Made by a program: the position numbers and the translations under genes
Part shown: piece by piece, positions 1-64,000 of the stretch
How positions within the stretch are numbered: the stretch's first letter is position 1
Layout: each line of letters begins with the position of its first letter
The notes under the pieces: generated by a model
Told to the model about the DNA's origin: nothing
Databases searched by the model: none
What the model saw: the letters and a program-made list of their open reading frames with translations, nothing else
Source: Bacillota bacterium
Lineage (GTDB): Bacteria; Bacillota; UBA5301; Bu52
Length of the DNA: 64,000 nucleotides
Direction: 5' to 3'
NCBI GenBank assembly: GCA_014896355.1
Contig: JADBKO010000001.1
Coordinates: forward strand, 1-64,000

Positions 1-1322
1 TGCTGGAGAAGTTGGCCCGCCTGGAAGGGTTTTACGTCCCCAGCCTGTATTCCGTGCGCTACACTCCGGATGGCCGTGTGGCCGCGTACGAGGCCCGCGG
101 TTCTGCGCAGCTGCCGGTGCGCAAACGCCTGGTCCGGGACCTGGACCGGGCGCCCTTCCCGGACCGGTTCGTGGTCCCCTACCTGGAGGCAGTGCACGAC
201 CGGGCCATGGTGGAGGTGGCGCGCGGTTGCACCCGTGGCTGCCGGTTCTGCCAGGCCGGTATGATTTACCGGCCTGTGCGGGAACGGCGGGTGGGGACCT
301 TGCGGGACCAGACGCGGCAGCTGTTGGACTCCACCGGCTATGAGGAGGTCTCGCTCTCCTCTCTGAGCACGGCCGACTACTCTGCCATTCGGGACCTTCT
401 GCAGGCGGTGACGGGCTGTGTCCCGCCCACTTCCCAGGTGTCTCTTCCCTCCCTGCGGGTGGACAGTTTCTCCGTGGCGCTGGCGGAGCAGCTGCACGCC
501 CAGCACAAAGGCGGGATCACCTTCGCGCCGGAAGCCGGGACGCAACGCCTGCGGGATGTGATCAACAAAGGTGTCACCGAGGCGGACTTGCTCTCTGCGG
601 TTTCCGCAGCTGCCGCCGCCGGCTGGACCGGAATCAAGCTCTATTTCATGATCGGCCTGCCCACTGAGACGGATGAGGATGTGGCAGGCATCGCCCAGCT
701 GGCGGAAAAAGCCTTGGCCGCTGCGCAACAGGCCCGGGCCGCCGCTACCGGAGATCCGGCCAGGATCCACGTGACCGTGAGCGTGTCTTCGTTCGTGCCT
801 AAAGCCCACACGCCGTTCCAATGGGAGGCCCAAGCTTCTTTGGAGCAGTTGCGGGCCAAGCAGGTCCTGCTGCAGAAGCTTCTGCGCCGGCCGCACCTGG
901 CTTTCCACTGGCACGAAGGCCAGGCCAGCTTTCTGGAGGGAGTTTTGTCGCGGGCGGACCGGCGTGTGGGCAAAGCTCTGCTGCGGGCCCACCAACTGGG
1001 GTGCAAGTTCGATGGCTGGTCCGAGCAGTTCCAGCTGCAGCGCTGGCTGCAGGCTTTCGCGGAAACCGGCCTCGACCCGGCGTTCTATGCCCAGCGGCAG
1101 CGCGGCGACGATGAGGTTTTCCCCTGGGAAGTGGTGGACCCGGGTGTGAGCCGCCGCTATTTGTGGCGGGAGAGACAGAAGGCTTTGGCAGCGCAGACCA
1201 CTCCCGACTGTCGCCTGGCCCATTGTTCCGCCTGCGGAGTCTGCCCGGGTTACCAAACCAAGCCCTGGCTGGAGAAGCCCCAGGCGGGGGCCCGCCACCT
1301 GCGGACCTGGGAGGGTGCATAA
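1..1322 (+). CDS. Radical SAM protein, TIGR03960-like (5' end missing)
   Basis: The gene enters the window already open; the first full codon is at 3, and 439 codons are visible before the TAA at 1320-1322. The radical SAM cluster motif CTRGCRFC (cysteine codons at 228, 240 and 249) is intact, followed by the GITFAPEAGTQRLR and KLYFMIGLPTE segments typical of the family. A cysteine-rich tail (CRLAHCSACGVC) precedes the end. Members of this family often carry an N-terminal cobalamin-binding domain, which would lie upstream of the window. The substrate is not known. One base separates it from a DUF2344 gene; the two, together with RNase G, are a common trio ahead of rplU in Bacillota, so they probably act on a shared RNA or ribosomal target (inference). 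Confidence 0.88.
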   Translation, partial: LEKLARLEGFYVPSLYSVRYTPDGRVAAYEARGSAQLPVRKRLVRDLDRAPFPDRFVVPYLEAVHDRAMVEVARGCTRGCRFCQAGMIYRPVRERRVGTLRDQTRQLLDSTGYEEVSLSSLSTADYSAIRDLLQAVTGCVPPTSQVSLPSLRVDSFSVALAEQLHAQHKGGITFAPEAGTQRLRDVINKGVTEADLLSAVSAAAAAGWTGIKLYFMIGLPTETDEDVAGIAQLAEKALAAAQQARAAATGDPARIHVTVSVSSFVPKAHTPFQWEAQASLEQLRAKQVLLQKLLRRPHLAFHWHEGQASFLEGVLSRADRRVGKALLRAHQLGCKFDGWSEQFQLQRWLQAFAETGLDPAFYAQRQRGDDEVFPWEVVDPGVSRRYLWRERQKALAAQTTPDCRLAHCSACGVCPGYQTKPWLEKPQAGARHLRTWEGA

Positions 1323-1323
1323 G

Positions 1324-2118
1324 ATGGCCGTCGTTCGCGCACAATTTAGAAAAGCTGGCAGCCTGCGGTATATCTCTCACCTGGATCTGATGCGCCTGCT
1401 GGCCCGGGCTTTGCGGCGTGCCCACCTTCCCATGGTCTATTCCCAAGGCTTTCACCCGCTGCCCCGTTTCAGCCTGGCCGCGGCCCTGGCGGTGGGGATC
1501 ACCAGCAGCGGCGAAATCGGGGATTTCCTGCTGGGGGAGCCGGTCCAGCCCGAGGAATTCTGCCGGCGCTGCAACGAGGCGCTGCCCGCCGGTGTGCAGT
1601 TCACAAAGGCCTGCCTAATTCCGGAGACCGCTCCGTCCCTGGGGCGGTTGTTGGCGGCTGCGACTTATGTCTGCGGCCTGTTGCCGCCGGCGGAGACGGC
1701 GCGGCCCTCAGCGGCGCACGGAGCCCCGCCAGGGGGCGTGTCCATTCAGGCGGCAGATCTCCGGCTGGCCTGCGAGCGCCTGCTCTCCGCCGCCACCTGG
1801 CCGGTGGAGCGGCCGGGCAAGGAGGGCCTGCGCAGGCTGGACATCCGGCCCGGCATCTACGGGTTGCAGGTTTCAGAGGCCGACGACCCTCGGGTGCTGC
1901 GGGCGGTACAGGAAGGAGGTTGGCCCCTTCCGGCCCGGGCCGTCGCCATGCAGATCGGTGCAGGGGAAGGCCATACGGTGCGGCCGGAAGAGGTTCTGCG
2001 GGCCCTGGGGCTGCCGGCGGAAAGGGCCTGGATTCACCGGGAGGGGTTGTATGGCTGGTGCGGCCGTCTGGTGCCGCTGCTGGAGGTGACAGACTGCCGG
2101 CCAAGGAACGGGGGGTAG
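1324..2118 (+). CDS. TIGR03936 / DUF2344 radical SAM-associated protein
   Basis: A 264-residue protein starting RAQFRKAGSLRYISHLDLM, which is the family's characteristic opening, followed by GFHPLPRFSLA. I chose ATG 1324 because GGAGGG at 1309-1314 sits 9 bases ahead; a GTG at 1315 is in frame but lies inside that ribosome-binding site. The family is found next to, or fused with, TIGR03960 radical SAM proteins, and its biochemical role is unknown. A proline-rich stretch around residues 124-140 looks like a local insertion. It is almost certainly cotranscribed with the gene before it and with rng, 12 bases downstream. Confidence 0.88.
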   Translation: MAVVRAQFRKAGSLRYISHLDLMRLLARALRRAHLPMVYSQGFHPLPRFSLAAALAVGITSSGEIGDFLLGEPVQPEEFCRRCNEALPAGVQFTKACLIPETAPSLGRLLAAATYVCGLLPPAETARPSAAHGAPPGGVSIQAADLRLACERLLSAATWPVERPGKEGLRRLDIRPGIYGLQVSEADDPRVLRAVQEGGWPLPARAVAMQIGAGEGHTVRPEEVLRALGLPAERAWIHREGLYGWCGRLVPLLEVTDCRPRNGG

Positions 2119-2130
2119 AGGAGTGAAGCT

Positions 2131-3837
2131 ATGAAGCGGGAGTTAGTGGTGAATGTCATGAGCAGCGAAACCCGGGCTGCTTTGCGGGAAGACGGACGTT
2201 TGGTGGAGTTGTTCATAGAACGGCCTTCCAATGAGCGGGTGGCTGGAAACATCTATAAAGGCCGGGTTGAGAATGTTCTGCCGGGCATGCAGGCTGCTTT
2301 TGTGAACATCGGTCTGGAGCGCAACGCTTTTTTGTATGTGGATGACGCCCTGTCCAACGTGGCGGCTCCTTGGGATGACGAGGATTGGGAGGAGGACCTG
2401 CGCCGGGCCAGGGGCAGAGTCTCCATCAGCGACGTTCTCAAAGAAGGGCAGGAGGTGGTGGTCCAGGTCAGCAAGGAACCCATGGGTACCAAAGGCGCCC
2501 GTGTGGTCACCGCCTGTTCCTTGCCCGGCCGCTACCTGGTTCTGATGCCGTCCGTCAGCTATGTGGGGGTCTCGCGGCGCATCGAGGACCAGGCGGAGCG
2601 CGAACGTCTGCGGAATCTGGCCGTGCGCATCAAACCGGCCTCCATGGGCGTCATCGTCCGCACGGTGGCAGAGGGCCGCAGCGAGCGGGACCTGCGGCGA
2701 GACTTGCAGTATCTGCTCAAACTGTGGAACCGCATCCTGCACAAAGCCCGGCAGCTTCCGGCACCCTCCCTGCTGTACCGGGATTACGATCTGGTCTACC
2801 GCTTGGTGCGCGACCTTTTCACCGAGGACGTGGATCGCATGTATGTGGATTCTCCGGAAGCCCTGGAGAAGGCGCGGGATGTCTTGCGTTCCCTGGCGCC
2901 CAGGCTGCAGAACCGGGTTCAGCTCTACACCGGACAGGAGCCGATCTTCGAAGCCTTCGGCCTGGAGGCGGAGATCGACAAGGCGTTGCGGCGTAAGGTT
3001 TGGCTTGATTGTGGCGGATATTTGGTCATCGACGAAACCGAGGCCCTGGTCAGCATCGATGTGAACACCGGCCGCTTCGTGGGCAACAAGGACCTTTCGG
3101 ATACGGTGCTGCGCACCAATCTGGAAGCGGCCCGGGAGATCGCCCGGCAGCTGCGGCTGCGCAACATGGCCGGCATCATCATTGTGGATTTCATCGACAT
3201 GGACAGCCCTGAGGATCAGGCCCAGGTGCTGGCCACCCTTACGGAAGAGGTGCGCAAGGACCGGGTCAAGACCAATGTCGTGGGGTTCACCAGCTTGGGG
3301 CTGGTGGAACTCACCCGTAAGAAAGTCAAACGTGACCTGATGGAAACCATGTTCAAACGCTGCCCTCTCTGCGAAGGCAGCGGACGGGTTCTTTCGGAGG
3401 AGAGCCTGGCCATCCAGGCAGAGCGCAGGCTGCGAACTGCGGCGCAAGCCAGCGATACCGACGCGTTTTTGGTGCGGGCTTATCCTGACGTGGCGGCGCA
3501 CCTCATCGGGCCGGGGGGCAGCAATCTGCGACGCCTGGAGGCGGAACTGGGGCGCACCTTGTTTGTAAAGGGCAGCGAAAGCCTGGGATACTACGATGTG
3601 GACATCTTCGCCGGCCACAAGGACGAGGTGGAGGGGCGCGCCCTGCCGGTGAAACAGGGGCAGGTCATCGACCTGGAAGTCAGCGAGCCTCATCTAAGCA
3701 ACCCCCGGGACGGAATCGCGCGCCTGGAAGGATATGTGGTGGATATCGAAGGCGCCGGAGCCATGGTGGGGCGCCAATTGAAGGTGGAGATCACGCGCGT
3801 GTTCCGCACCTACGCCAAGGCCCGGGTGGTGGGATGA
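2131..3837 (+). CDS. rng: Ribonuclease G/E family endoribonuclease with C-terminal TRAM-like domain
   Basis: A 568-residue single-strand-specific endoribonuclease of the RNase E/G family, cytoplasmic, acting in rRNA maturation and mRNA decay. An S1 domain covers about residues 38-120. The catalytic metal-binding aspartates appear as D310 (in SIDVNTGR) and D353 (in IIVDFIDMD), and the zinc link as C411/C414 (CPLC). The last 60 or so residues (VIDLEVSEPHL... ITRVFRTYAKARV) resemble a TRAM RNA-binding domain, absent from the E. coli enzyme. The 5' sensor region is present. GAGGAG at 2118-2123 lies 7 bases before ATG 2131. The gene ends the first operon; rplU has its own promoter. Confidence 0.93.
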   Translation: MKRELVVNVMSSETRAALREDGRLVELFIERPSNERVAGNIYKGRVENVLPGMQAAFVNIGLERNAFLYVDDALSNVAAPWDDEDWEEDLRRARGRVSISDVLKEGQEVVVQVSKEPMGTKGARVVTACSLPGRYLVLMPSVSYVGVSRRIEDQAERERLRNLAVRIKPASMGVIVRTVAEGRSERDLRRDLQYLLKLWNRILHKARQLPAPSLLYRDYDLVYRLVRDLFTEDVDRMYVDSPEALEKARDVLRSLAPRLQNRVQLYTGQEPIFEAFGLEAEIDKALRRKVWLDCGGYLVIDETEALVSIDVNTGRFVGNKDLSDTVLRTNLEAAREIARQLRLRNMAGIIIVDFIDMDSPEDQAQVLATLTEEVRKDRVKTNVVGFTSLGLVELTRKKVKRDLMETMFKRCPLCEGSGRVLSEESLAIQAERRLRTAAQASDTDAFLVRAYPDVAAHLIGPGGSNLRRLEAELGRTLFVKGSESLGYYDVDIFAGHKDEVEGRALPVKQGQVIDLEVSEPHLSNPRDGIARLEGYVVDIEGAGAMVGRQLKVEITRVFRTYAKARVVG

Positions 3838-3913
3838 AAGGGCCGAAAGGGCGGCACAGCCCCTGGGCGGCGGGGGGCTCGCCTGCCGTCGGGCACTTCC
3901 GCGGGCCGGGCCA

Positions 3914-3943
3914 TTGACAGGCTGCGGGCGGGTGTGCTAGGCT
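3914..3943 (+). promoter_or_regulatory. Sigma-A promoter for rplU-prp-rpmA
   Basis: TTGACA at 3914-3919, an 18-base spacer and an extended -10 (TGC TAGGCT, hexamer 3938-3943). The -35 is perfect; the -10 is weak but has the TGn extension. It lies in the 264-base gap between rng and rplU. Confidence 0.6.
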
Positions 3944-4101
3944 TGACGAGTATTGTGGTTCGTTTTCCGCTCGGGGCGGGCGAGGGGAGAAAATCCGGAC
4001 CCACATGCGGGCGTTGTGCGGCGACGGCGGGTGCCGGAACGGCAAGGGACCCGCTGGGGCCGGTGCCTGGACCCCGGCGTGACAGCAGGAGGTGCCGAAC
4101 C
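3944..4101 (+). promoter_or_regulatory. Structured 5' leader of rplU (possible L21 leader)
   Basis: About 150 bases of untranslated leader follow the promoter. A stable 8-bp stem (4052-4059 with 4072-4079, loop of 12 bases) sits just before the AGGAGG at 4087-4092. In many Bacillota the rplU message starts with a conserved L21 leader thought to mediate ribosomal-protein feedback. I cannot match the consensus by eye, so only the position and the hairpin support this. Confidence 0.35.
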
Positions 4102-4437
4102 ATGTACGCAGTCATCGAAAGTGGCGGCAAACAGTACCGGGTGACGGAAGGGCAGAGCCTACGGGTGGAGCGCCTGGAGGCAGAGCCCGGTGCCCAGGTG
4201 ACGTTGGACCGGCTGCTGGTGTTGGGCGAGGGGGCCGACGTAAAGATCGGCACGCCCTACGTGGAAGGTGCCCGCGTCACCGCCCGCGTGTTGGAGCAAG
4301 GGAAGGGCCGCAAGATCCTGGTACTGCGCTACAAGCCCAAGAAGAACGAACGCCGCCGCCGGGGCCATCGCCAGCCTTATACGCGCATTTTGATCGAGAA
4401 GATCGAGGATGGTTCGGATCGAGTTTCACCGCAATGA
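4102..4437 (+). CDS. rplU: 50S ribosomal protein L21 (bL21)
   Basis: A 111-residue protein with the family start MYAVIESGGKQYRV and the basic KPKKNERRRRGHRQPYT segment that contacts 23S rRNA. Length is slightly above the usual 101-105 because of a short C-terminal tail. AGGAGG at 4087-4092 lies 9 bases before ATG 4102. The last 29 bases overlap prp, so translation of the two is probably coupled. The rplU-prp-rpmA order is the standard Bacillota arrangement. Confidence 0.97.
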   Translation: MYAVIESGGKQYRVTEGQSLRVERLEAEPGAQVTLDRLLVLGEGADVKIGTPYVEGARVTARVLEQGKGRKILVLRYKPKKNERRRRGHRQPYTRILIEKIEDGSDRVSPQ

Positions 4438-4870
4438 GACCAACGGGTCCATCCGGGGTTTTACGGTTTGTGGCCATGCAGGCGCCGGCAGCCGGGGCAA
4501 TGACATCGTCTGTGCCGCGGTATCGGCCTTGACCCAAGCCTGTGTCCTGGGTCTGCAACGAGTTCTGCAGCTGCCGGGGGAGGCAGAGTGGCGCCAGGGG
4601 TGGCTCAGCTGCCGCTATGACGGCGGCGGAACCTCGCCGGCTGCGGGCCTGCCGGTGGCCGCGGATTCGCGGGATGCGGATTCGCCGGATACGGAAAGGC
4701 GGGAGTTTGCCGCCCAGGTCCTTTTCCGCACGCTGTTTGTGGCCCTCAGCGATTTGGCAGCCACGCACCCGCAGCATGTGCAGGTGACATGGGCACCGCC
4801 AGGGTCCACGGGCTGCGGCGGTCGAACCAAACCGGAGGTTCCTCATGCGAGTCTGGATCAGGGGGAGTGA
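4409..4870 (+). CDS. prp: Ribosomal-processing cysteine protease Prp (YsxB)
   Basis: A 153-residue cysteine protease that removes the N-terminal extension of ribosomal protein L27. The catalytic dyad is visible as H23 (in CGHAG) and C35 (in [10 protein letters not shown]). The family is usually about 110 residues; here the C-terminal half carries an acidic, glycine/proline-containing insertion around residues 70-105. The start at ATG 4409 lies inside rplU; the upstream GAGG is weak, which fits translational coupling. The gene stands directly before its substrate, rpmA, whose N-terminus carries the matching cleavage site. Confidence 0.93.
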
Positions 4871-4876
4871 GCGTGC

Positions 4877-5218
4877 ATGTACTTGCAGCATATGGATCTG
4901 CAGTTGTTTGCGCACAAAAAAGGCCTGGGAAGCACGCGCAACGGCCGTGACAGTGTTTCCAAGCGCCTGGGAATCAAAAGCCACGACGGCCAGTGGGTCA
5001 CTGCCGGCAGCATTTTGGTTCGCCAGCGGGGAACCCGCATTCATCCCGGGCAGAATGTAGGGATCGGCGGCGACGACACCCTTTTTGCCCGGACCGACGG
5101 ATACGTGAGCTATGTGCGGCACGGCAGGGACGGCAAGCGGGTTCATGTCCTGCCGGAGCGGCCGGCAGCCCGGGTGGAATCCGCAGCTGCTGGCCAGAGC
5201 GCAGCGGCCCGGGAGTGA
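4877..5218 (+). CDS. rpmA: 50S ribosomal protein L27 with cleavable N-terminal extension
   Basis: A 113-residue L27. It begins [11 protein letters not shown] followed by AHKKGLGS; in Bacillota the L.L.F sequence is cut by Prp after the phenylalanine (F11 here) so that the mature protein starts AHKKG, whose tail reaches the peptidyl-transferase centre. The core GTKFHPG-like segment is [20 protein letters not shown]. About 15 extra residues ([17 protein letters not shown]) extend the usual C-terminus. GGGGGAG at 4861-4867 gives the ATG 4877 start. It lies 6 bases after prp. Confidence 0.96.
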
Positions 5219-5248
5219 CGGTCTCTCCAATTCTGGAGCCTTCGCTGA

Positions 5249-6724
<1,476 letters not shown>

Positions 6725-6738
6725 CCCCGGCGGCCCGC

Positions 6739-6773
6739 GGACACCGTAAGTGGGTCCGAACTGCGTATTTTTT
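6739..6773 (+). terminator. Possible terminator after obgE
   Basis: A short bulged stem (6739-6744 with 6750-6757) is followed eight bases later by six T residues (6768-6773). The stem is weak. The rest of the gap to nadD (to 6911) shows no convincing promoter. Confidence 0.3.
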
Positions 6774-6911
6774 CTTGCCTAGAAGGAAATGGTAGTGCGC
6801 TGTCGAAGTATCACATCGTGCGCGTTGCGCAGGGAGTGACCCGGCAGCCGCAATGTTCTCCAACCCTGCTTCGCTGGAACCCGGTTGGAAGGGTATCTGA
6901 GGTGCACGCAT

Positions 6912-7547
6912 TTGCCGGATAGGATCGGAATCATGGGGGGGACATTCGACCCCATTCATTTTGGGCACCTGATCGCCGCCGAACTGGCCCGGACGCGTTT
7001 CACACTGGATTTGGTGATTTTCGTCCCTACCGGGGACCCGCCCCACAAGCGCTGCCGCCCTGTGTCCCCTGCGGAGCACCGCTATGCCATGGCTGTTCTG
7101 GCCACCGCCGATCATCCCTTGTTCCAAGTGTCCCGCCTCGAGATGGACCGGCCCGGCCCCAGTTTCTCTGTGGATACCCTGGAGGAAATCCGGCGCCGCC
7201 TGGGTCCCACCGTGGATCTTTATTTCATCACAGGTGCAGATGCCATCTCCGATATGCTGACCTGGAAAGATCCGCAGCGACTGGTGGATTTCTGCCACTG
7301 GGTGGCGGTCTCCAGGCCGGGTTATTCCCTGCAGGATGTGGAAGCTAAACTTGGAGACTTCTACCGGCGGCACAGGGAGCGGTTTCATCTTTTGGAAGTG
7401 CCGGGCATCGCCATATCGTCTACGGACATCCGGGAGCGGGTCCGGAACGGCCAGTCCATTCGCTATTTCGTTCCGGAAGCGGTTCGTCTTTACATCCAAA
7501 AATATGCCCTCTATCAGGATGGTCAGATATCGCCGAAAGTGAGGTGA
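6912..7547 (+). CDS. nadD: Nicotinate-nucleotide adenylyltransferase
   Basis: A 211-residue enzyme that makes nicotinic acid adenine dinucleotide from nicotinate mononucleotide and ATP in NAD synthesis. The nucleotidyltransferase signature GGTFDPIHFGHL is near the N-terminus and the ISSTDIRERVRNG motif near residue 180. I chose TTG 6912 because GAGG at 6899-6902 is 9 bases upstream and the protein then begins close to the conserved RIGIMGGTF. A TTG at 6885 would add nine residues without a ribosome-binding site. In many Bacillota yqeK follows nadD; here an RRM gene lies 7 bases downstream. Confidence 0.95.
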   Translation: MPDRIGIMGGTFDPIHFGHLIAAELARTRFTLDLVIFVPTGDPPHKRCRPVSPAEHRYAMAVLATADHPLFQVSRLEMDRPGPSFSVDTLEEIRRRLGPTVDLYFITGADAISDMLTWKDPQRLVDFCHWVAVSRPGYSLQDVEAKLGDFYRRHRERFHLLEVPGIAISSTDIRERVRNGQSIRYFVPEAVRLYIQKYALYQDGQISPKVR

Positions 7548-7554
7548 ATGCACG

Positions 7555-7812
7555 ATGTCCACTACGCTGTATGTGGGGAATCTTCCTTGGTCCACATCGG
7601 AGGAGGAACTCAGCCGGGTTTTTTCTGCACATGCGACAGTGAAATCCAGCCGTATCATCACGGACCGGGAGACCGGGCGTTCGCGCGGATTTGGCTTCGT
7701 CGAGGTGGATGACGACAACGTCGAAGAGATTATCCAGCAGCTCAACGGCACCGAGATCGGCGGACGGCAAATCGTGGTGAACGAGGCCCGGCCCCGCCAG
7801 CCCCGGTTTTAA
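7555..7812 (+). CDS. RRM-type RNA-binding protein
   Basis: An 85-residue protein made of a single RNA-recognition motif. RNP2 is LYVGNLPW (5-12) and RNP1 is RSRGFGFVEV (42-51), with the aromatic residues that stack on RNA. The short tail ARPRQPRF is basic. GAGGTG at 7541-7546 lies 8 bases before ATG 7555, and the gene probably belongs to the nadD transcript. Bacterial single-RRM proteins of this type are best known from cyanobacteria and occur patchily elsewhere, often as cold-responsive proteins. The target RNA is unknown. Confidence 0.9.
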   Translation: MSTTLYVGNLPWSTSEEELSRVFSAHATVKSSRIITDRETGRSRGFGFVEVDDDNVEEIIQQLNGTEIGGRQIVVNEARPRQPRF

Positions 7813-7909
7813 GGGGTAAGGGGGCCTGCTCCTGCGCGCCGCTGCCGTCCCGGTGGGGTTAGGTACCCGGCGTCCGGGGCTGGGGCCTGGTCGAAGCGAA
7901 GTTTCCCAG

Positions 7910-7944
7910 ACAAAGCGGGGAGGTTGTCCGCCTCCCCGCTTTGT
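7910..7944 (+). terminator. Strong 14-bp hairpin terminator after the RRM gene
   Basis: ACAAAGCGGGGAGG (7910-7923) pairs perfectly with 7931-7944 around a 7-base loop. The T-run on the + strand is only TTTGT, so efficiency is uncertain, but the stem is the strongest in this gap and separates the nadD unit from the promoter at 7967. Confidence 0.65.
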
Positions 7945-7966
7945 AATATCGCAGCATCCCCCACGG

Positions 7967-7995
7967 TTGCTGAAAGGACGGGTTTTTGTTATAGT
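7967..7995 (+). promoter_or_regulatory. Sigma-A promoter for the LytR-CpsA-Psr gene
   Basis: TTGCTG (7967-7972), 17-base spacer, TATAGT (7990-7995). The expected start of transcription near 8002 gives a leader of about 30 bases before ATG 8033. Confidence 0.65.
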
Positions 7996-8032
7996 AGCAA
8001 CGAGATACGGATGCTGTGGGGGCGACATCAGG

Positions 8033-9481
8033 ATGCAGGTTTCGGACCCTGCTCCGGGGCAGGAACCCACTGCCGCCCGTCCAGTGCAACAAGGCGGCGG
8101 CAAGGGGGAAAACGGTAAGGGCCCGGTGCCGCGGCGCAGGTGGCGGCGGTACGTGGCTTGGGCAGCGGTGGCCGTTTTTGCGCTCTTGGTGGTGGGGGCT
8201 TCGGCTCTATATGTGCTCTATGCGGGCGTGCCTGGCCAGCCTGCCTTGGACCAGCCCGTCAGTGTTTTACTGATGGGTTCCGACCAGCGTTTTGGTGACC
8301 TGGGACGGACGGACACCATGATGCTGGTGACCTTGAGCCCACCGGCGCAGAAGGTCACCATCGTCTCCCTGCCCAGGGATACCCGGGTCCGGTTGCCTGG
8401 CTACCCGGGTTGGCACAAGATCAACGAGGCCAACGGCGTAGGAGGTCCGCGTTTCGCCTGCCAGGTCGTGGGCGACCTCTTGGGGGTGCCTGTCCAGCAT
8501 TACGTCATCATCGACTTTCAGGGTTTCGAGAAGGTCATTGACGAGCTGGGCGGTGTGACGGTGGACGTGCCGGTGGCCATGAATTATGATGATAATGCCC
8601 AGGATTTGCACATCCACCTGCAGCCGGGCCGGCAGCATCTCGATGGGCGGCAGGCGCTGGGGTTCGTCCGGTACAGGGCCGATGGCCTGGGAGACGTGTC
8701 CTACGATCCTCAGACGGGCACGTACGATGGGCGCATTCAGCGGCAACAGGCCTTCGCCCGGGCCCTGGCCAACCAGGTCCTCCGGCCGCAGACGGTGGCG
8801 AAGTTGCCGGAGCTCCTGCGGAGTTTGCAGTCGGTGGCGCGCACGGACATCCGCTTCAGTGAAATGGTCCGTTATGCAGGGTTCATCCAGCAGCTGGGGC
8901 CGGGGGCTCTACAGACGGCGGTGGTCCCGGGTTCCGGCGAGACCCTGGGCGGGGTCAGTTACTGGGTCTTGGATGAAAGCCGCCTCGAGGTCTTGCGGCA
9001 GCAGATGGGGCAGACAGTCCGTCCCGCTGTTGCGTCGTCAGAGCGGCCGTCCCAACCCGTGCCTTCAGCCACGTTCGCCAAGCCCGGCGGCCCGCCGGTC
9101 ACTACCCGGTTAGGGCTGTTGCAGCGGGCTGTGCAGTCTGTGGGCCAGCGGGTTTTGCAGTGGAAACAGGCGCGCCTGCAGGCGGAGGAACAGGGCAAAC
9201 CCCTGAGCGACGTCAACGTGGAAGTGCTGAACGGTACCGGCAAACCCGGGATGGCCAGCAAGGTGGCGGGGCTGTTACGGCAGCAGGGCGCCCGTGTTGC
9301 TTACGTGGGAAATGCCGATGCGTTCAACTATCCGCAGACCTTGGCCGTGGACAACGGGGGTGCAGCGGTGCAGGCACGCAAGGTGGCGGCCGTGATCCAC
9401 GGTCGGGTCGTGTCCGGGCCTCGCGGCACGTTGACACGGGCGAAGGTCACGGTTGTGGTGGGAGCCGACTTCCGCGACTAA
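8033..9481 (+). CDS. LytR-CpsA-Psr family wall-polymer ligase
   Basis: A 482-residue membrane-anchored protein. A basic cytoplasmic segment (33-40) precedes one transmembrane helix (41-63). The extracellular LCP catalytic domain follows, with SVLLMGSDQR (77-86), SLPRDTRVRLPG and KINEANGVGG; these enzymes transfer anionic polymers or glycans from undecaprenyl pyrophosphate to peptidoglycan. After a Pro/Ser-rich linker (about 325-385) comes a LytR_C domain (VEVLNGTGKPGMASKVAGLL to the end), a combination frequent in Gram-positive LCP proteins. ATG 8033 agrees with the promoter; longer in-frame starts would lie upstream of it. The position between nadD and rsfS is common in Clostridia. Confidence 0.92.
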   Translation: MQVSDPAPGQEPTAARPVQQGGGKGENGKGPVPRRRWRRYVAWAAVAVFALLVVGASALYVLYAGVPGQPALDQPVSVLLMGSDQRFGDLGRTDTMMLVTLSPPAQKVTIVSLPRDTRVRLPGYPGWHKINEANGVGGPRFACQVVGDLLGVPVQHYVIIDFQGFEKVIDELGGVTVDVPVAMNYDDNAQDLHIHLQPGRQHLDGRQALGFVRYRADGLGDVSYDPQTGTYDGRIQRQQAFARALANQVLRPQTVAKLPELLRSLQSVARTDIRFSEMVRYAGFIQQLGPGALQTAVVPGSGETLGGVSYWVLDESRLEVLRQQMGQTVRPAVASSERPSQPVPSATFAKPGGPPVTTRLGLLQRAVQSVGQRVLQWKQARLQAEEQGKPLSDVNVEVLNGTGKPGMASKVAGLLRQQGARVAYVGNADAFNYPQTLAVDNGGAAVQARKVAAVIHGRVVSGPRGTLTRAKVTVVVGADFRD

Positions 9482-9505
9482 GTTTCGCGATCAGAGCCGG
9501 CGCGG

Positions 9506-9530
9506 GTATTCCTGGAGGATCCGGGAATAC
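9506..9530 (+). other. 11-bp hairpin before rsfS
   Basis: GTATTCCTGGA (9506-9516) pairs with TCCGGGAATAC (9520-9530), including one G-T pair, around a 3-base loop. No T-run follows. It lies 25 bases after the LCP stop codon and may be a processing or partial termination signal. Confidence 0.35.
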
Positions 9531-9606
9531 TAGGCTGGCGATCTCCCAGGCCTCTCCGGTGCGCCGGCGGCAGATTGTGAATCAAAACAACGGGAGGTAA
9601 GCCCCT

Positions 9607-9996
9607 TTGGAGCCACGGGAACTGGCTGAAATTCTGGCGGCGGCGGCGGTGGAACGGCGCGGGATAGATGTGGTCCTTTTGGCCGTGGGGGAGTTCACCC
9701 CCGTGGCCGACTATTTTGTCATCGTCTCCGGCTCCAACGCACCTCATTTGCAGGCCTTAGCTCAGCACATCGAGGAGAAAGCCAGCCAGAATGGGGTCCG
9801 CCTGTTGCACCGGGAGGGCGGTCCTGCCGGCCGCTGGATTCTGCTGGACTACGGGTCGGTGGTGGTTCATATCATGCACGAGCGGGAGCGCAGATACTAC
9901 GATCTGGAGCAACTCTGGGGGGACGCAGAGAAAACCGTGGTCACAGCTCCCTCAGTGGCGCAAACAGGACTTGACACAGGTCAGCCGTCCATGTAA
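9607..9996 (+). CDS. rsfS: Ribosomal silencing factor RsfS
   Basis: A 129-residue protein that binds L14 and blocks subunit joining in starved cells. The family core is clear: ELAEILAAAAVERRGIDVV, then ADYFVIVSGSNAPHLQALA and GSVVVHIMHERERRYYDLEQLW. GGAGG at 9593-9597 lies 9 bases before the TTG start. The C-terminal 20 residues go beyond the usual end and coincide with the promoter of the downstream tRNA gene. Confidence 0.95.
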   Translation: MEPRELAEILAAAAVERRGIDVVLLAVGEFTPVADYFVIVSGSNAPHLQALAQHIEEKASQNGVRLLHREGGPAGRWILLDYGSVVVHIMHERERRYYDLEQLWGDAEKTVVTAPSVAQTGLDTGQPSM

Positions 9997-9999
9997 AAT
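9971..9999 (+). promoter_or_regulatory. Near-consensus sigma-A promoter for tRNA-Ala
   Basis: TTGACA (9971-9976), 17-base spacer, TAAAAT (9994-9999). It lies in the 3' end of rsfS; the rsfS stop codon TAA (9994-9996) is part of the -10 hexamer. Transcription would start about 65 bases before the tRNA. Confidence 0.8.
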
Positions 10000-10071
10000 A
10001 CCTTGTGTCGCAGGCGACGGCGCAGTGGTTGTTCCGTCCAGGTCGTGCCGGCGGCGAAAACGGGAATATGT

Positions 10072-10147
<76 letters not shown>

Positions 10148-10152
10148 TCCGT

Positions 10153-10190
10153 AAAGCCCTTCGCGATTTGTAATCGCGAAAGGCTTTTTG
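10153..10190 (+). terminator. Intrinsic terminator of tRNA-Ala
   Basis: A 13-bp stem with one mismatch (AAGCCCTTCGCGA with TCGCGAAAGGCTT, loop TTTGTAA) runs into TTTTTGT. This is the best intrinsic terminator in the window. Confidence 0.88.
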
Positions 10191-10221
10191 TCTGTTTGGG
10201 CGCTTCCGCGGCAGCGCGGGT

Positions 10222-10251
10222 TTGACGGCGCACCCTTCGCTGCCATATACT
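10222..10251 (+). promoter_or_regulatory. Sigma-A promoter for the phasin-like/UbiB pair
   Basis: TTGACG (10222-10227), 18-base spacer, TATACT (10246-10251). The gene start at 10277 is about 20 bases downstream of the predicted transcription start. Confidence 0.7.
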
Positions 10252-10276
10252 TAGGGCAAGACGGGGAGGGATGATC

Positions 10277-10579
10277 ATGCTGGCAAATGTGATCCGGCGC
10301 AGCACCCTGATCAGCCTGGGCTTGGCAAAAATGGGTTGTGACCAGTTGGCCCGTTTCGTCCAGACTGCTGCTTCCCGCGGCGAGCAGACCGAGGAAGAAT
10401 GGAAAAAGCGTTGGCAAAGGCTAAGCGCAGATAGCGAAGCCCAGGGGCAGCAGGTGCTGGAATCCGTGCGCAACGGCGTGGAAGACGCCGTGCGCCGCTT
10501 GGGCTTGGTTACCCGCAAGGATCTGGATGATCTGGAACGGCGCTTGAGGAACCAGGAAGGCTCCGCGGCCCAGGATTGA
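10277..10579 (+). CDS. Phasin-like / PhaF-like small coiled-coil protein
   Basis: A 100-residue, mostly helical protein. A hydrophobic first helix (VIRRSTLISLGLAKMGCDQL) is followed by a charged, likely coiled-coil region with VLESVRNGVEDAVRRLGLVT and a closing DLDDLERRLRNQ helix. This arrangement resembles the phasin/polyhydroxyalkanoate granule family or its relatives, but I see no PHA genes nearby and make no functional claim. GGAGG at 10265-10269 favours ATG 10277 over ATG 10271. A paralogue lies at 51520. It precedes the UbiB kinase by 33 bases, in the same transcript. Confidence 0.72.
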   Translation: MLANVIRRSTLISLGLAKMGCDQLARFVQTAASRGEQTEEEWKKRWQRLSADSEAQGQQVLESVRNGVEDAVRRLGLVTRKDLDDLERRLRNQEGSAAQD

Positions 10580-10612
10580 GGGAAAGTCTTGCAGCCGTGA
10601 TGGGGGGATCCC

Positions 10613-12295
10613 GTGCGGCCAACTCGTCTTCGGCATGTCCGCAGGTTTCGGCAGATCGTGGAGGTTCTGGGCCGGCACGGGCTGGGATTCCTGGTGGAAC
10701 AACTGGGGTTGGGCGAGTTTCTCTCGTGGCCCCAGAGGCTGTTTCGCCGACGCCGGGCCCGGCAAGGCGCAGCGGCCCTTCCGGAAGCCAGCCCGTGGGG
10801 GCGGGTCCTACTGGTTCTGGAGGACCTGGGCCCCACTTTCGTAAAATTGGGGCAGATTCTCAGCACCCGGCCGGATCTGGTCCCTGCTGAACTGGCTCGG
10901 GAGCTGGGAAGGCTTCAGGATAAGGTGCCACCTTTTCCGGCCGCCTTGGCCTGCCAGACGGTGGAACGCGAACTGGGCCGCCCCATGCCGGAGCTCTTCT
11001 CGCGCTTCGATCCGGAGCCCCTGGCCGCCGCCTCCATTGGACAGGTTCATCGTGCCTCCTTGCCGGACGGCCGGGAGGTCATTGTCAAGATCCAGCGGCC
11101 TGGCATCGAGCCCATCATCCGGGCGGACCTGGACATCCTGGCGGAGATCGCGGATCTGCTGGACCAGCGGACCAGCCTGGGGCAGTATTACGACCTGCCG
11201 GGGCTGATGGAAGAGTTCGGAACGTACCTGCGCGAAGAACTGGACTACAGCCACGAAGCCAGAAATGCGCAGCAGATGGCGCAACGTTTCGCCGGCGACC
11301 CTACCGTTGTCATTCCCGCCGTGGTGAGCCCCTACAGCACGGCCCGAGTGTTGACCCTCCAATATGTCCCCGGAATCAAAATCGACGATTTCGGCCGGTT
11401 GGACCAGGCAGGATACGACCGCAGCCTGATTGCGCGCCGCCTTCTGGAGAGCTACCTGAAGCAGATCCTGCAGCACGGCTATTTTCATGGAGACCCCCAT
11501 CCCGGCAATCTGGCGGTGAGCCCGGAACAGGCCATCATATTCATGGATTTCGGCCTGATGGGCCGGTTGAGCCCACGGCAGCGGCAATATCTGGCAGCCT
11601 TGGGACTGGCGGTGGTCCGCCGGGATGCCGCCGGCATCGTGCGGGGAATGCAGGATGTGGGGGTGGTGCGTGGGCCTTTGAATACGGACGCTTTGGAGTT
11701 TGAAGTCGAGAGGATCCTATCGCGTTATTATCACCTGCCCATGAAGGAGTTCAAGGTCGGCGAGGCGTTCCAGTTAGTCATGGGCTTGGCCTACCGCTTC
11801 CATATCCGCATACCCGGCGATTTCGCCATTCTCGGGAAAACCCTCGTGGCTCTGGAAGGGTTGGTCCGCCGCCTGGACCCGGAGCTAGACCTGGTGGAGG
11901 TGGTCCAGCCTTACGCGCTACAGCTTTGGCGCCAGAGATTCCGCCCCTCCCGGATCGAGGAGGAGGCCGTCCGGCACTGGGACGACTATGCCCGGTTGGC
12001 CCGGGTGGCGCCGGCCAGGCTACGGCAGGTGCTGGACCAGGCGGCGGAGGGACACCTGCAGGTACAGTTCCGCCTGGCACAGCTGGAGCGCATGACGGGA
12101 GCATTCGCCACGGCCCTCAACCGTTTGGCTGTGGCCGTGGTTTTAGCTGGGCTGTTGATCGGTACCTCGTTGGTGATCTCCAACCACCCCCAGTCCATCC
12201 TACAGCGCCTCCCCTTGGGGGAGCTGGGTTTCGCGGCCGGCGTCTTGGCCGGCGTCTGGCTCCTCATCTCCATTTTGCGGACCGGCTGGTTCTAG
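10613..12295 (+). CDS. ABC1/UbiB/AarF atypical kinase
   Basis: A 560-residue membrane-associated atypical kinase/ATPase of the UbiB family, linked elsewhere to isoprenoid-quinone or lipid handling. Visible signatures: the KxGQ segment FVKLGQILSTRPDL, the alanine-rich loop AAASIGQVH, the lysine in VIVKIQRP, EELDYSHEARN, the catalytic HGDPHPGN (292-299) and DFG (312-314). Two hydrophobic helices close the C-terminus (about 505-528 and 538-557). GTG 10613 follows a run of six G residues at short distance. The substrate is unknown; pairing with a phasin-like protein hints at lipid or granule surfaces (inference). Confidence 0.9.
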   Translation: MRPTRLRHVRRFRQIVEVLGRHGLGFLVEQLGLGEFLSWPQRLFRRRRARQGAAALPEASPWGRVLLVLEDLGPTFVKLGQILSTRPDLVPAELARELGRLQDKVPPFPAALACQTVERELGRPMPELFSRFDPEPLAAASIGQVHRASLPDGREVIVKIQRPGIEPIIRADLDILAEIADLLDQRTSLGQYYDLPGLMEEFGTYLREELDYSHEARNAQQMAQRFAGDPTVVIPAVVSPYSTARVLTLQYVPGIKIDDFGRLDQAGYDRSLIARRLLESYLKQILQHGYFHGDPHPGNLAVSPEQAIIFMDFGLMGRLSPRQRQYLAALGLAVVRRDAAGIVRGMQDVGVVRGPLNTDALEFEVERILSRYYHLPMKEFKVGEAFQLVMGLAYRFHIRIPGDFAILGKTLVALEGLVRRLDPELDLVEVVQPYALQLWRQRFRPSRIEEEAVRHWDDYARLARVAPARLRQVLDQAAEGHLQVQFRLAQLERMTGAFATALNRLAVAVVLAGLLIGTSLVISNHPQSILQRLPLGELGFAAGVLAGVWLLISILRTGWF

Positions 12296-12331
12296 GGAAA
12301 GAGATCATTTTCACATTTCTATATTAGTTAC

Positions 12332-12360
12332 TTTACAAACCCCTCAGGGCGAATTATAAT
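12332..12360 (+). promoter_or_regulatory. Strong sigma-A promoter for the DUF2203 gene
   Basis: TTTACA (12332-12337), 17-base spacer, perfect TATAAT (12355-12360), in an unusually AT-rich stretch. Transcription should begin near 12367, about 50 bases before GTG 12420. Confidence 0.8.
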
Positions 12361-12419
12361 ATCGCCAGCAAGTGGAAAAACTGAGAAGGCAAAACCATCC
12401 AAACGAGGGGGATCGAGCC

Positions 12420-12851
12420 GTGGAAGTACGTTACTTCACAGCGGCGGAAGTAAACCGCTTGATCCCGGACCTGGAGGATATCATCAGCCATCTCCGGCTC
12501 CTGAAGGAGCGGGTGGAGCAAGAATTGGTGGAGTTGCGGGAATTGCGTGCCCGAATGGGCGGCAACAGCGATTTCTTTGCCCAGGAGGCAGCCATTGATT
12601 TCCTGACCCTGCAGGCCAGGGGCCATATTCTTCACATTCAGTCCCTGGGTGGGCAGCTAAAGGATGTGGACAAGGGGCTGGTGGATTTCCCGGCCCAGAT
12701 CGGCGGGCAGGAGGCCATGCTTTGCTGGGCCTTCGGAGAGCCGGAGGTCCGCTTTTGGCACCGGGCCAACGAAGGGTTTTCCCAGCGTAAACCGCTGGCG
12801 CCAGGCGCGGAGGAAGGAGGAGGCGCCGCCGGGTCGCCGGCGGACAGGTGA
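12420..12851 (+). CDS. DUF2203 family protein
   Basis: A 143-residue protein beginning with the family motif VRYFTAAEVNRLIP and ending the conserved part with LCWAFGEPEVRFWHRANEGFSQRKPL. The middle is an acidic coiled-coil-like helix (LRLLKERVEQELVELREL). No activity is established for DUF2203. GAGGGGGA at about 12405-12412 supports GTG 12420; an in-frame GTG at 12372 would start only a few bases after the predicted transcription start and has no binding site. A Gly/Ala-rich tail of about 20 residues is not conserved. Confidence 0.88.
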   Translation: MEVRYFTAAEVNRLIPDLEDIISHLRLLKERVEQELVELRELRARMGGNSDFFAQEAAIDFLTLQARGHILHIQSLGGQLKDVDKGLVDFPAQIGGQEAMLCWAFGEPEVRFWHRANEGFSQRKPLAPGAEEGGGAAGSPADR

Positions 12852-12868
12852 ACGGCTTGGAAGACCCC

Positions 12869-12897
12869 TTGTGCAGCCTCCTGTCCCATGCTAGAAT
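12869..12897 (+). promoter_or_regulatory. Sigma-A promoter for the leuS T-box leader
   Basis: TTGTGC (12869-12874), 17-base spacer and TAGAAT (12892-12897) with an extended TGC in front of it. Confidence 0.7.
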
Positions 12898-12903
12898 AAA
12901 TGA

Positions 12904-13321
12904 AAACGCATAGTCCGGGTATTCCGGTGTAGCCCGGACTGGGCGATGCGCAGGACCAGTAGGCCGGGGCGGAGGCTCAGAGAGCTGCCGGGCGGTGCGA
13001 GGCAGAGGCGTTCCAAGCCGGTCGAACTCCCCTGCAAGCTGTCGGCTGAACGGCAGGCTGCGAAGAACGCCCTGGCGGCGTTCGGCAAGGCGAGGCGCCA
13101 GCGCCTTGCGGATCCGGCCAGAGGCGGGCCCGGGTGGGCGGATGCGCAGCCGGCTTCAGTAGGCTGGACCGGTATCCCCGACCGTTACAGAGGGGGCCTG
13201 GCCAGGATGCGCGCTTCCGTGTGGGCGCCGGCCAGGTGGCGAGTGTCCTGACATCGGCAGGAAATAGGTGTGGTACCGCGGAGCAAGCCTTCGCCCCTTG
13301 GTTGGGGGCGGGGGCTTTTTC
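12904..13321 (+). promoter_or_regulatory. T-box riboswitch controlling leuS
   Basis: A tRNA-sensing leader fills the 493-base gap before leuS. Stem I carries the conserved AGAGAG (12979-12984) and GGCGGTGCGAGGCAG (from 12991). The specifier is read as CTC (13027-13029) in GAACTCC, a leucine codon that agrees with the gene downstream. The T-box sequence GGTGTGGTACCGCGG lies at 13267-13281. The terminator is an 11-bp stem (13287-13297 with 13305-13315) followed by TTTTTC. Uncharged tRNA-Leu should favour the antiterminator and raise leuS expression. At about 420 bases it is longer than typical T-box leaders. Confidence 0.93.
13287..13321 (+). terminator. T-box-controlled terminator before leuS
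   Basis: GCCTTCGCCCC (13287-13297) pairs with GGGGCGGGGGC (13305-13315), including two G-T pairs, followed by five T residues. Its 5' arm lies just after the T-box sequence, as required for the mutually exclusive antiterminator. Confidence 0.88.
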
Positions 13322-13344
13322 ATTACAGCAGGAGGACCAGTGCT

Positions 13345-15846
13345 ATGCAGGAAAAGTACGCGTTTCACCTAATTGAGCCAAAGTGGCAGAAGCGTTGGGA
13401 GGAGGACGGCCTCTACAACGTGGACCGCAGGGGGAACCGCCCCAAGCTGTACTGCCTGGAGATGTTCCCTTACCCCTCCGGGGATTTGCACATGGGCCAT
13501 GTGCGGAACTATTCGCTGGGTGATTCGGTGGCTCGCTACTACCGTATGCGCGGGTATGATGTGTTGCATCCCATCGGCTGGGATGCTTTCGGCCTGCCGG
13601 CGGAAAATGCCGCCATCAAACGGGGGATTCATCCGGCGGATTGGACGGAGCAAAACATCGCCAACATGCGGCAGCAGATGCACCGCCTGGGCTTCAGCTA
13701 CGACTGGCGGCGGGAAGTGGCCACCTGCCGGCCGGATTATTATAAGTGGACGGAGTGGATGTTTCTGCTGCTCTATAAGCGGGGTCTGGCCTACAAAGCC
13801 GCAGCCAAGGTCAACTGGTGCCCCAGTTGCGCGACAGTGCTGGCCAACGAGCAGGTGGTCAACGGCGCCTGCTGGCGCTGCCATACGCCGGTGGAGCAGC
13901 GCCAGCTGGAGCAGTGGTTTTTCCGCATCACCGCCTACGCGGAGCAGCTGCTGGAGGACCTGCGGATGCTCACAGACTGGCCCGAAAGGGTCAAAGTCAT
14001 GCAGGCCAACTGGATCGGCAAGAGCGAGGGGGCGGAAGTCACCTTCACCGTGGAGGGCACGGGTCAGGAGATTACGGTGTTCACGACCCGGCCGGACACG
14101 TTGTTCGGCGTCACGTATTTGGTGCTGGCGCCGGAGAATCCCCTGGTGGAGGAGTTGGCGGCCGGCAAGCCGGAGGCGGTCGCCGTGCGGCGGCTGGCCG
14201 CAGAGGCGGCCAGGGTCGCGGCACGGCAGCGTACGGAGCAGGAAAAGATCGGGGTCCCCACCGGAGCCTGGGCCATCAACCCGGTCAATGGGGAGCGGGT
14301 GCCCATTTGGGTGGCCAATTACGTGGTCATGGAATACGGTACCGGTGCGGTGATGGGAGTGCCGGCTCACGATCAGCGGGACTTTGAGTTTGCCCGCAAG
14401 TTCGGCCTGCCGGTGCGGGTCGTCATCCAGCCACAGGACGGCCCGGTGCCGGAGGAGGGAGAGGACCTGGAAGCCGCCTATGAAGGCCCCGGAACCCTGG
14501 TGAATTCCGGCTCCTTCGACGGACTGCCCTGGGAGGAAGGCAAGAAACGGATCACCGCCTGGCTGCAGGAGCATGGCGCAGGCAAGCCCCAGGTCCAATA
14601 CAGGCTGCGGGACTGGCTCATTTCCCGCCAGCGCTACTGGGGGGCGCCCATCCCGCTGATTTACTGCGATCACTGCGGCACGGTGCCGGTGTCGGAGAAC
14701 GATCTTCCAGTCCTGCTGCCGCGGAATGTGGACTTCCGTCCCGGCGGCCCGTCGCCTTTGGCCCGCTGCCCGGAGTTTGTGAATACCACCTGCCCGCGGT
14801 GCGGCAGGCCGGCGCGGCGCGAGACGGACACCATGGATACCTTCATGTGTTCGTCCTGGTATTACCTGCGCTATGCATCGCCCCATGATGATCAGGCTCC
14901 TTTCCAGCCAGCGGACGTGGATTATTGGCTGCCTGTGGACCAGTACATCGGCGGCATTGAGCATGCGGTCATGCATCTGCTCTACTCGCGCTTCTTAACG
15001 AAGGTGCTGTATGACGCAGGGCTGGTGAAGTTCCGTGAACCGTTCCAGCGGCTGTTCACGCAAGGCATGGTGACCTTGGGCGGATCCGCCATGTCCAAGT
15101 CCAAAGGCAACATCGTGGACCCCAACGATATCGTGGCCAAATACGGGGCGGATACGGCGCGGGTGTTCACGCTGTTCGCCGCGCCGCCCGAGCGCGACCT
15201 GGAGTGGAGCGAGCAAGGGGTGGAAGGCGCCTATCGCTTCCTGAACCGGGTCTGGCGTTTGGCCTATGAGCTGGAGCCGCTGGTCCGCCAGCCACGTGGC
15301 GGCCGGGCGCAGGGGGGCAACGACCCGTCCGCCTGGCCCAAGGAAGACCGGGAGTTGCGGCGGCTGCTCCATGCCACAGTGAAAAAGGTAGGGCAGGATA
15401 TCGGTGAACGCTTTATGCACAACACCGCCATCAGCTCCATCATGGAGCTGGTCAATGCGCTGTACGACTACCGTCAGAATGTCCCGCCAGAGCGGCAGAA
15501 TGCGGTTCTTCTGCGGGAAGCGCTGCAGAAGCTGCTGCTGATCCTGGCACCCTTTGCGCCCTATATCACGGAGGAGATTTGGCACCAGCTGGGCTGGGAG
15601 GGCAGCATCCATTTGCAGCCGTGGCCGCAATGGGATGAAGCGGCCTTGGCGGCCGAAGAGGTCACGGTGGTGGTGCAGGTCAACGGCAAGGTGCGTGACC
15701 GGCTGGTGTTGCCGGCAGATACGCCGGAGGAGGTTTTGCGCCAGAAGGCTCTTCAGCTGCCGAAGATCCAACCGTTCTTGGCCGGGCGTACGGTCGACAA
15801 GGTGGTGTCCGTACCCGGCCGCCTGGTGAACATCGTGGTGCACTAG
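13345..15846 (+). CDS. leuS: Leucyl-tRNA synthetase
   Basis: An 833-residue class Ia synthetase charging tRNA-Leu. The HIGH signature is [11 protein letters not shown] (42-52); the KMSKS loop is AMSKSKG (582-588). Two zinc-like CxxC pairs (CPSC...CWRC; CDHC...CPRC) and the CP1 editing domain with [20 protein letters not shown] are intact. AGGAGG at 13330-13335 lies 9 bases before ATG 13345. It is the sole gene of the T-box transcript; a hairpin at 15917-15966 follows it. Confidence 0.98.
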
Positions 15847-15916
15847 AAGCGGCCTTCGCGACCTACCGGGGGACTTAGCTTTTTTAGCAAAAACATGTGA
15901 GAGAAGGAGAAAAACG

Positions 15917-15966
15917 CAGCACCCCTCCCACTGGAGTGTGTATGCCAGGAGGGTAGAGGGGTGCTG
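15917..15966 (+). terminator. Long hairpin between leuS and comEA
   Basis: CAGCACCCCT (15917-15926) pairs perfectly with AGGGGTGCTG (15957-15966), with further CCC/GGG pairing inside a 30-base loop. Only GTCGTGTTTG follows, so termination strength is doubtful. Confidence 0.45.
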
Positions 15967-15973
15967 GTCGTGT

Positions 15974-16003
15974 TTGCCATGTCCTGGCTCGCAGCCCTAC
16001 AAT
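15974..16003 (+). promoter_or_regulatory. Probable sigma-A promoter for comEA-comEC
   Basis: TTGCCA (15974-15979), 18-base spacer, TACAAT (15998-16003). Transcription near 16010 leaves room for GGGGAGG at 16019-16025 before ATG 16035. Confidence 0.6.
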
Positions 16004-16034
16004 GGGAGCATCCATCTTGGGGAGGCGAGCGTGC

Positions 16035-16724
16035 ATGGCACTTGGGGCAGGTGGGACAAAGGCGGCGGGGTTGAGGCGTGGAAGCCGTATGGCGGCGGTT
16101 TGGCGGGGCTTGCAGCGGTGGATGCCCTGGCTGGTAGGAGCCACATTGTTTGTGGCCGGGGCCGTGGTGGCGGCGGAGCCCGATCTGCTATGGGCCCGCG
16201 GGGAGGAGACCTTCGTGAACCTGCCGCTGCCCGCCGGACATGGGACGCCGGCGACGGTGAGCAGCTCATCGCTGGCTGCAGCTGTGGAGGGGATGGACGG
16301 AGGTGGGAGCAGGGCCCGAAGCGCGGTGGAGGCGGCTGCTTCGAAACCTGCCGCCCCCCGGCCACCAGTACGAGCAGAAGCTCCAGCGGCCCGTAAGTTG
16401 GAAGGCAGCGCTCAGCGGGGCGCGGGAGCGCTTCCGGCGCGAGGATCCGCGCCTGCGCCTGTATCTGGAGCGTCCAAGGGAGCCGCCGTAAACGCCGGCA
16501 CGGCCAGCAAGGGCTTTTTGATCAACATCAACACCGCCGGGCTGGCGGAGCTGGATATGCTTCCCGGCATCGGCCAGTCTTTGGCCCAAAGAATCCTGGA
16601 TTACCGGAAAAAGCACGGCCCCTTCCGGACGCCCGAGGACCTTTTGGGCGTCCCCGGCATCGGGCCCAAGAAGTTGGCCAAAATTCGACCCCTGATAACG
16701 TGCGGGTCCCAAGCGGCCCGGTGA
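16035..16724 (+). CDS. comEA: Competence DNA-binding protein ComEA (short form)
   Basis: A 229-residue membrane-anchored DNA receptor for natural transformation. One transmembrane helix lies at about residues 28-48. A long Ala/Pro/Gly/Ser-rich linker (about 60-165) leads to the C-terminal double helix-hairpin-helix domain (ININTAGLAELDMLPGIG ... LLGVPGIGPKKLAKI). The SLBB domain usually placed between helix and HhH region in Gram-positive ComEA is not recognisable. ATG 16035 is supported by the binding site 9 bases upstream. It overlaps comEC by 4 bases. Confidence 0.88.
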   Translation: MALGAGGTKAAGLRRGSRMAAVWRGLQRWMPWLVGATLFVAGAVVAAEPDLLWARGEETFVNLPLPAGHGTPATVSSSSLAAAVEGMDGGGSRARSAVEAAASKPAAPRPPVRAEAPAARKLEGSAQRGAGALPARGSAPAPVSGASKGAAVNAGTASKGFLININTAGLAELDMLPGIGQSLAQRILDYRKKHGPFRTPEDLLGVPGIGPKKLAKIRPLITCGSQAAR

Positions 16725-19477
16725 CGCCGGTGCAGATCCCCATGGGGCCTCTTGTCTGGCTGGGGGCGGCCGCCGGTGGGATCTGCCTGGCACGGGCTGT
16801 GGGAGGTGCGGCAGGCCTGTGGGCAGGTCTTGCCTGTGCCTGCTGGGGTGCAGCGGCCCTCCTGCAGCACGGAGGGATCCGGCCTCCCGCGGAAGGGGCG
16901 GGATTCAGAAGCACCGCCAGCCGGGCTTTGTTCGTGGCGGCCATGGCGGTGGCCATGGCCGCCCGCAGTGTAGGGGTCATGGGCCCGCCGGCGGAGTTGA
17001 GCACGTTTCTGGGCATCCCCGGCGAGCACTTGCGACAGGTGTACTGGCAGGACTCCGGCGGAATCCTGGCTGGGGACCGGATCACCCGGACCATTCCGGT
17101 GTTTGTGCAAGGCACGGTAGAGAATGTGGAGTGGAATGCGGATGGCACCTGCCGTCTTCTGGTGACCGTGAGCGCGCCGGCCCTGGCCGGGCAGCGGGTG
17201 TTGTTGCACGTGGTGGAAGATCGGGGCCAGAAGGTCCCGCGGCGTAGCTCAGGCGGGGAGCCCTTTTACCCGGGATGCCGTGTGGAAGGCACATGGCGGA
17301 TCGGCATTCCCAAGGCTGCAGGAAACTGGGGAGAGTTTTCGTATCGTCAGTACCTGGCGGAACAGGGGATCTTCCTGGCCGGCTACGCTCCGGTGGGCGA
17401 AGTCCGTTTGTTGCCCGGCGGCTCCGGGCCGGGATGGTTTTGGTCCTGGCGGCAAGAGATGATCCATACCGCCACGGCTGCAGGGTCCCGGGACTCTGGA
17501 GGCTTGTTGGCTGCCGCTTTGCTTGGGGACACCCGCTGTTTGTCTCCGGACAGCCGGCAGCGTTGGCAGCAAACGGGAGTCTATCACTTACTGGTGGTTT
17601 CCGGGGTGCATGTGGGGCTGGTGGCCGCAGCCCTCATGGCCCTGCTGCGGCGGCTGGGCTTCGGTCTTCCCTGGACGTGGGCAGCGGGGGCCACGGCAGG
17701 CTGGGCGTATACCATGCTGGCGGGAGCGCAGATCCCTTCCGTGCGCTCGGCCTTGATGCTCACGGTGGTGGCTGTATTGCGGGCGGCGGGGATGCCGGTT
17801 TCGGCCTGGAACACCCTTGCCCTGGCGGGTCTGGTCCTGCTCTGCTGGCAGCCCATGGCGCTGTTTTCCCTCTCCTTCCGGCTCAGCGTCCTGGCCACGG
17901 CGGCGACGTTGCTGGCAGCCCAGGTCAGCCGCTCGGCCGGTGCTGCCGGCCGGTCCTGGGGAGCAGGGGGCCCCACCCCCGCAGGCGCAGCAGGATTCCT
18001 GGAGACGTCGCCCTGGAAACGGGCTTTGCATGCTGCGCGGACCGCAGTGGCGTTCGCGGCTCTGGTCGAGATCGTTCTCTGGCCGCTTCAATGGGAGGCC
18101 TTCGGGGGCATTCCCGGGTGGGGCATCGTAAACAACCTGATCCTGGGTCCGGTGGTCACTCTGGCGCTCATCACAGGGTTGTGCGGTCTGCTTCCAGCCT
18201 GGATTACGGGCCAGGAGGAACTTTTCCTGGGCGTGGCACGGCAGATCCTGGAATGGTCCGATGTGTACCTGAGATGGGCTGCGCGGTGGCCCGGCGCCTG
18301 GGCCTTCCTGGCCCAACCACCGGCAGGGGTAACCGGCTTGCTTCTGGCAGCACTGGTCGTCCTGGGCTTTTCGCGATCGTACTTCGGAAAGATCCCTGCG
18401 CCCCTGGCCGCCCACAAATGGCGGCGGGGACGCCAGGCGGCAGTGTTCCTGCTGGTGTTTCTCTGCGGAATGGCGGCGGGCAGGGTTTGTCGAGCTTGGC
18501 TGGGCCCCGGGCTGGAGGTCACGTTTCTGGACGTGGGTCAGGGGTTGAGCGTCCATGTGCGGGTGAGGCCGGGGATCCAAATCCTGTTTGATGCCGGGGG
18601 AAGCAACGACCCAGCAGGATTCGACGTGGGCGGACGGGTGGTTTTGCCATACCTTCGTCGGGATGGCGTGCGGAGCCTGCAGCTTTTGGCGGCCAGCCAC
18701 CGGCATGCGGACCATTTCGCCGGCTGTGCGGCGGTGGTCTCGGCACTGCCAGTCCAGGCCGCCGGGGCACCGTGGGCGGTTTTGGCACCGGGGGAGGAGG
18801 TTGCAGCGGCGCGGCCCAAGGAAACTCCGGGCCGGGATCCGGTGGCATTTGCGGGCCAGCAGGGCCCAGGCCTGCGCAGTCAGGAGCTGCGATTGTGGCG
18901 ACAGTACCTGGAACAGCTGGAACGCGCCGGCATCCCCCTGCGGTCTTTCTCGCCAGGAATGCAGCTCCGCGCCGGTGAGGGACTCCTCATACGCTGTTTG
19001 GCGCCGCTCCCGGAGGCGGCGGCACAGGCGGACGAAAACACCGCGTCCCTGGTCTGGTGGCTGCAATACGGACGGTTCTCGTTGCTCTTGCCTGCGGACC
19101 TGGAAAGCCCGGGATTGGAGCGGACCTTGGCTGTTGCCGGGAAATCCTGGCCCCTGGACTTGCCTTATCCGCTGACGGTGCTTCAGGTGCCCCATCACGG
19201 AAGCGCCAAGTCCCTGAGCCCGGAACTTCTGTCCGGGCTGCAGCCTCTTTATGCCGTGATTTCCGTGGGACCCAACGGTTTTCGCCACCCGGCCAAGACC
19301 ACGTTGCGGCTGCTGGAACACATGGGCATCCCGTATTTCCGCACGGATGTACAGGGGGCTGTACGCCTGCGGACGGACGGCAGCAGGCTGTGGATCCACA
19401 CGAAAAACCGGGCTTTGCCCCGCGGGCCGGACGTGTCAGCCAGCCCGGCGGGCAGACCCGTGGGCCGTCTATTGTAG
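16721..19477 (+). CDS. comEC: DNA internalisation channel ComEC/Rec2
   Basis: A 918-residue polytopic membrane protein that carries transforming DNA across the cytoplasmic membrane. N-terminal helices and the DUF4131 region precede the Competence domain (about 255-510; LLAAALLGDTRCLSPDSRQRW and YHLLVVSGVHVGLVAA). The C-terminal metallo-beta-lactamase-like nuclease domain has VTFLDVGQGLSVHV, SHRHADHFAG (659-668) and VPHHGSAKSL, so zinc ligands are retained. The start is uncertain: GTG 16721 overlaps the comEA stop as GTGA, GTG 16700 is further upstream. The 3' end overlaps the convergent gpr gene by 9 bases. Confidence 0.92.
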   Translation: MTPVQIPMGPLVWLGAAAGGICLARAVGGAAGLWAGLACACWGAAALLQHGGIRPPAEGAGFRSTASRALFVAAMAVAMAARSVGVMGPPAELSTFLGIPGEHLRQVYWQDSGGILAGDRITRTIPVFVQGTVENVEWNADGTCRLLVTVSAPALAGQRVLLHVVEDRGQKVPRRSSGGEPFYPGCRVEGTWRIGIPKAAGNWGEFSYRQYLAEQGIFLAGYAPVGEVRLLPGGSGPGWFWSWRQEMIHTATAAGSRDSGGLLAAALLGDTRCLSPDSRQRWQQTGVYHLLVVSGVHVGLVAAALMALLRRLGFGLPWTWAAGATAGWAYTMLAGAQIPSVRSALMLTVVAVLRAAGMPVSAWNTLALAGLVLLCWQPMALFSLSFRLSVLATAATLLAAQVSRSAGAAGRSWGAGGPTPAGAAGFLETSPWKRALHAARTAVAFAALVEIVLWPLQWEAFGGIPGWGIVNNLILGPVVTLALITGLCGLLPAWITGQEELFLGVARQILEWSDVYLRWAARWPGAWAFLAQPPAGVTGLLLAALVVLGFSRSYFGKIPAPLAAHKWRRGRQAAVFLLVFLCGMAAGRVCRAWLGPGLEVTFLDVGQGLSVHVRVRPGIQILFDAGGSNDPAGFDVGGRVVLPYLRRDGVRSLQLLAASHRHADHFAGCAAVVSALPVQAAGAPWAVLAPGEEVAAARPKETPGRDPVAFAGQQGPGLRSQELRLWRQYLEQLERAGIPLRSFSPGMQLRAGEGLLIRCLAPLPEAAAQADENTASLVWWLQYGRFSLLLPADLESPGLERTLAVAGKSWPLDLPYPLTVLQVPHHGSAKSLSPELLSGLQPLYAVISVGPNGFRHPAKTTLRLLEHMGIPYFRTDVQGAVRLRTDGSRLWIHTKNRALPRGPDVSASPAGRPVGRLL

Positions 19478-20758
19478 GTACAGATAGGCGTCGCTGAGGT
19501 CCACACCAGGGTGCAGGGCCGCGTTGAGACCTCCGGCCACCACCCGGGCCACGTCTTCGATGATGACATCGATTTCTTTGGGGGTGACCACCAGGGGACC
19601 CAGGTAGGGCGCCAACACTTCGTCCAGGACCCGTTGCTTGTTTCCGGGCGAAACCTGCCAGGAATGCGGCGGAGGCGGTGGCGGTTCGGGGTGCTGCTCC
19701 GGATGCAAAATGCGGTCTGGATCGATGGACCCGGGAAAACCGGCCTGGGGAGAATCGGGCTCCGCCGAGCTGGCATCCCCGCGGGACTGGCCGCTGGCGC
19801 CGGAATCGGCCTGTGGGGCAGAGCCGCGGCCGTCTGAGCCGGAACACTGTTTCCGGGTCTCCAGCTCTTCACGGGCCACGGTCTGCCAGTAGTAGTCCAG
19901 CGCGTCGCTGACGATGGCCAAAGCGTGCACCACGGTGGGGACGCCGACGGCCAGCGTGGGGATGCCCAGCGCATCGGAGCTGATCCCCCTTCTCAGGTTG
20001 CCGACCCCGGAGCCGGGACTGATACCGGCGTCGGAGATCTGGATGTTACTTCCGATGCGTTCCACGTCCCGGGCTGCCAGTGCGTCGATGGCAATGACCA
20101 TGGCGGGATGGATTTGACGTACCAGGGCGTGTACGATTTCCCCGGTTTCCATGCCCGTAATCCCCATGACGCCCGGCGAGAGGGCGGCCACCGGCCGCAG
20201 GCCTTCGCGCAGTTCTTCGGAGACCACGTTTTGCAGGTGGCGAGTCACCAAGCTGTAATGGATGACTCTGGGACCCAGGGCATCGGGGGTTGCGTTCCAG
20301 TTACCCAGCCCCACCAGCAGAACCAGACCGTCCTGGGGAATCCGGCGCAGATAAGGTTCCAATTCGTCGGCCAGGACCTGGCTGACCTGTTGGTGGGCTT
20401 GCCGCTGGTGGGTGCGCAGTACAGGCGCCTCAATGGTGGTATAGTGCCCCGGTAGCTTTCCCAGCAGGCGGGACGCGTCCGGCGAGACGATCTGCATGCG
20501 TGTGACTTTACAGAATTCGTTGGGCTCCGAGGTTTCCACCTTCGCCCCCGGGATTTCGCGCTCCGCCATGGCCAGGGCGTGGGCCTCCAGGGCCAAATCC
20601 GTCCGGACGGCCTGGACTTCCTCCCGCATGGCCTCGGCCAGCCCTGGCCCTTCCCATTCCCGCCGGCGATACCAAGCCATCCGGGCCCAGTGGTCGAAGG
20701 GGAGCGCGGGGGCTGGGAGCCTACGGGAGTGTGGCTGGGAGTGGTCCTGTTTGGGCAT
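19469..20758 (-). CDS. gpr: Spore germination protease GPR
   Basis: A 429-residue protease that degrades small acid-soluble spore proteins during germination; made in the forespore as a zymogen. Family segments VRTDLALEAHALA, VGLGNWNATPDALGPRVI, GVMGITGMETGEIV and IAIDALAARDVERIGS-type sequence are all present. The family is usually 330-370 residues; here a Ser/Gly/Pro-rich insert of about 68 residues (303-370, with a run of six prolines) precedes the conserved VTPKEIDVIIEDVA tail. AGGAGG (complement of 20765-20770) fixes the start at 20758. Presence of gpr shows the organism forms endospores. It is convergent with comEC. Confidence 0.95.
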   Translation of the reverse strand: MPKQDHSQPHSRRLPAPALPFDHWARMAWYRRREWEGPGLAEAMREEVQAVRTDLALEAHALAMAEREIPGAKVETSEPNEFCKVTRMQIVSPDASRLLGKLPGHYTTIEAPVLRTHQRQAHQQVSQVLADELEPYLRRIPQDGLVLLVGLGNWNATPDALGPRVIHYSLVTRHLQNVVSEELREGLRPVAALSPGVMGITGMETGEIVHALVRQIHPAMVIAIDALAARDVERIGSNIQISDAGISPGSGVGNLRRGISSDALGIPTLAVGVPTVVHALAIVSDALDYYWQTVAREELETRKQCSGSDGRGSAPQADSGASGQSRGDASSAEPDSPQAGFPGSIDPDRILHPEQHPEPPPPPPHSWQVSPGNKQRVLDEVLAPYLGPLVVTPKEIDVIIEDVARVVAGGLNAALHPGVDLSDAYLYLQ

Positions 20759-20784
20759 GAAAATCCTCCTTCGCGTTTCAGACC

Positions 20785-20815
20785 AAGCATGGCCCGAGCC
20801 ACGGCTGCTTATGCA
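20785..20815 (-). promoter_or_regulatory. Sigma-G/sigma-F type promoter for gpr
   Basis: Read on the minus strand: TGCATA (20810-20815), an 18-base spacer, then CATGCTT (20785-20791). This fits the forespore consensus TGHATR-N17/18-CATnHTA with one mismatch. It lies at the correct distance before the gpr ribosome-binding site, and gpr is forespore-transcribed in Bacillus. Confidence 0.55.
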
Positions 20816-20836
20816 CGCGGAGCGCCCCGCAGGCTG

Positions 20837-20865
20837 TTGAGATCTGGCGCTGCGTGTGGTAGAAT
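20837..20865 (+). promoter_or_regulatory. Sigma-A promoter for rpsT
   Basis: TTGAGA (20837-20842), 17-base spacer, TAGAAT (20860-20865) with an extended TGG. It points away from the gpr promoter; the two elements are about 20 bases apart. Confidence 0.7.
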
Positions 20866-20903
20866 CCAGATTTAGTGGAATGCATCAGGAAGGGGATTGG
20901 GCC

Positions 20904-21185
20904 TTGGCGAACATCAAGTCGGCTATCAAACGGGCGGAGTTGAGCAAGCTGCGCCGCGAGAAAAACGTTTCCATACGCTCTGCCATCCGGACGGCGGCAA
21001 AACGAGTGGAGGCGGCTGTAGCCAGCGGCAACAGCCAGGAAGCCGAGCAGCGGCTGCGGCAGGCGGCTTCCGCGTGGGATAAGGCCGCGGTCCGCGGAAA
21101 AGTCCACCCGAATACTGCGGCCCGGAAGAAATCCCGCCTGGCCAAGAAAGTTCTTGCTTTGCAGAGTTCCCCGGCGGGTCAGTGA
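20904..21185 (+). CDS. rpsT: 30S ribosomal protein S20 (bS20)
   Basis: A 93-residue basic helical protein that binds 16S rRNA. It reads ANIKSAIKRAELSKLRREKN after the start and ends with the conserved GKVHPNTAARKKSRLAKKV. The start is TTG 20904, preceded by AAGGGG at 20890-20895; longer in-frame starts lie within the promoter. It is a single-gene unit facing holA. In Bacillus rpsT also lies between holA and gpr, so the order is conserved. Confidence 0.96.
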   Translation: MANIKSAIKRAELSKLRREKNVSIRSAIRTAAKRVEAAVASGNSQEAEQRLRQAASAWDKAAVRGKVHPNTAARKKSRLAKKVLALQSSPAGQ

Positions 21186-21187
21186 GC

Positions 21188-21208
21188 CCCGCCGGCAGGC
21201 CGGGCGGG
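21188..21208. terminator. Possible bidirectional terminator between rpsT and holA
   Basis: CCCGCC (21188-21193) pairs with GGCGGG (21203-21208), three bases after the rpsT stop. The stem is short and no T-run is present on either strand. The remaining gap to 21286 shows nothing else. Confidence 0.3.
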
Positions 21209-21285
21209 CTATGGTCTGCCGCGGCCCACGGCCGTTGTCCACGGGTTGGAAAGCGCAGCCGTCCGACGCCGACGCGGGAAGTCCT

Positions 21286-22335
21286 CTAGGATGCCAGCCG
21301 GTATACCAAGGCCTGCAATTCGACCTTTTTGTCGGTGGCCAGGCCTGAACGCAGGCGGGCGCCCGTGGCGAGGAGCAGATTGAGGGCCTGAACCAGCTTT
21401 TCTTCCTTCAGATGGGGAGCCTGGTCCAGGCATTTCCGTATAGTGAAGGGGTTCTGGCCGCTGCGCTGGGCGATGGCTCCAGGGCTCCGCACCCCTTGTT
21501 GCCAGAGGGAATGTACGTAGAGAAGGTTCCGGTAGTGCCAAGCCAACATGGCCAGAAGGCGGGTTTCGTTTTCGCCACTGGACCATAAGTCCTCCAGGCT
21601 GGACAGCGCCCCCAGCAGATCCCCGCGGCTGGCGGCTTCCGTCAGGTCGAACACGCTGTTCAGAACCCTGCGGCCCACCAAGGCCGCGATATCTTCCGTC
21701 CGCACGTCCCGGCGGTCGCCGAGGTAATTGACGATTTTGCCCCACTCCAGACTTAATGTCTGCAGGTCCGGGCCCACATCGGCCACCAGGGCCTCGGCTG
21801 CGTCGGCGGCCAGACGGAGCCCTTCCTCCCGGGCCTGATCCTGGACCCACCGCACAGCGTCGGTTTCGCGCAGGCGCTGAAATTCCAACACCTGGCCCAC
21901 TTTGTGGATCTGGGCCAGGGCTGCCCGTCCTGCTCCCACGCCCGGAATTTTGCCCAGGAGGATCAGGCAGCTGGTGGGGGGCAGGTTCTCGATCAATGCT
22001 GGGAGGGCTTTGACCACCTCCGCCCCGAGCTCTTCCGCCCGTCGCACAGTGACGACGCGCCTTTGGGCCCCAAACGGGAATGCCAGGACAGCTTGTTCCA
22101 GGTCTGGGACGGTGATCTCGGCACCGTCCAGGACGGCGTGGTTGAGCTCCGCAGCCTCTGCGGGCAGAAGCTGCGCCACCAGCCAATGCCAGGCCTGCTC
22201 CTGGCCGAAAGCATCTTCGCCGAAGAGCATGTACACGGGCGCAACCTGGCCCAGGGACACCGCCAGCTTCACGGAGCCCCATTCCTGCTGCGATGCTCCC
22301 GGTGCGGTTCCCGGGCGTCTGTCCTTTCCGGCCAT
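21286..22335 (-). CDS. holA: DNA polymerase III delta subunit
   Basis: A 349-residue clamp-loader subunit (YqeN in Bacillus) that opens the beta clamp. The N-terminus holds VYMLFGEDAFGQEQAWHWL, matching the family's nucleotide-binding-fold start, and the C-terminal collar region includes LLAMLAWHYRNLLYVHSL and NPFTIRKCLDQAPHLKEE. ATG at 22335 has GAGG 10 bases upstream; a longer in-frame start at 22464 would run over the holA promoter. It is transcribed divergently from spoIIP. Confidence 0.92.
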   Translation of the reverse strand: MAGKDRRPGTAPGASQQEWGSVKLAVSLGQVAPVYMLFGEDAFGQEQAWHWLVAQLLPAEAAELNHAVLDGAEITVPDLEQAVLAFPFGAQRRVVTVRRAEELGAEVVKALPALIENLPPTSCLILLGKIPGVGAGRAALAQIHKVGQVLEFQRLRETDAVRWVQDQAREEGLRLAADAAEALVADVGPDLQTLSLEWGKIVNYLGDRRDVRTEDIAALVGRRVLNSVFDLTEAASRGDLLGALSSLEDLWSSGENETRLLAMLAWHYRNLLYVHSLWQQGVRSPGAIAQRSGQNPFTIRKCLDQAPHLKEEKLVQALNLLLATGARLRSGLATDKKVELQALVYRLAS

Positions 22336-22361
22336 CCGTCCCTCGCCTCTTTTCAGGGAAC

Positions 22362-22390
22362 AGTCTATCCCTCTTTCACAGGTCCGTAAA
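22362..22390 (-). promoter_or_regulatory. Sigma-A promoter for holA
   Basis: On the minus strand: TTTACG (22385-22390), 17-base spacer, TAGACT (22362-22367), about 20 bases before the holA ATG region. Confidence 0.6.
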
Positions 22391-22468
22391 GCCTTTAAAA
22401 CCGGCCCGGCGGCAGCGCCGGCGTTGCCAGCAGCATGGGCCTGCCGCGCGGGAGAGCCGGACAACCAG

Positions 22469-22497
22469 GCATGTTCCCCCCGGGGGCCACATAGACA
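22469..22497 (+). promoter_or_regulatory. Sigma-E type promoter for spoIIP
   Basis: GCATGTT (22469-22475), 14-base spacer, CATAGACA (22490-22497). This fits the mother-cell sigma-E consensus KMATATT-N14/15-CATACAnT at 6 of 7 and 5 of 7 informative positions. spoIIP is sigma-E-dependent in Bacillus. Confidence 0.5.
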
Positions 22498-22523
22498 TCT
22501 GTAGAACAGGGGGTGGCGTGGCG

Positions 22524-24515
22524 ATGCGGGAAGCGATGGTCCGTGGCGTGGCGTCTGTGCGCAGGCCTGCGCCCGGCGCTTTCCTGCGGAACGAGCGTTA
22601 TCAGAAATTCATCCGCCGGTTGTGGCGTTTTTTATATGACCTGCGGCAGTATGGATGGGCCGCATTGAACCCTGGGCGCTGGCTACGCCGGCGCTGGCAA
22701 TCGCAATCGGCGTCCGCGGGGGCCAGGCGCCGCACCCGGCCCCGGACCTTCCCCTCTTCGCGCTTGGCGGCGAATGGCACCCCGGACGGAAGGACCCGCG
22801 CGGCGGGGCTGCGGCCGTCACCGTGGGGGCGCGGTCCTGCCCGGGAGGAGCTAGAAGTGCCGCCGGCCGTCCTGTCTTCCGCCCAGGCGGAGGAGGGCAG
22901 CCCCGGCGGGGAATTAGATTGGCCGCCGGTACAGGCTTGGCCCGGCGGCGGGGGAGAAGTGGGGCCTTGGGGCGGAGCCTGGCGGAACGCTTTTCTGGTG
23001 TACATCCTGCTGCTTTTGGGGACCATTGGCTTTGTGCTCTGGAATCCGGACCCCAGCCGCCTGCCGGTGGGAATCCGGAACATGGCTGCCGCCGCCCGCT
23101 CTGCCCTGAATTGGGCTTGGCGCCCCGACAATGTGGTGGTGTTCGGCTCCCGTAGTCCAGAGGAGCTGGCTTGGCGCATCCTGGCCGGCACCCTGCCGCC
23201 GGCGGGGGCAGCGCCGGCCGCAGCGGGCCTCACGGCGCCGGCGGGTTCACAGGCCGGCAGCCATATGGTAGCGCCCGCACCGGGCGTGGCCGCCGGCGGG
23301 AAAGAAATCCCCTTGCCGGAGCGGATTGCGGCTGTACTGCGCTGGCTCAGCGGTTATGACCTGGCGGACCCGGTCTCTTTGGTGGCCCGGGAGATGCCGG
23401 TGGCCACTCGAATTCGCGTGGCCAGCAGCGGGGCGGACGAAGCGCCGCCGGGCGGCACCGGGCCGGAGTCCGGGCCGGCGGCGGCCGGAGTGATACCGGC
23501 CCAGGATGACCAGCGGGCCGGCTCCTATGCCACCGGCTCCGGTTCTAGCGAGCCAGGGTTCCCCGCTGTTCCGGAGATCCAGGCCGTCCCGGGCACAGCC
23601 CTGCCCTTCCAGCCGGACGAGCCCGGCGGCGGAAACCCACGGGCGCCGGGTACGCCGGCACCGGGAGCACAGCCTCCGGGTCCTGGCGCTCCGCCGGCGG
23701 GCCCGCCGCAGGCGGAGACGCGGAGGGCGTCCCCCGGTGAAACCAGTTCCGGACCATGGCCACCGGCGGTGGCGGGAGCCCTGGAGCTGGGCCGCCCCTT
23801 GGCCCGCCGGTGGACAGGGCCCTGGGGGCAGGGCCCCCAAATCCTGATCTACCATACGCACAGCTCCGAAGCCTATCATGGCCGGCAGGTCCGCCATAAC
23901 AAGAGCCAGGACTACGTATGGGGCAGGCCGGAGGGGGTGGTGTCCATGGGGGATCTGCTGACCCGCGTGCTGCAGGAGCGCTATGGCATCAGCGTGACCC
24001 ACTCCCGGGACTTCCACGACATTCCGGACATCACCACGGCGTACACCCGCTCCCGCCAGACCGTACAGCGCTACCTGGCCCGCTATCCCGGGCTGCAGAT
24101 GATCCTGGACGTGCACCGGGACGGGATTCCCACCGAATCCAGCCCCGACGAGGGCCTGCTGGCCGCCTCCATACGCGGAATTCCCGTGGCGCGTGTGGAG
24201 ATCCTGGTGGGCAAGGGTAACCCGAATAACCAGTTGCACAACCCGCATTGGCGCGATAATCTGGCACTGGCGGAAATCCTGGACCGCCAGCTGAACGCGC
24301 TGTATCCCGGGATGTCGCGGGGAATCGTGATCCGGCAGGACTGGCCGTTCAACATGCAGCTTTCGCCCCGCGCCTTGCTGGTGGAACTGGGCGATCATTA
24401 TAACACCCGGGACGAGGCCATGCGCGCGGCGGTCCTTCTGGCGGACGCCGTGGCCGGCACCTTATGGCAGATCAAGCAGCAGCAGCGCCCGCCGGTGCTC
24501 TGGCAAAGGCCTTGA
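22524..24515 (+). CDS. spoIIP: Stage II sporulation protein P (cell-wall hydrolase)
   Basis: A 663-residue engulfment protein with peptidoglycan amidase/endopeptidase activity, acting with SpoIID and SpoIIM in the mother-cell membrane. A basic N-terminal region precedes one transmembrane helix (about 158-176). A Pro/Gly/Ala-rich extracytoplasmic spacer of roughly 250 residues follows. The C-terminal SpoIIP domain (about 437-655) has the metal/catalytic HTHSSE (444-449), LDVHRDGIP and LLVELGDHYNTRDE. The protein is much longer than the 401-residue Bacillus one because of the spacer. ATG 22524 is 10 bases after AGGGGG; GTG 22518 is an alternative. The gpr-spoIIP-lepA-hemW order is conserved, but yqxA is missing. 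Confidence 0.92.
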   Translation: MREAMVRGVASVRRPAPGAFLRNERYQKFIRRLWRFLYDLRQYGWAALNPGRWLRRRWQSQSASAGARRRTRPRTFPSSRLAANGTPDGRTRAAGLRPSPWGRGPAREELEVPPAVLSSAQAEEGSPGGELDWPPVQAWPGGGGEVGPWGGAWRNAFLVYILLLLGTIGFVLWNPDPSRLPVGIRNMAAAARSALNWAWRPDNVVVFGSRSPEELAWRILAGTLPPAGAAPAAAGLTAPAGSQAGSHMVAPAPGVAAGGKEIPLPERIAAVLRWLSGYDLADPVSLVAREMPVATRIRVASSGADEAPPGGTGPESGPAAAGVIPAQDDQRAGSYATGSGSSEPGFPAVPEIQAVPGTALPFQPDEPGGGNPRAPGTPAPGAQPPGPGAPPAGPPQAETRRASPGETSSGPWPPAVAGALELGRPLARRWTGPWGQGPQILIYHTHSSEAYHGRQVRHNKSQDYVWGRPEGVVSMGDLLTRVLQERYGISVTHSRDFHDIPDITTAYTRSRQTVQRYLARYPGLQMILDVHRDGIPTESSPDEGLLAASIRGIPVARVEILVGKGNPNNQLHNPHWRDNLALAEILDRQLNALYPGMSRGIVIRQDWPFNMQLSPRALLVELGDHYNTRDEAMRAAVLLADAVAGTLWQIKQQQRPPVLWQRP

Positions 24516-24542
24516 GGCAAGGCCCTGTGGGGAGGCTTGAAT

Positions 24543-24968
24543 ATGTACTTCACGACGCATGCTCTGGCGGGTGCAGTGGCGGGAAGCCTGGTAGCGAACC
24601 CCGCTGCGGGGTTCGTGCTGGGAATGGCCAGCCATGCGGCGCTGGATTCCGTGCCCCACCATGACTATGACGGACCCAAGGCAGCCCTGCTGGACGTGGC
24701 GGTGGGAGCCGGCCTGCTTTTGGCCGTTCTGCCCGCTGTGAGCGGCCACCCGCTGCCTTCTGCGGCGCTGTGGGGCGCGCTGGGCGGCATTCTGCCCGAC
24801 GCAGAGGTGGTGGCCGGCTATCTGGCCAAAAAGCATGGCCGGCGCTGGCCCATGCTCTTCCCCTCCCATACGGGCCTGTTGCCCCACAAGAACTTGCCCT
24901 GGCCGCAAGGGTTTTGGCTGCAGGTGCTGCTGGATGTGGCCTTGTTCCTCCTTCTGGCCACCGCCTAG
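24543..24968 (+). CDS. Small membrane metal-dependent hydrolase-like protein
   Basis: A 141-residue protein with the YTTHALAGAVAG-like start (MYFTTHALAGAVAGSLV) and the histidine pair region ASHAALDSVPHHDYDGP, a pattern seen in the DUF457/YdjM group of predicted membrane-bound metal-dependent hydrolases. Three or four hydrophobic helices are visible (about 10-25, 52-68, 78-90, 122-140). GGAGG at 24531-24535 supports ATG 24543. It lies 27 bases after spoIIP, probably in the same transcript, so it might be expressed in sporulating cells (inference). No activity is known. Confidence 0.7.
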   Translation: MYFTTHALAGAVAGSLVANPAAGFVLGMASHAALDSVPHHDYDGPKAALLDVAVGAGLLLAVLPAVSGHPLPSAALWGALGGILPDAEVVAGYLAKKHGRRWPMLFPSHTGLLPHKNLPWPQGFWLQVLLDVALFLLLATA

Positions 24969-25010
24969 GCTCGGAGACCGGGGGTTGCAGGCTCGCAGCC
25001 GGTCCTTGCG

Positions 25011-25040
25011 TTGCCCGGCCGCCGCCATCAATGCTATAAT
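25011..25040 (+). promoter_or_regulatory. Sigma-A promoter abutting lepA
   Basis: TTGCCC (25011-25016), 18-base spacer, extended perfect -10 TGC TATAAT (hexamer 25035-25040). Transcription would begin at about 25046-25048, one to three bases before the lepA ATG (25049). Confidence 0.75.
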
Positions 25041-25048
25041 AGGGCGCG

Positions 25049-26857
25049 ATGGACAGACGAAGCGCTCAATTCATCCGAAACTTTTGCATCATTGCCCACG
25101 TGGATCACGGGAAATCCACCCTGGCAGACCGGCTGCTGGAGCTCACCGGGGCCATCGACCCGCGCCAGATGACGGATCAGGTGTTGGATCAGATGGAGCT
25201 GGAGCGGGAGCGGGGCATCACCATCAAGGCCAAGGCCGTGCGCCTGACGTACCGCCCTCCCGGGCAGGACAGCACCTACGAATTGAACCTCATCGACACC
25301 CCCGGGCACGTGGATTTCTCCTACGAAGTGTCCCGCAGTCTGGCCGCCTGTGAAGGGGCTCTGCTGGTGGTGGACGCATCCCAGGGAGTGGAAGCGCAGA
25401 CTCTGGCGAATCTGGACTTGGCCGTGGAGCACGGCCTGGAGGTCATCCCGGTCATCAACAAGATCGACCTTCCGGGCGCCGATCCCCGGCGGGTTGAGCG
25501 CGAGTTGGCGGAAATCATCGGCTTTCGCCCCGAGGAATGCCTGTTGGTCAGCGCCAAGACCGGCCAGGGGGTCCCGGCGGTGTTGCAGGCCATCGTGGAG
25601 CGGATTCCACCGCCGGCAGGGGATCCGGAGAAGCCCCTCCGGGCCTTGATTTTCGATTCCCATTATGACTCCTACAAGGGGGTCATGGCCTATGTGCGCG
25701 TGGTGGACGGCCAGGTCCGCGTGGGGGATGTCATCCGCCCCATGGCCGGCGGCGGCGAGTTCCAGGTTACGGAGCTGGACGTCTTCCGCCCCCGCCTGGA
25801 CGCCGTGGGCGAGCTACAGGCAGGCGATGTCGGGTGCATCGTGGCCGGCGTGAAGAACGTGCGGGATATGCGGGTGGGCGACACCCTCACCCTGGCCCGC
25901 CAGCCGGCTGCGGAGCCGCTGCCCGGCTATGCGCCGGCGGTTCCCATGGTCTTCTCCGGCCTCTACCCTGTGGATAATGACCAGTTCGAGGCTTTGCGCG
26001 ATGCCCTGGAGAAACTGCAGCTCAACGACGCGGCGCTCGCCATCGAGCCGGAAACTTCGGCGGCTTTGGGGTTCGGCTTCCGCTGCGGATTTCTGGGGCT
26101 GCTGCACATGGAGATCGTCCAGGAGCGCCTGGAGCGGGAGTACGGCCTGGAGCTCATCGCCACCGCCCCCAGTGTCAACTACCGGGTGGTCTGCACTGAC
26201 GGGAAGGTGCTCATGGTCTCCAATCCGGAGAATCTACCCGACCCCGCGCGCATCGAGCGCATCGAAGAACCCTACGTTCATGCCATGATCATCACGCCTG
26301 CGGATTTCGTGGGCCCCCTCATGGAACTGTGCCAGGAAAAGCGCGGGACGCACAGGGGTATGGTCTATCTGGATCCCCACCGGGTGCGCCTGGAGTACGA
26401 TCTGCCGTTAAGCGAAATCTTGCTGGATTTTTACGACAAGTTGAAATCGCGCAGCCGCGGTTACGCATCCCTGGATTACCGCTATGCGGGGCACAAGCCC
26501 GGGGACCTGGTGAAGCTGGACATCCTGGTGAACGGCAAGCCGGTGGACGCCCTCTCGGCCATTGTGCCCCGGGAACGGGCGGCGGTGCGGGGCCGATTGC
26601 TGGCTGAGAAGCTGCGGCAGCTGATCCCCCGGCAGATGTTCGAAGTGCCGATCCAGGCTGCCATCGGCAGCCGCGTGGTGGCGCGGGAGACCATCAAGGC
26701 CCTGCGCAAGGACGTCCTGGCCAAATGTTACGGCGGGGATATCACGCGCAAGCGCAAGCTACTGGAAAAGCAGAAGGAAGGAAAGAAGCGCATGAAGGCC
26801 CTGGGGCACGTGGAAATCCCTCAGGAGGCGTTCATGGCTTTGCTCCATGTGGACTGA
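25049..26857 (+). CDS. lepA: Elongation factor 4 (LepA)
   Basis: A 602-residue translational GTPase thought to act in initiation or back-translocation. G motifs: AHVDHGKST (G1), the switch [21 protein letters not shown] (G3), NKIDLP (G4), SAKTG (G5). EF-Tu-like domain II, EF-G-like III and V and the LepA-specific C-terminal domain ([11 protein letters not shown] ... [21 protein letters not shown]) follow. No ribosome-binding site is present before ATG 25049 and the -10 box ends 8 bases upstream, so the mRNA is likely leaderless. The 3' end overlaps hemW by 11 bases. Confidence 0.96.
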
Positions 26858-28226
26858 GGCTTCCGAACCGCCGGGCTCCTATCCGGCAGCGGGCGCTGCG
26901 CCCGGCGGCGGCTTGGGGCCAGGTGGGCGGGCAACGGGAGAGGATCTGGTCGCTCCGGGCCCCCGGCCGCAGTACCCGGCAGGAGCGTCGTGGCAGGCGG
27001 TGGCGCAGGATCCGGCCCGGTGGGCGGCCCGCGGGGCCTATGTTCATGTGCCCTTTTGTGTGCGGCGCTGCCTCTACTGCGGATTTGCCACGTTCGTTCC
27101 CGCCGGCCGGCAGGCCTGGGCAGAGGACGCGTATCTGGCTGCGCTCCAAAGGGAGCTGGCGTTCTACGGCCGGTGCCTGAATTTAGCGGCTTGGCCGCCT
27201 CTGCAGAGCCTTTACCTGGGGGGCGGCACCCCCTCCTTCCTGACGCCGGAAGCCCTAGGCCGGCTTCTGGGGCTTCTCCGGCGCTTTCTACCTTTGGACC
27301 CGGAAGCGGAAATCACCTGCGAAGCCAATCCGGAATCCCTGGATGCAGAGAAGCTAGCCGTTCTACGGGACAACGGTGTCAACCGCCTGAGCCTCGGCCT
27401 GCAGGCGGCCCAGGACCGGCTGCTGCGCCTGCTGGGCCGCCCCCACGGCTGGGCCCAAGGGGTCGCCGCTGTGAAGGCGGCCCGGGCCACAGGGTTTCGC
27501 AACATCAGCGTGGATCTGATGTACGGCCTGCCGGAGCAAACCATGGCAGAATGGCGGGAGACTCTGCGGCGGGCGCTAGCCCTGGAGCCAGACCACATTT
27601 CCGCCTATGAGCTGCAGATCGAAGAGGAGCAAAGCGCCCTGGCCCGGCGCGGGGCGTGGGGCCTGCCCGGGGAGGAGGAGACGGCGGAGATGTACGGGCT
27701 GGCGCAGGACGAACTGGCGGGGGCCGGGTTCGGGCAGTACGAGATCTCCAACTGGGCCTTGCCTGGGCGGGCGTGCCGGCATAATCTTCTTTACTGGCGG
27801 GACGAACCCTATGCAGCTTTCGGCCCGGGGGCCAGCGGCTACCTGGGCGGAGTGCGGTTTCGCCATACCAGCAGTTTCCGGGCCTGGCTGCAGGCGTGGG
27901 AACAGTGGATCCCACAGCCTGCCGGCCAGGAGGTCCATCCAGCCCTGGAGGAATGGGAAGAGATCCCGGCGCCGCTGGAGCGGGCGGAAGCCATGATCGT
28001 GGGATTGCGGCTGCGGGCCGGCGTAAGCAGCGAAGCTTTTCGGACGCGCTTCGGGACGGATCCGCAGCAGCTGTGGGGCCCGGCCCTGGCGGAGCTCCAG
28101 AAGGAGGGGTGGATGGAAAACCATGGGAGCCGGTGGTCCCTGCCCAGGCGGGCGTTGTTGGTCTCCAATCAGATCCTCTGGCGCTTTCTCCCGACCCAGA
28201 GCCGGGTTCGGGGCGACCATGGGTGA
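26847..28226 (+). CDS. hemW: Radical SAM heme chaperone/oxidase-like HemW
   Basis: A 459-residue radical SAM protein of the HemW family (formerly annotated oxygen-independent coproporphyrinogen oxidase), implicated in heme insertion. The cluster motif is CVRRCLYC at about 71-78, preceded by [25 protein letters not shown] and [10 protein letters not shown] are family hallmarks, as is the C-terminal HemN_C region with [16 protein letters not shown]. About 55 residues before AYVHVPF are Pro/Gly-rich and not conserved; the true start may be further downstream than ATG 26847, which overlaps lepA. Confidence 0.9.
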
Positions 28227-28228
28227 TC

Positions 28229-28258
28229 TTGACAATAAAGATCGGCAAATGCTATGTT
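28229..28258 (+). promoter_or_regulatory. Sigma-A promoter of the hrcA-grpE-dnaK-dnaJ operon
   Basis: Perfect TTGACA (28229-28234), 18-base spacer, TATGTT (28253-28258) with extended TGC. It starts two bases after the hemW stop codon. The CIRCE operator lies over the predicted start of transcription. Confidence 0.8.
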
Positions 28259-28268
28259 TAAGGAGGAT

Positions 28269-28295
28269 TTAGCACTCACCGAAGGCGAGTGCTAA
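28269..28295 (+). promoter_or_regulatory. CIRCE operator (HrcA binding site)
   Basis: A perfect inverted repeat TTAGCACTC-N9-GAGTGCTAA, identical to the CIRCE consensus. HrcA binds it and represses the operon; heat lowers the pool of active HrcA through GroE. It is the only CIRCE element in the window. Confidence 0.97.
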
Positions 28296-28328
28296 CATCG
28301 TCGGTCCTTCCGGTGGGAGGTGCCCATT

Positions 28329-29366
28329 ATGCAGGAAGGAGTGCTGAGTCCCCGCAAGCGGCAGGTGCTCCGGGCGGTGGTCACGGACTATATTGACAGC
28401 GGCGAGCCGGTGGGCTCCCGCACCATCGCCAGGAAGTACAATTTGGGCAGCCCGGCCACGGTCCGGAATGAAATGGCCGACCTGGAAGAGAGCGGCTATC
28501 TGGAACAGCCGCATGCCTCTGCGGGCCGGGTGCCGTCCGACCTGGGCTATCGGACGTACGTGGACCAGCTCATGGATCCCCCGGCGGTGACCTCCGAGGA
28601 GGCGGCCCGGGTGCACCAGGCCATGGCCGGCAGGGCTCGCGAACTGGCCGCACTGGTCCGGCAGTCCACGCGCATACTGGCGTACCTCACGAATTACACG
28701 GCCCTGGCGCTTTTGCCCACGCCGGAGCAAAGGGTTTGCCGGCAGGTGCAGGCGGTGAGCGTGGACTTGCATCACGTGTTGCTGCTGCTGGTGAGCGAGC
28801 CCGGGATTGTGGACAGCCGCTTGGTGTTCCTTGAACAGGCCATCTTGCCGGACGAGCTGGAGAAAATATCCGTGGCCGTGAGCTCCCGTTTGCGCGGAGT
28901 GAAAGCAGGGCAGATCTCCTATACCCTATGCCGGGAACTGGCCGGGCTGGTGCCGTCCGGTGAGCTCTATGAGGCGCTGATGGACCTGCTGAATCCCACA
29001 GACGGCGGCAACGGCGGTGCGGCGGTGGTGGAAGGGGCCACCCATCTGCTGCGCAACTTCACCGACCGCCAACAGGCTTTGGACTTGATGGGCCTTCTGG
29101 ACGCACAGAACCGGGTGCAGTCTTTGTTGGAAGGGGCGCTTACCGGGTCGGGCGTACGCGTGCAGATCGGACAGGAGAACCCCCTCTCCTGGCTGCGCCG
29201 GTGCAGCGTGGTGCTCGCCACGTATTTCACAGGCCAGCAGGCCGTGGGCACCATCGGTGTTCTGGGCCCCACCCGGTTGGACTACCACCGGAGCATGGCG
29301 CTGGTGGGCCTGGTCGCCGACACCATCAGTGAAATGCTCAGCCACTGGAATCGCACGAGTTTCTGA
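28329..29366 (+). CDS. hrcA: Heat-inducible transcription repressor HrcA
   Basis: A 345-residue winged-helix repressor of class I heat-shock genes. The DNA-binding region has VTDYIDSGEPVGSRTIARKY and SPATVRNEMADLEESGYLEQPH, and the GAF-like and dimerisation regions follow (VIGPTRMDY-like segment VLGPTRLDYHRSM near the end). GGGAGG at 28315-28320 lies 8 bases before ATG 28329; a GTG at 28320 overlaps that site and is rejected. Autoregulated through the CIRCE element just upstream. Confidence 0.96.
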   Translation: MQEGVLSPRKRQVLRAVVTDYIDSGEPVGSRTIARKYNLGSPATVRNEMADLEESGYLEQPHASAGRVPSDLGYRTYVDQLMDPPAVTSEEAARVHQAMAGRARELAALVRQSTRILAYLTNYTALALLPTPEQRVCRQVQAVSVDLHHVLLLLVSEPGIVDSRLVFLEQAILPDELEKISVAVSSRLRGVKAGQISYTLCRELAGLVPSGELYEALMDLLNPTDGGNGGAAVVEGATHLLRNFTDRQQALDLMGLLDAQNRVQSLLEGALTGSGVRVQIGQENPLSWLRRCSVVLATYFTGQQAVGTIGVLGPTRLDYHRSMALVGLVADTISEMLSHWNRTSF

Positions 29367-29496
29367 TGGCCGGCGTATCCCGGGGCCTGTGCCGGCGCTG
29401 AACCGGAAATGCGGTTGCGGACAGGTGTCCGGCGCTGGTTGCCGGGCTTCTTTTGTGCAAGTCGGGCCGTAAGGCGTGAGATGGAGGGTGAGGGCT

Positions 29497-30381
29497 TTGG
29501 ACCAGCGCAGGGACAGCGCAGATTCAGGTTTCGGGCAAACTGTGCAAGGCCCGGGACAGGCGGCGGAGGCATCCCCCCCGGAGGATGCCCCGGAGGATGC
29601 CGTGCCACGGAACGGGCAGGACGGCCGGGAGAAATCTCCCCCGGCGCCGGGTGCCGACAAAACCGGCGGAGCCGATGGGGACCGTCCGCCGGAAGGGCAG
29701 GAAGAAGGCAGGGCCGGTTTCGCTGCTTCGGAGGAAGCCGGGCCCGGAGAAGAGGCAGCGCTGCAGGCACAAATGGAGGCGCTGCGCAGGGATCACGAAG
29801 GCCTGCGCAGGGATCACGAGGAACTGCAGCAACGCTATCTGCGCCTGATGGCGGATTTTGACAATTTCCGGCGCCGCGCCCAGCAGGAGAAGCAGGAACT
29901 TCTGGACCGGGCCGTGGGAGACGCCATATTGCATCTGCTGCCGGTGCTGGATAATATGGAGAGAGCTCTGGCTGCGGCACAATCTATTGGTGGGGGCGGC
30001 AAGGATTCCAACCCATCCGCGTCCACCCACTCCATCACTCAGGGCGTGGAGATGGTTTTACGCCAATTCCGGACTACGTTGGACTCCTTGGGGGTGGAGC
30101 AGATTCCAGCACAGCCTGGGGAGGCTTTCGACCCCCGGGTTCATCAGGCCGTGGGCGTGGAAGAGACACCGGAATATGCAGAGGATGCCATTGCGGTGGA
30201 ATTGCAGCATGGCTACCGTTTCAAGGGACGCGTGCTGCGGCCGGCCATGGTCAAAGTGGCTCGCCATCCGGCCGGGCCGGTAGGTGGCCATCCGGATGAG
30301 GCAGACCATGGCCCGGGCGGCGCGGATGCCCCGCAAAGTCCATCGGATTCTGACGGGTGTGCAGGAGGGAAACGCAAGTGA
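29497..30381 (+). CDS. grpE: Co-chaperone GrpE (extended)
   Basis: A 294-residue nucleotide-exchange factor for DnaK; the family is usually 180-220 residues. Residues 1-90 are acidic, Pro/Gly-rich and probably disordered. A coiled coil follows (about 90-135) with a duplicated heptad, [14 protein letters not shown], then [15 protein letters not shown]-like sequence, the four-helix region [14 protein letters not shown] and the beta domain ([16 protein letters not shown] ... [16 protein letters not shown]). A non-conserved tail of about 45 residues closes the protein. TTG 29497 has GGAGG 9 bases upstream; GTG 29476 and 29488 are less well placed. It overlaps dnaK by 4 bases. Confidence 0.93.
29782..29823 (+). 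repeat. 21-bp tandem duplication inside grpE
   Basis: Two adjacent 21-base units, identical over their first 17 bases (CTGCGCAGGGATCACGA), encode consecutive heptads LRRDHEG and LRRDHEE of the GrpE coiled coil. The exact in-frame length keeps the heptad phase. Confidence 0.85.
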
Positions 30382-32279
30382 GCAAAGTAGTCGGCATCGA
30401 CCTGGGAACAACGAACTCCGTAGTGGCAGTCATGGTCGGCGGCAAGCCGGAGGTCATCCCCAATTCGGAGGGAAGCCGTCTGACCCCTTCTGTAGTGGGA
30501 TGGACAAAGGACGGCCAGCGCCTGGTGGGCGAGGCAGCCAAGAGGCAAGCCATCAGCAACCCGGACCGGACGGTGCGCTCCATCAAGCGCCATATGGGAA
30601 CAGATTACCGTGTCACCATCGACGGGAAATCCTACACCCCGCAGGAGATCTCGGCCATGATCCTGCAGCGTCTGAAGCAAGACGCGGAGGCGTACCTGGG
30701 CGAGCCGGTGACCAAAGCCGTGATCACGGTTCCCGCCTATTTCAATGATGCGCAGCGGCAGGCCACCAAGGATGCAGGCACCATCGCAGGCCTGGAGGTG
30801 TTGCGCATCATCAACGAGCCTACGGCGGCATCCCTGGCCTTCGGCATGGACAAGGAAGGGGATCAGACCATCCTGGTCTATGACCTGGGCGGCGGGACCT
30901 TTGATGTTTCCATCCTGGAACTGGGTGAAGGCGTCTTCGAGGTGAAGTCCACCAGCGGCAATACGCGGTTGGGCGGCGATGATTTCGATCAGCGGATCAT
31001 GGACTGGCTGATCAGCGATTTCAGGAAGGAGACCGGGATCGATCTGAGCCAGGACCGCCTGGCCCTGCAGCGGTTGAAGGAAGCGGCTGAAAAGGCGAAG
31101 ATCGAGCTTTCCACCCTCTTGAGCACCAATATCAACCTGCCTTTCATCGCCGCCGGGCCGGATGGGCCGAAACACCTGGAGCGGACGCTGTCGCGGGCCC
31201 AGTTCAACGAAATGACCCGCGATCTGGTGGAGGCCACCAAGGAGCCCCTGCGGCGAGCTCTTTCCGATGCCGGCTTGACGCCGGACAAGATCAACAAAGT
31301 GCTTCTGGTGGGCGGCTCCACCCGCATTCCGGCAGTGCAGGACATGCTGCGGGAGTTCTTCAACCGCGAGCCCCGCCGGGAGGTGAACCCCGACGAGTGC
31401 GTGGCCGTAGGTGCTGCCATCCAGGCGGGGGTCCTGGCCGGCGAGGTCCGGGATATCGTGCTCCTGGACGTGACGCCCTTGTCGCTGGGCATCGAAACCC
31501 TGGGCGGCGTCATGACCAAGCTCATTGAACGCAACACCACCATCCCCACCAGCAAGAAAGAGATCTTCACCACCGCCGCCGACGGCCAGACCCAGGTGGA
31601 GGTCCACGTGTTGCAGGGCGAGCGGCCCATGGCAGCCGAGAACGTGACCCTGGGGCGGTTCATCCTGGACGGGATTCCGCCGGCCCCCCGTGGGGTGCCC
31701 AAGATCGAGGTGGCGTTTGACATCGACGTGAACGGGATCGTCCACGTGTCCGCCAAGGATCTGGGGACCGGCCGCGAGCAGAAGATTACCATTCAATCCC
31801 GCAACGTCCTCAGCAAAGAAGACATTGAGCGCATGGTCAAGGACGCCGAGGCCCACGCCGAGGAGGACAAGCGGCGCCTGGAAGAGGTGGAACTGCGCAA
31901 CAATGCCGACAGCATGATCTACCAGGCGGAGAAAACCGTGAAGGATGCCGGAGACAAAGTGGACAAAGCTTTGGTGGACAAGGTGAACTCCGCCCGCGAC
32001 GCCCTGCGCACGGCTTTGAACGGCAAGGACACGGCGGAGATCAGAAAGAAGATGGAAGAGCTCAGCCAGGCGGTCTATGAGGTTAGCGCGGCGCTTTACC
32101 AAAAGGCCAGCCCGGGCAATACGGGCGGCCCTGGACCGGGTGCCGGCACAGGCACACCGGGACCCGGCTTCGGCGGAGGCCCCGGTGCAGCCGGTTTCGG
32201 TGGCGGCCAGGGGGCAGGCCCGGGCGGTCCGGGAGAGGGCCCGGTCATCAACGGGGAATACCGTCCGGCGGACAAATAG
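30378..32279 (+). CDS. dnaK: Molecular chaperone DnaK (Hsp70)
   Basis: A 633-residue Hsp70. ATPase signatures: [10 protein letters not shown] at the N-terminus, [14 protein letters not shown] and [14 protein letters not shown]. The substrate-binding domain starts after the linker [14 protein letters not shown]. The lid ends in a Gly/Pro-rich tail and [11 protein letters not shown] instead of the usual acidic EEVD-like end. GTG 30378 overlaps the grpE stop (GTGA) and has AGGAGG at 30363-30368. Under HrcA/CIRCE control. Confidence 0.98.
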
Positions 32280-32359
32280 CATGGCTGGGCGGGGGAGATC
32301 CTCGGATACGGTGGGAATGCCGGCACGGAAGGCTGCCAGAATGCTGTTCTGTAGTGCGG

Positions 32360-32380
32360 GCGGAGGCTCTGCGCCTCCGC
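32360..32380 (+). other. 8-bp hairpin upstream of dnaJ
   Basis: GCGGAGGC (32360-32367) pairs with GCCTCCGC (32373-32380) around TCTGC, within the 120-base dnaK-dnaJ gap. No T-run. It may be a transcript-processing or stabilising element that lowers dnaJ relative to dnaK; no promoter is evident in the gap. Confidence 0.4.
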
Positions 32381-32399
32381 TCCGGGGGCGGTGGCAGGC

Positions 32400-33548
32400 G
32401 TGAGCAAACGGGACTACTATGAGGTTTTGGGTGTGCCGCGGACGGCCAGCCTGGATGAGATCAAGAAAGCTTATCGCCGCCTGGCCAGGCAGCTGCACCC
32501 GGATGTGAATAAAGACGACCCGCACGCAGCGGACAAGTTCAAGGAACTGACGGAGGCATACCAGGTCCTCAGCAACGAGGAAAGCCGTAGGAAGTATGAC
32601 CAGTTCGGCCACGCCGCCTTCGAGCAGGGGGCCGGTCCCGGCGGGCCCGGCGGCGCGGATTTCTCCTGGTTTGAGGACTTCCCGGACCTGTCGGATCTGT
32701 TTGACCTGTTCATGGGTGGGGCGTGGAGGCGCCGTGCCACAGGCCCCCAGCGCGGCGCCGACCTGCGCTACGATCTGACCATCGGGTTCGAGGAGGCGGC
32801 GTTCGGCACAGAGAAGGAAATTGAGGTCCCCCGCACCGAAATTTGTCCCCGTTGCCACGGAAACCAGGCGGAACCCGGCACTCCCATCCGGACCTGCCCG
32901 CACTGCCATGGCACCGGCCACATCCAGATGGTGCAGAACACCTTCTTCGGCCGCATGGCCACCACGCGGGTCTGCGAGGCTTGCGGCGGCCAGGGCAAAT
33001 TGGTGGATACGCCGTGCAGGGAGTGCCACGGCCAGGGCGTGGTACACCGGCAGCGGCGGCTGAAAGTCCGGATTCCCGCCGGCGTGGACGAAGGAACGCG
33101 GATCCGTTTGGCGGGCGAGGGCGAAGCGGGAAGCCGGGGCGGCTCTCCCGGCGATTTATACGTCTTCGTCCGGGTGAAGCCTCACAAGCTGTTTGTGCGG
33201 CAGGGGCTGGATATCCGCTGCCAGGTCCCCATTACGTTTGCGCAGGCGGCATTGGGCGCGGAGATCCAGGTGCCCACCTTGGAGGGGACCATGCCGTTGC
33301 GGATTCCGGAGGGCACCCAGACCGGCAGTGTTTTCCGGCTGCGCGGAAAAGGCATTCCCAGCCTGCAGGGGTTCGGTCGTGGCGACCAGTTCGTGGAGGT
33401 CAAGGTGGTGACTCCCACCAAACTGAATCCGCGCCAGCGCCGGCTCTTCAAGGAACTGGCGGACAGCTTCGGCGAGGAGGTCCTGGATAGCCAGGGATTG
33501 CTGGGCAAGATGAAGGATTCCTTCACGCGCCACGCAGGCCAGGGGTAG
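32400..33548 (+). CDS. dnaJ: Chaperone DnaJ (Hsp40)
   Basis: A 382-residue type I J-protein. The J domain carries the HPD tripeptide in [13 protein letters not shown]; a short Gly/Phe region and the four CxxC zinc repeats follow ([31 protein letters not shown]), then the C-terminal substrate-binding domains ([15 protein letters not shown]). GTG 32400 starts [16 protein letters not shown] at 32384-32388 lies 11 bases upstream. GTG 32391 would add three residues but has no usable site. Confidence 0.96.
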
Positions 33549-33613
33549 CGGAAGCGGCGGGCCGGCGGCGCAGGATGCTGGTGAAGGCCGGCGGTGGAAA
33601 GGCGGAATGGTGA

Positions 33614-34534
33614 ATGCCACAAGCGGCGGGCCGCTACTGGGAACTGGTCATGACGGTTCCAGCGGCCAGTGAAGAAGCAGCCAGCGCTTGGCTGTTTTCC
33701 CAGGGGGCCAGCGGAACCGTGGTGCAGGACTCTGGACCCCTGGTGGAGGTCCGCGGCTATTTCCCGGAGCAGGCGGAGCAGGGGCGGCTGAACCGGGCGG
33801 CCGCGGCTTTTTTGGCCAGTCTGCCCGCATGGGGTCTCCCGGCGCAAGGCGCCCACAGCCGAATCCGCCTGGTTCAGGCGGAGGATTGGGCGGAGTCCTG
33901 GAAACGCTATTACCGTCCCTTACAGGTGGGCAGGGTTCACATCTTCCCCAGTTGGCTGCCGGTGCCGGAGGACCTGCAGGCCCGGGCCGGGGAGCCGGAT
34001 GGCCCGGTGATCCTGCGACTGGATCCGGGCATGGCGTTCGGTACGGGCCAGCATCCGTCCACGGTTTTGACCCTGGAGCTCCTGCAGGCATATCTGCGGC
34101 CCGGGAATGCCCTGTTGGATCTGGGCACCGGATCGGGTATTCTGGCCTTGGCGGCGCTGGGCCTGGGGGCCGCCGCAGTGCTGGCTGTGGACCGGGATCC
34201 GGTGGCGGTGGAGGTGGCCCGGCAAAACGCGGGTTCGCTGTGGGATGGCGCGAAGATCCGGGTGGAGCAGGGGGACATCCTGGACCCCCGGTGGCAGCCC
34301 CAGGGCGGGCCTTTCGATTTGGTGGCGGCCAATATCCTGGCGGAGGTCCTTATTCCCCTGGCACCGCGGCTGCCGGGCTGGCTGAAACCCGGCGGCGTTT
34401 TCATCGGAGGCGGTGTGGTTTCCTGGCAGCAGGCATCCGTGGTGGAGGCTTTACGTCCGGCGGGCTTGGTGAAGATCGGCGGCAAGGCCCAGGAAGCCTG
34501 GGTCAGCCTGGCCTTCCGCCGGGCGCAGGAGTGA
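33614..34534 (+). CDS. prmA: Ribosomal protein L11 methyltransferase
   Basis: A 306-residue SAM-dependent enzyme that trimethylates L11. The N-terminal L11-recognition domain (WELVMTVPAASEEAASAWLF) is followed by LDPGMAFGTGQHPSTVLTLE and the SAM motif LLDLGTGSGILALAAL, with the catalytic NILAEVLIPLAP segment. ATG 33614 has GGCGGA at 33601-33606. The dnaJ-prmA-mtaB-rpsU order is standard in Bacillota. Confidence 0.94.
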   Translation: MPQAAGRYWELVMTVPAASEEAASAWLFSQGASGTVVQDSGPLVEVRGYFPEQAEQGRLNRAAAAFLASLPAWGLPAQGAHSRIRLVQAEDWAESWKRYYRPLQVGRVHIFPSWLPVPEDLQARAGEPDGPVILRLDPGMAFGTGQHPSTVLTLELLQAYLRPGNALLDLGTGSGILALAALGLGAAAVLAVDRDPVAVEVARQNAGSLWDGAKIRVEQGDILDPRWQPQGGPFDLVAANILAEVLIPLAPRLPGWLKPGGVFIGGGVVSWQQASVVEALRPAGLVKIGGKAQEAWVSLAFRRAQE

Positions 34535-34649
34535 AGGCCTGCGGGCGCGCGGCCCCCGGCCGGTGTGGCTGAGCCGGCGCCCGGGCGTTCCGGCGGGAGG
34601 CGGACGAAAGATTCGGCGGAGAGGGCGGAGGAGCACGACCGGGCGGACG

Positions 34650-36038
34650 GTGGCATTTCACACCCTGGGATGTAAGGTCAATCAGAGCGATACTGCGGGG
34701 CTGGCAGGGGCCTTCCTGGCCGCAGGGTATCAGATCGTCCCTTTCGATCAGCCTGCAGACGTCTACGTGGTGAACACCTGCACGGTGACCAACACCGGTG
34801 CCAAGAAATCCCGGCAGACCCTGCGGCAAGCCGTGGAACGGGCGCGACAGGCCGGCAGGGACGGCGTTGTGGCCGCGGTGGGCTGCTACGCCCAGGTGGC
34901 GCCTGAGCAGGTGGCAGCCATCCCTGGGGTGGACGTGGTGGTGGGCACCCGGGAGCGCCATCGGCTGGTGGAGCTGGTGGAACGGGCCTTGCGGGACCGG
35001 GCGCTGCCGGCCGGGAAACCCCTCGTGGCCGTGGCGCCCCATCCGCCGGAGGAGGCGTTCGAGGCGCCGGCTGTGGCTCCCTGGCACGGGCGGGCGCGGG
35101 CCACCCTGAAGATTCAGGAAGGATGCCAACAGCACTGTACGTATTGCCAGGTTCCTCTGGCGCGGGGCCCGGAACGATCTCTGCCCCCGGAGCGGGTGCA
35201 GGAGGCTGTCCGCGATCTCTGGGACCGCGGATACCGCGAAATCGTGCTGGTGGGGATCCATCTGGGCGCGTACGGCCGCGATCTCGGAGGGGACCTGGAC
35301 CTGGCCGGGCTCTTGGCGCAGCTGGCGGCCATGGATGGGCCCGGACGTTTCCGCCTGGGGTCCGTGGAGCCCCATGACGTGACCGCGGCTTTGGTGGATG
35401 TGCTGGCCGACAACCCGGGGCGGATCTGTCCGCACGTTCACCTGCCTCTGCAGTCCGGGGACGACGAGATTTTGCGGCGCATGGCCCGGCGCTACCGCAC
35501 GGCAGACTACGCCCGGCGGGTGGATGCCTTGCGTCGCAAGCTCCCGGACGTGGCCATCAGCACCGACCTGATCGTGGGTTTCCCCGGGGAAAGTGAAGAG
35601 CGTTTCCGCCAAAGCCTGCGGTTCGTGGAGGAGATGGAATTCAGCCGCATTCACGCCTTTCCTTATTCTCCCCGCAGTGGAACGGCGGCGGCTAGGTTTC
35701 CCCAGCAGGTGCCGTCAGCGGAGAAGCACCGCCGCCTCAAGGAGGTGGAGGCGTTGGCCCACTCGGCGGCCGAATCCTACGCCCGCCGGTTCCTCGGCCG
35801 GGAATTGGAGGTTTTGCTGGAAACGGCGGGGCCTGCCCCGGACCCGCCCGTGTTTCGGGGAACCAGCGCCCACTATCTCACCGTAGATGTGGCGCTTCCG
35901 CCGCAGAGCCCGGTTGCCTTCGAGGGCCTTGCCCAGCCGGGCACGCTGGCCCGGGCCCTGGCCGAAGCCATCCAGGGCCGGGATACGGAGGGGTGGCCCC
36001 TTCTGCGGGCCAAATGGGCAGGCGCCAGCAGGAATTAG
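34650..36038 (+). CDS. mtaB: tRNA (t6A37) methylthiotransferase MtaB
   Basis: A radical SAM methylthiotransferase (462 residues from this start) that converts t6A37 to ms2t6A37 in tRNAs reading ANN codons. The UPF0004 domain has its three cysteines in [19 protein letters not shown] and VGCYAQV; the radical SAM motif is CQQHCTYC; a TRAM domain closes the protein. The start is uncertain: GTG 34650 matches the family N-terminus (VAFHTLGCK) but its upstream site is poor; GTG 34563 would add 29 Arg/Gly-rich residues. A GGGAGG at 34595-34600 lies between them. Confidence 0.92.
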
Positions 36039-36106
36039 ACAGAGAAGAGAGAACTACTGTTACGTTCACCCGGAACCGGGCTGCTTCGGGGAGGGAGGGA
36101 TGGCGG

Positions 36107-36283
36107 ATGGCGGAAGTCCACGTCAGTAAAGACGAACCGTTTGACCAGGCATTGCGGCGTTTTAAGCGGCAGTGCCAGCGCTCGGGTGTGTTGGCTGAAG
36201 TGCGGCGGCGCGAGCACTATGAAAGCCCCAGCGTGCGCCGGAAGAAAAAGTCCCAGGCGGCGCGCAGGCGTCGGGAGCGTTGA
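36107..36283 (+). CDS. rpsU: 30S ribosomal protein S21 (bS21)
   Basis: A 58-residue, strongly basic protein. [20 protein letters not shown] and [19 protein letters not shown] are diagnostic. GGAGGG at 36094-36099 lies 7 bases before ATG 36107. In Bacillus rpsU is followed by yqeY; here the next gene is nfeD, and yqeY is absent. Confidence 0.96.
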
Positions 36284-36343
36284 GCCGCTTCAGAAGCCGC
36301 GTTTCACGACCTTTCAGCCATGCCTCCCTGTGAAGGACCGGTA

Positions 36344-36379
36344 GGCCCGGCTGGCGACAGACACACCGCCGGGCCTTTT
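36344..36379 (+). terminator. Terminator after rpsU
   Basis: GGCCCGGC (36344-36351) pairs perfectly with GCCGGGCC (36368-36375) across a 16-base loop and runs into TTTTC. It separates the heat-shock/rpsU unit from nfeD. Confidence 0.7.
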
Positions 36380-36412
36380 CATATTCTGCGCTGCCGGATG
36401 GAGGGAAGCTCC

Positions 36413-37861
36413 GTGTGGTGCCGGAGAATGCCGATCTGCAGGACTTGCAGGGGCTTCGGGTTCGCGGCTCTCCTGGCTCTCTTTTTGCTGCTTCTCCTGG
36501 CTCTCGTTTTGTTGCTTGTGCTGGCGCCGGTGGGAGTGGCGTTCCCGGGGGCGCCGGCGTCGGCCATGGCCCGGAGCGGGGCAGCTCCGGCATCGGCTGG
36601 GACCTTTGCCGCCGCACCGGCACCGTCGGGCCTTTCCCAGCTGGGCAGCCGGCCGGTGTACGTCATCCGGGTGGAGGGAACCATTGATCCGGGATTGGCA
36701 GCCTACATCCGCCGCAGCCTGGAGGAAGCCCGGCAACGCCGGGCCGCGGGGGCGGTTTTGCTCATCGGCACTCTGGGCGGACGGGTGGATGCGGCGCTGG
36801 ACATCCGCGACACGTTGTTGCGGACTCCGTTGACCACTCTGGCGTATGTGGAAAGCCGCGCCTGGTCTGCCGGGGCGCTGATCGCCATGGCTTGTGAGAA
36901 GCTGGTCATGGCTCCGGGCAGCAGCATCGGCGCCGCGGAGACCCGGCCTGCAGAGGAGAAATACATCTCCGCGTTCCGGGGGGAGTTTTCCGCCACGGCA
37001 GAGCGCCGCGGACGCCGAGCGGACGTGGCCGCCGCCATGGTGGATGTCAGCGTGGCCATTCCAGGCCTGGACGGGCCTGATCAGTTGCTGACTCTGACGG
37101 CCACCCAGGCCCGGAAGTGGGGCATCGCCGATGGCGTGGCACCCAACCTCTATGCGGCGTTGGAGCCTTACGGACTGGCCGGGCAGCCGCAAGTGGTTCG
37201 CGAAATGAACACCGTAGAGCGCCTGACGCGTTGGCTGACGGATCCCGGCGTGGCCACACTGCTTTTGACCATTGGTTTCGTGGGCCTGGCCGTGGAGCTC
37301 ATCGTCATGGGCTGGGGCTGGCCGGGAATGATCGGCGTCACGGCACTGATCCTGTTTTTCCTGGGGAGTTATATGGCGGGCTTCGCCGGCTGGGAGTCCA
37401 TCGCGCTGTTTGTGGCAGGGCTCATCCTGCTCGCCATTGAGGTATTCGCCATCCCCGGATTCGGGGTGACGGGGGTACTGGGGCTGGCGGCCATGTTTAC
37501 CGGCATTTTCCTGGCCTTCGCCTCTGCCCGGCAGGCGGCTGTGGCCATCGCCACCGCCATCGGCACCACCCTGGTGGCGGGATACCTCATGTTCCGTTAT
37601 TTCGGGCGCATCAAGGCCCTTCAGCGCCTGGTCCTCTCGACGCGCCAGGAGCATGCGGCCGGATACTCTGCGTTGCCGGACCTGGCCTCTTTGGAAGGGC
37701 AGGAAGGCGTGGCTTTGACCATTCTGCGTCCTGCAGGCACGGCGGAAATTGCCGGCAGGAGGGTGGATGTGCTCACCGAGGGCGATTTCGCCCAGGCGGG
37801 TGACAGGATCCGGGTGATCCGGGTGGAAGGCAACCGGGTGGTGGTCCGCAAGGTTTCCTAG
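36413..37861 (+). CDS. nfeD: Long-form NfeD membrane serine protease homologue
   Basis: A 482-residue membrane protein of the NfeD1b type. A hydrophobic signal/anchor lies at about 14-40. A ClpP-class domain (about 80-250; [31 protein letters not shown]) includes the probable nucleophile serine in [11 protein letters not shown]. Four to five membrane helices (about 275-395) and a C-terminal OB-fold ([19 protein letters not shown] ... [12 protein letters not shown]) follow. Such proteins pair with flotillins, and floA is 62 bases downstream. GTG 36413 has GGAGGG 7 bases upstream; ATG 36398 and 36428 are alternatives. Confidence 0.92.
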
Positions 37862-37923
37862 GCTCTCGCGGGCCAGGCTGCCGCAGCTCCGTTGCACCTG
37901 CGCAAAGGCAAGGAGGGACTGTT

Positions 37924-38991
37924 ATGTGGGGAATTGAGCTCTTCGCCTTTTTTATTCCTTTGGTCCTCATTCTTGTGGTCCTGTTGGTCATCCTGAATTT
38001 CATCCCGCTGGGGCTATGGATTTCGGCGCTGGCTGCCGGGGTCCATGTGGGGATCATCACCCTGATCGGCATGCGCCTGCGCCGGGTGCCGCCGGCGCGG
38101 ATCATCCTGCCCCTCATCAAAGCGGTGAAAGCCGGGCTGGAAGTGGGCGTGGACAAACTGGAGGCCCATTACCTGGCCGGGGGCAACGTGGACCGGGTGG
38201 TGGATGCCCTCATCGCCGCCCACCGGGCGGAGATCAAGCTGACGTTTGAGCGGGCGGCGGCCATTGACCTGGCAGGGCGCAACGTGCTGGAAGCGGTCCA
38301 GATGAGCGTGAACCCGAAAGTCATCGAGACCCCTCTGGTTTCCGCCGTGGCCAAGAATGGCATCGAACTGCGGGTCAAGGCCAGGGTCACCGTGCGGGCC
38401 AACATCGACCGCCTGGTGGGCGGCGCCGGTGAAGCCACGGTCATCGCCCGTATCGGCGAGGGCATCGTAACCACCGTGGGCTCCGCCGTGGACCACAAAG
38501 AAGTCTTGGAGAACCCGGACCGCATCTCCCGGACCGTGCTGAGCAAGGGGCTGGATGCGGGCACGGCGTTCGAGATCCTTTCCATCGATATCGCCGATGT
38601 GGATGTGGGCCGCAACATCGGCGCCCGCCTGCAGATGGACCAGGCGGAGGCGGACAAAAACATCGCCCAGGCCAAGGCGGCGGAACGGCGTTTCGCTGCC
38701 GAGGCGCGGGAGCAGGAAATGAAGGCCATGACCCAGGAGATGCGGGCCCGGGTGGTGGAGGCCGAGGCCGAAGTGCCGAAGGCTCTGGCCTACGCGTTGC
38801 GTGAAGGCAAGTTGGGCGTGATGGATTATTACCAGCTGCGGAACATCCTGGCGGATACGCAGATGCGGGAATCCATGGCGCGGCTGGCCCCGCCGGAAGA
38901 ACCGATGCCGCCGGCCCAGGGAGAAAACCCGCCGGAGGGGCCTGAACGCGGTGGCACGGGACCGGCCGGCCCTGGCGGCGGCATTCGCTAG
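37924..38991 (+). CDS. floA: Flotillin-like protein FloA
   Basis: A 355-residue membrane scaffold that organises functional membrane microdomains. A hairpin-like hydrophobic N-terminus (about 5-28 and 33-50) anchors it; the SPFH/PHB-like region ([32 protein letters not shown]-type sequence) and the alanine/glutamate-rich coiled coil ([21 protein letters not shown]) follow. The last 35 residues are Pro/Gly-rich. AGGAGG at 37911-37916 supports ATG 37924. Works with NfeD in Bacillus. Confidence 0.95.
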
Positions 38992-39015
38992 GGAGCCGGC
39001 AAGGGGGCATGCGAC

Positions 39016-39546
39016 ATGGCTTCCCGTCACGAAAAAGGGCCGGACTACGCGCTGGAACTGCGGCGAGCCCTGGCCGGCATCCTGGGAACGCCGGACCCGG
39101 AAGGGGGCGGCAGCTGGCCGCCGCTGAATCTTCCGGACTGGGTCACGGGCCGCAAGCCGGAGAACCGCGATCGGGAGGAGTCCGCCTCCGAGGCTGCCAG
39201 CGCTCCTGAGGACGGTGAAGAATTTCCACAGCCCCCGGAGGAGGCTGGCAGCGAGAGTCCCCGGCCCCCCTCGGAGGCACCGGAGAGCCCCGAGGGGGAG
39301 GGAGCGCCGGCGGAAAGCTCGTCCGGAAAAACATCCGGCGGAGTGGAAGCCCGGCCGGCGACGGGTGCCCCGGGCCTGCCCGCTGCAGCTCCAAACCTGC
39401 AAGCGGCGGAGCGGTTCCAGCTCGCCCGCCCGGGCCTGCCTTTGGAGCCTACGGATGTGCTGCGGGGGCTGGTGTGGTCCGTGATCCTGACGCCGCCTCC
39501 TGGCGTGCAATGGGATCGGTGGCGCTGGCGGAGGTCCAGGCCCTGA
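39016..39546 (+). CDS. Unrecognised acidic protein between floA and yqfC
   Basis: A 176-residue protein I cannot assign. The N-terminus (KGPDYALELRRALAGILGTP) could form an amphipathic helix. Residues 45-130 are Pro/Glu/Ser/Gly-rich and probably disordered. The C-terminal part, PTDVLRGLVWSVILTPP, recalls a short hydrophobic motif (roughly WSEILGPP) that I remember from hypothetical proteins of other Clostridia; this is a memory-based comparison, not a search. GGGGG at about 39004-39008 precedes ATG 39016. It occupies the place of yqfB in Bacillus but does not resemble it. Confidence 0.6.
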   Translation: MASRHEKGPDYALELRRALAGILGTPDPEGGGSWPPLNLPDWVTGRKPENRDREESASEAASAPEDGEEFPQPPEEAGSESPRPPSEAPESPEGEGAPAESSSGKTSGGVEARPATGAPGLPAAAPNLQAAERFQLARPGLPLEPTDVLRGLVWSVILTPPPGVQWDRWRWRRSRP

Positions 39547-39644
39547 GGGCCCGCAGTGATGTTCGCCCTCCGGCGTGTGGGGCGCAATGGGAGCAGGCAG
39601 GCTGCCCCGCGGGCGGCGGGGCGGCTTTGGCTGCGCTGTTCTTT

Positions 39645-39686
39645 TGCGTTCCCGTCCTGGCATAGTGCGTTCCCGCCCCGGCATAG
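39645..39686 (+). repeat. Two tandem 21-bp direct repeats upstream of yqfC
   Basis: Units at 39645-39665 and 39666-39686 share TGCGTTCCCG and CGGCATAG-type ends and differ at two positions. They are noncoding and lie in the 183-base gap before yqfC. The repeat places two GCATAG boxes 21 bases apart. Confidence 0.85.
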
Positions 39687-39689
39687 ATT
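39660..39689 (+). promoter_or_regulatory. Sigma-E type promoter for yqfC-yqfD
   Basis: GCATAGT (39660-39666, end of repeat 1), 15-base spacer, CATAGATT (39682-39689, end of repeat 2). It matches KMATATT-N14/15-CATACAnT with one mismatch in each box. Transcription would start near 39697, before GGAGGG at 39718-39723. yqfC and yqfD belong to the sigma-E regulon in Bacillus. Confidence 0.55.
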
Positions 39690-39729
39690 GGGGGGAGAGT
39701 CCAGTCTTGGCCGGGACGGAGGGAGAACC

Positions 39730-40104
39730 TTGGAATGGGCGTTGCCGGCGTCGCGGCACCGCAATGGCCCCGGGCCTGGTCCGGACCGGGAGCCTCCTTC
39801 CGGGCGGGGCACGGAGGATAATCTGCGGGCCTGGGCTGAGAGGGCAGCCGGCTGGCTGGACCTTCCCGGCGAGGCCGTGTTGAGCCTGCCCAAGGTCACC
39901 GTGATCGGGTTCCGGCAGGTTCACGTGGAGAATCACCGGGGAGTGGCCAAGATCGCCCCCGAACAGGTCCAGGTGCGGGTCCCCCAGGGGGTCATCACCA
40001 TCCACGGGCAGAAGCTGGCGATCGGCGCCATCAGCCGCGACTGGGTGGTGGTGGACGGGCTGGTGGAGCATCTGGATTTCGGGCAAGGGGGCGGCCCGAG
40101 GTGA
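39730..40104 (+). CDS. yqfC: Sporulation protein YqfC
   Basis: A 124-residue protein; the conserved part begins near residue 38 (WLDLPGEAVLSLPKVTVIGF) and continues RQVHVENHRGVAKIAPEQV to the end, matching the family of about 90 residues. The first 35 residues are an unconserved Pro/Gly-rich leader. TTG 39730 is chosen because GGAGGG lies 6 bases upstream and the predicted promoter is just before it. The function is unknown beyond expression in sporulation. It overlaps yqfD by 4 bases (GTGA). Confidence 0.85.
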   Translation: MEWALPASRHRNGPGPGPDREPPSGRGTEDNLRAWAERAAGWLDLPGEAVLSLPKVTVIGFRQVHVENHRGVAKIAPEQVQVRVPQGVITIHGQKLAIGAISRDWVVVDGLVEHLDFGQGGGPR

Positions 40105-41501
40105 CCGGCACCGGTCCTGCTGCCCGTCTGTGGTTATTCCTGAATGGCTATGTTATAATCAAAATCAGCGGGGCCCGTCTGGAGCAGTTTGTTAACGCTG
40201 CTGCAGCCAGCGGGGTCTCGCTGTGGCATATCCGTCGCTTGGGCAGCGACGTTTTGGTGGCCAAGACGCCGTGGGTAACGTTTGCCAGGATCCGGCCGTT
40301 GTGCCGCCGTACAGGTTGCCGCGTTCGAATCTGGCGGCGGCGTGGTTTGGTTTTTTGGCTGGCACGGCTCCGGAGCCGCCGTTGGTTTGCGGCGGGCGCC
40401 GCCGTGGCTTTGTTGCTCCTGTGGGCCCTTTCCGGCCGCATCTGGGTCGTGGATGTGGAAGGCAACCGGAAGGTGCCGGGGTTGCTCATCCGCCAGGCCG
40501 CCGCAGAAGCAGGTTTGCATATCGGTGCAGCCCGGGGCGCGCTGGACCCCGCTGAGGTGGCTGCCGCCGTGCAGCGGCAGGTGGACGGCGTGGCCTGGGC
40601 CGGGATCCAGATGCAAGGAGTCCGGGCCGTGATCCAGGTGGTGGAGGCCAGGCAGCCCGACAGAGCTGCCGGGGTGCGTTCCGCCCACCTGGTGGCCGCC
40701 CGCGACGGTTTAGTCACGTCGGTGGTGGCTCTGCGGGGGCTTCCGCTGGTGGTCGAAGGCGAGACGGTAAGGGCAGGCCAGGTCCTGGTCAGCGGCATTG
40801 TGCCGGAATGGTTGGCGGCACTGGCTGGACTGGTGGGCAGCCGGCCGGAAGGGCCGCCTTCCGCGCAGGGCGAGGAGTCGGCAGGACCGGTCCCTCCTCC
40901 TGCTGGCCGGGAAGGTCCAGTGGCGGTCCGTCAGGGTGAGTTATGGTATACGGCGGCACAGGCCCGGGTGGAGGCCCGGGTCTGGGTGACCGGGCGCCAG
41001 CAGGTCCCCCTGGAGGAGGCGGTCCTGCTTCCCACGGGCCGCATCCGCCACAAAGCGGGCTTGCAGATCGGGAACTGGCAGGCAGAGCTGGCATGGCCCT
41101 GGCGGCCCTTCGCCCAGGCGCTGGTCCATCAGGGCAGCCGGGAGATCCGGAAACCCTGGCCCGTCCGGCTCTACTGGGGCCGGGACGAGGAGCAGGAGCG
41201 CCACTGGCGCCGCCTCACTCCGGCAGAAGCCCGGCTACAGGCGTTGCGCCAGGCGCAACAAAGGGCCGGCGCCCAGGTGCCCGCCGGGGCACGCATCCTC
41301 TCCCGGCAACAGGCCGTTCGATACGGGAGAGGCGGGCGGGGAGCGTACGCAGAGGCAGAGGTCACCCTGGAGCTGGAGATGGATATCGCCTCCGTCCAGG
41401 CGGTGCCCGTGGGAGCCCCGGTTCCCACGGCGGTTCTGGAGAAATACGGACCACGGCCCCAGCCGGCGGGGGAACCTGGCCAGGCCCGGACAGGCCGATG
41501 A
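40101..41501 (+). CDS. yqfD: Sporulation protein YqfD
   Basis: A 466-residue membrane protein with the family's N-terminal LNGYVIIKISGARLEQFVNAA, the WHIRRLG segment, one transmembrane helix (about 97-113) after a run of arginines, and a POTRA-like start VVDVEGNRKVPGLLIRQA. The extracytoplasmic region contains an insertion (about 250-275, PEGPPSAQGEESAGPVPPP). GTG 40101 overlaps the yqfC stop, so the pair is translationally coupled. Required for normal sporulation in Bacillus; mechanism unknown. Confidence 0.92.
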   Translation: MTGTGPAARLWLFLNGYVIIKISGARLEQFVNAAAASGVSLWHIRRLGSDVLVAKTPWVTFARIRPLCRRTGCRVRIWRRRGLVFWLARLRSRRWFAAGAAVALLLLWALSGRIWVVDVEGNRKVPGLLIRQAAAEAGLHIGAARGALDPAEVAAAVQRQVDGVAWAGIQMQGVRAVIQVVEARQPDRAAGVRSAHLVAARDGLVTSVVALRGLPLVVEGETVRAGQVLVSGIVPEWLAALAGLVGSRPEGPPSAQGEESAGPVPPPAGREGPVAVRQGELWYTAAQARVEARVWVTGRQQVPLEEAVLLPTGRIRHKAGLQIGNWQAELAWPWRPFAQALVHQGSREIRKPWPVRLYWGRDEEQERHWRRLTPAEARLQALRQAQQRAGAQVPAGARILSRQQAVRYGRGGRGAYAEAEVTLELEMDIASVQAVPVGAPVPTAVLEKYGPRPQPAGEPGQARTGR

Positions 41502-42694
41502 CGGCAATGCCGGGGGCCAACGGCCGGCAAACTGGCGGCCCGGCAGGTGCAGGATGGCCACCGCCTGGGCCTGCAGGGGAGGAATTGCTCATCCGTTCAG
41601 CATTGAGAACCGAAGAGCGCAGTTTTTCTCTTCCCACGGACGTGGATCCGCGGGCCTTTTTCGGCGGGCAAGATGCCAACCTGAAGGCGTTGACGGCACA
41701 TACTGGCGCACGGCTGGTGGCCCGGGGCAGCCTGGTCAAGGTGCAGGGCTCCAGCAGCGAGGTGGAGCGGGTCATGGCGATTCTAGGCAAAATGGTGGAT
41801 CTGGCCCGTTCAGGTACGGAGCCCACGCCGGCAGAGGTTCATGCGCTGTGGGAACAGGCCGGCACAGGTCCGTCCGCCGGCCGCGACGGCAGCGGATCCG
41901 AGGATGCCGGGGTGGCCGAGGCGGTGGCCATGACGGCCCGTGGGCGCCCCATCCGGCCGCGCACGGCGGGGCAGAGACATTACGTGGAATCCATGCAGAC
42001 CCACGATCTCACCTTCGCCATCGGGCCTGCAGGCACAGGGAAAACCTATCTGGCGGTGGCCATGGCTGTGGCAGCCTGGAAACAGCACCAGGTGGCCCGC
42101 ATCATCCTGACCCGGCCTGCAGTCGAGGCCGGCGAGCGGCTGGGTTTCCTGCCGGGCGACCTCCAGGAAAAGGTGAATCCCTATCTGCGCCCCCTGTATG
42201 ATGCGCTATTCGACCTGTTCGGCCAGGAGACGTTCCAGCGCTATATGGAGAAGGGCATCATCGAAGTGGCCCCCCTGGCCTACATGCGGGGGCGCACGCT
42301 GGATGACAGCTTCATCATCCTGGACGAGGCGCAAAACACCACACCGGAGCAGATGAAAATGTTCCTCACCCGCCTGGGGTTCGGTTCCAGGGCGGTGGTC
42401 ACCGGGGACGTGACCCAGGTGGACCTGCCAGAGGGGAAAACCAGCGGTCTGCGGCAAGTCCAGGACGTTCTGCGCGGAGTGCCGGGGATCGCGTTTTGTT
42501 TTCTCACAGAGCACGACGTGGTGCGCCACCCTTTGGTGCAGCGTATTGTCCGGGCGTACGAGGAGTTTGAGAGCCGCGGTTCCGTGAACCAGCCGGGCGC
42601 CGCCTCCCATGAGCGGGACGGCAGCTTCCGGGAAGGGGAGGAGGTCCTGGCTTCGCCCGCAGGTCCACGACCCTGGGCGGGGAACGGGTCATGA
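41498..42694 (+). CDS. phoH: PhoH-family ATPase (PhoH-like, YbeZ type)
   Basis: A 398-residue ATPase associated with YbeY in rRNA maturation and decay. After an unconserved 35-residue leader comes a KH-like N-terminal region ([19 protein letters not shown]), then the P-loop GPAGTGKTY (about 176-184), [17 protein letters not shown] and Walker [13 protein letters not shown] with [24 protein letters not shown] 41498 overlaps the yqfD stop as ATGA; the first 30 residues are Gly/Pro-rich, so a later start cannot be excluded. It overlaps the next gene by 4 bases. Confidence 0.93.
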
Positions 42695-44838
42695 TCGAGA
42701 AAAAAGCGGCCCTTGCGTCCGCTTGGACACGCTGGCTCCAGGCCGGGAAAGCCTGGAGTGGCCGTCCTGCAGCCCGGCAGTTCCTGCTGGCGGCAGCGGT
42801 GGTCGGGATCCTGGTGGCCACCACGGCCGGCAATTTCGTGCCACAGCGGGTGCGCCTGCACGAAGGCGAGGTGGCCAACGCCGACGTGGTTGCACCCCAG
42901 ACTGTGGTGGATCCGGTGCGAACCGAAGCCATGGTGCGGCAGGCGGAAAACCAGGCTGTCAACGCGCTGCAGCAGGATCCGGGCAATTATGTCATCGACC
43001 AGATGGTATCGGTGCAGGCGGGCCAGCAGCTGTCCTCGGCCTTCGTGGCACTGAAGCCTTTGGCGGGGAAACCTCACACGGAGCAGGAACTGGAGGCCGC
43101 CAGCAGGACCGTGGCCGAAAAGAGCGGCCTGGAGCTGGATGCTGCGCTGCTGCAAGCCCTGGCGGAGCTTACGCCCGCACAGTTGGAACAGGCCCAGAAT
43201 CTGGCTGTTTCCCAGGTGCAGGATTTCCTGCTGTCGCAAAGGGTGGAATCAGCCAACCTGGCTCAGGCGGCCCACGTCCTGCAGGGGAAAATGGCGATTC
43301 CGGGCATGCCGGCCCGGCTTTTGCCCTTGGTACAAGCCCTGGTACCCCAAGTCGTGCGGCCCAATTTGACGCTGGACCCGGACAAGGTGCGTTTGGCCCG
43401 CGCCCAGGCCCGGGTCACCACGCCGCCGGCGCGCATCCTGCAGGGGCAGGTCATCATTCGCCGCGGAGAGGTGGTCACCGCGGACCAGGTGCGCCTGTTG
43501 CAGCTTTTAGGGTTGCAGCACCAGCAGACCGATTTCCTGGTGGTGGCGGGAATGATCCTGCTGGTGGCCGGCCTGGTGGCAATCCTGGCCCTGTATATCC
43601 ACCGCTACCTGCCCGAGGTCATGCGCAGCCAAAAGATGCAGGTCCTGGTGGGCCTGCTCCTGGTCCTGGTGGTCCTCATCGGCAAGCTTATCGTCAGTTG
43701 GCCCTGGCGGGACGGGGGTTTGGTCATTCCGGCAGCGTTCGGCTCCATCTTGGTGGCCATTTTGGTGGATGCCCGGCTGGCGGTCCTGGCCAGCCTGATC
43801 ATAAGTATGCTGCTGGGGATGGTGGCCGGCGGGAATTACAGCGTCATGTTTGTCTCCCTGGCCGGCGGCGTGGTAGGCGTCTATAGCGTGTCCCGGGTGG
43901 GACAGCGCAGTGATCTCATGCGGGCAGGGCTGATGATCGGCATTGTGCAGACTGCGGCCATTTTCGGCCTGGGTCTGATCTTCCGGGACAGCCACTATTT
44001 GCAGGTCAGCTATCTGGGGATCCTCAGCGGCCTGGTGTCCTCGGTGTTGGCGATCGGGCTGTTGCCCTATCTGGAGAGCGGGTTTGACATCACTTCGTCC
44101 ATCCGCTTGCTGGAATTGGCCAATCCCAGCCAGCCCCTGCTGCGCCGGCTGCTTCTGGAGGCTCCGGGAACCTACCATCACAGCATCATGGTGGGCAACC
44201 TGGCGGAGGCGGCGGCGGAGGCCGTCCATGCTGATCCTTTGCTGGTCCGGGTAGGGGCGTATTATCACGACATCGGGAAAATGCGCCGGCCCTACTTCTT
44301 CGTGGAAAACCAGATGCGCGGCCAAAACCCGCACGATCGGCTTTCTCCCAGTCTGAGCACGTTGATCATCATCGCCCACGTGAAAGACGGCCTGGAGATG
44401 GCCACGCAGGCGCGGCTGCCAGCGGCGGTGAAGGCATTCATCCCCGAACATCACGGCACAGATCTGGTCCGGTATTTTTATCACCGTGCGGCCGAACACG
44501 ATCCGGGCGTGGCCCAGTACGAGGAATCCTTCCGTTATCCCGGTCCAAAGCCGCAAAGCAAGGCCACAGCCATTCTCATGCTGGCCGACGGTGTGGAGGC
44601 TTCGGTCCGGGCTCTGGACAAACCCACTCCGGGCAAAATCGAGGCCACCGTGCGCAAAATCGTGCGGGACCGCTTGAACGCCGGCCAGCTGGATGAGGCC
44701 GATATCACGTTGCGGGACCTGGAGCTCATCAGCCAGGCCTTTGTGCGGGTGCTCACAGGGGCCTTTCATGCCCGCATCGAGTACCCGGAGGCGTTGGTGC
44801 GGCAGGTGGGCGGGGAGCAAAAGGCTAGCAACGGTTAG
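42691..44838 (+). CDS. pgpH: 7TM-HD family c-di-AMP phosphodiesterase (PgpH/YqfF type)
   Basis: A 715-residue membrane enzyme expected to hydrolyse cyclic di-AMP. One N-terminal helix (about 31-48), an extracellular 7TMR-HDED domain (about 50-265), seven membrane helices (about 275-465) and a cytoplasmic HD domain are visible. The HD metal ligands appear in TYHHSIMVGNLAE (H496/H497) and YYHDIGKMRRP (H526/D527), with PEHHGT further on. Bacillus PgpH has this architecture. The ATG overlaps the phoH stop (ATGA). Confidence 0.93.
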   Translation: MIEKKAALASAWTRWLQAGKAWSGRPAARQFLLAAAVVGILVATTAGNFVPQRVRLHEGEVANADVVAPQTVVDPVRTEAMVRQAENQAVNALQQDPGNYVIDQMVSVQAGQQLSSAFVALKPLAGKPHTEQELEAASRTVAEKSGLELDAALLQALAELTPAQLEQAQNLAVSQVQDFLLSQRVESANLAQAAHVLQGKMAIPGMPARLLPLVQALVPQVVRPNLTLDPDKVRLARAQARVTTPPARILQGQVIIRRGEVVTADQVRLLQLLGLQHQQTDFLVVAGMILLVAGLVAILALYIHRYLPEVMRSQKMQVLVGLLLVLVVLIGKLIVSWPWRDGGLVIPAAFGSILVAILVDARLAVLASLIISMLLGMVAGGNYSVMFVSLAGGVVGVYSVSRVGQRSDLMRAGLMIGIVQTAAIFGLGLIFRDSHYLQVSYLGILSGLVSSVLAIGLLPYLESGFDITSSIRLLELANPSQPLLRRLLLEAPGTYHHSIMVGNLAEAAAEAVHADPLLVRVGAYYHDIGKMRRPYFFVENQMRGQNPHDRLSPSLSTLIIIAHVKDGLEMATQARLPAAVKAFIPEHHGTDLVRYFYHRAAEHDPGVAQYEESFRYPGPKPQSKATAILMLADGVEASVRALDKPTPGKIEATVRKIVRDRLNAGQLDEADITLRDLELISQAFVRVLTGAFHARIEYPEALVRQVGGEQKASNG

Positions 44839-44860
44839 TGGGAAAGGCGGATTACGGCTC

Positions 44861-45439
44861 ATGGGGGATCTGGAGGTCCTGTACGGCCCACCGGAGGCGG
44901 AAGAAGATCAGGACCCGCTGTGGCGGGCGTGGATGGAGGCAGCGGTCCGCTCGGGAGTCCAAACCGTTCTGGAACGTTACGGCAACGGCGCTCAAGCGGC
45001 GGCTGCGCCCGCTTGGCTGCAGGGAGCCTGCCGATTGTTGCAGGGTCCCGGCCTGCTGCAGGTCAGCCTCAGTGTGGCGGGGGAAAAGGAGATGCAGGCC
45101 CTGAACCGCGCCTACCGGGGGGTGGATGCCCCTACGGATGTGTTGTCTTTTCCCATGTTCAGCCGCGCCGAGCTGGAGTCGTGGGCTGCGGCGTTTGCCC
45201 AGCCGGAAGACCACGGCGCGGAAGCCGTGCCCATTTCCCTGGGGGATGTGGTGGTCTGCCAGCCGGTGGCCGTGCGCCAGGCCGAGTCCTACGGCCATTC
45301 CCTGCCCCGAGAGGTGGTTTTTTTGACAGTCCATGGCCTGCTGCACCTGCTGGGGTTTGATCACGAGGATCCTGGCGGCGAGAACGAGATGTTCAGCCTG
45401 CAAGAGGCGGCCTTGGCCAGACTGGGGCTGGGAAGATGA
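44861..45439 (+). CDS. ybeY: Endoribonuclease YbeY
   Basis: A 192-residue metal-dependent RNase for 16S rRNA 3'-end maturation. The zinc motif HGLLHLLGFDH (158-168) is intact, preceded by LNRAYRGVDAPTDVLSFP. The sequence is longer than the usual 150-165 residues because of insertions near 50 and 105. AAAGGCGG at 44844-44851 precedes ATG 44861. It overlaps dgkA (ATGA). The phoH-pgpH-ybeY-dgkA order is standard. Confidence 0.95.
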   Translation: MGDLEVLYGPPEAEEDQDPLWRAWMEAAVRSGVQTVLERYGNGAQAAAAPAWLQGACRLLQGPGLLQVSLSVAGEKEMQALNRAYRGVDAPTDVLSFPMFSRAELESWAAAFAQPEDHGAEAVPISLGDVVVCQPVAVRQAESYGHSLPREVVFLTVHGLLHLLGFDHEDPGGENEMFSLQEAALARLGLGR

Positions 45440-45810
45440 AAAGCCCGAATTTACGGGCCAGTTTCGGCTTCGCCAGGGACGGGCTGCGTTGGGCCTGGGG
45501 GCACGAACGAAACTTCCGCATCCATACCCTGGCAGCCACCTTAAGCATCCTTGCCGGGGGCTATTTCGGCCTTTCGCGTTGGGAATGGCTGGCGCTGGCG
45601 GCAGCCATCACCCAGGTGATGGTTGCGGAACTCTTGAACACCGCCGTGGAGAATGTGGTGGATTTGGCTTCCCCACAGGTTCACCCGCTGGCCCGGGTGG
45701 CCAAAAACGTGGCGGCGGCTGCGGTTTTGCTCAGCGCTTTTTTCGCGGTGGCCGTGGGGTATGTCCTTTTCGCGCCCCGGCTGTGGCTGCTGTGGCAGCC
45801 CGGCCGCTGA
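45436..45810 (+). CDS. dgkA: Diacylglycerol/undecaprenol kinase (DgkA family)
   Basis: A 124-residue integral membrane kinase with three helices (about 32-50, 53-72, 95-118). The family signature ELLNTAVENVVDL and AKNVAAAAVLLSA is present. In Gram-positive bacteria members phosphorylate undecaprenol for cell-wall synthesis. The start overlaps ybeY. Confidence 0.93.
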   Translation: MKSPNLRASFGFARDGLRWAWGHERNFRIHTLAATLSILAGGYFGLSRWEWLALAAAITQVMVAELLNTAVENVVDLASPQVHPLARVAKNVAAAAVLLSAFFAVAVGYVLFAPRLWLLWQPGR

Positions 45811-45812
45811 GC

Positions 45813-46055
45813 GTGGGAAAGCTCCCGGCATGGGTATGGCTGGCAGGAGTCCTGCTGCTATTGGCGAATTTGACATTTTTGGGCCATTGGCTGGGATGGT
45901 CCCGAGGGCCAGGCGAGCTGCGGCCTGGAGACGCGGTCCGTATGAGCGCCCTGGCATCGCTGTCTTACTACGGGGATTACGCAGCCCGGAGCGGCGCGGC
46001 CGGGGATCGGTGGGAGGAAGGCTGGGATGGAGACGGCGGGATCGGCAAATGTTAG
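45813..46055 (+). CDS. Hypothetical small membrane protein between dgkA and cdd
   Basis: An 80-residue reading frame from GTG 45813 fills the 216-base dgkA-cdd gap and ends 26 bases inside cdd. One clear membrane helix (WVWLAGVLLLLANLTFLGHW) is followed by a short soluble tail (VRMSALASLSYYGDYAARSG). No ribosome-binding site is evident and I recognise no family. GTG 45792 is an alternative start overlapping dgkA. It may be real or a chance frame. Confidence 0.35.
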   Translation: MGKLPAWVWLAGVLLLLANLTFLGHWLGWSRGPGELRPGDAVRMSALASLSYYGDYAARSGAAGDRWEEGWDGDGGIGKC

Positions 46056-46482
46056 AGAGGAACCTTTGGACGGCCCTGATCGGGAACTGCTGGAGGCTGC
46101 GCTGCAAGCCCGGAGTCGGGCTTACGCTCCGTATTCCGGTTTCGCCGTGGGAGCGGCGGTCCGGACCGCCGACGGTCGGATCTTCGCCGCAGGCAACATC
46201 GAAAACGCCAGCTATCCCGCCACGATCTGCGCCGAGCGGGTGGCCGCCTCGCAGGCTGTGGCTGCCGGCGTCCGGCACATTGTGGCCGTGGCGGTGGTCG
46301 CCGGAAGCCCGGGCCCTTGCGCTCCCTGCGGTGTCTGCCGCCAGTTCCTGCGGGAGTTCGGCCCACAGGCCCGCATCATCATGGCCAATCTGGAGGGCCG
46401 GGTGGAAATCCGCAGCTTGCAGGAGCTGCTTCCTTTGAGTTTCGGGCCGGGGGACCTGGGCCGGCCGGATTCAGTGGACTGA
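46027..46482 (+). CDS. cdd: Cytidine deaminase
   Basis: A 151-residue homotetrameric enzyme of pyrimidine salvage. The zinc ligands are C68, C98 and C101 (in ATICAERVA and PCAPCGVC) with catalytic E70; the substrate-binding NIENASYPATIC precedes them. GGGAGGA at 46012-46018 supports ATG 46027. In most Bacillota era and recO follow; here queA does, 12 bases downstream. Confidence 0.95.
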   Translation: METAGSANVREEPLDGPDRELLEAALQARSRAYAPYSGFAVGAAVRTADGRIFAAGNIENASYPATICAERVAASQAVAAGVRHIVAVAVVAGSPGPCAPCGVCRQFLREFGPQARIIMANLEGRVEIRSLQELLPLSFGPGDLGRPDSVD

Positions 46483-46494
46483 TCGAGGCGGTTT

Positions 46495-47526
<1,032 letters not shown>

Positions 47527-47568
47527 GCTTTTGACGGCGGGACGCCCCCAGCGGGAGGGCCCCGGTGA

Positions 47569-48714
<1,146 letters not shown>

Positions 48715-48800
48715 GTCGTGCCTGTGGAATTCTTGCTGCTGTTTGGCCTGTCCGCCAGTTTGGGAACTCTATCGCAAGAAGGACCGGAGGGGATGTCATA

Positions 48801-49100
48801 GTGGTGCCATTAGCGGCAGCCCAGCCCGCCGCCGGGGGGACGGCGGAAATCGTATCTCTGTTGCTTCCTTTTGCCATCGTTTTTGTGATTTTCTACTTTC
48901 TGATCATCCGGCCCCAGCAGAAGGAACAGAAAAAGCGCCAGGCTATGCTGGACGCCTTGAAAAAAGGGCAGAGGGTCATTACGGTAGGCGGCATCTTTGG
49001 AGAGATCACGGATGTGAAGGAAGATACCCTCACGTTGCGGATTGCGGACAAGGTGGAGGTCAAGACCACCCGCTCCGCTGTGAGCCAGGTTCTGAAATAA
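48801..49100 (+). CDS. yajC: Preprotein translocase accessory subunit YajC
   Basis: A 99-residue single-span membrane protein of the SecDF-YajC complex. The helix (LLLPFAIVFVIFYFLIIRP) is followed by QQKEQKKRQAMLDALKKGQ and TVGGIFGEI. GTG 48801 is chosen because GGAGGGG at 48786-48792 lies 8 bases upstream; an earlier in-frame start at 48696 would overlap tgt and lacks homology. Confidence 0.95.
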   Translation: MVPLAAAQPAAGGTAEIVSLLLPFAIVFVIFYFLIIRPQQKEQKKRQAMLDALKKGQRVITVGGIFGEITDVKEDTLTLRIADKVEVKTTRSAVSQVLK

Positions 49101-49167
49101 CACGGGTTGTGCGGGCCCCTGCGGGCCCCGAGGGTGAACGCGGCACGGACTCTGGGGGGAAACAGTC

Positions 49168-50397
49168 ATGAGACGAGGCACTGAGTGGCGGGTCATCGCC
49201 ACTCTGGCGGTGGTAGGGTTGTTTGCCGTGGCACTGGCCAGCCTGCCCATCAATCTGGGGCTGGACCTGCGCGGCGGGGTCCATGTGGTTCTGCAGGCCC
49301 AGCCGGAACCGGGGCATCCCATCACCCGGGACATCATGGACCGGGCCCGCAGCGTTTTGGAACAGCGGGTCAACGGCCTGGGGGTGGCGGAGCCCGTCAT
49401 CCAACTGAAGGGAACCGACCAGGTGGTCGTGGACCTGCCGGGGATCAAGGACACCCGCCAGGCCGTGGAGGTCCTGGGGCAGACGGCGGTCCTGGAATTC
49501 AAGGATCCCGACGGGAAGACCATTTTCAAGGGTGACCAGCTGGCCGACGCCATGCTCTCGGCGGACCAGTTTGGCCGTCCGGCGGTCTCTTTCAAGCTTA
49601 AGCCGGAAGGCGCCCGTAAATTCGCCCAGATGACCAGCGCCAACGTGGGCCGGCAGGCTCCCATTGTGCTGGACGGAAAGGTCATCTCCGATCCCGTCAT
49701 CCAGACGGCCATCACCGGTGGAGACGGGCAGATCACCGGCAACTTCAGCATGGATGAGGCCAAACGCCTGGTGACGCTGTTACGGGCCGGCGCCCTGCCG
49801 GTGCCGCTGAAGGTGGTGGAGAACCGCAGCGTGGGGCCTTCCCTGGGCAAGGATGCGGTGGATAGCGGCATCCGCGCCGGCATCCTGGGCCTGGTCCTGG
49901 TGATCCTGTACATGATCTTCTATTACCGCCTGCCGGGGTTCGTGGCAGATGTGGCCCTGCTGCTCTACGGGGTCATGGTGCTCGGCGCCATGGCGGCCGT
50001 GCACGCCACGTTGACCTTGCCGGGCATCGCCGGCTTCATCCTCTCTCTCGGCATGGCCGTGGACGCCAACGTGCTGATCTTCGAGCGGGTCAAGGAGGAG
50101 CTGCGCAGCGGCAAGCGCCTGCGGGCAGCCATCGACGCCGGGTTCGACCGGGCGTTGCCCAGCATCCTGGACTCCAATATCACGACCCTGCTGGCAGCCG
50201 GCGTTCTGTTCTACTTCGGCACCGGCAGCATCCGGGGCTTTGCTGTGACCCTGGGCATTGGCGTGATTTTGAGCATGTTCAGCGCCATCACGGTGACGAA
50301 GGTGTTCCTGAACCTGATCGTGGACCGGGATCCCGACCGCTATGTGCGGCTGTTCGGCTTTGAACCTGTCACGGCCCGGCCAAAGGAGGCGCGCTGA
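49168..50397 (+). CDS. secD: Protein translocase subunit SecD
   Basis: A 409-residue membrane protein that uses proton motive force to complete secretion. One N-terminal helix, the P1 domain beginning NLGLDLRGGVHVVLQ, and five C-terminal helices with IAGFILSLGMAVDANVLIFER are present. A run of G residues (about 49155-49160) precedes ATG 49168. secF follows after 3 bases. Confidence 0.97.
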   Translation: MRRGTEWRVIATLAVVGLFAVALASLPINLGLDLRGGVHVVLQAQPEPGHPITRDIMDRARSVLEQRVNGLGVAEPVIQLKGTDQVVVDLPGIKDTRQAVEVLGQTAVLEFKDPDGKTIFKGDQLADAMLSADQFGRPAVSFKLKPEGARKFAQMTSANVGRQAPIVLDGKVISDPVIQTAITGGDGQITGNFSMDEAKRLVTLLRAGALPVPLKVVENRSVGPSLGKDAVDSGIRAGILGLVLVILYMIFYYRLPGFVADVALLLYGVMVLGAMAAVHATLTLPGIAGFILSLGMAVDANVLIFERVKEELRSGKRLRAAIDAGFDRALPSILDSNITTLLAAGVLFYFGTGSIRGFAVTLGIGVILSMFSAITVTKVFLNLIVDRDPDRYVRLFGFEPVTARPKEAR

Positions 50398-50400
50398 CCC

Positions 50401-51339
50401 GTGAGAATGTATTGGCTGGACCGGCTGAACATCCACCCGGTCAAACATCGCAAGATCTTTTACATCGTCACTGCCGCCTACATTACGGCGGCGCTGATCC
50501 TCGTCTTCACCCGGGGGCTGAACCTGGGGATCGATTTCACCGGCGGCTCCCTTCTGACCCGCACCTTCACCCATCCGGTGTCGGTGGCGGCGGTGCGGGC
50601 GGCGCTGGAGTCGCCGGAGGCAGCCCAGCTGAACCTGGGCGCCGTGTCGGTGCAGTCCTCCACCCGGGACACCCTGATCATCCGCACCCGTCCCCTGAAC
50701 AACCGGGATGAGGCCAAGGTGGACCAGATCCTGGCCAGCAAGGTGGCGCCGCTGGTGACGGAAAGGAGCGCCAGCGACATGGTGGGCCCGGTCATCGGCC
50801 GGCAGATGGTGGTACAAGCCATCTGGCAGGTGGCGCTGGCTTCCCTGTTCATTCTGATCTATATCGCGTTGCGCTTCGATTTCAAGTTCGGCGTGGCGGG
50901 GGTCCTCGCCCTGCTGCATGACGTCATTTTCACCCTGGGCGTTTTCGCCCTGACCCAGGAGCAGGTGAACATGCCCTTCGTGGCCGCCATGCTGACCATC
51001 GTCGGGTATTCCATCAACGACACGGTGGTGATCTTTGACCGTATCCGGGAGAACCTGCGCATCCGCAAAAGCGTCCGCGATCTGGCGGAGATCGCGGACG
51101 ACAGCATCAACCAAGCTCTGGCCCGTTCCATCAATACGGTGATGACGGTGCTCATCACGGTGCTGGTGCTGTTCATCGCCGCCGCCAGCCTGCGGGAGTT
51201 CACGCTGGCTCTGCTGTTCGGCATCACTTCCGGCGCGTACTCGTCCATTTTCATCGCCAGCCCGCTTTGGGTGGATTTCGAAGGCGGCACCCGTGCTACC
51301 GGTGGCAAGGGGGCCAAGCCTGCCAAGGCCAAAGCCTAA
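50401..51339 (+). CDS. secF: Protein translocase subunit SecF
   Basis: A 312-residue partner of SecD. NLGIDFTGGSLLTRTF opens the P4 region and YSINDTVVIFDRIRENLR is the family hallmark. Six membrane helices are visible. AAAGGAGG at 50382-50389 favours GTG 50401; ATG 50407 is possible. The C-terminal tail is Lys/Ala-rich. Confidence 0.97.
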   Translation: MRMYWLDRLNIHPVKHRKIFYIVTAAYITAALILVFTRGLNLGIDFTGGSLLTRTFTHPVSVAAVRAALESPEAAQLNLGAVSVQSSTRDTLIIRTRPLNNRDEAKVDQILASKVAPLVTERSASDMVGPVIGRQMVVQAIWQVALASLFILIYIALRFDFKFGVAGVLALLHDVIFTLGVFALTQEQVNMPFVAAMLTIVGYSINDTVVIFDRIRENLRIRKSVRDLAEIADDSINQALARSINTVMTVLITVLVLFIAAASLREFTLALLFGITSGAYSSIFIASPLWVDFEGGTRATGGKGAKPAKAKA

Positions 51340-51348
51340 TCCGTCCTC

Positions 51349-51390
51349 CGGCTTGGCGTGGGGGCGCAGAGGTGCCGCCACGCCAAGCCG
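51349..51390 (+). terminator. 13-bp hairpin after secF
   Basis: CGGCTTGGCGTGG (51349-51361) pairs perfectly with 51378-51390 across a 16-base loop. No T-run follows. It is 9 bases after the secF stop and likely marks the end of the tgt-secF unit, or protects its 3' end. Confidence 0.5.
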
Positions 51391-51418
51391 TGCGCTTACG
51401 CTTCCGGGTTCGCCGGGT

Positions 51419-51438
51419 GCCCGGGCCCCGCCCCGGGC
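51419..51438 (+). other. 7-bp GC hairpin upstream of the second phasin-like gene
   Basis: GCCCGGG (51419-51425) pairs with CCCGGGC (51432-51438). Together with the preceding hairpin it fills most of the 180-base gap; I see no convincing promoter there. Confidence 0.35.
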
Positions 51439-51519
51439 CGCATATCCCCCGGAGATTCAGGATAGTCTAAGCCTCGCTGGGAAGGCCGGCCAGTGCTCTT
51501 GAAACGGGGGGGGAGCGCT

Positions 51520-51843
51520 GTGAACGGTCGCAAACCCTGGCAAGGCTTGTTTTTTCTCCTGGGAGCCGGGCTTTTGGCCCGGGACGTGGCGCGGGGACTG
51601 GCTCAGGTGCTGCTGCAGGAGGGCGAAAAAAGCAAGGAAAGCCTGCGTCAGCGCATGGCCTATGGGCAGGAGGAGTCCCTGTCCGCTGGCCAGGAAATCC
51701 GCCGCATGTTGGAGTCCGTGGGCCAGTCGGCGCTGGGCCGGATGGGGCTGGTGAAAAAGGCCGAAGTGGACCGGCTGGTGGCGCGCATCGAGGCTTTGGA
51801 AGAGCAAGCCCGCCAGCATGTTCCGGAGGGGCCGAAGGACTGA
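51520..51843 (+). CDS. Second phasin-like small coiled-coil protein
   Basis: A 107-residue paralogue of the protein at 10277. Both have a hydrophobic first helix (here GLFFLLGAGLLARDVARGLA), a charged middle, the block MLESVGQSALGRMGLVKKAEVDRL (written here in shortened form: LESV...RMGLV...VDRL) matching LESV...RLGLV...LDDL, and a final acidic coiled coil. GTG 51520 is supported by a long G-rich site at 51505-51514; GTG 51493 would add nine residues. It is not next to a kinase gene. Function unknown. Confidence 0.65.
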   Translation: MNGRKPWQGLFFLLGAGLLARDVARGLAQVLLQEGEKSKESLRQRMAYGQEESLSAGQEIRRMLESVGQSALGRMGLVKKAEVDRLVARIEALEEQARQHVPEGPKD

Positions 51844-51950
51844 TCCATCCATGTCGCTAGGGCAGGCGAGGCGCCGGGCGGCCCGCTACGGGCTCAGAAT
51901 GGGGGCGCCAGGCTGCCGGGAAGCCCCCGGGTGAGGCGCTCCGGGTTCGG

Positions 51951-52109
51951 ATGGCAGGCTTGGTGGTGCTGCATATCGGCGGTGTTCTGGCCGGGATGGG
52001 AGGCGGCTGGCTCCGCTGGGACGGGGTGGCCCAGGCCGGGATGGTCTTGTGGGCCGTCACGGCGGGGGCCATCGGCTGGATCGTCCTCTTTTCGCGGCGC
52101 AGGCCCTAG
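51951..52109 (+). CDS. Hypothetical 52-residue membrane protein
   Basis: A short frame in the 394-base gap before lapA. It encodes two hydrophobic stretches (MAGLVVLHIGGVLAGMGGGW and AGMVLWAVTAGAIGWIVLFS) ending SRRRP, a plausible two-helix membrane protein with a positive C-terminus. The only upstream site, GAGG at 51933-51936, is 14 bases away. No family recognised. The rest of the gap is GC-rich and shows no other feature. Confidence 0.35.
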   Translation: MAGLVVLHIGGVLAGMGGGWLRWDGVAQAGMVLWAVTAGAIGWIVLFSRRRP

Positions 52110-52237
52110 CTCCCACGCCGTGGGGCGGAGGGTATCCGACGCCTTGCCCGCCGCCACGCCTGCCCTCTAACCCCCACGCGAGGGGCGGCGGAGGAGATCG
52201 GCGCTTCCTGCCGAATTCCAGCACAGGAGGTGCCCCC

Positions 52238-52675
52238 ATGCAGTTCTACCTGGTGCTGGCCCTGGTCTTCGCCTTGGGCGTGGCCGTCTTCGCCGTGCAA
52301 AACGCCGGGCCTGTGCAGGTCCGGTTCTTCGGCTGGCATTTTGAAACCTCTCTGGTGGCAGTGATTCTGGGCTCGGCGCTGGCCGGCGCCTGCATCGTGG
52401 CTCTGGTGGGCCTGTTCAAGCAGGTGCAGATGGTCTGGCAGTTGCGTGGCGCCCGCAGCCGCATCAGCCAGCTGGAGGGGGACGTGCAGAAGTGGAAGGC
52501 CGCCGCGGCTACGGCTGTGGCTCTGCACGTTGGGGCCCAGCCCGCAGGCCAGGGGTCGGAGATTCCCCCGCCGTGGAATGCAGTAAAACCGCCGGCGTCT
52601 ACAGCTGCGGAGGGGGAGGCCGGGGATAACGGACCCGAAGATCCGCGGGGGAGTAGACGGGGGGGCTCCTTATGA
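52238..52675 (+). CDS. lapA: LapA-like membrane protein (DUF1049)
   Basis: A 145-residue protein with two N-terminal membrane helices (about 2-19 and 41-63), the family motif VFAVQNAGPVQVRFFGW and a coiled-coil segment (ARSRISQLEGDVQKWKAA). In E. coli LapA works with LapB in lipopolysaccharide control; in Gram-positive bacteria the role is unknown. The Pro/Gly-rich tail (about 100-145) is not conserved. AGGAGG at 52225-52230 supports ATG 52238. It overlaps recJ (ATGA). Confidence 0.85.
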   Translation: MQFYLVLALVFALGVAVFAVQNAGPVQVRFFGWHFETSLVAVILGSALAGACIVALVGLFKQVQMVWQLRGARSRISQLEGDVQKWKAAAATAVALHVGAQPAGQGSEIPPPWNAVKPPASTAAEGEAGDNGPEDPRGSRRGGSL

Positions 52676-55600
52676 AGGGGGCAGCAGCCTGGACAAGCCC
52701 CACCCTGCGCCCTGGGTCCCCCGGCACCGACACACCGGGCTCGTACGGGCCCTCTGGTGTGTGGCGGATCCAGCCGCGGCCGCCGCAGGCGCAGGTCCTG
52801 GCGCAGGAAATGGGGGTCTCCCCGGTCCTGGCCGCACTGTTGTGGCAGCGGGGCATCCGCAGCGCCGCCGACGGTCGCGCTTTCCTTTCTCCGGATTGGA
52901 GCCAGATCACCCGTCCCTGGGATATCCCCGGCATGGAGCAGGCCGTGGAGCAGGTGGCCGGGGCCATCTCCCGCCGGGAGCCCATTTGGGTGTACGGGGA
53001 CTACGACGTGGACGGCGTCACCAGTGTCTCGTTGCTCTTGCCGGTGTTGCAAGCGCTGGGGGCGCGGGCGGAATTCTATATTCCCAACCGTATGGACGAG
53101 GGCTACGGCGTGCACGCCGCAGCGGTGGAAGAAGCGGCCAGGCGGGGTGTGCGCCTGCTCATCACGGTGGATTGCGGCATCTCCGCCCGGGCAGAGGTCG
53201 CTCTGGCCCGGGAGCGCGGGCTGGATGTGGTGGTGACGGACCATCATCAGCTGCCTTCGCAGCTGCCGGAGGCCGTGGTGGCCAGCCCCCAGTTCCTGCC
53301 TGCGGCGCACCCGGCCCGCAATCTGAGCGGCGTCGGCGTGGCTTTGAAGCTGGTTCAGGGGTTGACGGAACGGCTGGCGCCGCAGCGGGCCGGGGAGCTG
53401 TGGCGCCAACGCCTGGCTTTGGTGGCCCTGGGCACCGTGGCCGATGTGGTTCCTTTGCTGGGAGAAAACCGGACCCTGGTGGCCTTGGGCCTGGAGCAGT
53501 TTCATCATGGGCTGGCGGGCCCGGGCCTGGACGCCCTGGCCAGGGTCGCCGGCCGGGAGCCGCAGCAGCTTACCGCCAGGGACCTGGCCTTTGCCTTGGC
53601 GCCCCGGCTCAATGCCGCCGGCCGCCTGGCAGACGCGGCCGCGGGGGTGCGGTTGCTGCTGACCCGGGATGCGGCGGAGGCGGCGGAGCTGGCAGAGGAG
53701 CTGGACCAAACCAACGGGCGGCGTCAGGATCTGGAGCAGGAGGTCCTGGCTCAGGCGGAACAGGCCATTGCGGAGCAATGCCCACCTGCGGAGAACCGGG
53801 TCCTGGTGGTGGCAGGCGAGGGGTGGCACGCCGGGGTCATCGGTATTGTGGCTTCACGGTTGGTGGAACGCCATGCCCGTCCCGTGGTGGTCATCACCCT
53901 GGAAGGGGAGCGGGGCCATGGCTCCGGGCGCTCTGTGCCGGGGTGGGATTTCGGCCGGGCACTGGCCGATTGTTCACCTCTGCTGGAGCGTTTTGGCGGC
54001 CATGCCATGGCCGGGGGTCTCACTTTGCCAAGAGAGAATATCCCGCAGTTCCGGGCCCGCATCAATGAACTGGCTGCTGCCAGCCTTCCTTGGGAAGAGC
54101 TCGTGCCTCATCTGGATGCGGACCTGGCGTTGGATTGGCCGGAATTGACGCTGGATCTGGCCCGGGAGATCGCCGGGCTGGAACCCTTCGGCAGCGGCAA
54201 TCCGGAGCCTGTATTCGTGCTTCCTCCGGCGGTCTGCCTGGGGGCGCGCCCCGTGGGGCGCGAAGGCCGCCATCTGCAGCTGCAGGTGGCGAGCCCCGGG
54301 GGGAACTCGGGAAACCCGGAGCCTTTACGGGCCATCGCCTTCGGCCGGGGCGATTTGGCTTCTCTGCTGGACTCCGCCGGTAATCTTGTACAGCTGGCTG
54401 GGTGCCTGCGGGTTGACCGCTGGCAGGACCGGGAATCTCTGGAGATCCGGGTGTTGGACCTGCAATGGCCGGCTGCGGCGGCACATTCCGGGATGGGTGT
54501 CGGAGAGGCTGAAGGCGCCGCGGTGGAGGTGCGCGGCGGCCGTGCCGTCAATCCGGGCGGGCAGCGGTCCAACCCCGGCTCATCCGCGGCCACCCCGCAC
54601 GGGCCCTTGCTGGCGGCGCCCGTGGCCTTCCTGACGGAGGTAGCAGCTTCCGCGTGGGCTTCCCGGCAGGCGATGGAGAAGGACGTGGCGGTGGTCAGCG
54701 GCTATCTGCCGCCAGCGCGGCGGGATTGGATATGGCGGCAATGGCAGGCAGGCCGTTTGCCCTTCTTGGCCGTCACCGAAGCGGTGCTGGAGGAGATCCA
54801 CCGACGGGATCCTGTCCTTTGGGCCCGGCTGCAGCCCTCCGGATGGGACGGGCCCCGCAGCACGGCGTCGGTCCCGGCTGGGCTCGGGCAGGACGGGGCG
54901 GAAGTGCCGGTACAGGACGGGCGGTTCCAGGATTCCTTGTCCGTGCCTATGGATGGGGGAGGACCTGTATCGCCGCCGCACCTGCCGGAGTGGGAGAAGG
55001 GATTTTTCCATCCGGATGCCGCCAGGGTCGCCGGCCTGCTGACGGGCGGAGACGAACAGGAAAGCCGGCCGGGAGAGGTGTTCTCTCTGACACGCCTGCC
55101 CTGGAACGCCACAGAGTGGGGGTGGCTGGCTGCCGCCGCCCGTCGCCGGCGGAAGGCGGTGGCCCTGGCCTACGGCCACGATGCTCTGGAACGTCAGCTG
55201 CAGTTTCTGGCAGCGCTGGCGCCTCATGCCGAAGGCCTTCGCCAGCTTTACCGGAGCCTGCGTTCATACGGCGTCCCGGCCGGCAGCCCCTGGCAGTGGC
55301 AAGCCTGCTGGGAGGACTTGGTGCCCCTGATCTTCGGCGCCTGGCAGACCTCCTGTGGCTACCTCTGGAAGGAAGCCATCGGCTCGTTGCGGTTAAGCCC
55401 ATGGCGGTCCTGGCTGGAGTCGGCGCGTTGGGCTGCGTCCTTCCAACCCTGCCCGGCCTCGCCCCAGGGCCGGGACCGCGCTTTGCGGCTTTTCTGGCGG
55501 CGGGCCCTGGGCATCTGGGAGGAGCTGGGCCTGTGCAGCTGCACGCCGCAGGGAGTGGAATTCCGTCCTGTCCGGTACAAGCTGGACTTGCGTACCGCTG

Positions 55601-55740
55601 TTGGTTATAATGAAGGAGAACGGGAAAAACAGGCGTTCTTGTCCTTTTTCCCTGCAGCAGTGGCAGCGCCGGCGGAACAGTTGTGGACCGTGGCGGCAAG
55701 GCAGAAAAACGCCCTCGGAAGCCAGGCCTTCCCCGGGTAG
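52672..55740 (+). CDS. recJ: Single-stranded-DNA-specific exonuclease RecJ (long form)
   Basis: A 1022-residue DHH-family exonuclease for recombination and repair. Motifs: [11 protein letters not shown] (108-118), DCGIS (167 on) and DHHQ (190-193), then [18 protein letters not shown] and [16 protein letters not shown] and GGHAMAGG of DHHA1. The OB-fold ends near residue 600. The remaining 420 residues are weakly conserved, Trp/Arg-rich with several Pro/Gly inserts; Bacillus RecJ is 786 residues. ATG overlaps lapA. A promoter-like sequence for apt lies in the 3' end. Confidence 0.94.
55583..55611 (+). promoter_or_regulatory. Possible promoter for apt-rel inside recJ
   Basis: TGGACT (55583-55588), 17-base spacer, perfect TATAAT (55606-55611), within the last 160 bases of recJ. 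The -35 matches four of six positions. It would allow apt and rel to be transcribed independently of recJ. Confidence 0.45.
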
Positions 55741-55801
55741 CTTTAGGCAGGCCGCCCAGTCCCCTGTTTACGCCGCCTTTTCTTGGAAGGAGAACACCGC
55801 C

Positions 55802-56338
55802 ATGGAGACGCTGAACGCCGCCGACCTCCGCGCCAAAATCCGGGAAATTCCCGATTTTCCGCGGCCCGGGGTGAATTTCAAGGATATCACGACATTGATG
55901 AAGGATGCCGAGGCCTTTCACCAGGTAGTGGAGGCCATGGCCGGGCACTATCGCGGCAGCCAGATTGATATGGTGGTGGGCGTGGAGTCCAGGGGATTTC
56001 TTTTTGGTGCGCCTTTGGCCTATGCATTGGGCACAGGGTTCGTGTTGATCCGCAAGCCGGGCAAGTTGCCTGCTCCTACAGTGAGAGTGGAATATCAACT
56101 GGAATACGGGACCGATGCCCTGGAATTGCACAAAGATGCGCTAAAGCCCGGACAGAGGGTGCTCATCGTGGATGACTTGCTGGCCACCGGCGGCACCATC
56201 TCCGCCGCCATCGACCTGGTGCACCAGCTGCAGGCCCAGGTGGTGGGGGTGGCGTTTCTCATTGAATTGGAATTCTTGCGCGGGAGGGAGAAGCTGGCCG
56301 GAGTCCCCGTCTTCAGCCTGGTGAAGTACGAAGCGTGA
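55802..56338 (+). CDS. apt: Adenine phosphoribosyltransferase
   Basis: A 178-residue salvage enzyme making AMP from adenine and PRPP. The start [20 protein letters not shown] and the PRPP motif [13 protein letters not shown] are diagnostic, as is [23 protein letters not shown] lies about 9 bases before ATG 55802. The recJ-apt-rel order is conserved in Bacillota. Confidence 0.97.
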
Positions 56339-56383
56339 ACGGGCAGCCCGGGCGGGAGTATGTTGGATGTGGCAGGAGGACTG

Positions 56384-58654
56384 ATGCTCACGGCGCAGCC
56401 GGCACCGGAAGAAAAACCGGCCGCAGGGGCCGGGGCCGCAGAGAAACAGGCCGGACCCGGCGGCGTGAACTCCGGCGAGCTGGATAAGCTGCTGGGGGAA
56501 ATCCGAACTTATGATCCTGGCGCCAACACGGAGCTGGTGCGCAAGGCTTATCTTTTTGCCCGCAAGGCCCATGCCGGCCAGTTGCGGGATTCGGGCGAGA
56601 GCTATTTTGCGCATCCGGTGGGTGTGGCGGAGATTCTGGCCCAGCTGGAGCTGGATGAGGTGACCATCGCCGCCGGCCTTCTCCACGACGTGCTGGAGGA
56701 CACGCCAGTCACCCTGGAGCAATTACGCCAGGAGTTCGGCCCTGAGGTGGCCAGCCTGGTGGATGGAGTCACCAAACTCAGTCAGATCCAGGTTCAGTCC
56801 CGCGAGGAGCGCCAGGCTGAAAATCTGCGCAAGATGTTCCTGGCCATGGCCAATGACCTGCGGGTGGTCATGATCAAGCTGGCGGACCGGCTGCACAACA
56901 TGCGCACGCTGCGCTACCTGCCTGAGGAGCGCCAGAAAAAGGTCGCCCGGGAAACCCTGGAGATTTATACCCCTCTTTGCCATCGCCTCGGCATGTGGCG
57001 CTTGAAATGGGAGATGGAGGACCTGGCCCTGCGCTATCTGGATCCCGAGGCGTACTACAACCTGGTGCATCTGGTGAACCAGAAACGCCAGGAGCGGGAA
57101 GGATATATTCAGGACATCATCGCCACCTTGCGCCGCCGCCTGGCGGAGATGGGCATCGAGGCCGAGGTGCAGGGGCGTCCCAAGCATTTTTACAGCATTT
57201 ACAACAAGATGAAAACCCAGGGGAAGTCTTTCGCCGAAATCCTGGACCTGATGGCAGTACGCATCATTGTGGGCACGGTGAAGGATTGTTATGGGGTTTT
57301 GGGGCTGGTGCACACCCTTTGGAAGCCCATCCCGGGCCGGTTCAAGGATTACATCGCCATGCCCAAGTCCAACATGTACCAGTCCTTGCATACGACGGTG
57401 GTGGGTCCCAAGGGCTTCCCGGTGGAGATCCAGATCCGCACCCGGGAGATGCACCGCACGGCGGAATACGGCATCGCCGCCCACTGGCGATACAAAGAAG
57501 GCCGTGCAGAAAACGACGAGTACGAGGAAAAACTGGCTTGGTTGCGCCAGATCATGGAATGGCAGAAAGATCTCAAGGATGTCCATGAATTCATGGAAAC
57601 CCTGAAGATCGATCTGTTTACCGATGAGGTGTATGTGTTTACGCCCAAGGGCGACGTCAAAGCGTTGCCTGCCGGTTCCACGCCGGTGGATTTCGCCTAT
57701 GCGGTCCATACGGACGTGGGCCACCGTTGCATCGGAGCGAAGGTCAACGGCCGCATCGTGCCTTTGAACTACGTGCTGCGCAACGGGGAGTTCGTCGAGA
57801 TCATCACCGGCAAAAATTCCGGCCCCAGCCAGGACTGGCTGGGGTTTGTCAAAACGTCCCGGGCCCGTAGCAAGATCCGCCAATGGTTGAAGGAGCAGCG
57901 GCGGGAGGAAAGCAGTGCCAAAGGCCGGGGGCTGTTGGAACGAGAGTGTGAACGGCATGCCCTGGATGCCGGCGACGTGCTGAAGCCCGAGAAGCTCCTG
58001 GAGGTGGCGCGCCGCTATGGGTTCGGGCAGCCGGAGGACCTTCTGGCTTCGGTGGGGTTTGGCCGTATCACGGCTTTGCAGGTGCTGGGGAAGCTGGTGG
58101 GCGACCGGGAGCTGGCGGAGCGCCGGCACGAGCTACGGCTGCGCCAGCACCGGGAAAAGATGCAGGCGGCCGCCAACCGCGCGCGTCACGCCCTGCCGCC
58201 CGGGATCCGCGTGCTCGGAGAGGACAATGTGCTCGTGCGGATCTCGCGTTGTTGCAATCCCGTTCCGGGCGACCCTATTGTGGGTTTCGTGACGCGGGGG
58301 CGGGGCATCTCCGTGCACCGGGCCGACTGCCCGAATGTGCGGTATTTGCAGGAGGAACCGGAGCGCCGCATCGAGGTGAGCTGGGATACGGACGCCGTCG
58401 CCGGCTCCCAGTCCTATCCGGTGGAGATCGAAGTGGAGGCTGTGGACCGCCAGAACCTGCTGTCGAATCTGATGGACAGCCTTTCCGAGATGCAGACCAG
58501 CGTCGGGGCGGTGAACGCCCGCACCACCCGCAATCACCTGGCTTTGATCAACCTGACGGTCTCCATCCGGAACCTGGAACACATGCAGATGTTGATGCAA
58601 AAGCTGCAGCGGGTGGACGGGGTGCGCAACGTCCATCGCGCGAATCCCACGTAG
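56384..58654 (+). CDS. rel: Bifunctional (p)ppGpp synthetase/hydrolase Rel
   Basis: A 756-residue stringent-response enzyme. The HD hydrolase domain is intact ([32 protein letters not shown]). The synthetase domain has [14 protein letters not shown] and the RFKD motif ([14 protein letters not shown]) typical of bifunctional Gram-positive Rel, in place of the EXDD form of RelA. TGS ([20 protein letters not shown]), zinc-finger/CC-like and ACT domains follow. Start uncertain: ATG 56384 with GGAGG only 4 bases upstream, or ATG 56360 with almost no spacing. Confidence 0.96.
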
Positions 58655-58670
58655 GGGCGGGGAAAAGCGG

Positions 58671-59120
58671 ATGCGGGCGGTGGTGCAGCGGGTCCGGCAG
58701 GCCCGGGTCACAGTGGACGGTGTGACCACGGGATCTATCGGCCCTGGACTCGTGGTTTTTCTGGGCGTCGGCCAGGGAGATACGGAGGAAGATCTGGCCT
58801 ACATGGCCGGGAAGATTCCGGAGTTGCGGATTTTTCCCGACGAGGCCGGCCATATGAACCGCTCCCTGCGGGAAGCAGGGGGCGGCCTTTTGCTGGTCTC
58901 CCAGTTCACCCTGTATGGGGATTGCCGGCACGGCCGCAGGCCCAGCTTCACGGAAGCGGCGGCGCCCGCGCAGGCCCAGGCGGCCTATGAGGCCCTGCAG
59001 CGGCTGTGGCGGCAGGCAGGGCTGCGGGTGGAGACGGGCCGCTTCCAGGCCCATATGGAAGTGGAGTTGGTGAACGACGGGCCGGTAACCATCCTGTTGG
59101 ACAGCCGGCGGGCTTTTTGA
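58671..59120 (+). CDS. dtd: D-aminoacyl-tRNA deacylase
   Basis: A 149-residue proofreading enzyme that removes D-amino acids from t[38 protein letters not shown] (the SQF active-site region) and the C-terminal [14 protein letters not shown] (the NxGP region) are intact. It lies 16 bases after rel, the usual arrangement. Confidence 0.97.
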
Positions 59121-59146
59121 GGGCGCTGAGAAGGAGGCGTCCGGAC

Positions 59147-59866
59147 GTGTGGGTGATTTCCGTAGCGGTGGGTGCGTTCGAAGCAAACTGCTATTTGGTG
59201 GGCGCGGATGCCAGCCCGGACCTGGTGGTGGTGGACGCCGGTGCCGAACCCAGCCGGATTTGGGAGGCCATCCAGGCCACGGGGCGGCGTGCAGGGCTCC
59301 TGTTGAACACCCACGCTCACCTGGATCATATTGGCGCCGTGCAGGAGTTGAAAAAACTCACTGGAGCGCCCTTTTGGCTGCACGCAGGGGATGGGCCCAT
59401 GCTTGCAGACCCCGAGCTGAATCTCTCGGCCTGGTCTGGCCAGCCGGTGGTGGCCCCGCCGGCGGATGCCTACCTGCAGGACGGCCAGGAGTTCCTCTTT
59501 GCGGGCCTGAATTGGAGAGTGCTGCACACCCCCGGCCATACGCCGGGCAGCGTCTGCTTTCTGGTGCGGGACGCTCCAAAGGTGCAGGAAACACCCGGGG
59601 TGGCCGGGCGCCCGGGCGCAGAAAGCGCAGCGCCGCCCGGAGCCGGGGTACCGGCCCTTTTCTCCGGTGACACGCTTTTTGCCGGCTCTGTGGGGCGGAC
59701 CGACTTTCCCGGCGGGGATCCCCGGGCGCTGGCGCGCTCCCTGCAAGCGCTCGTCCGGGAGGTGCCGGAGGACGCACGGATTTATCCGGGACACGGCCCA
59801 GCCACCAGCATGGAGGAGGAGCGCCGCCGCAATTTCTACCTGCAGGGCCGGAGATGCGGTGCGTAG
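59147..59866 (+). CDS. Metallo-beta-lactamase fold hydrolase (glyoxalase II-like)
   Basis: A 239-residue hydrolase. The zinc motif THAHLDHIGA, the HTPGHTPGSVCF segment, GDTLFAGSVGRTD and YPGHGP match the glyoxalase II/YcbL-like group. About 30 residues near 148-178 (QETPGVAGRPGAESAAPP...) are an unconserved insertion. GTG 59147 follows AAGGAGG at 59131-59137 by 9 bases. It stands in the common rel-dtd-MBL-hisS context. Substrate unknown; hydroxyacylglutathione is unlikely in many Bacillota. Confidence 0.9.
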   Translation: MWVISVAVGAFEANCYLVGADASPDLVVVDAGAEPSRIWEAIQATGRRAGLLLNTHAHLDHIGAVQELKKLTGAPFWLHAGDGPMLADPELNLSAWSGQPVVAPPADAYLQDGQEFLFAGLNWRVLHTPGHTPGSVCFLVRDAPKVQETPGVAGRPGAESAAPPGAGVPALFSGDTLFAGSVGRTDFPGGDPRALARSLQALVREVPEDARIYPGHGPATSMEEERRRNFYLQGRRCGA

Positions 59867-59934
59867 TTGGCGGATACTCCCATCGCTGCCGCGGAAAACC
59901 GGCATGACCACGGCCTTCTGCCCCGGGCCTCGCG

Positions 59935-59963
59935 TTGACAAGGGTTGGGCCGTAGGGTAGAAT
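59935..59963 (+). promoter_or_regulatory. Sigma-A promoter for the parvulin-TPR gene
   Basis: Perfect TTGACA (59935-59940), 17-base spacer, TAGAAT (59958-59963), followed by a leader of about 60 bases. Confidence 0.8.
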
Positions 59964-60029
59964 AGCCCTGTCTGAAAGATCGGCAGGGAGGCCACGCAGG
60001 CGAGCCAGACGGGTGGGGAGGAGACCAAT

Positions 60030-61559
60030 TTGGTTTTCAGCAGCATGCGAAAGCACATGAAGTGGATCATCGTCTTTGTGGCTCTCACCTTCGCGGTGAC
60101 CCTGGTGTACGTAGGGGCGCAGTTGCCTTCCTCCAACGGGCGCGCCGCCACCAGCGTGGCCACGGTGAACGGAACCCCCATTTCCCAGAATGAGTTTCTG
60201 GATAATTTGCAACAGGCCCTGGTGTACCAGGAGAATGTTTACGGCCCTGTGCGGCCTACGCAGATGACGGCCTTCAAATCCCAGATCCTGGACCAGATGA
60301 TCACCTCGCTGGTGGTGATCCAGGCTGCCCAGAGGAACCACATCCGGGTGTCCGGGGCGGAGCTGGACAAGGCCTATCAGGATTTCGCCAAGAGCTTCAG
60401 TGATCCGGCTCAGCTGCAGCAGTTTCTGGCCACCCGTAATCTCACGAAATCCCGGGTGCGCGACCTGCTGAAACAAAAGCTGATGGCCGAGAAAATGCTG
60501 GAACAGGTGAAAGGCCAGGCCAAGGTCAGCGATGCGGAAGTGGCGCGGGCCTATGAGCAGGTCCAGGCGCGCCACATCCTGATCGCCATTCCCAAGGGGC
60601 CCGACGGCGACAAGACCGCCAAAGCCGAGGCGGAAAAGTTGGTGCAGCAGCTGCGGAGTGGAGCGGATTTCGCCGCCCTGGCCAAGCAGTATTCCGCGGA
60701 TCCGGGAACCAAGGATAAAGGCGGCGAACTGGGATATTTCGGCCGCGGCCAGATGGACCCGGCCTTTGAGAAGGTGGCATTCTCGCTGCCTGTGAAAGCC
60801 ATCAGCGATCCTGTCAAAACCCGTTTCGGCTACCACATCATCCAGGTGGAGGCCCGCAAGGAGGCCAAGGGGCCGGAGTTTGACAAGGCCAAGGCCCAGT
60901 TGCGTCAGCAACTTTTGCAGACCAAGCAGAACGAGATTCTGCAGAACTGGCTGCAGGAAGAGGAGCGAAAAGCGAAGATCAGCATTGAGGACCCGCAGCT
61001 GGCCGCTTTTCGGGATTTCGCGCAGGGGAAATACGACCAGGCCATCCAGCTGTACCAGCAGGCCCTCAAAGACCGTGGTCAGGACGCGTACGTCCTGAGC
61101 GATCTGGCCCAGGCTTATCAGAGGAAGGGAGACATCGCCCAGGCCATCAAGTATATGCAGGAAGCGGCGAAGCTGGCAGATGGAGACCCCATCCTGCAAC
61201 TGAGCCTGGGCGACCTGTATCAGGCCCAGAAGCAGGACGCCAAGGCTGTGGCGGCCTATGAAAAGGCTTCTCAGCTGGATGCACGCGACTTTTACCTGCA
61301 CCTGACCCTGGCCACCCGCTTCCAGGCCCTGAAACGGCCGGACCTCGCTCAGAAGGAGCAGGACCGGGTGGCCGCCATCCAAAAAGAATACCAGGACCAA
61401 CTGGCGCAGCAGGAAAAGGCTGCCCAGCAGAACGCGGCGCCGCAAAATCCGCCCAGTCAGAATGCTGGCCGGAGTACGGGCCAGAAGGCTGGCGCGCAGA
61501 CCTCTGGATCCGGCCAGCCGGCACCGGCATCCAGCCAGCCGGCACCCTCCCGGCCGTAG
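60030..61559 (+). CDS. Membrane-anchored parvulin-type peptidyl-prolyl isomerase with TPR region
   Basis: A 509-residue foldase-like protein. One N-terminal helix (about 10-30) anchors it outside the membrane; no lipobox cysteine is visible, unlike PrsA. A SurA-like N-terminal region (VATVNGTPISQNEFLDNLQQ) leads to the parvulin domain (ARHILIAIPKGPDG ... GGELGYFGRGQMDPAFEKVAF ... RFGYHIIQV). The second half is TPR-like (FAQGKYDQAIQLYQQAL, YQRKGDIAQAIKYMQEAA, YQAQKQDAKAVAAYEKA), followed by a Gln/Pro/Ser-rich tail. TTG 60030 has GGGAGGAG 6 bases upstream; ATG 60045 is an alternative. Confidence 0.88.
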   Translation: MVFSSMRKHMKWIIVFVALTFAVTLVYVGAQLPSSNGRAATSVATVNGTPISQNEFLDNLQQALVYQENVYGPVRPTQMTAFKSQILDQMITSLVVIQAAQRNHIRVSGAELDKAYQDFAKSFSDPAQLQQFLATRNLTKSRVRDLLKQKLMAEKMLEQVKGQAKVSDAEVARAYEQVQARHILIAIPKGPDGDKTAKAEAEKLVQQLRSGADFAALAKQYSADPGTKDKGGELGYFGRGQMDPAFEKVAFSLPVKAISDPVKTRFGYHIIQVEARKEAKGPEFDKAKAQLRQQLLQTKQNEILQNWLQEEERKAKISIEDPQLAAFRDFAQGKYDQAIQLYQQALKDRGQDAYVLSDLAQAYQRKGDIAQAIKYMQEAAKLADGDPILQLSLGDLYQAQKQDAKAVAAYEKASQLDARDFYLHLTLATRFQALKRPDLAQKEQDRVAAIQKEYQDQLAQQEKAAQQNAAPQNPPSQNAGRSTGQKAGAQTSGSGQPAPASSQPAPSRP

Positions 61560-61635
61560 GCCCCGGGTGTGGCCCTGGAGCCCGGAACAGTGGCGACTCA
61601 AGCTTCCGGGAGCCCGGAAGAAGGCCGTAGGAGGC

Positions 61636-61671
61636 AGCGGGAAGGAGCTTCTGCAGCCCCTTCCCGCTCTT
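61636..61671 (+). terminator. Terminator after the parvulin-TPR gene
   Basis: AGCGGGAAGG (61636-61645) pairs perfectly with CCTTCCCGCT (61659-61668) across a 13-base loop and runs into CTTTG. It separates this gene from hisS. Confidence 0.65.
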
Positions 61672-61733
61672 TGCAATTGCGCCCGGAACTCCGGAGAATT
61701 TCGACTAGAATCAGAAAGCGTGGAGATGTCGGT

Positions 61734-63008
61734 ATGTTCAGCTCCCCGCGGGGAACCGCGGACATCCTCCCGGAAGAAGCCAGGGAATGGCAGTGGATGG
61801 AAGGAATCGCCCGGGATCTTTGTGCCCGTTATGGCTACGGAGAGATCCGCACCCCTCTTTTCGAACATACAGAGCTTTTCCACCGCGGCGTCGGAAATGC
61901 CACCGACATCGTGGAGAAGGAAATGTACACCTTCGTCGACCGCTCCGGCCGCAGTCTCACCTTGCGGCCGGAGGGCACAGCGCCGGTGGGGCGGGCATAT
62001 CTGGAGCACCACCTGAATGCCTTGGCGCAGCCGGTGAAGCTCTATTACGTGGGGTCCATGTTCCGCTATGAGCGGCCCCAGGCGGGGCGCATGCGGGAGT
62101 TTCATCAGTTCGGGGTGGAGGTGTTCGGATCCGCCAGCCCCTTGGCGGACGTGGAGGTCATCACCCTGGCCCACAGTTTTTATGAAGCCCTGGGGAGCCG
62201 GGATACGCTCATCGCCCTGAACAGTATTGGCTGTCCACAGTGCCGGCCCCGCTACCTGGAGGCGCTGCAGGAATACTATCGGCCCAAGATCGGCGGGTTC
62301 TGCGCCAACTGCCAGCGCCGCCTGGAGCGCAATCCCCTGCGCCTGCTGGACTGCAAGGAAGAGCAATGCCGGCGGCTGTCGCAGGATGTCCCGCCCATCT
62401 ATGACTACCTTTGCTCCGGCTGCCGGGCCCACTTCCAGCAGGTGCAGGAGCTTCTGGCTGCGTCGGGCCTCGCTTTTCAATTGCAGCCGCGGCTGGTGCG
62501 GGGCCTCGATTATTACACCCGGACGGTCTTCGAGTTCATCCATTCCGCCCTGGGAGCCCAGGATGCCCTGGGCGGCGGTGGGCGCTACGATGGGCTCATC
62601 GAGGACCTGGGCGGCCCGCCGGTCCCGGGCGTGGGTTTCGCAATGGGCTTGGACCGTCTTCTGGTGGTTTTGCGGCAGTCTGGGCGCCCTGGGAAGGCCG
62701 AAACAGATCCCCAGGTCTGCGTGCTGGCTTTTTCAGGGCTGGAAAAGGAGGGTTTCCTGTTGGCGCGGCAGCTGCGGGCGGCCGGCCTGCGGGTCCTGCA
62801 GGATTTCGGTGAGCGCGGCTTGAAAGCCCAGATGAAGTGGGCCGGCCGGACCGGCGCACCCTGGGCTGTACTGCTGGGGCCGGACGAGTGGCAGCAACAA
62901 AAGGTGATTCTCAGGGATCTGACCGCCGGTGGACAGGAGGAAGTGGCCCGGGAGCAGATCGTCCCCGAGCTTTGCCGCCGGCTGGGTTCGGCTGCAGGTG
63001 AACGGTAA
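61734..63008 (+). CDS. hisS: Histidyl-tRNA synthetase
   Basis: A 424-residue class II synthetase. Motif 2 is FRYERPQAGRMREFHQFGVE, the histidine-specific signature is RGLDYYTRTVFE, and motif 3 is VGFAMGLDRLLVVL. The anticodon-binding domain closes the protein. ATG 61734 begins MFSSPRGTADILPEE as in the family, with GGAG 8 bases upstream; an earlier in-frame ATG (61569) lies before the terminator and is rejected. A TAGAAT at 61706-61711 could be a -10 box but lacks a -35. Confidence 0.97.
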   Translation: MFSSPRGTADILPEEAREWQWMEGIARDLCARYGYGEIRTPLFEHTELFHRGVGNATDIVEKEMYTFVDRSGRSLTLRPEGTAPVGRAYLEHHLNALAQPVKLYYVGSMFRYERPQAGRMREFHQFGVEVFGSASPLADVEVITLAHSFYEALGSRDTLIALNSIGCPQCRPRYLEALQEYYRPKIGGFCANCQRRLERNPLRLLDCKEEQCRRLSQDVPPIYDYLCSGCRAHFQQVQELLAASGLAFQLQPRLVRGLDYYTRTVFEFIHSALGAQDALGGGGRYDGLIEDLGGPPVPGVGFAMGLDRLLVVLRQSGRPGKAETDPQVCVLAFSGLEKEGFLLARQLRAAGLRVLQDFGERGLKAQMKWAGRTGAPWAVLLGPDEWQQQKVILRDLTAGGQEEVAREQIVPELCRRLGSAAGER

Positions 63009-63088
63009 CCCTAGGCCGGGCCGAAGCGGGCTCCGGGCCGGTTGTGGGCCTTTGGTTTAGGCGGGCCCAACTCGAGGAGGAGTAGTCC

Positions 63089-64000
63089 ATGGCAGAAGCG
63101 ATGAATCCCGGTATGCCGAAGGAGTGGCACCGTAGCCGGTGGTGCGGCCAACTGCGCGCAGAGGATGCCGGCCAGCCGGTGGTCTTGAATGGCTGGGTGA
63201 ACCGCCGCCGTGACCACGGTGGCCTGATCTTTTTGGATCTGCGGGACCGCACGGGCATCGTGCAGGTGGTTCTCAACCCGGAAATCAGCCGGGATGCCTA
63301 TGAAGCGGGGCAGGCGCTGCGGCCGGAATACGTGGTGGGCGTGCGCGGACGGGTGCAGCGCCGGCCCGCCGGCACGGAAAACGCGGAGCTGGCCACGGGG
63401 CAGGTGGAGGTTCAGGCCACGGATCTTCTGATTTTCAACGCCTCCAAGACCCCGCCTTTTGCCGTGGCAGAGAACCAGGCGGGCCCCCAGGTGGACGAGA
63501 CGGTGCGCCTGCGCTACCGTTATCTGGACCTGCGACGACCCTCCATGTACCAGATCCTGGAGCTGCGGCACCGGGTGGTGAAGGCGGTCCGCGATTACTT
63601 CGACGCCCACGGGTTCCTGGAAGTGGAGACCCCCATGCTCACCCGCAGCACTCCCGAAGGCGCCCGGGATTACCTGGTCCCCAGCCGCCTCCATCCCGGT
63701 GCCTTCTATGCCCTGCCGCAGTCTCCGCAGCTTTTCAAGCAGCTCTTGATGGTGGGTGGCATCGAGCGGTATTTCCAGATTGCCCGTTGCTTCCGCGATG
63801 AGGATCTCCGGGCGGACCGCCAGCCGGAGTTTACGCAGGTGGACCTGGAGATGTCCTTTGTGGACGCCCAGGACGTCCAGGACGTGGTGGAGGACATGAT
63901 GGTCACGGTGTTCCACCGCGTTCTGGGTGTGGAGATCCCGCGACCCATTCCCCGTCTGACCTGGGCGGACGCCATGGCCCGCTTCGGGACCGACAAGCCG
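63089..64000 (+). CDS. aspS: Aspartyl-tRNA synthetase, probably non-discriminating (3' end missing)
   Basis: The first 304 codons run off the window. The OB-fold anticodon-binding domain (about 30-125) contains [15 protein letters not shown], then the class II catalytic domain starts with [49 protein letters not shown] (aspartate binding) and the motif 2 region [21 protein letters not shown]43 and the glycine of RRPAGTEN are residues seen in AspRS that also charge tRNA-Asn. GAGGAGGA at 63074-63081 precedes ATG 63089. It lies 80 bases after hisS, with no T-box in between. Confidence 0.96.

Follow-up and report, generated by a model that had tools for sequence, protein, structure and literature searches.

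Did a tandem repeat upstream of a sporulation gene create the promoter of that gene, or did it arise within a promoter that already existed? The question is raised by two adjoining 21-bp units upstream of yqfC in the window, the 64-kb stretch of contig 1 analysed here, from a 2.62-Mb genome in 128 contigs (~65% G+C). The units span 39645-39686, are identical at 19 of 21 bases (90%), and differ at two positions, both C/T:

39645..39665, plus strand: repeat unit 1, TGCGTTCCCGTCCTGGCATAG (self-comparison and Tandem Repeats Finder)
39666..39686, plus strand: repeat unit 2, TGCGTTCCCGCCCCGGCATAG (self-comparison and Tandem Repeats Finder)

With a Tandem Repeats Finder score of 70, this is the third strongest distinct array of the window, where no second 21-base unit with a 19/21 match at a shift of 21 was found. 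The 2.62-Mb genome holds no further copy of the unit with up to two mismatches, the nearest other match being one site with three, and the sole occurrence of GCATAG-N15-GCATAG without mismatches in the window is this repeat. Among the yqfC upstream regions of 110 relatives, the best matches at shifts of 18-24 reached 10 to 16 of 21 bases, and 19/21 was seen in the window only. The two adjacent units described by the earlier, sequence-only reading are therefore real and without another close copy; the interval it gave, 39645-39689, starts correctly, but the repeat stops at 39686 and the remainder takes in the ATT of a -10 box.

The genes around the repeat lie in the order NfeD-like protein, FloA, a 176-residue open reading frame, yqfC and yqfD, the last two of which are:

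39730..40104, plus strand: yqfC, TTG start after GGAGGGAG; YabP domain (PF07873, 5.8e-13)
40101..41501, plus strand: yqfD; YqfD domain (PF06898, 3e-86), with TIGR02876 under its cut-off

The yqfC product also matches TIGR02856 (spore_yqfC; 4.6e-20), at 71.3 bits slightly below the cut-off of 77.8. The gene after the repeat is thus yqfC, as the sequence-only reading had it, and its assignment to the sigma-E sporulation regulon agrees with the control of yqfC and yqfD in B. subtilis (PMC3533761, PMC517825); both are sigma-E genes in C. difficile as well (PMC3789822). Here yqfD overlaps yqfC by 4 bases, and the two are probably carried on one transcript. The order in B. subtilis is yqeZ-yqfA-yqfB-yqfC-yqfD (PMC3498285), and the Pro/Glu/Gly-rich 176-residue frame (39016-39546), which gave no Pfam or NCBIfam match, stands at the place of yqfB. 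No Rfam match was obtained in 38900-40200. The conserved YqfC domain begins at about 39832, which leaves ~34 extra residues (39730-39831) before the core when the TTG at 39730 is taken as start, and the -10 box lies ~175 bases ahead of the LDLP motif, compared with mostly 75-110 in relatives. A possible alternative in-frame start is the CTG at 39823 (GGAGG-ATAAT-CTG, 39813-39825). The leader would be about 33 bases long from the TTG or about 126 from the CTG, and the choice of start leaves the promoter unaffected.

The candidate promoter consists of the following elements:

39660..39666, plus strand: GCATAGT, present-day -35-like box, formed by the copied -10 word and the first T of unit 2 (3.8 bits)
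39682..39689, plus strand: CATAGATT, phylum-wide conserved -10 of the yqfC promoter (14.0 bits)
39697, plus strand: predicted transcription start, ±2 bases, placed by its distance from the -10 box

Compared with the B. subtilis sigma-E consensus, CATAGATT agrees with CATACAHT at 7 of 8 positions and GCATAGT with KMATATT at 6 of 7, and the spacer of 15 lies at the edge of the 13-15 range of sigma-E; boxes and spacing, with one mismatch per box, are as the sequence-only reading claimed. The genome contains a single match to the strict pattern KMATAKT-N14..16-CATASAHT, and a reversed control contains none. A looser pattern, MATA-N16..18-CATANANT, has four matches against three in the control, so the consensus by itself is no proof of a promoter, and the case is carried by position and conservation.

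To describe conservation, relatives' yqfC upstream regions were oriented and anchored on a conserved LDLP-type protein motif, leaving out two regions without a usable anchor and locus L099, and a two-box matrix was trained iteratively with the B. subtilis sigma-E consensus as seed and the window excluded. The class sample comprised seven genomes, all related to the window's genome at class level; a YqfD search of genome contigs for closer relatives returned one remote locus only. Sites scoring 6 bits or more were present in 105 of the 110 upstream regions, with the motif gT(A/C)ATnTT-N14-GCATAnATT at loci spanning 26% to 69% G+C. Seeding from the consensus biases such a matrix, but it did not impose the narrow spacer, the extra G before CATA, the T after it or the similar distance to the gene. 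The spacer was 14 in 100 of 107 relatives' sites (about 90%), and 15 was rare (3/107). The window's CATAGATT fits the GCATAnATT of the phylum motif, and the identical word occurs in L014, L007, L009 and others; on the conservation check suggested by the sequence-only reading, a -10 of this GCATAnATT form precedes yqfC in 105 of 110 relatives in the phylum.

With the phylum matrix, the 14.0 bits of CATAGATT are reached at only 3 of ~128,000 window positions. GCATAGT, although of the KMATATT type, is only moderate at 3.8 bits (within the top 1% of positions in the window). The whole site scores 13.0 bits, the second best in the 64 kb on both strands; when the window is cut into 1502 overlapping 170-base segments, four reach this score, its own included. 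Only a minus-strand site at 49623 ranks higher in the window; its -10 box is weak.

The genome encodes sigma-E itself (393.6 bits; cut-off 348.6), and sigma-E-type sites precede spoIVA (L070; TCATAAC-13-CATATATA), spoIIIAA (L082; GCATATT-N14-CATATATA) and spoIID (L090; TTCTAGC-14-CATATGAG). The word CATATATA is also the -10 of most spoIVA genes within the class. No good site was found by the matrix before yabP in this genome (L165; best 5.3 bits), which makes the matrix an incomplete detector; the yabP genes of six class relatives all have a site (10.9-17.0 bits). Given the motif scores, the presence of a sigma-E gene and the sigma-E control of yqfC-yqfD in B. subtilis and C. difficile, a sigma-E promoter is the natural reading, and its predicted place directly upstream of yqfC is well supported. 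In gene order, sigma-E control and a promoter directly before yqfC, the locus resembles B. subtilis yqfC-yqfD and C. difficile CD2443-CD2442, whose promoters likewise have a CATA-type -10 and an ATA-type -35. Unlike in those species, the -35-like word here copies the -10 inside a 21-bp repeat, and the boxes are 15 bases apart instead of about 14. Sigma-K promoters have a very similar -10 (CATA-), but their -35 needs AC (PMC3789822) at a spacing of 14-16 bp from the -10 (PMC517825). Such a promoter is unlikely at this place, as no AC lies 14-16 bp before the -10, where 39660-39666 reads GCATAGT.

What the repeat did to this promoter can be approached by removing it. For a pair produced by duplication, the flanks fix the earlier state, save the two C/T positions, as GCTGTTCTTT, one unit and ATTGGGG. 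Deleting either unit in silico joins CATAGATT, again across a spacer of 15, to a further element:

39639..39645, plus strand: TTCTTTT, putative ancestral -35, its last T being the first base of unit 1 (8.4 bits)

The collapsed version, TTCTTTT-N15-CATAGATT, scores 17.6 bits compared with 13.0 for the present site, a value that none of the 1502 segments of the 64 kb matches. By itself, TTCTTTT is among the top 0.05% of window positions with the matrix from relatives, and it stands at the -35 place upstream of yqfC in L061 and L051. In addition, TCTTATTCCGGCCCGGCCTGGCATAGG of L006, a same-class locus of high G+C, closely resembles the window's TCTTTTGCGTTCCCGTCCTGGCATAG and aligns with unit 1 and its left flank across -35, spacer and -10. 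The collapsed score, the occurrence of TTCTTTT in relatives and the L006 alignment make it most likely, on these comparisons, that the duplication fell within a working promoter. The collapsed version also outscores the present one when the matrix is built only from high-GC or only from low-GC relatives, and the cost of the duplication with phylum matrices is 4 to 5 bits; a matrix from six same-class genomes, however, reverses the ranking (18.1 bits for the present site, 15.5 for the collapsed), so that a stronger older promoter is not a secure prediction. TTCTTTT may have a further role. A strong hairpin at about 39578-39652 (-57.8 kcal/mol, z -2.5), then TTCTTTT, is possibly the terminator of the upstream nfeD-floA operon, with TTCTTTT as its T-tract overlapping the presumed old -35.

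We therefore favour, with a probability of about 0.72, an ordinary mother-cell (sigma-E) promoter of yqfC-yqfD that would have been altered by one tandem microduplication. Before the duplication, the promoter would have been TTCTTTT-N15-CATAGATT. A stretch of 21 bp, running from the final T of the -35 through the entire spacer to CATAG, the five opening bases of the -10, would then have been doubled head to tail, moving the intact -10 21 bp, or two helical turns, away from the old TTCTTTT. GCATAGT, a copy of the -10 word, would now occupy the -35 position at a permitted 15 bp. Sigma-E RNA polymerase would use the site and, because sigma-E takes GCATA in either box, transcription would most likely still start near 39697 from CATAGATT. 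We infer the order of these events, the use of the site by sigma-E RNA polymerase and the choice of -35.

The sequence-only reading had instead proposed that the duplication built the promoter where there was none, by setting two CATAG copies at the right distance. It is true that the duplicated word supplies both boxes and that the present pair scores well, best with the same-class matrix. Yet 105 of 110 relatives have a yqfC promoter without the repeat, the repeat does not include the ATT of the -10, and the single-copy state, far from being promoter-free, is itself a good promoter in silico (17.6 against 13.0 bits), which makes creation improbable. The part of the proposal that stands is the duplication origin of the identical CATAG words, since 19 of 21 bases agree here and at best 16 of 21 in the 110 relatives; slippage, as that reading suggested, may have been the mechanism. 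The use of the same word in both boxes is no sign of duplication as such. GCATA occupies the -35 of 6 of 107 relatives' yqfC sites, including same-class L011 (GCATAAT-N15-CATAGAAT), and both boxes of spoIIIAA in this genome; in L011 and spoIIIAA the CATA words lie ~20-21 bp apart, as at yqfC here, but no tandem repeat was seen, and the likeness stems from the sigma-E consensus. Word identity is thus weak evidence of duplication in general, and it is the identity of the spacers that shows duplication at this locus. Because sigma-E accepts GCATA, any 21-bp duplication taking in the -10 core supplies a -35-like word unaided.

Alternatively, the duplication might have doubled the start sites, giving a pair of overlapping sigma-E promoters, offset by 21 bp and both in use: TTCTTTT-N15-CATAGTGC, starting near 39676, and GCATAGT-N15-CATAGATT, starting near 39697. 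The upstream pair would rely on the following box:

39661..39668, plus strand: CATAGTGC, degenerate -10 that a second, upstream promoter may use (pair total 7.4 bits)

This pair, whose -35 is excellent and whose CATAG core is kept, is the second best near the gene, but the conserved ATT is missing from its -10 (3.4 bits versus 14.0) and equally weak sites are common in the window; we consider its use unlikely, if slightly less so than promoter creation. That the repeated TGCGTTCCCG part is a doubled regulator binding site and not a by-product of the duplication would suit cooperative binding, as a near-identical pair two helical turns apart, and would recall the repression of B. subtilis yqfCD by SpoIIID (PMC517825). 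We regard it as highly improbable, given that the unit has no other genomic copies and that the relatives' spacers, read by eye, share no word. Equally hard to credit is an assembly or sequencing artefact: the genome is assembled in 128 contigs, but the units differ at two positions, the pair is placed within a 105.7-kb contig, and ordinary reads are long enough to cover a tandem pair of 42 bases.

Judged from its conservation among relatives, the predicted sigma-E promoter of yqfC is ancestral, not new, and the locus departs only slightly from a known promoter type. As a by-product, the yqfC promoter can be pictured across the phylum as a single motif with a spacer of 14 in about nine of ten sites. 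A literature search for promoters made by tandem duplication returned nothing pertinent. At this locus, duplication within an existing promoter has apparently given the -35 and the -10 the same word, and word identity must be tested against the ancestral promoter before the birth of a promoter is claimed. More speculatively, and at rather long odds, sigma-E promoters may be tolerant of duplication because GCATA is accepted in both boxes, at a distance of about 20-21 bp. Duplicating spacer and -10 in tandem would then restore a functional promoter, though one of different strength, and yqfC expression could be tuned or switched between strains as a unit is gained or lost.
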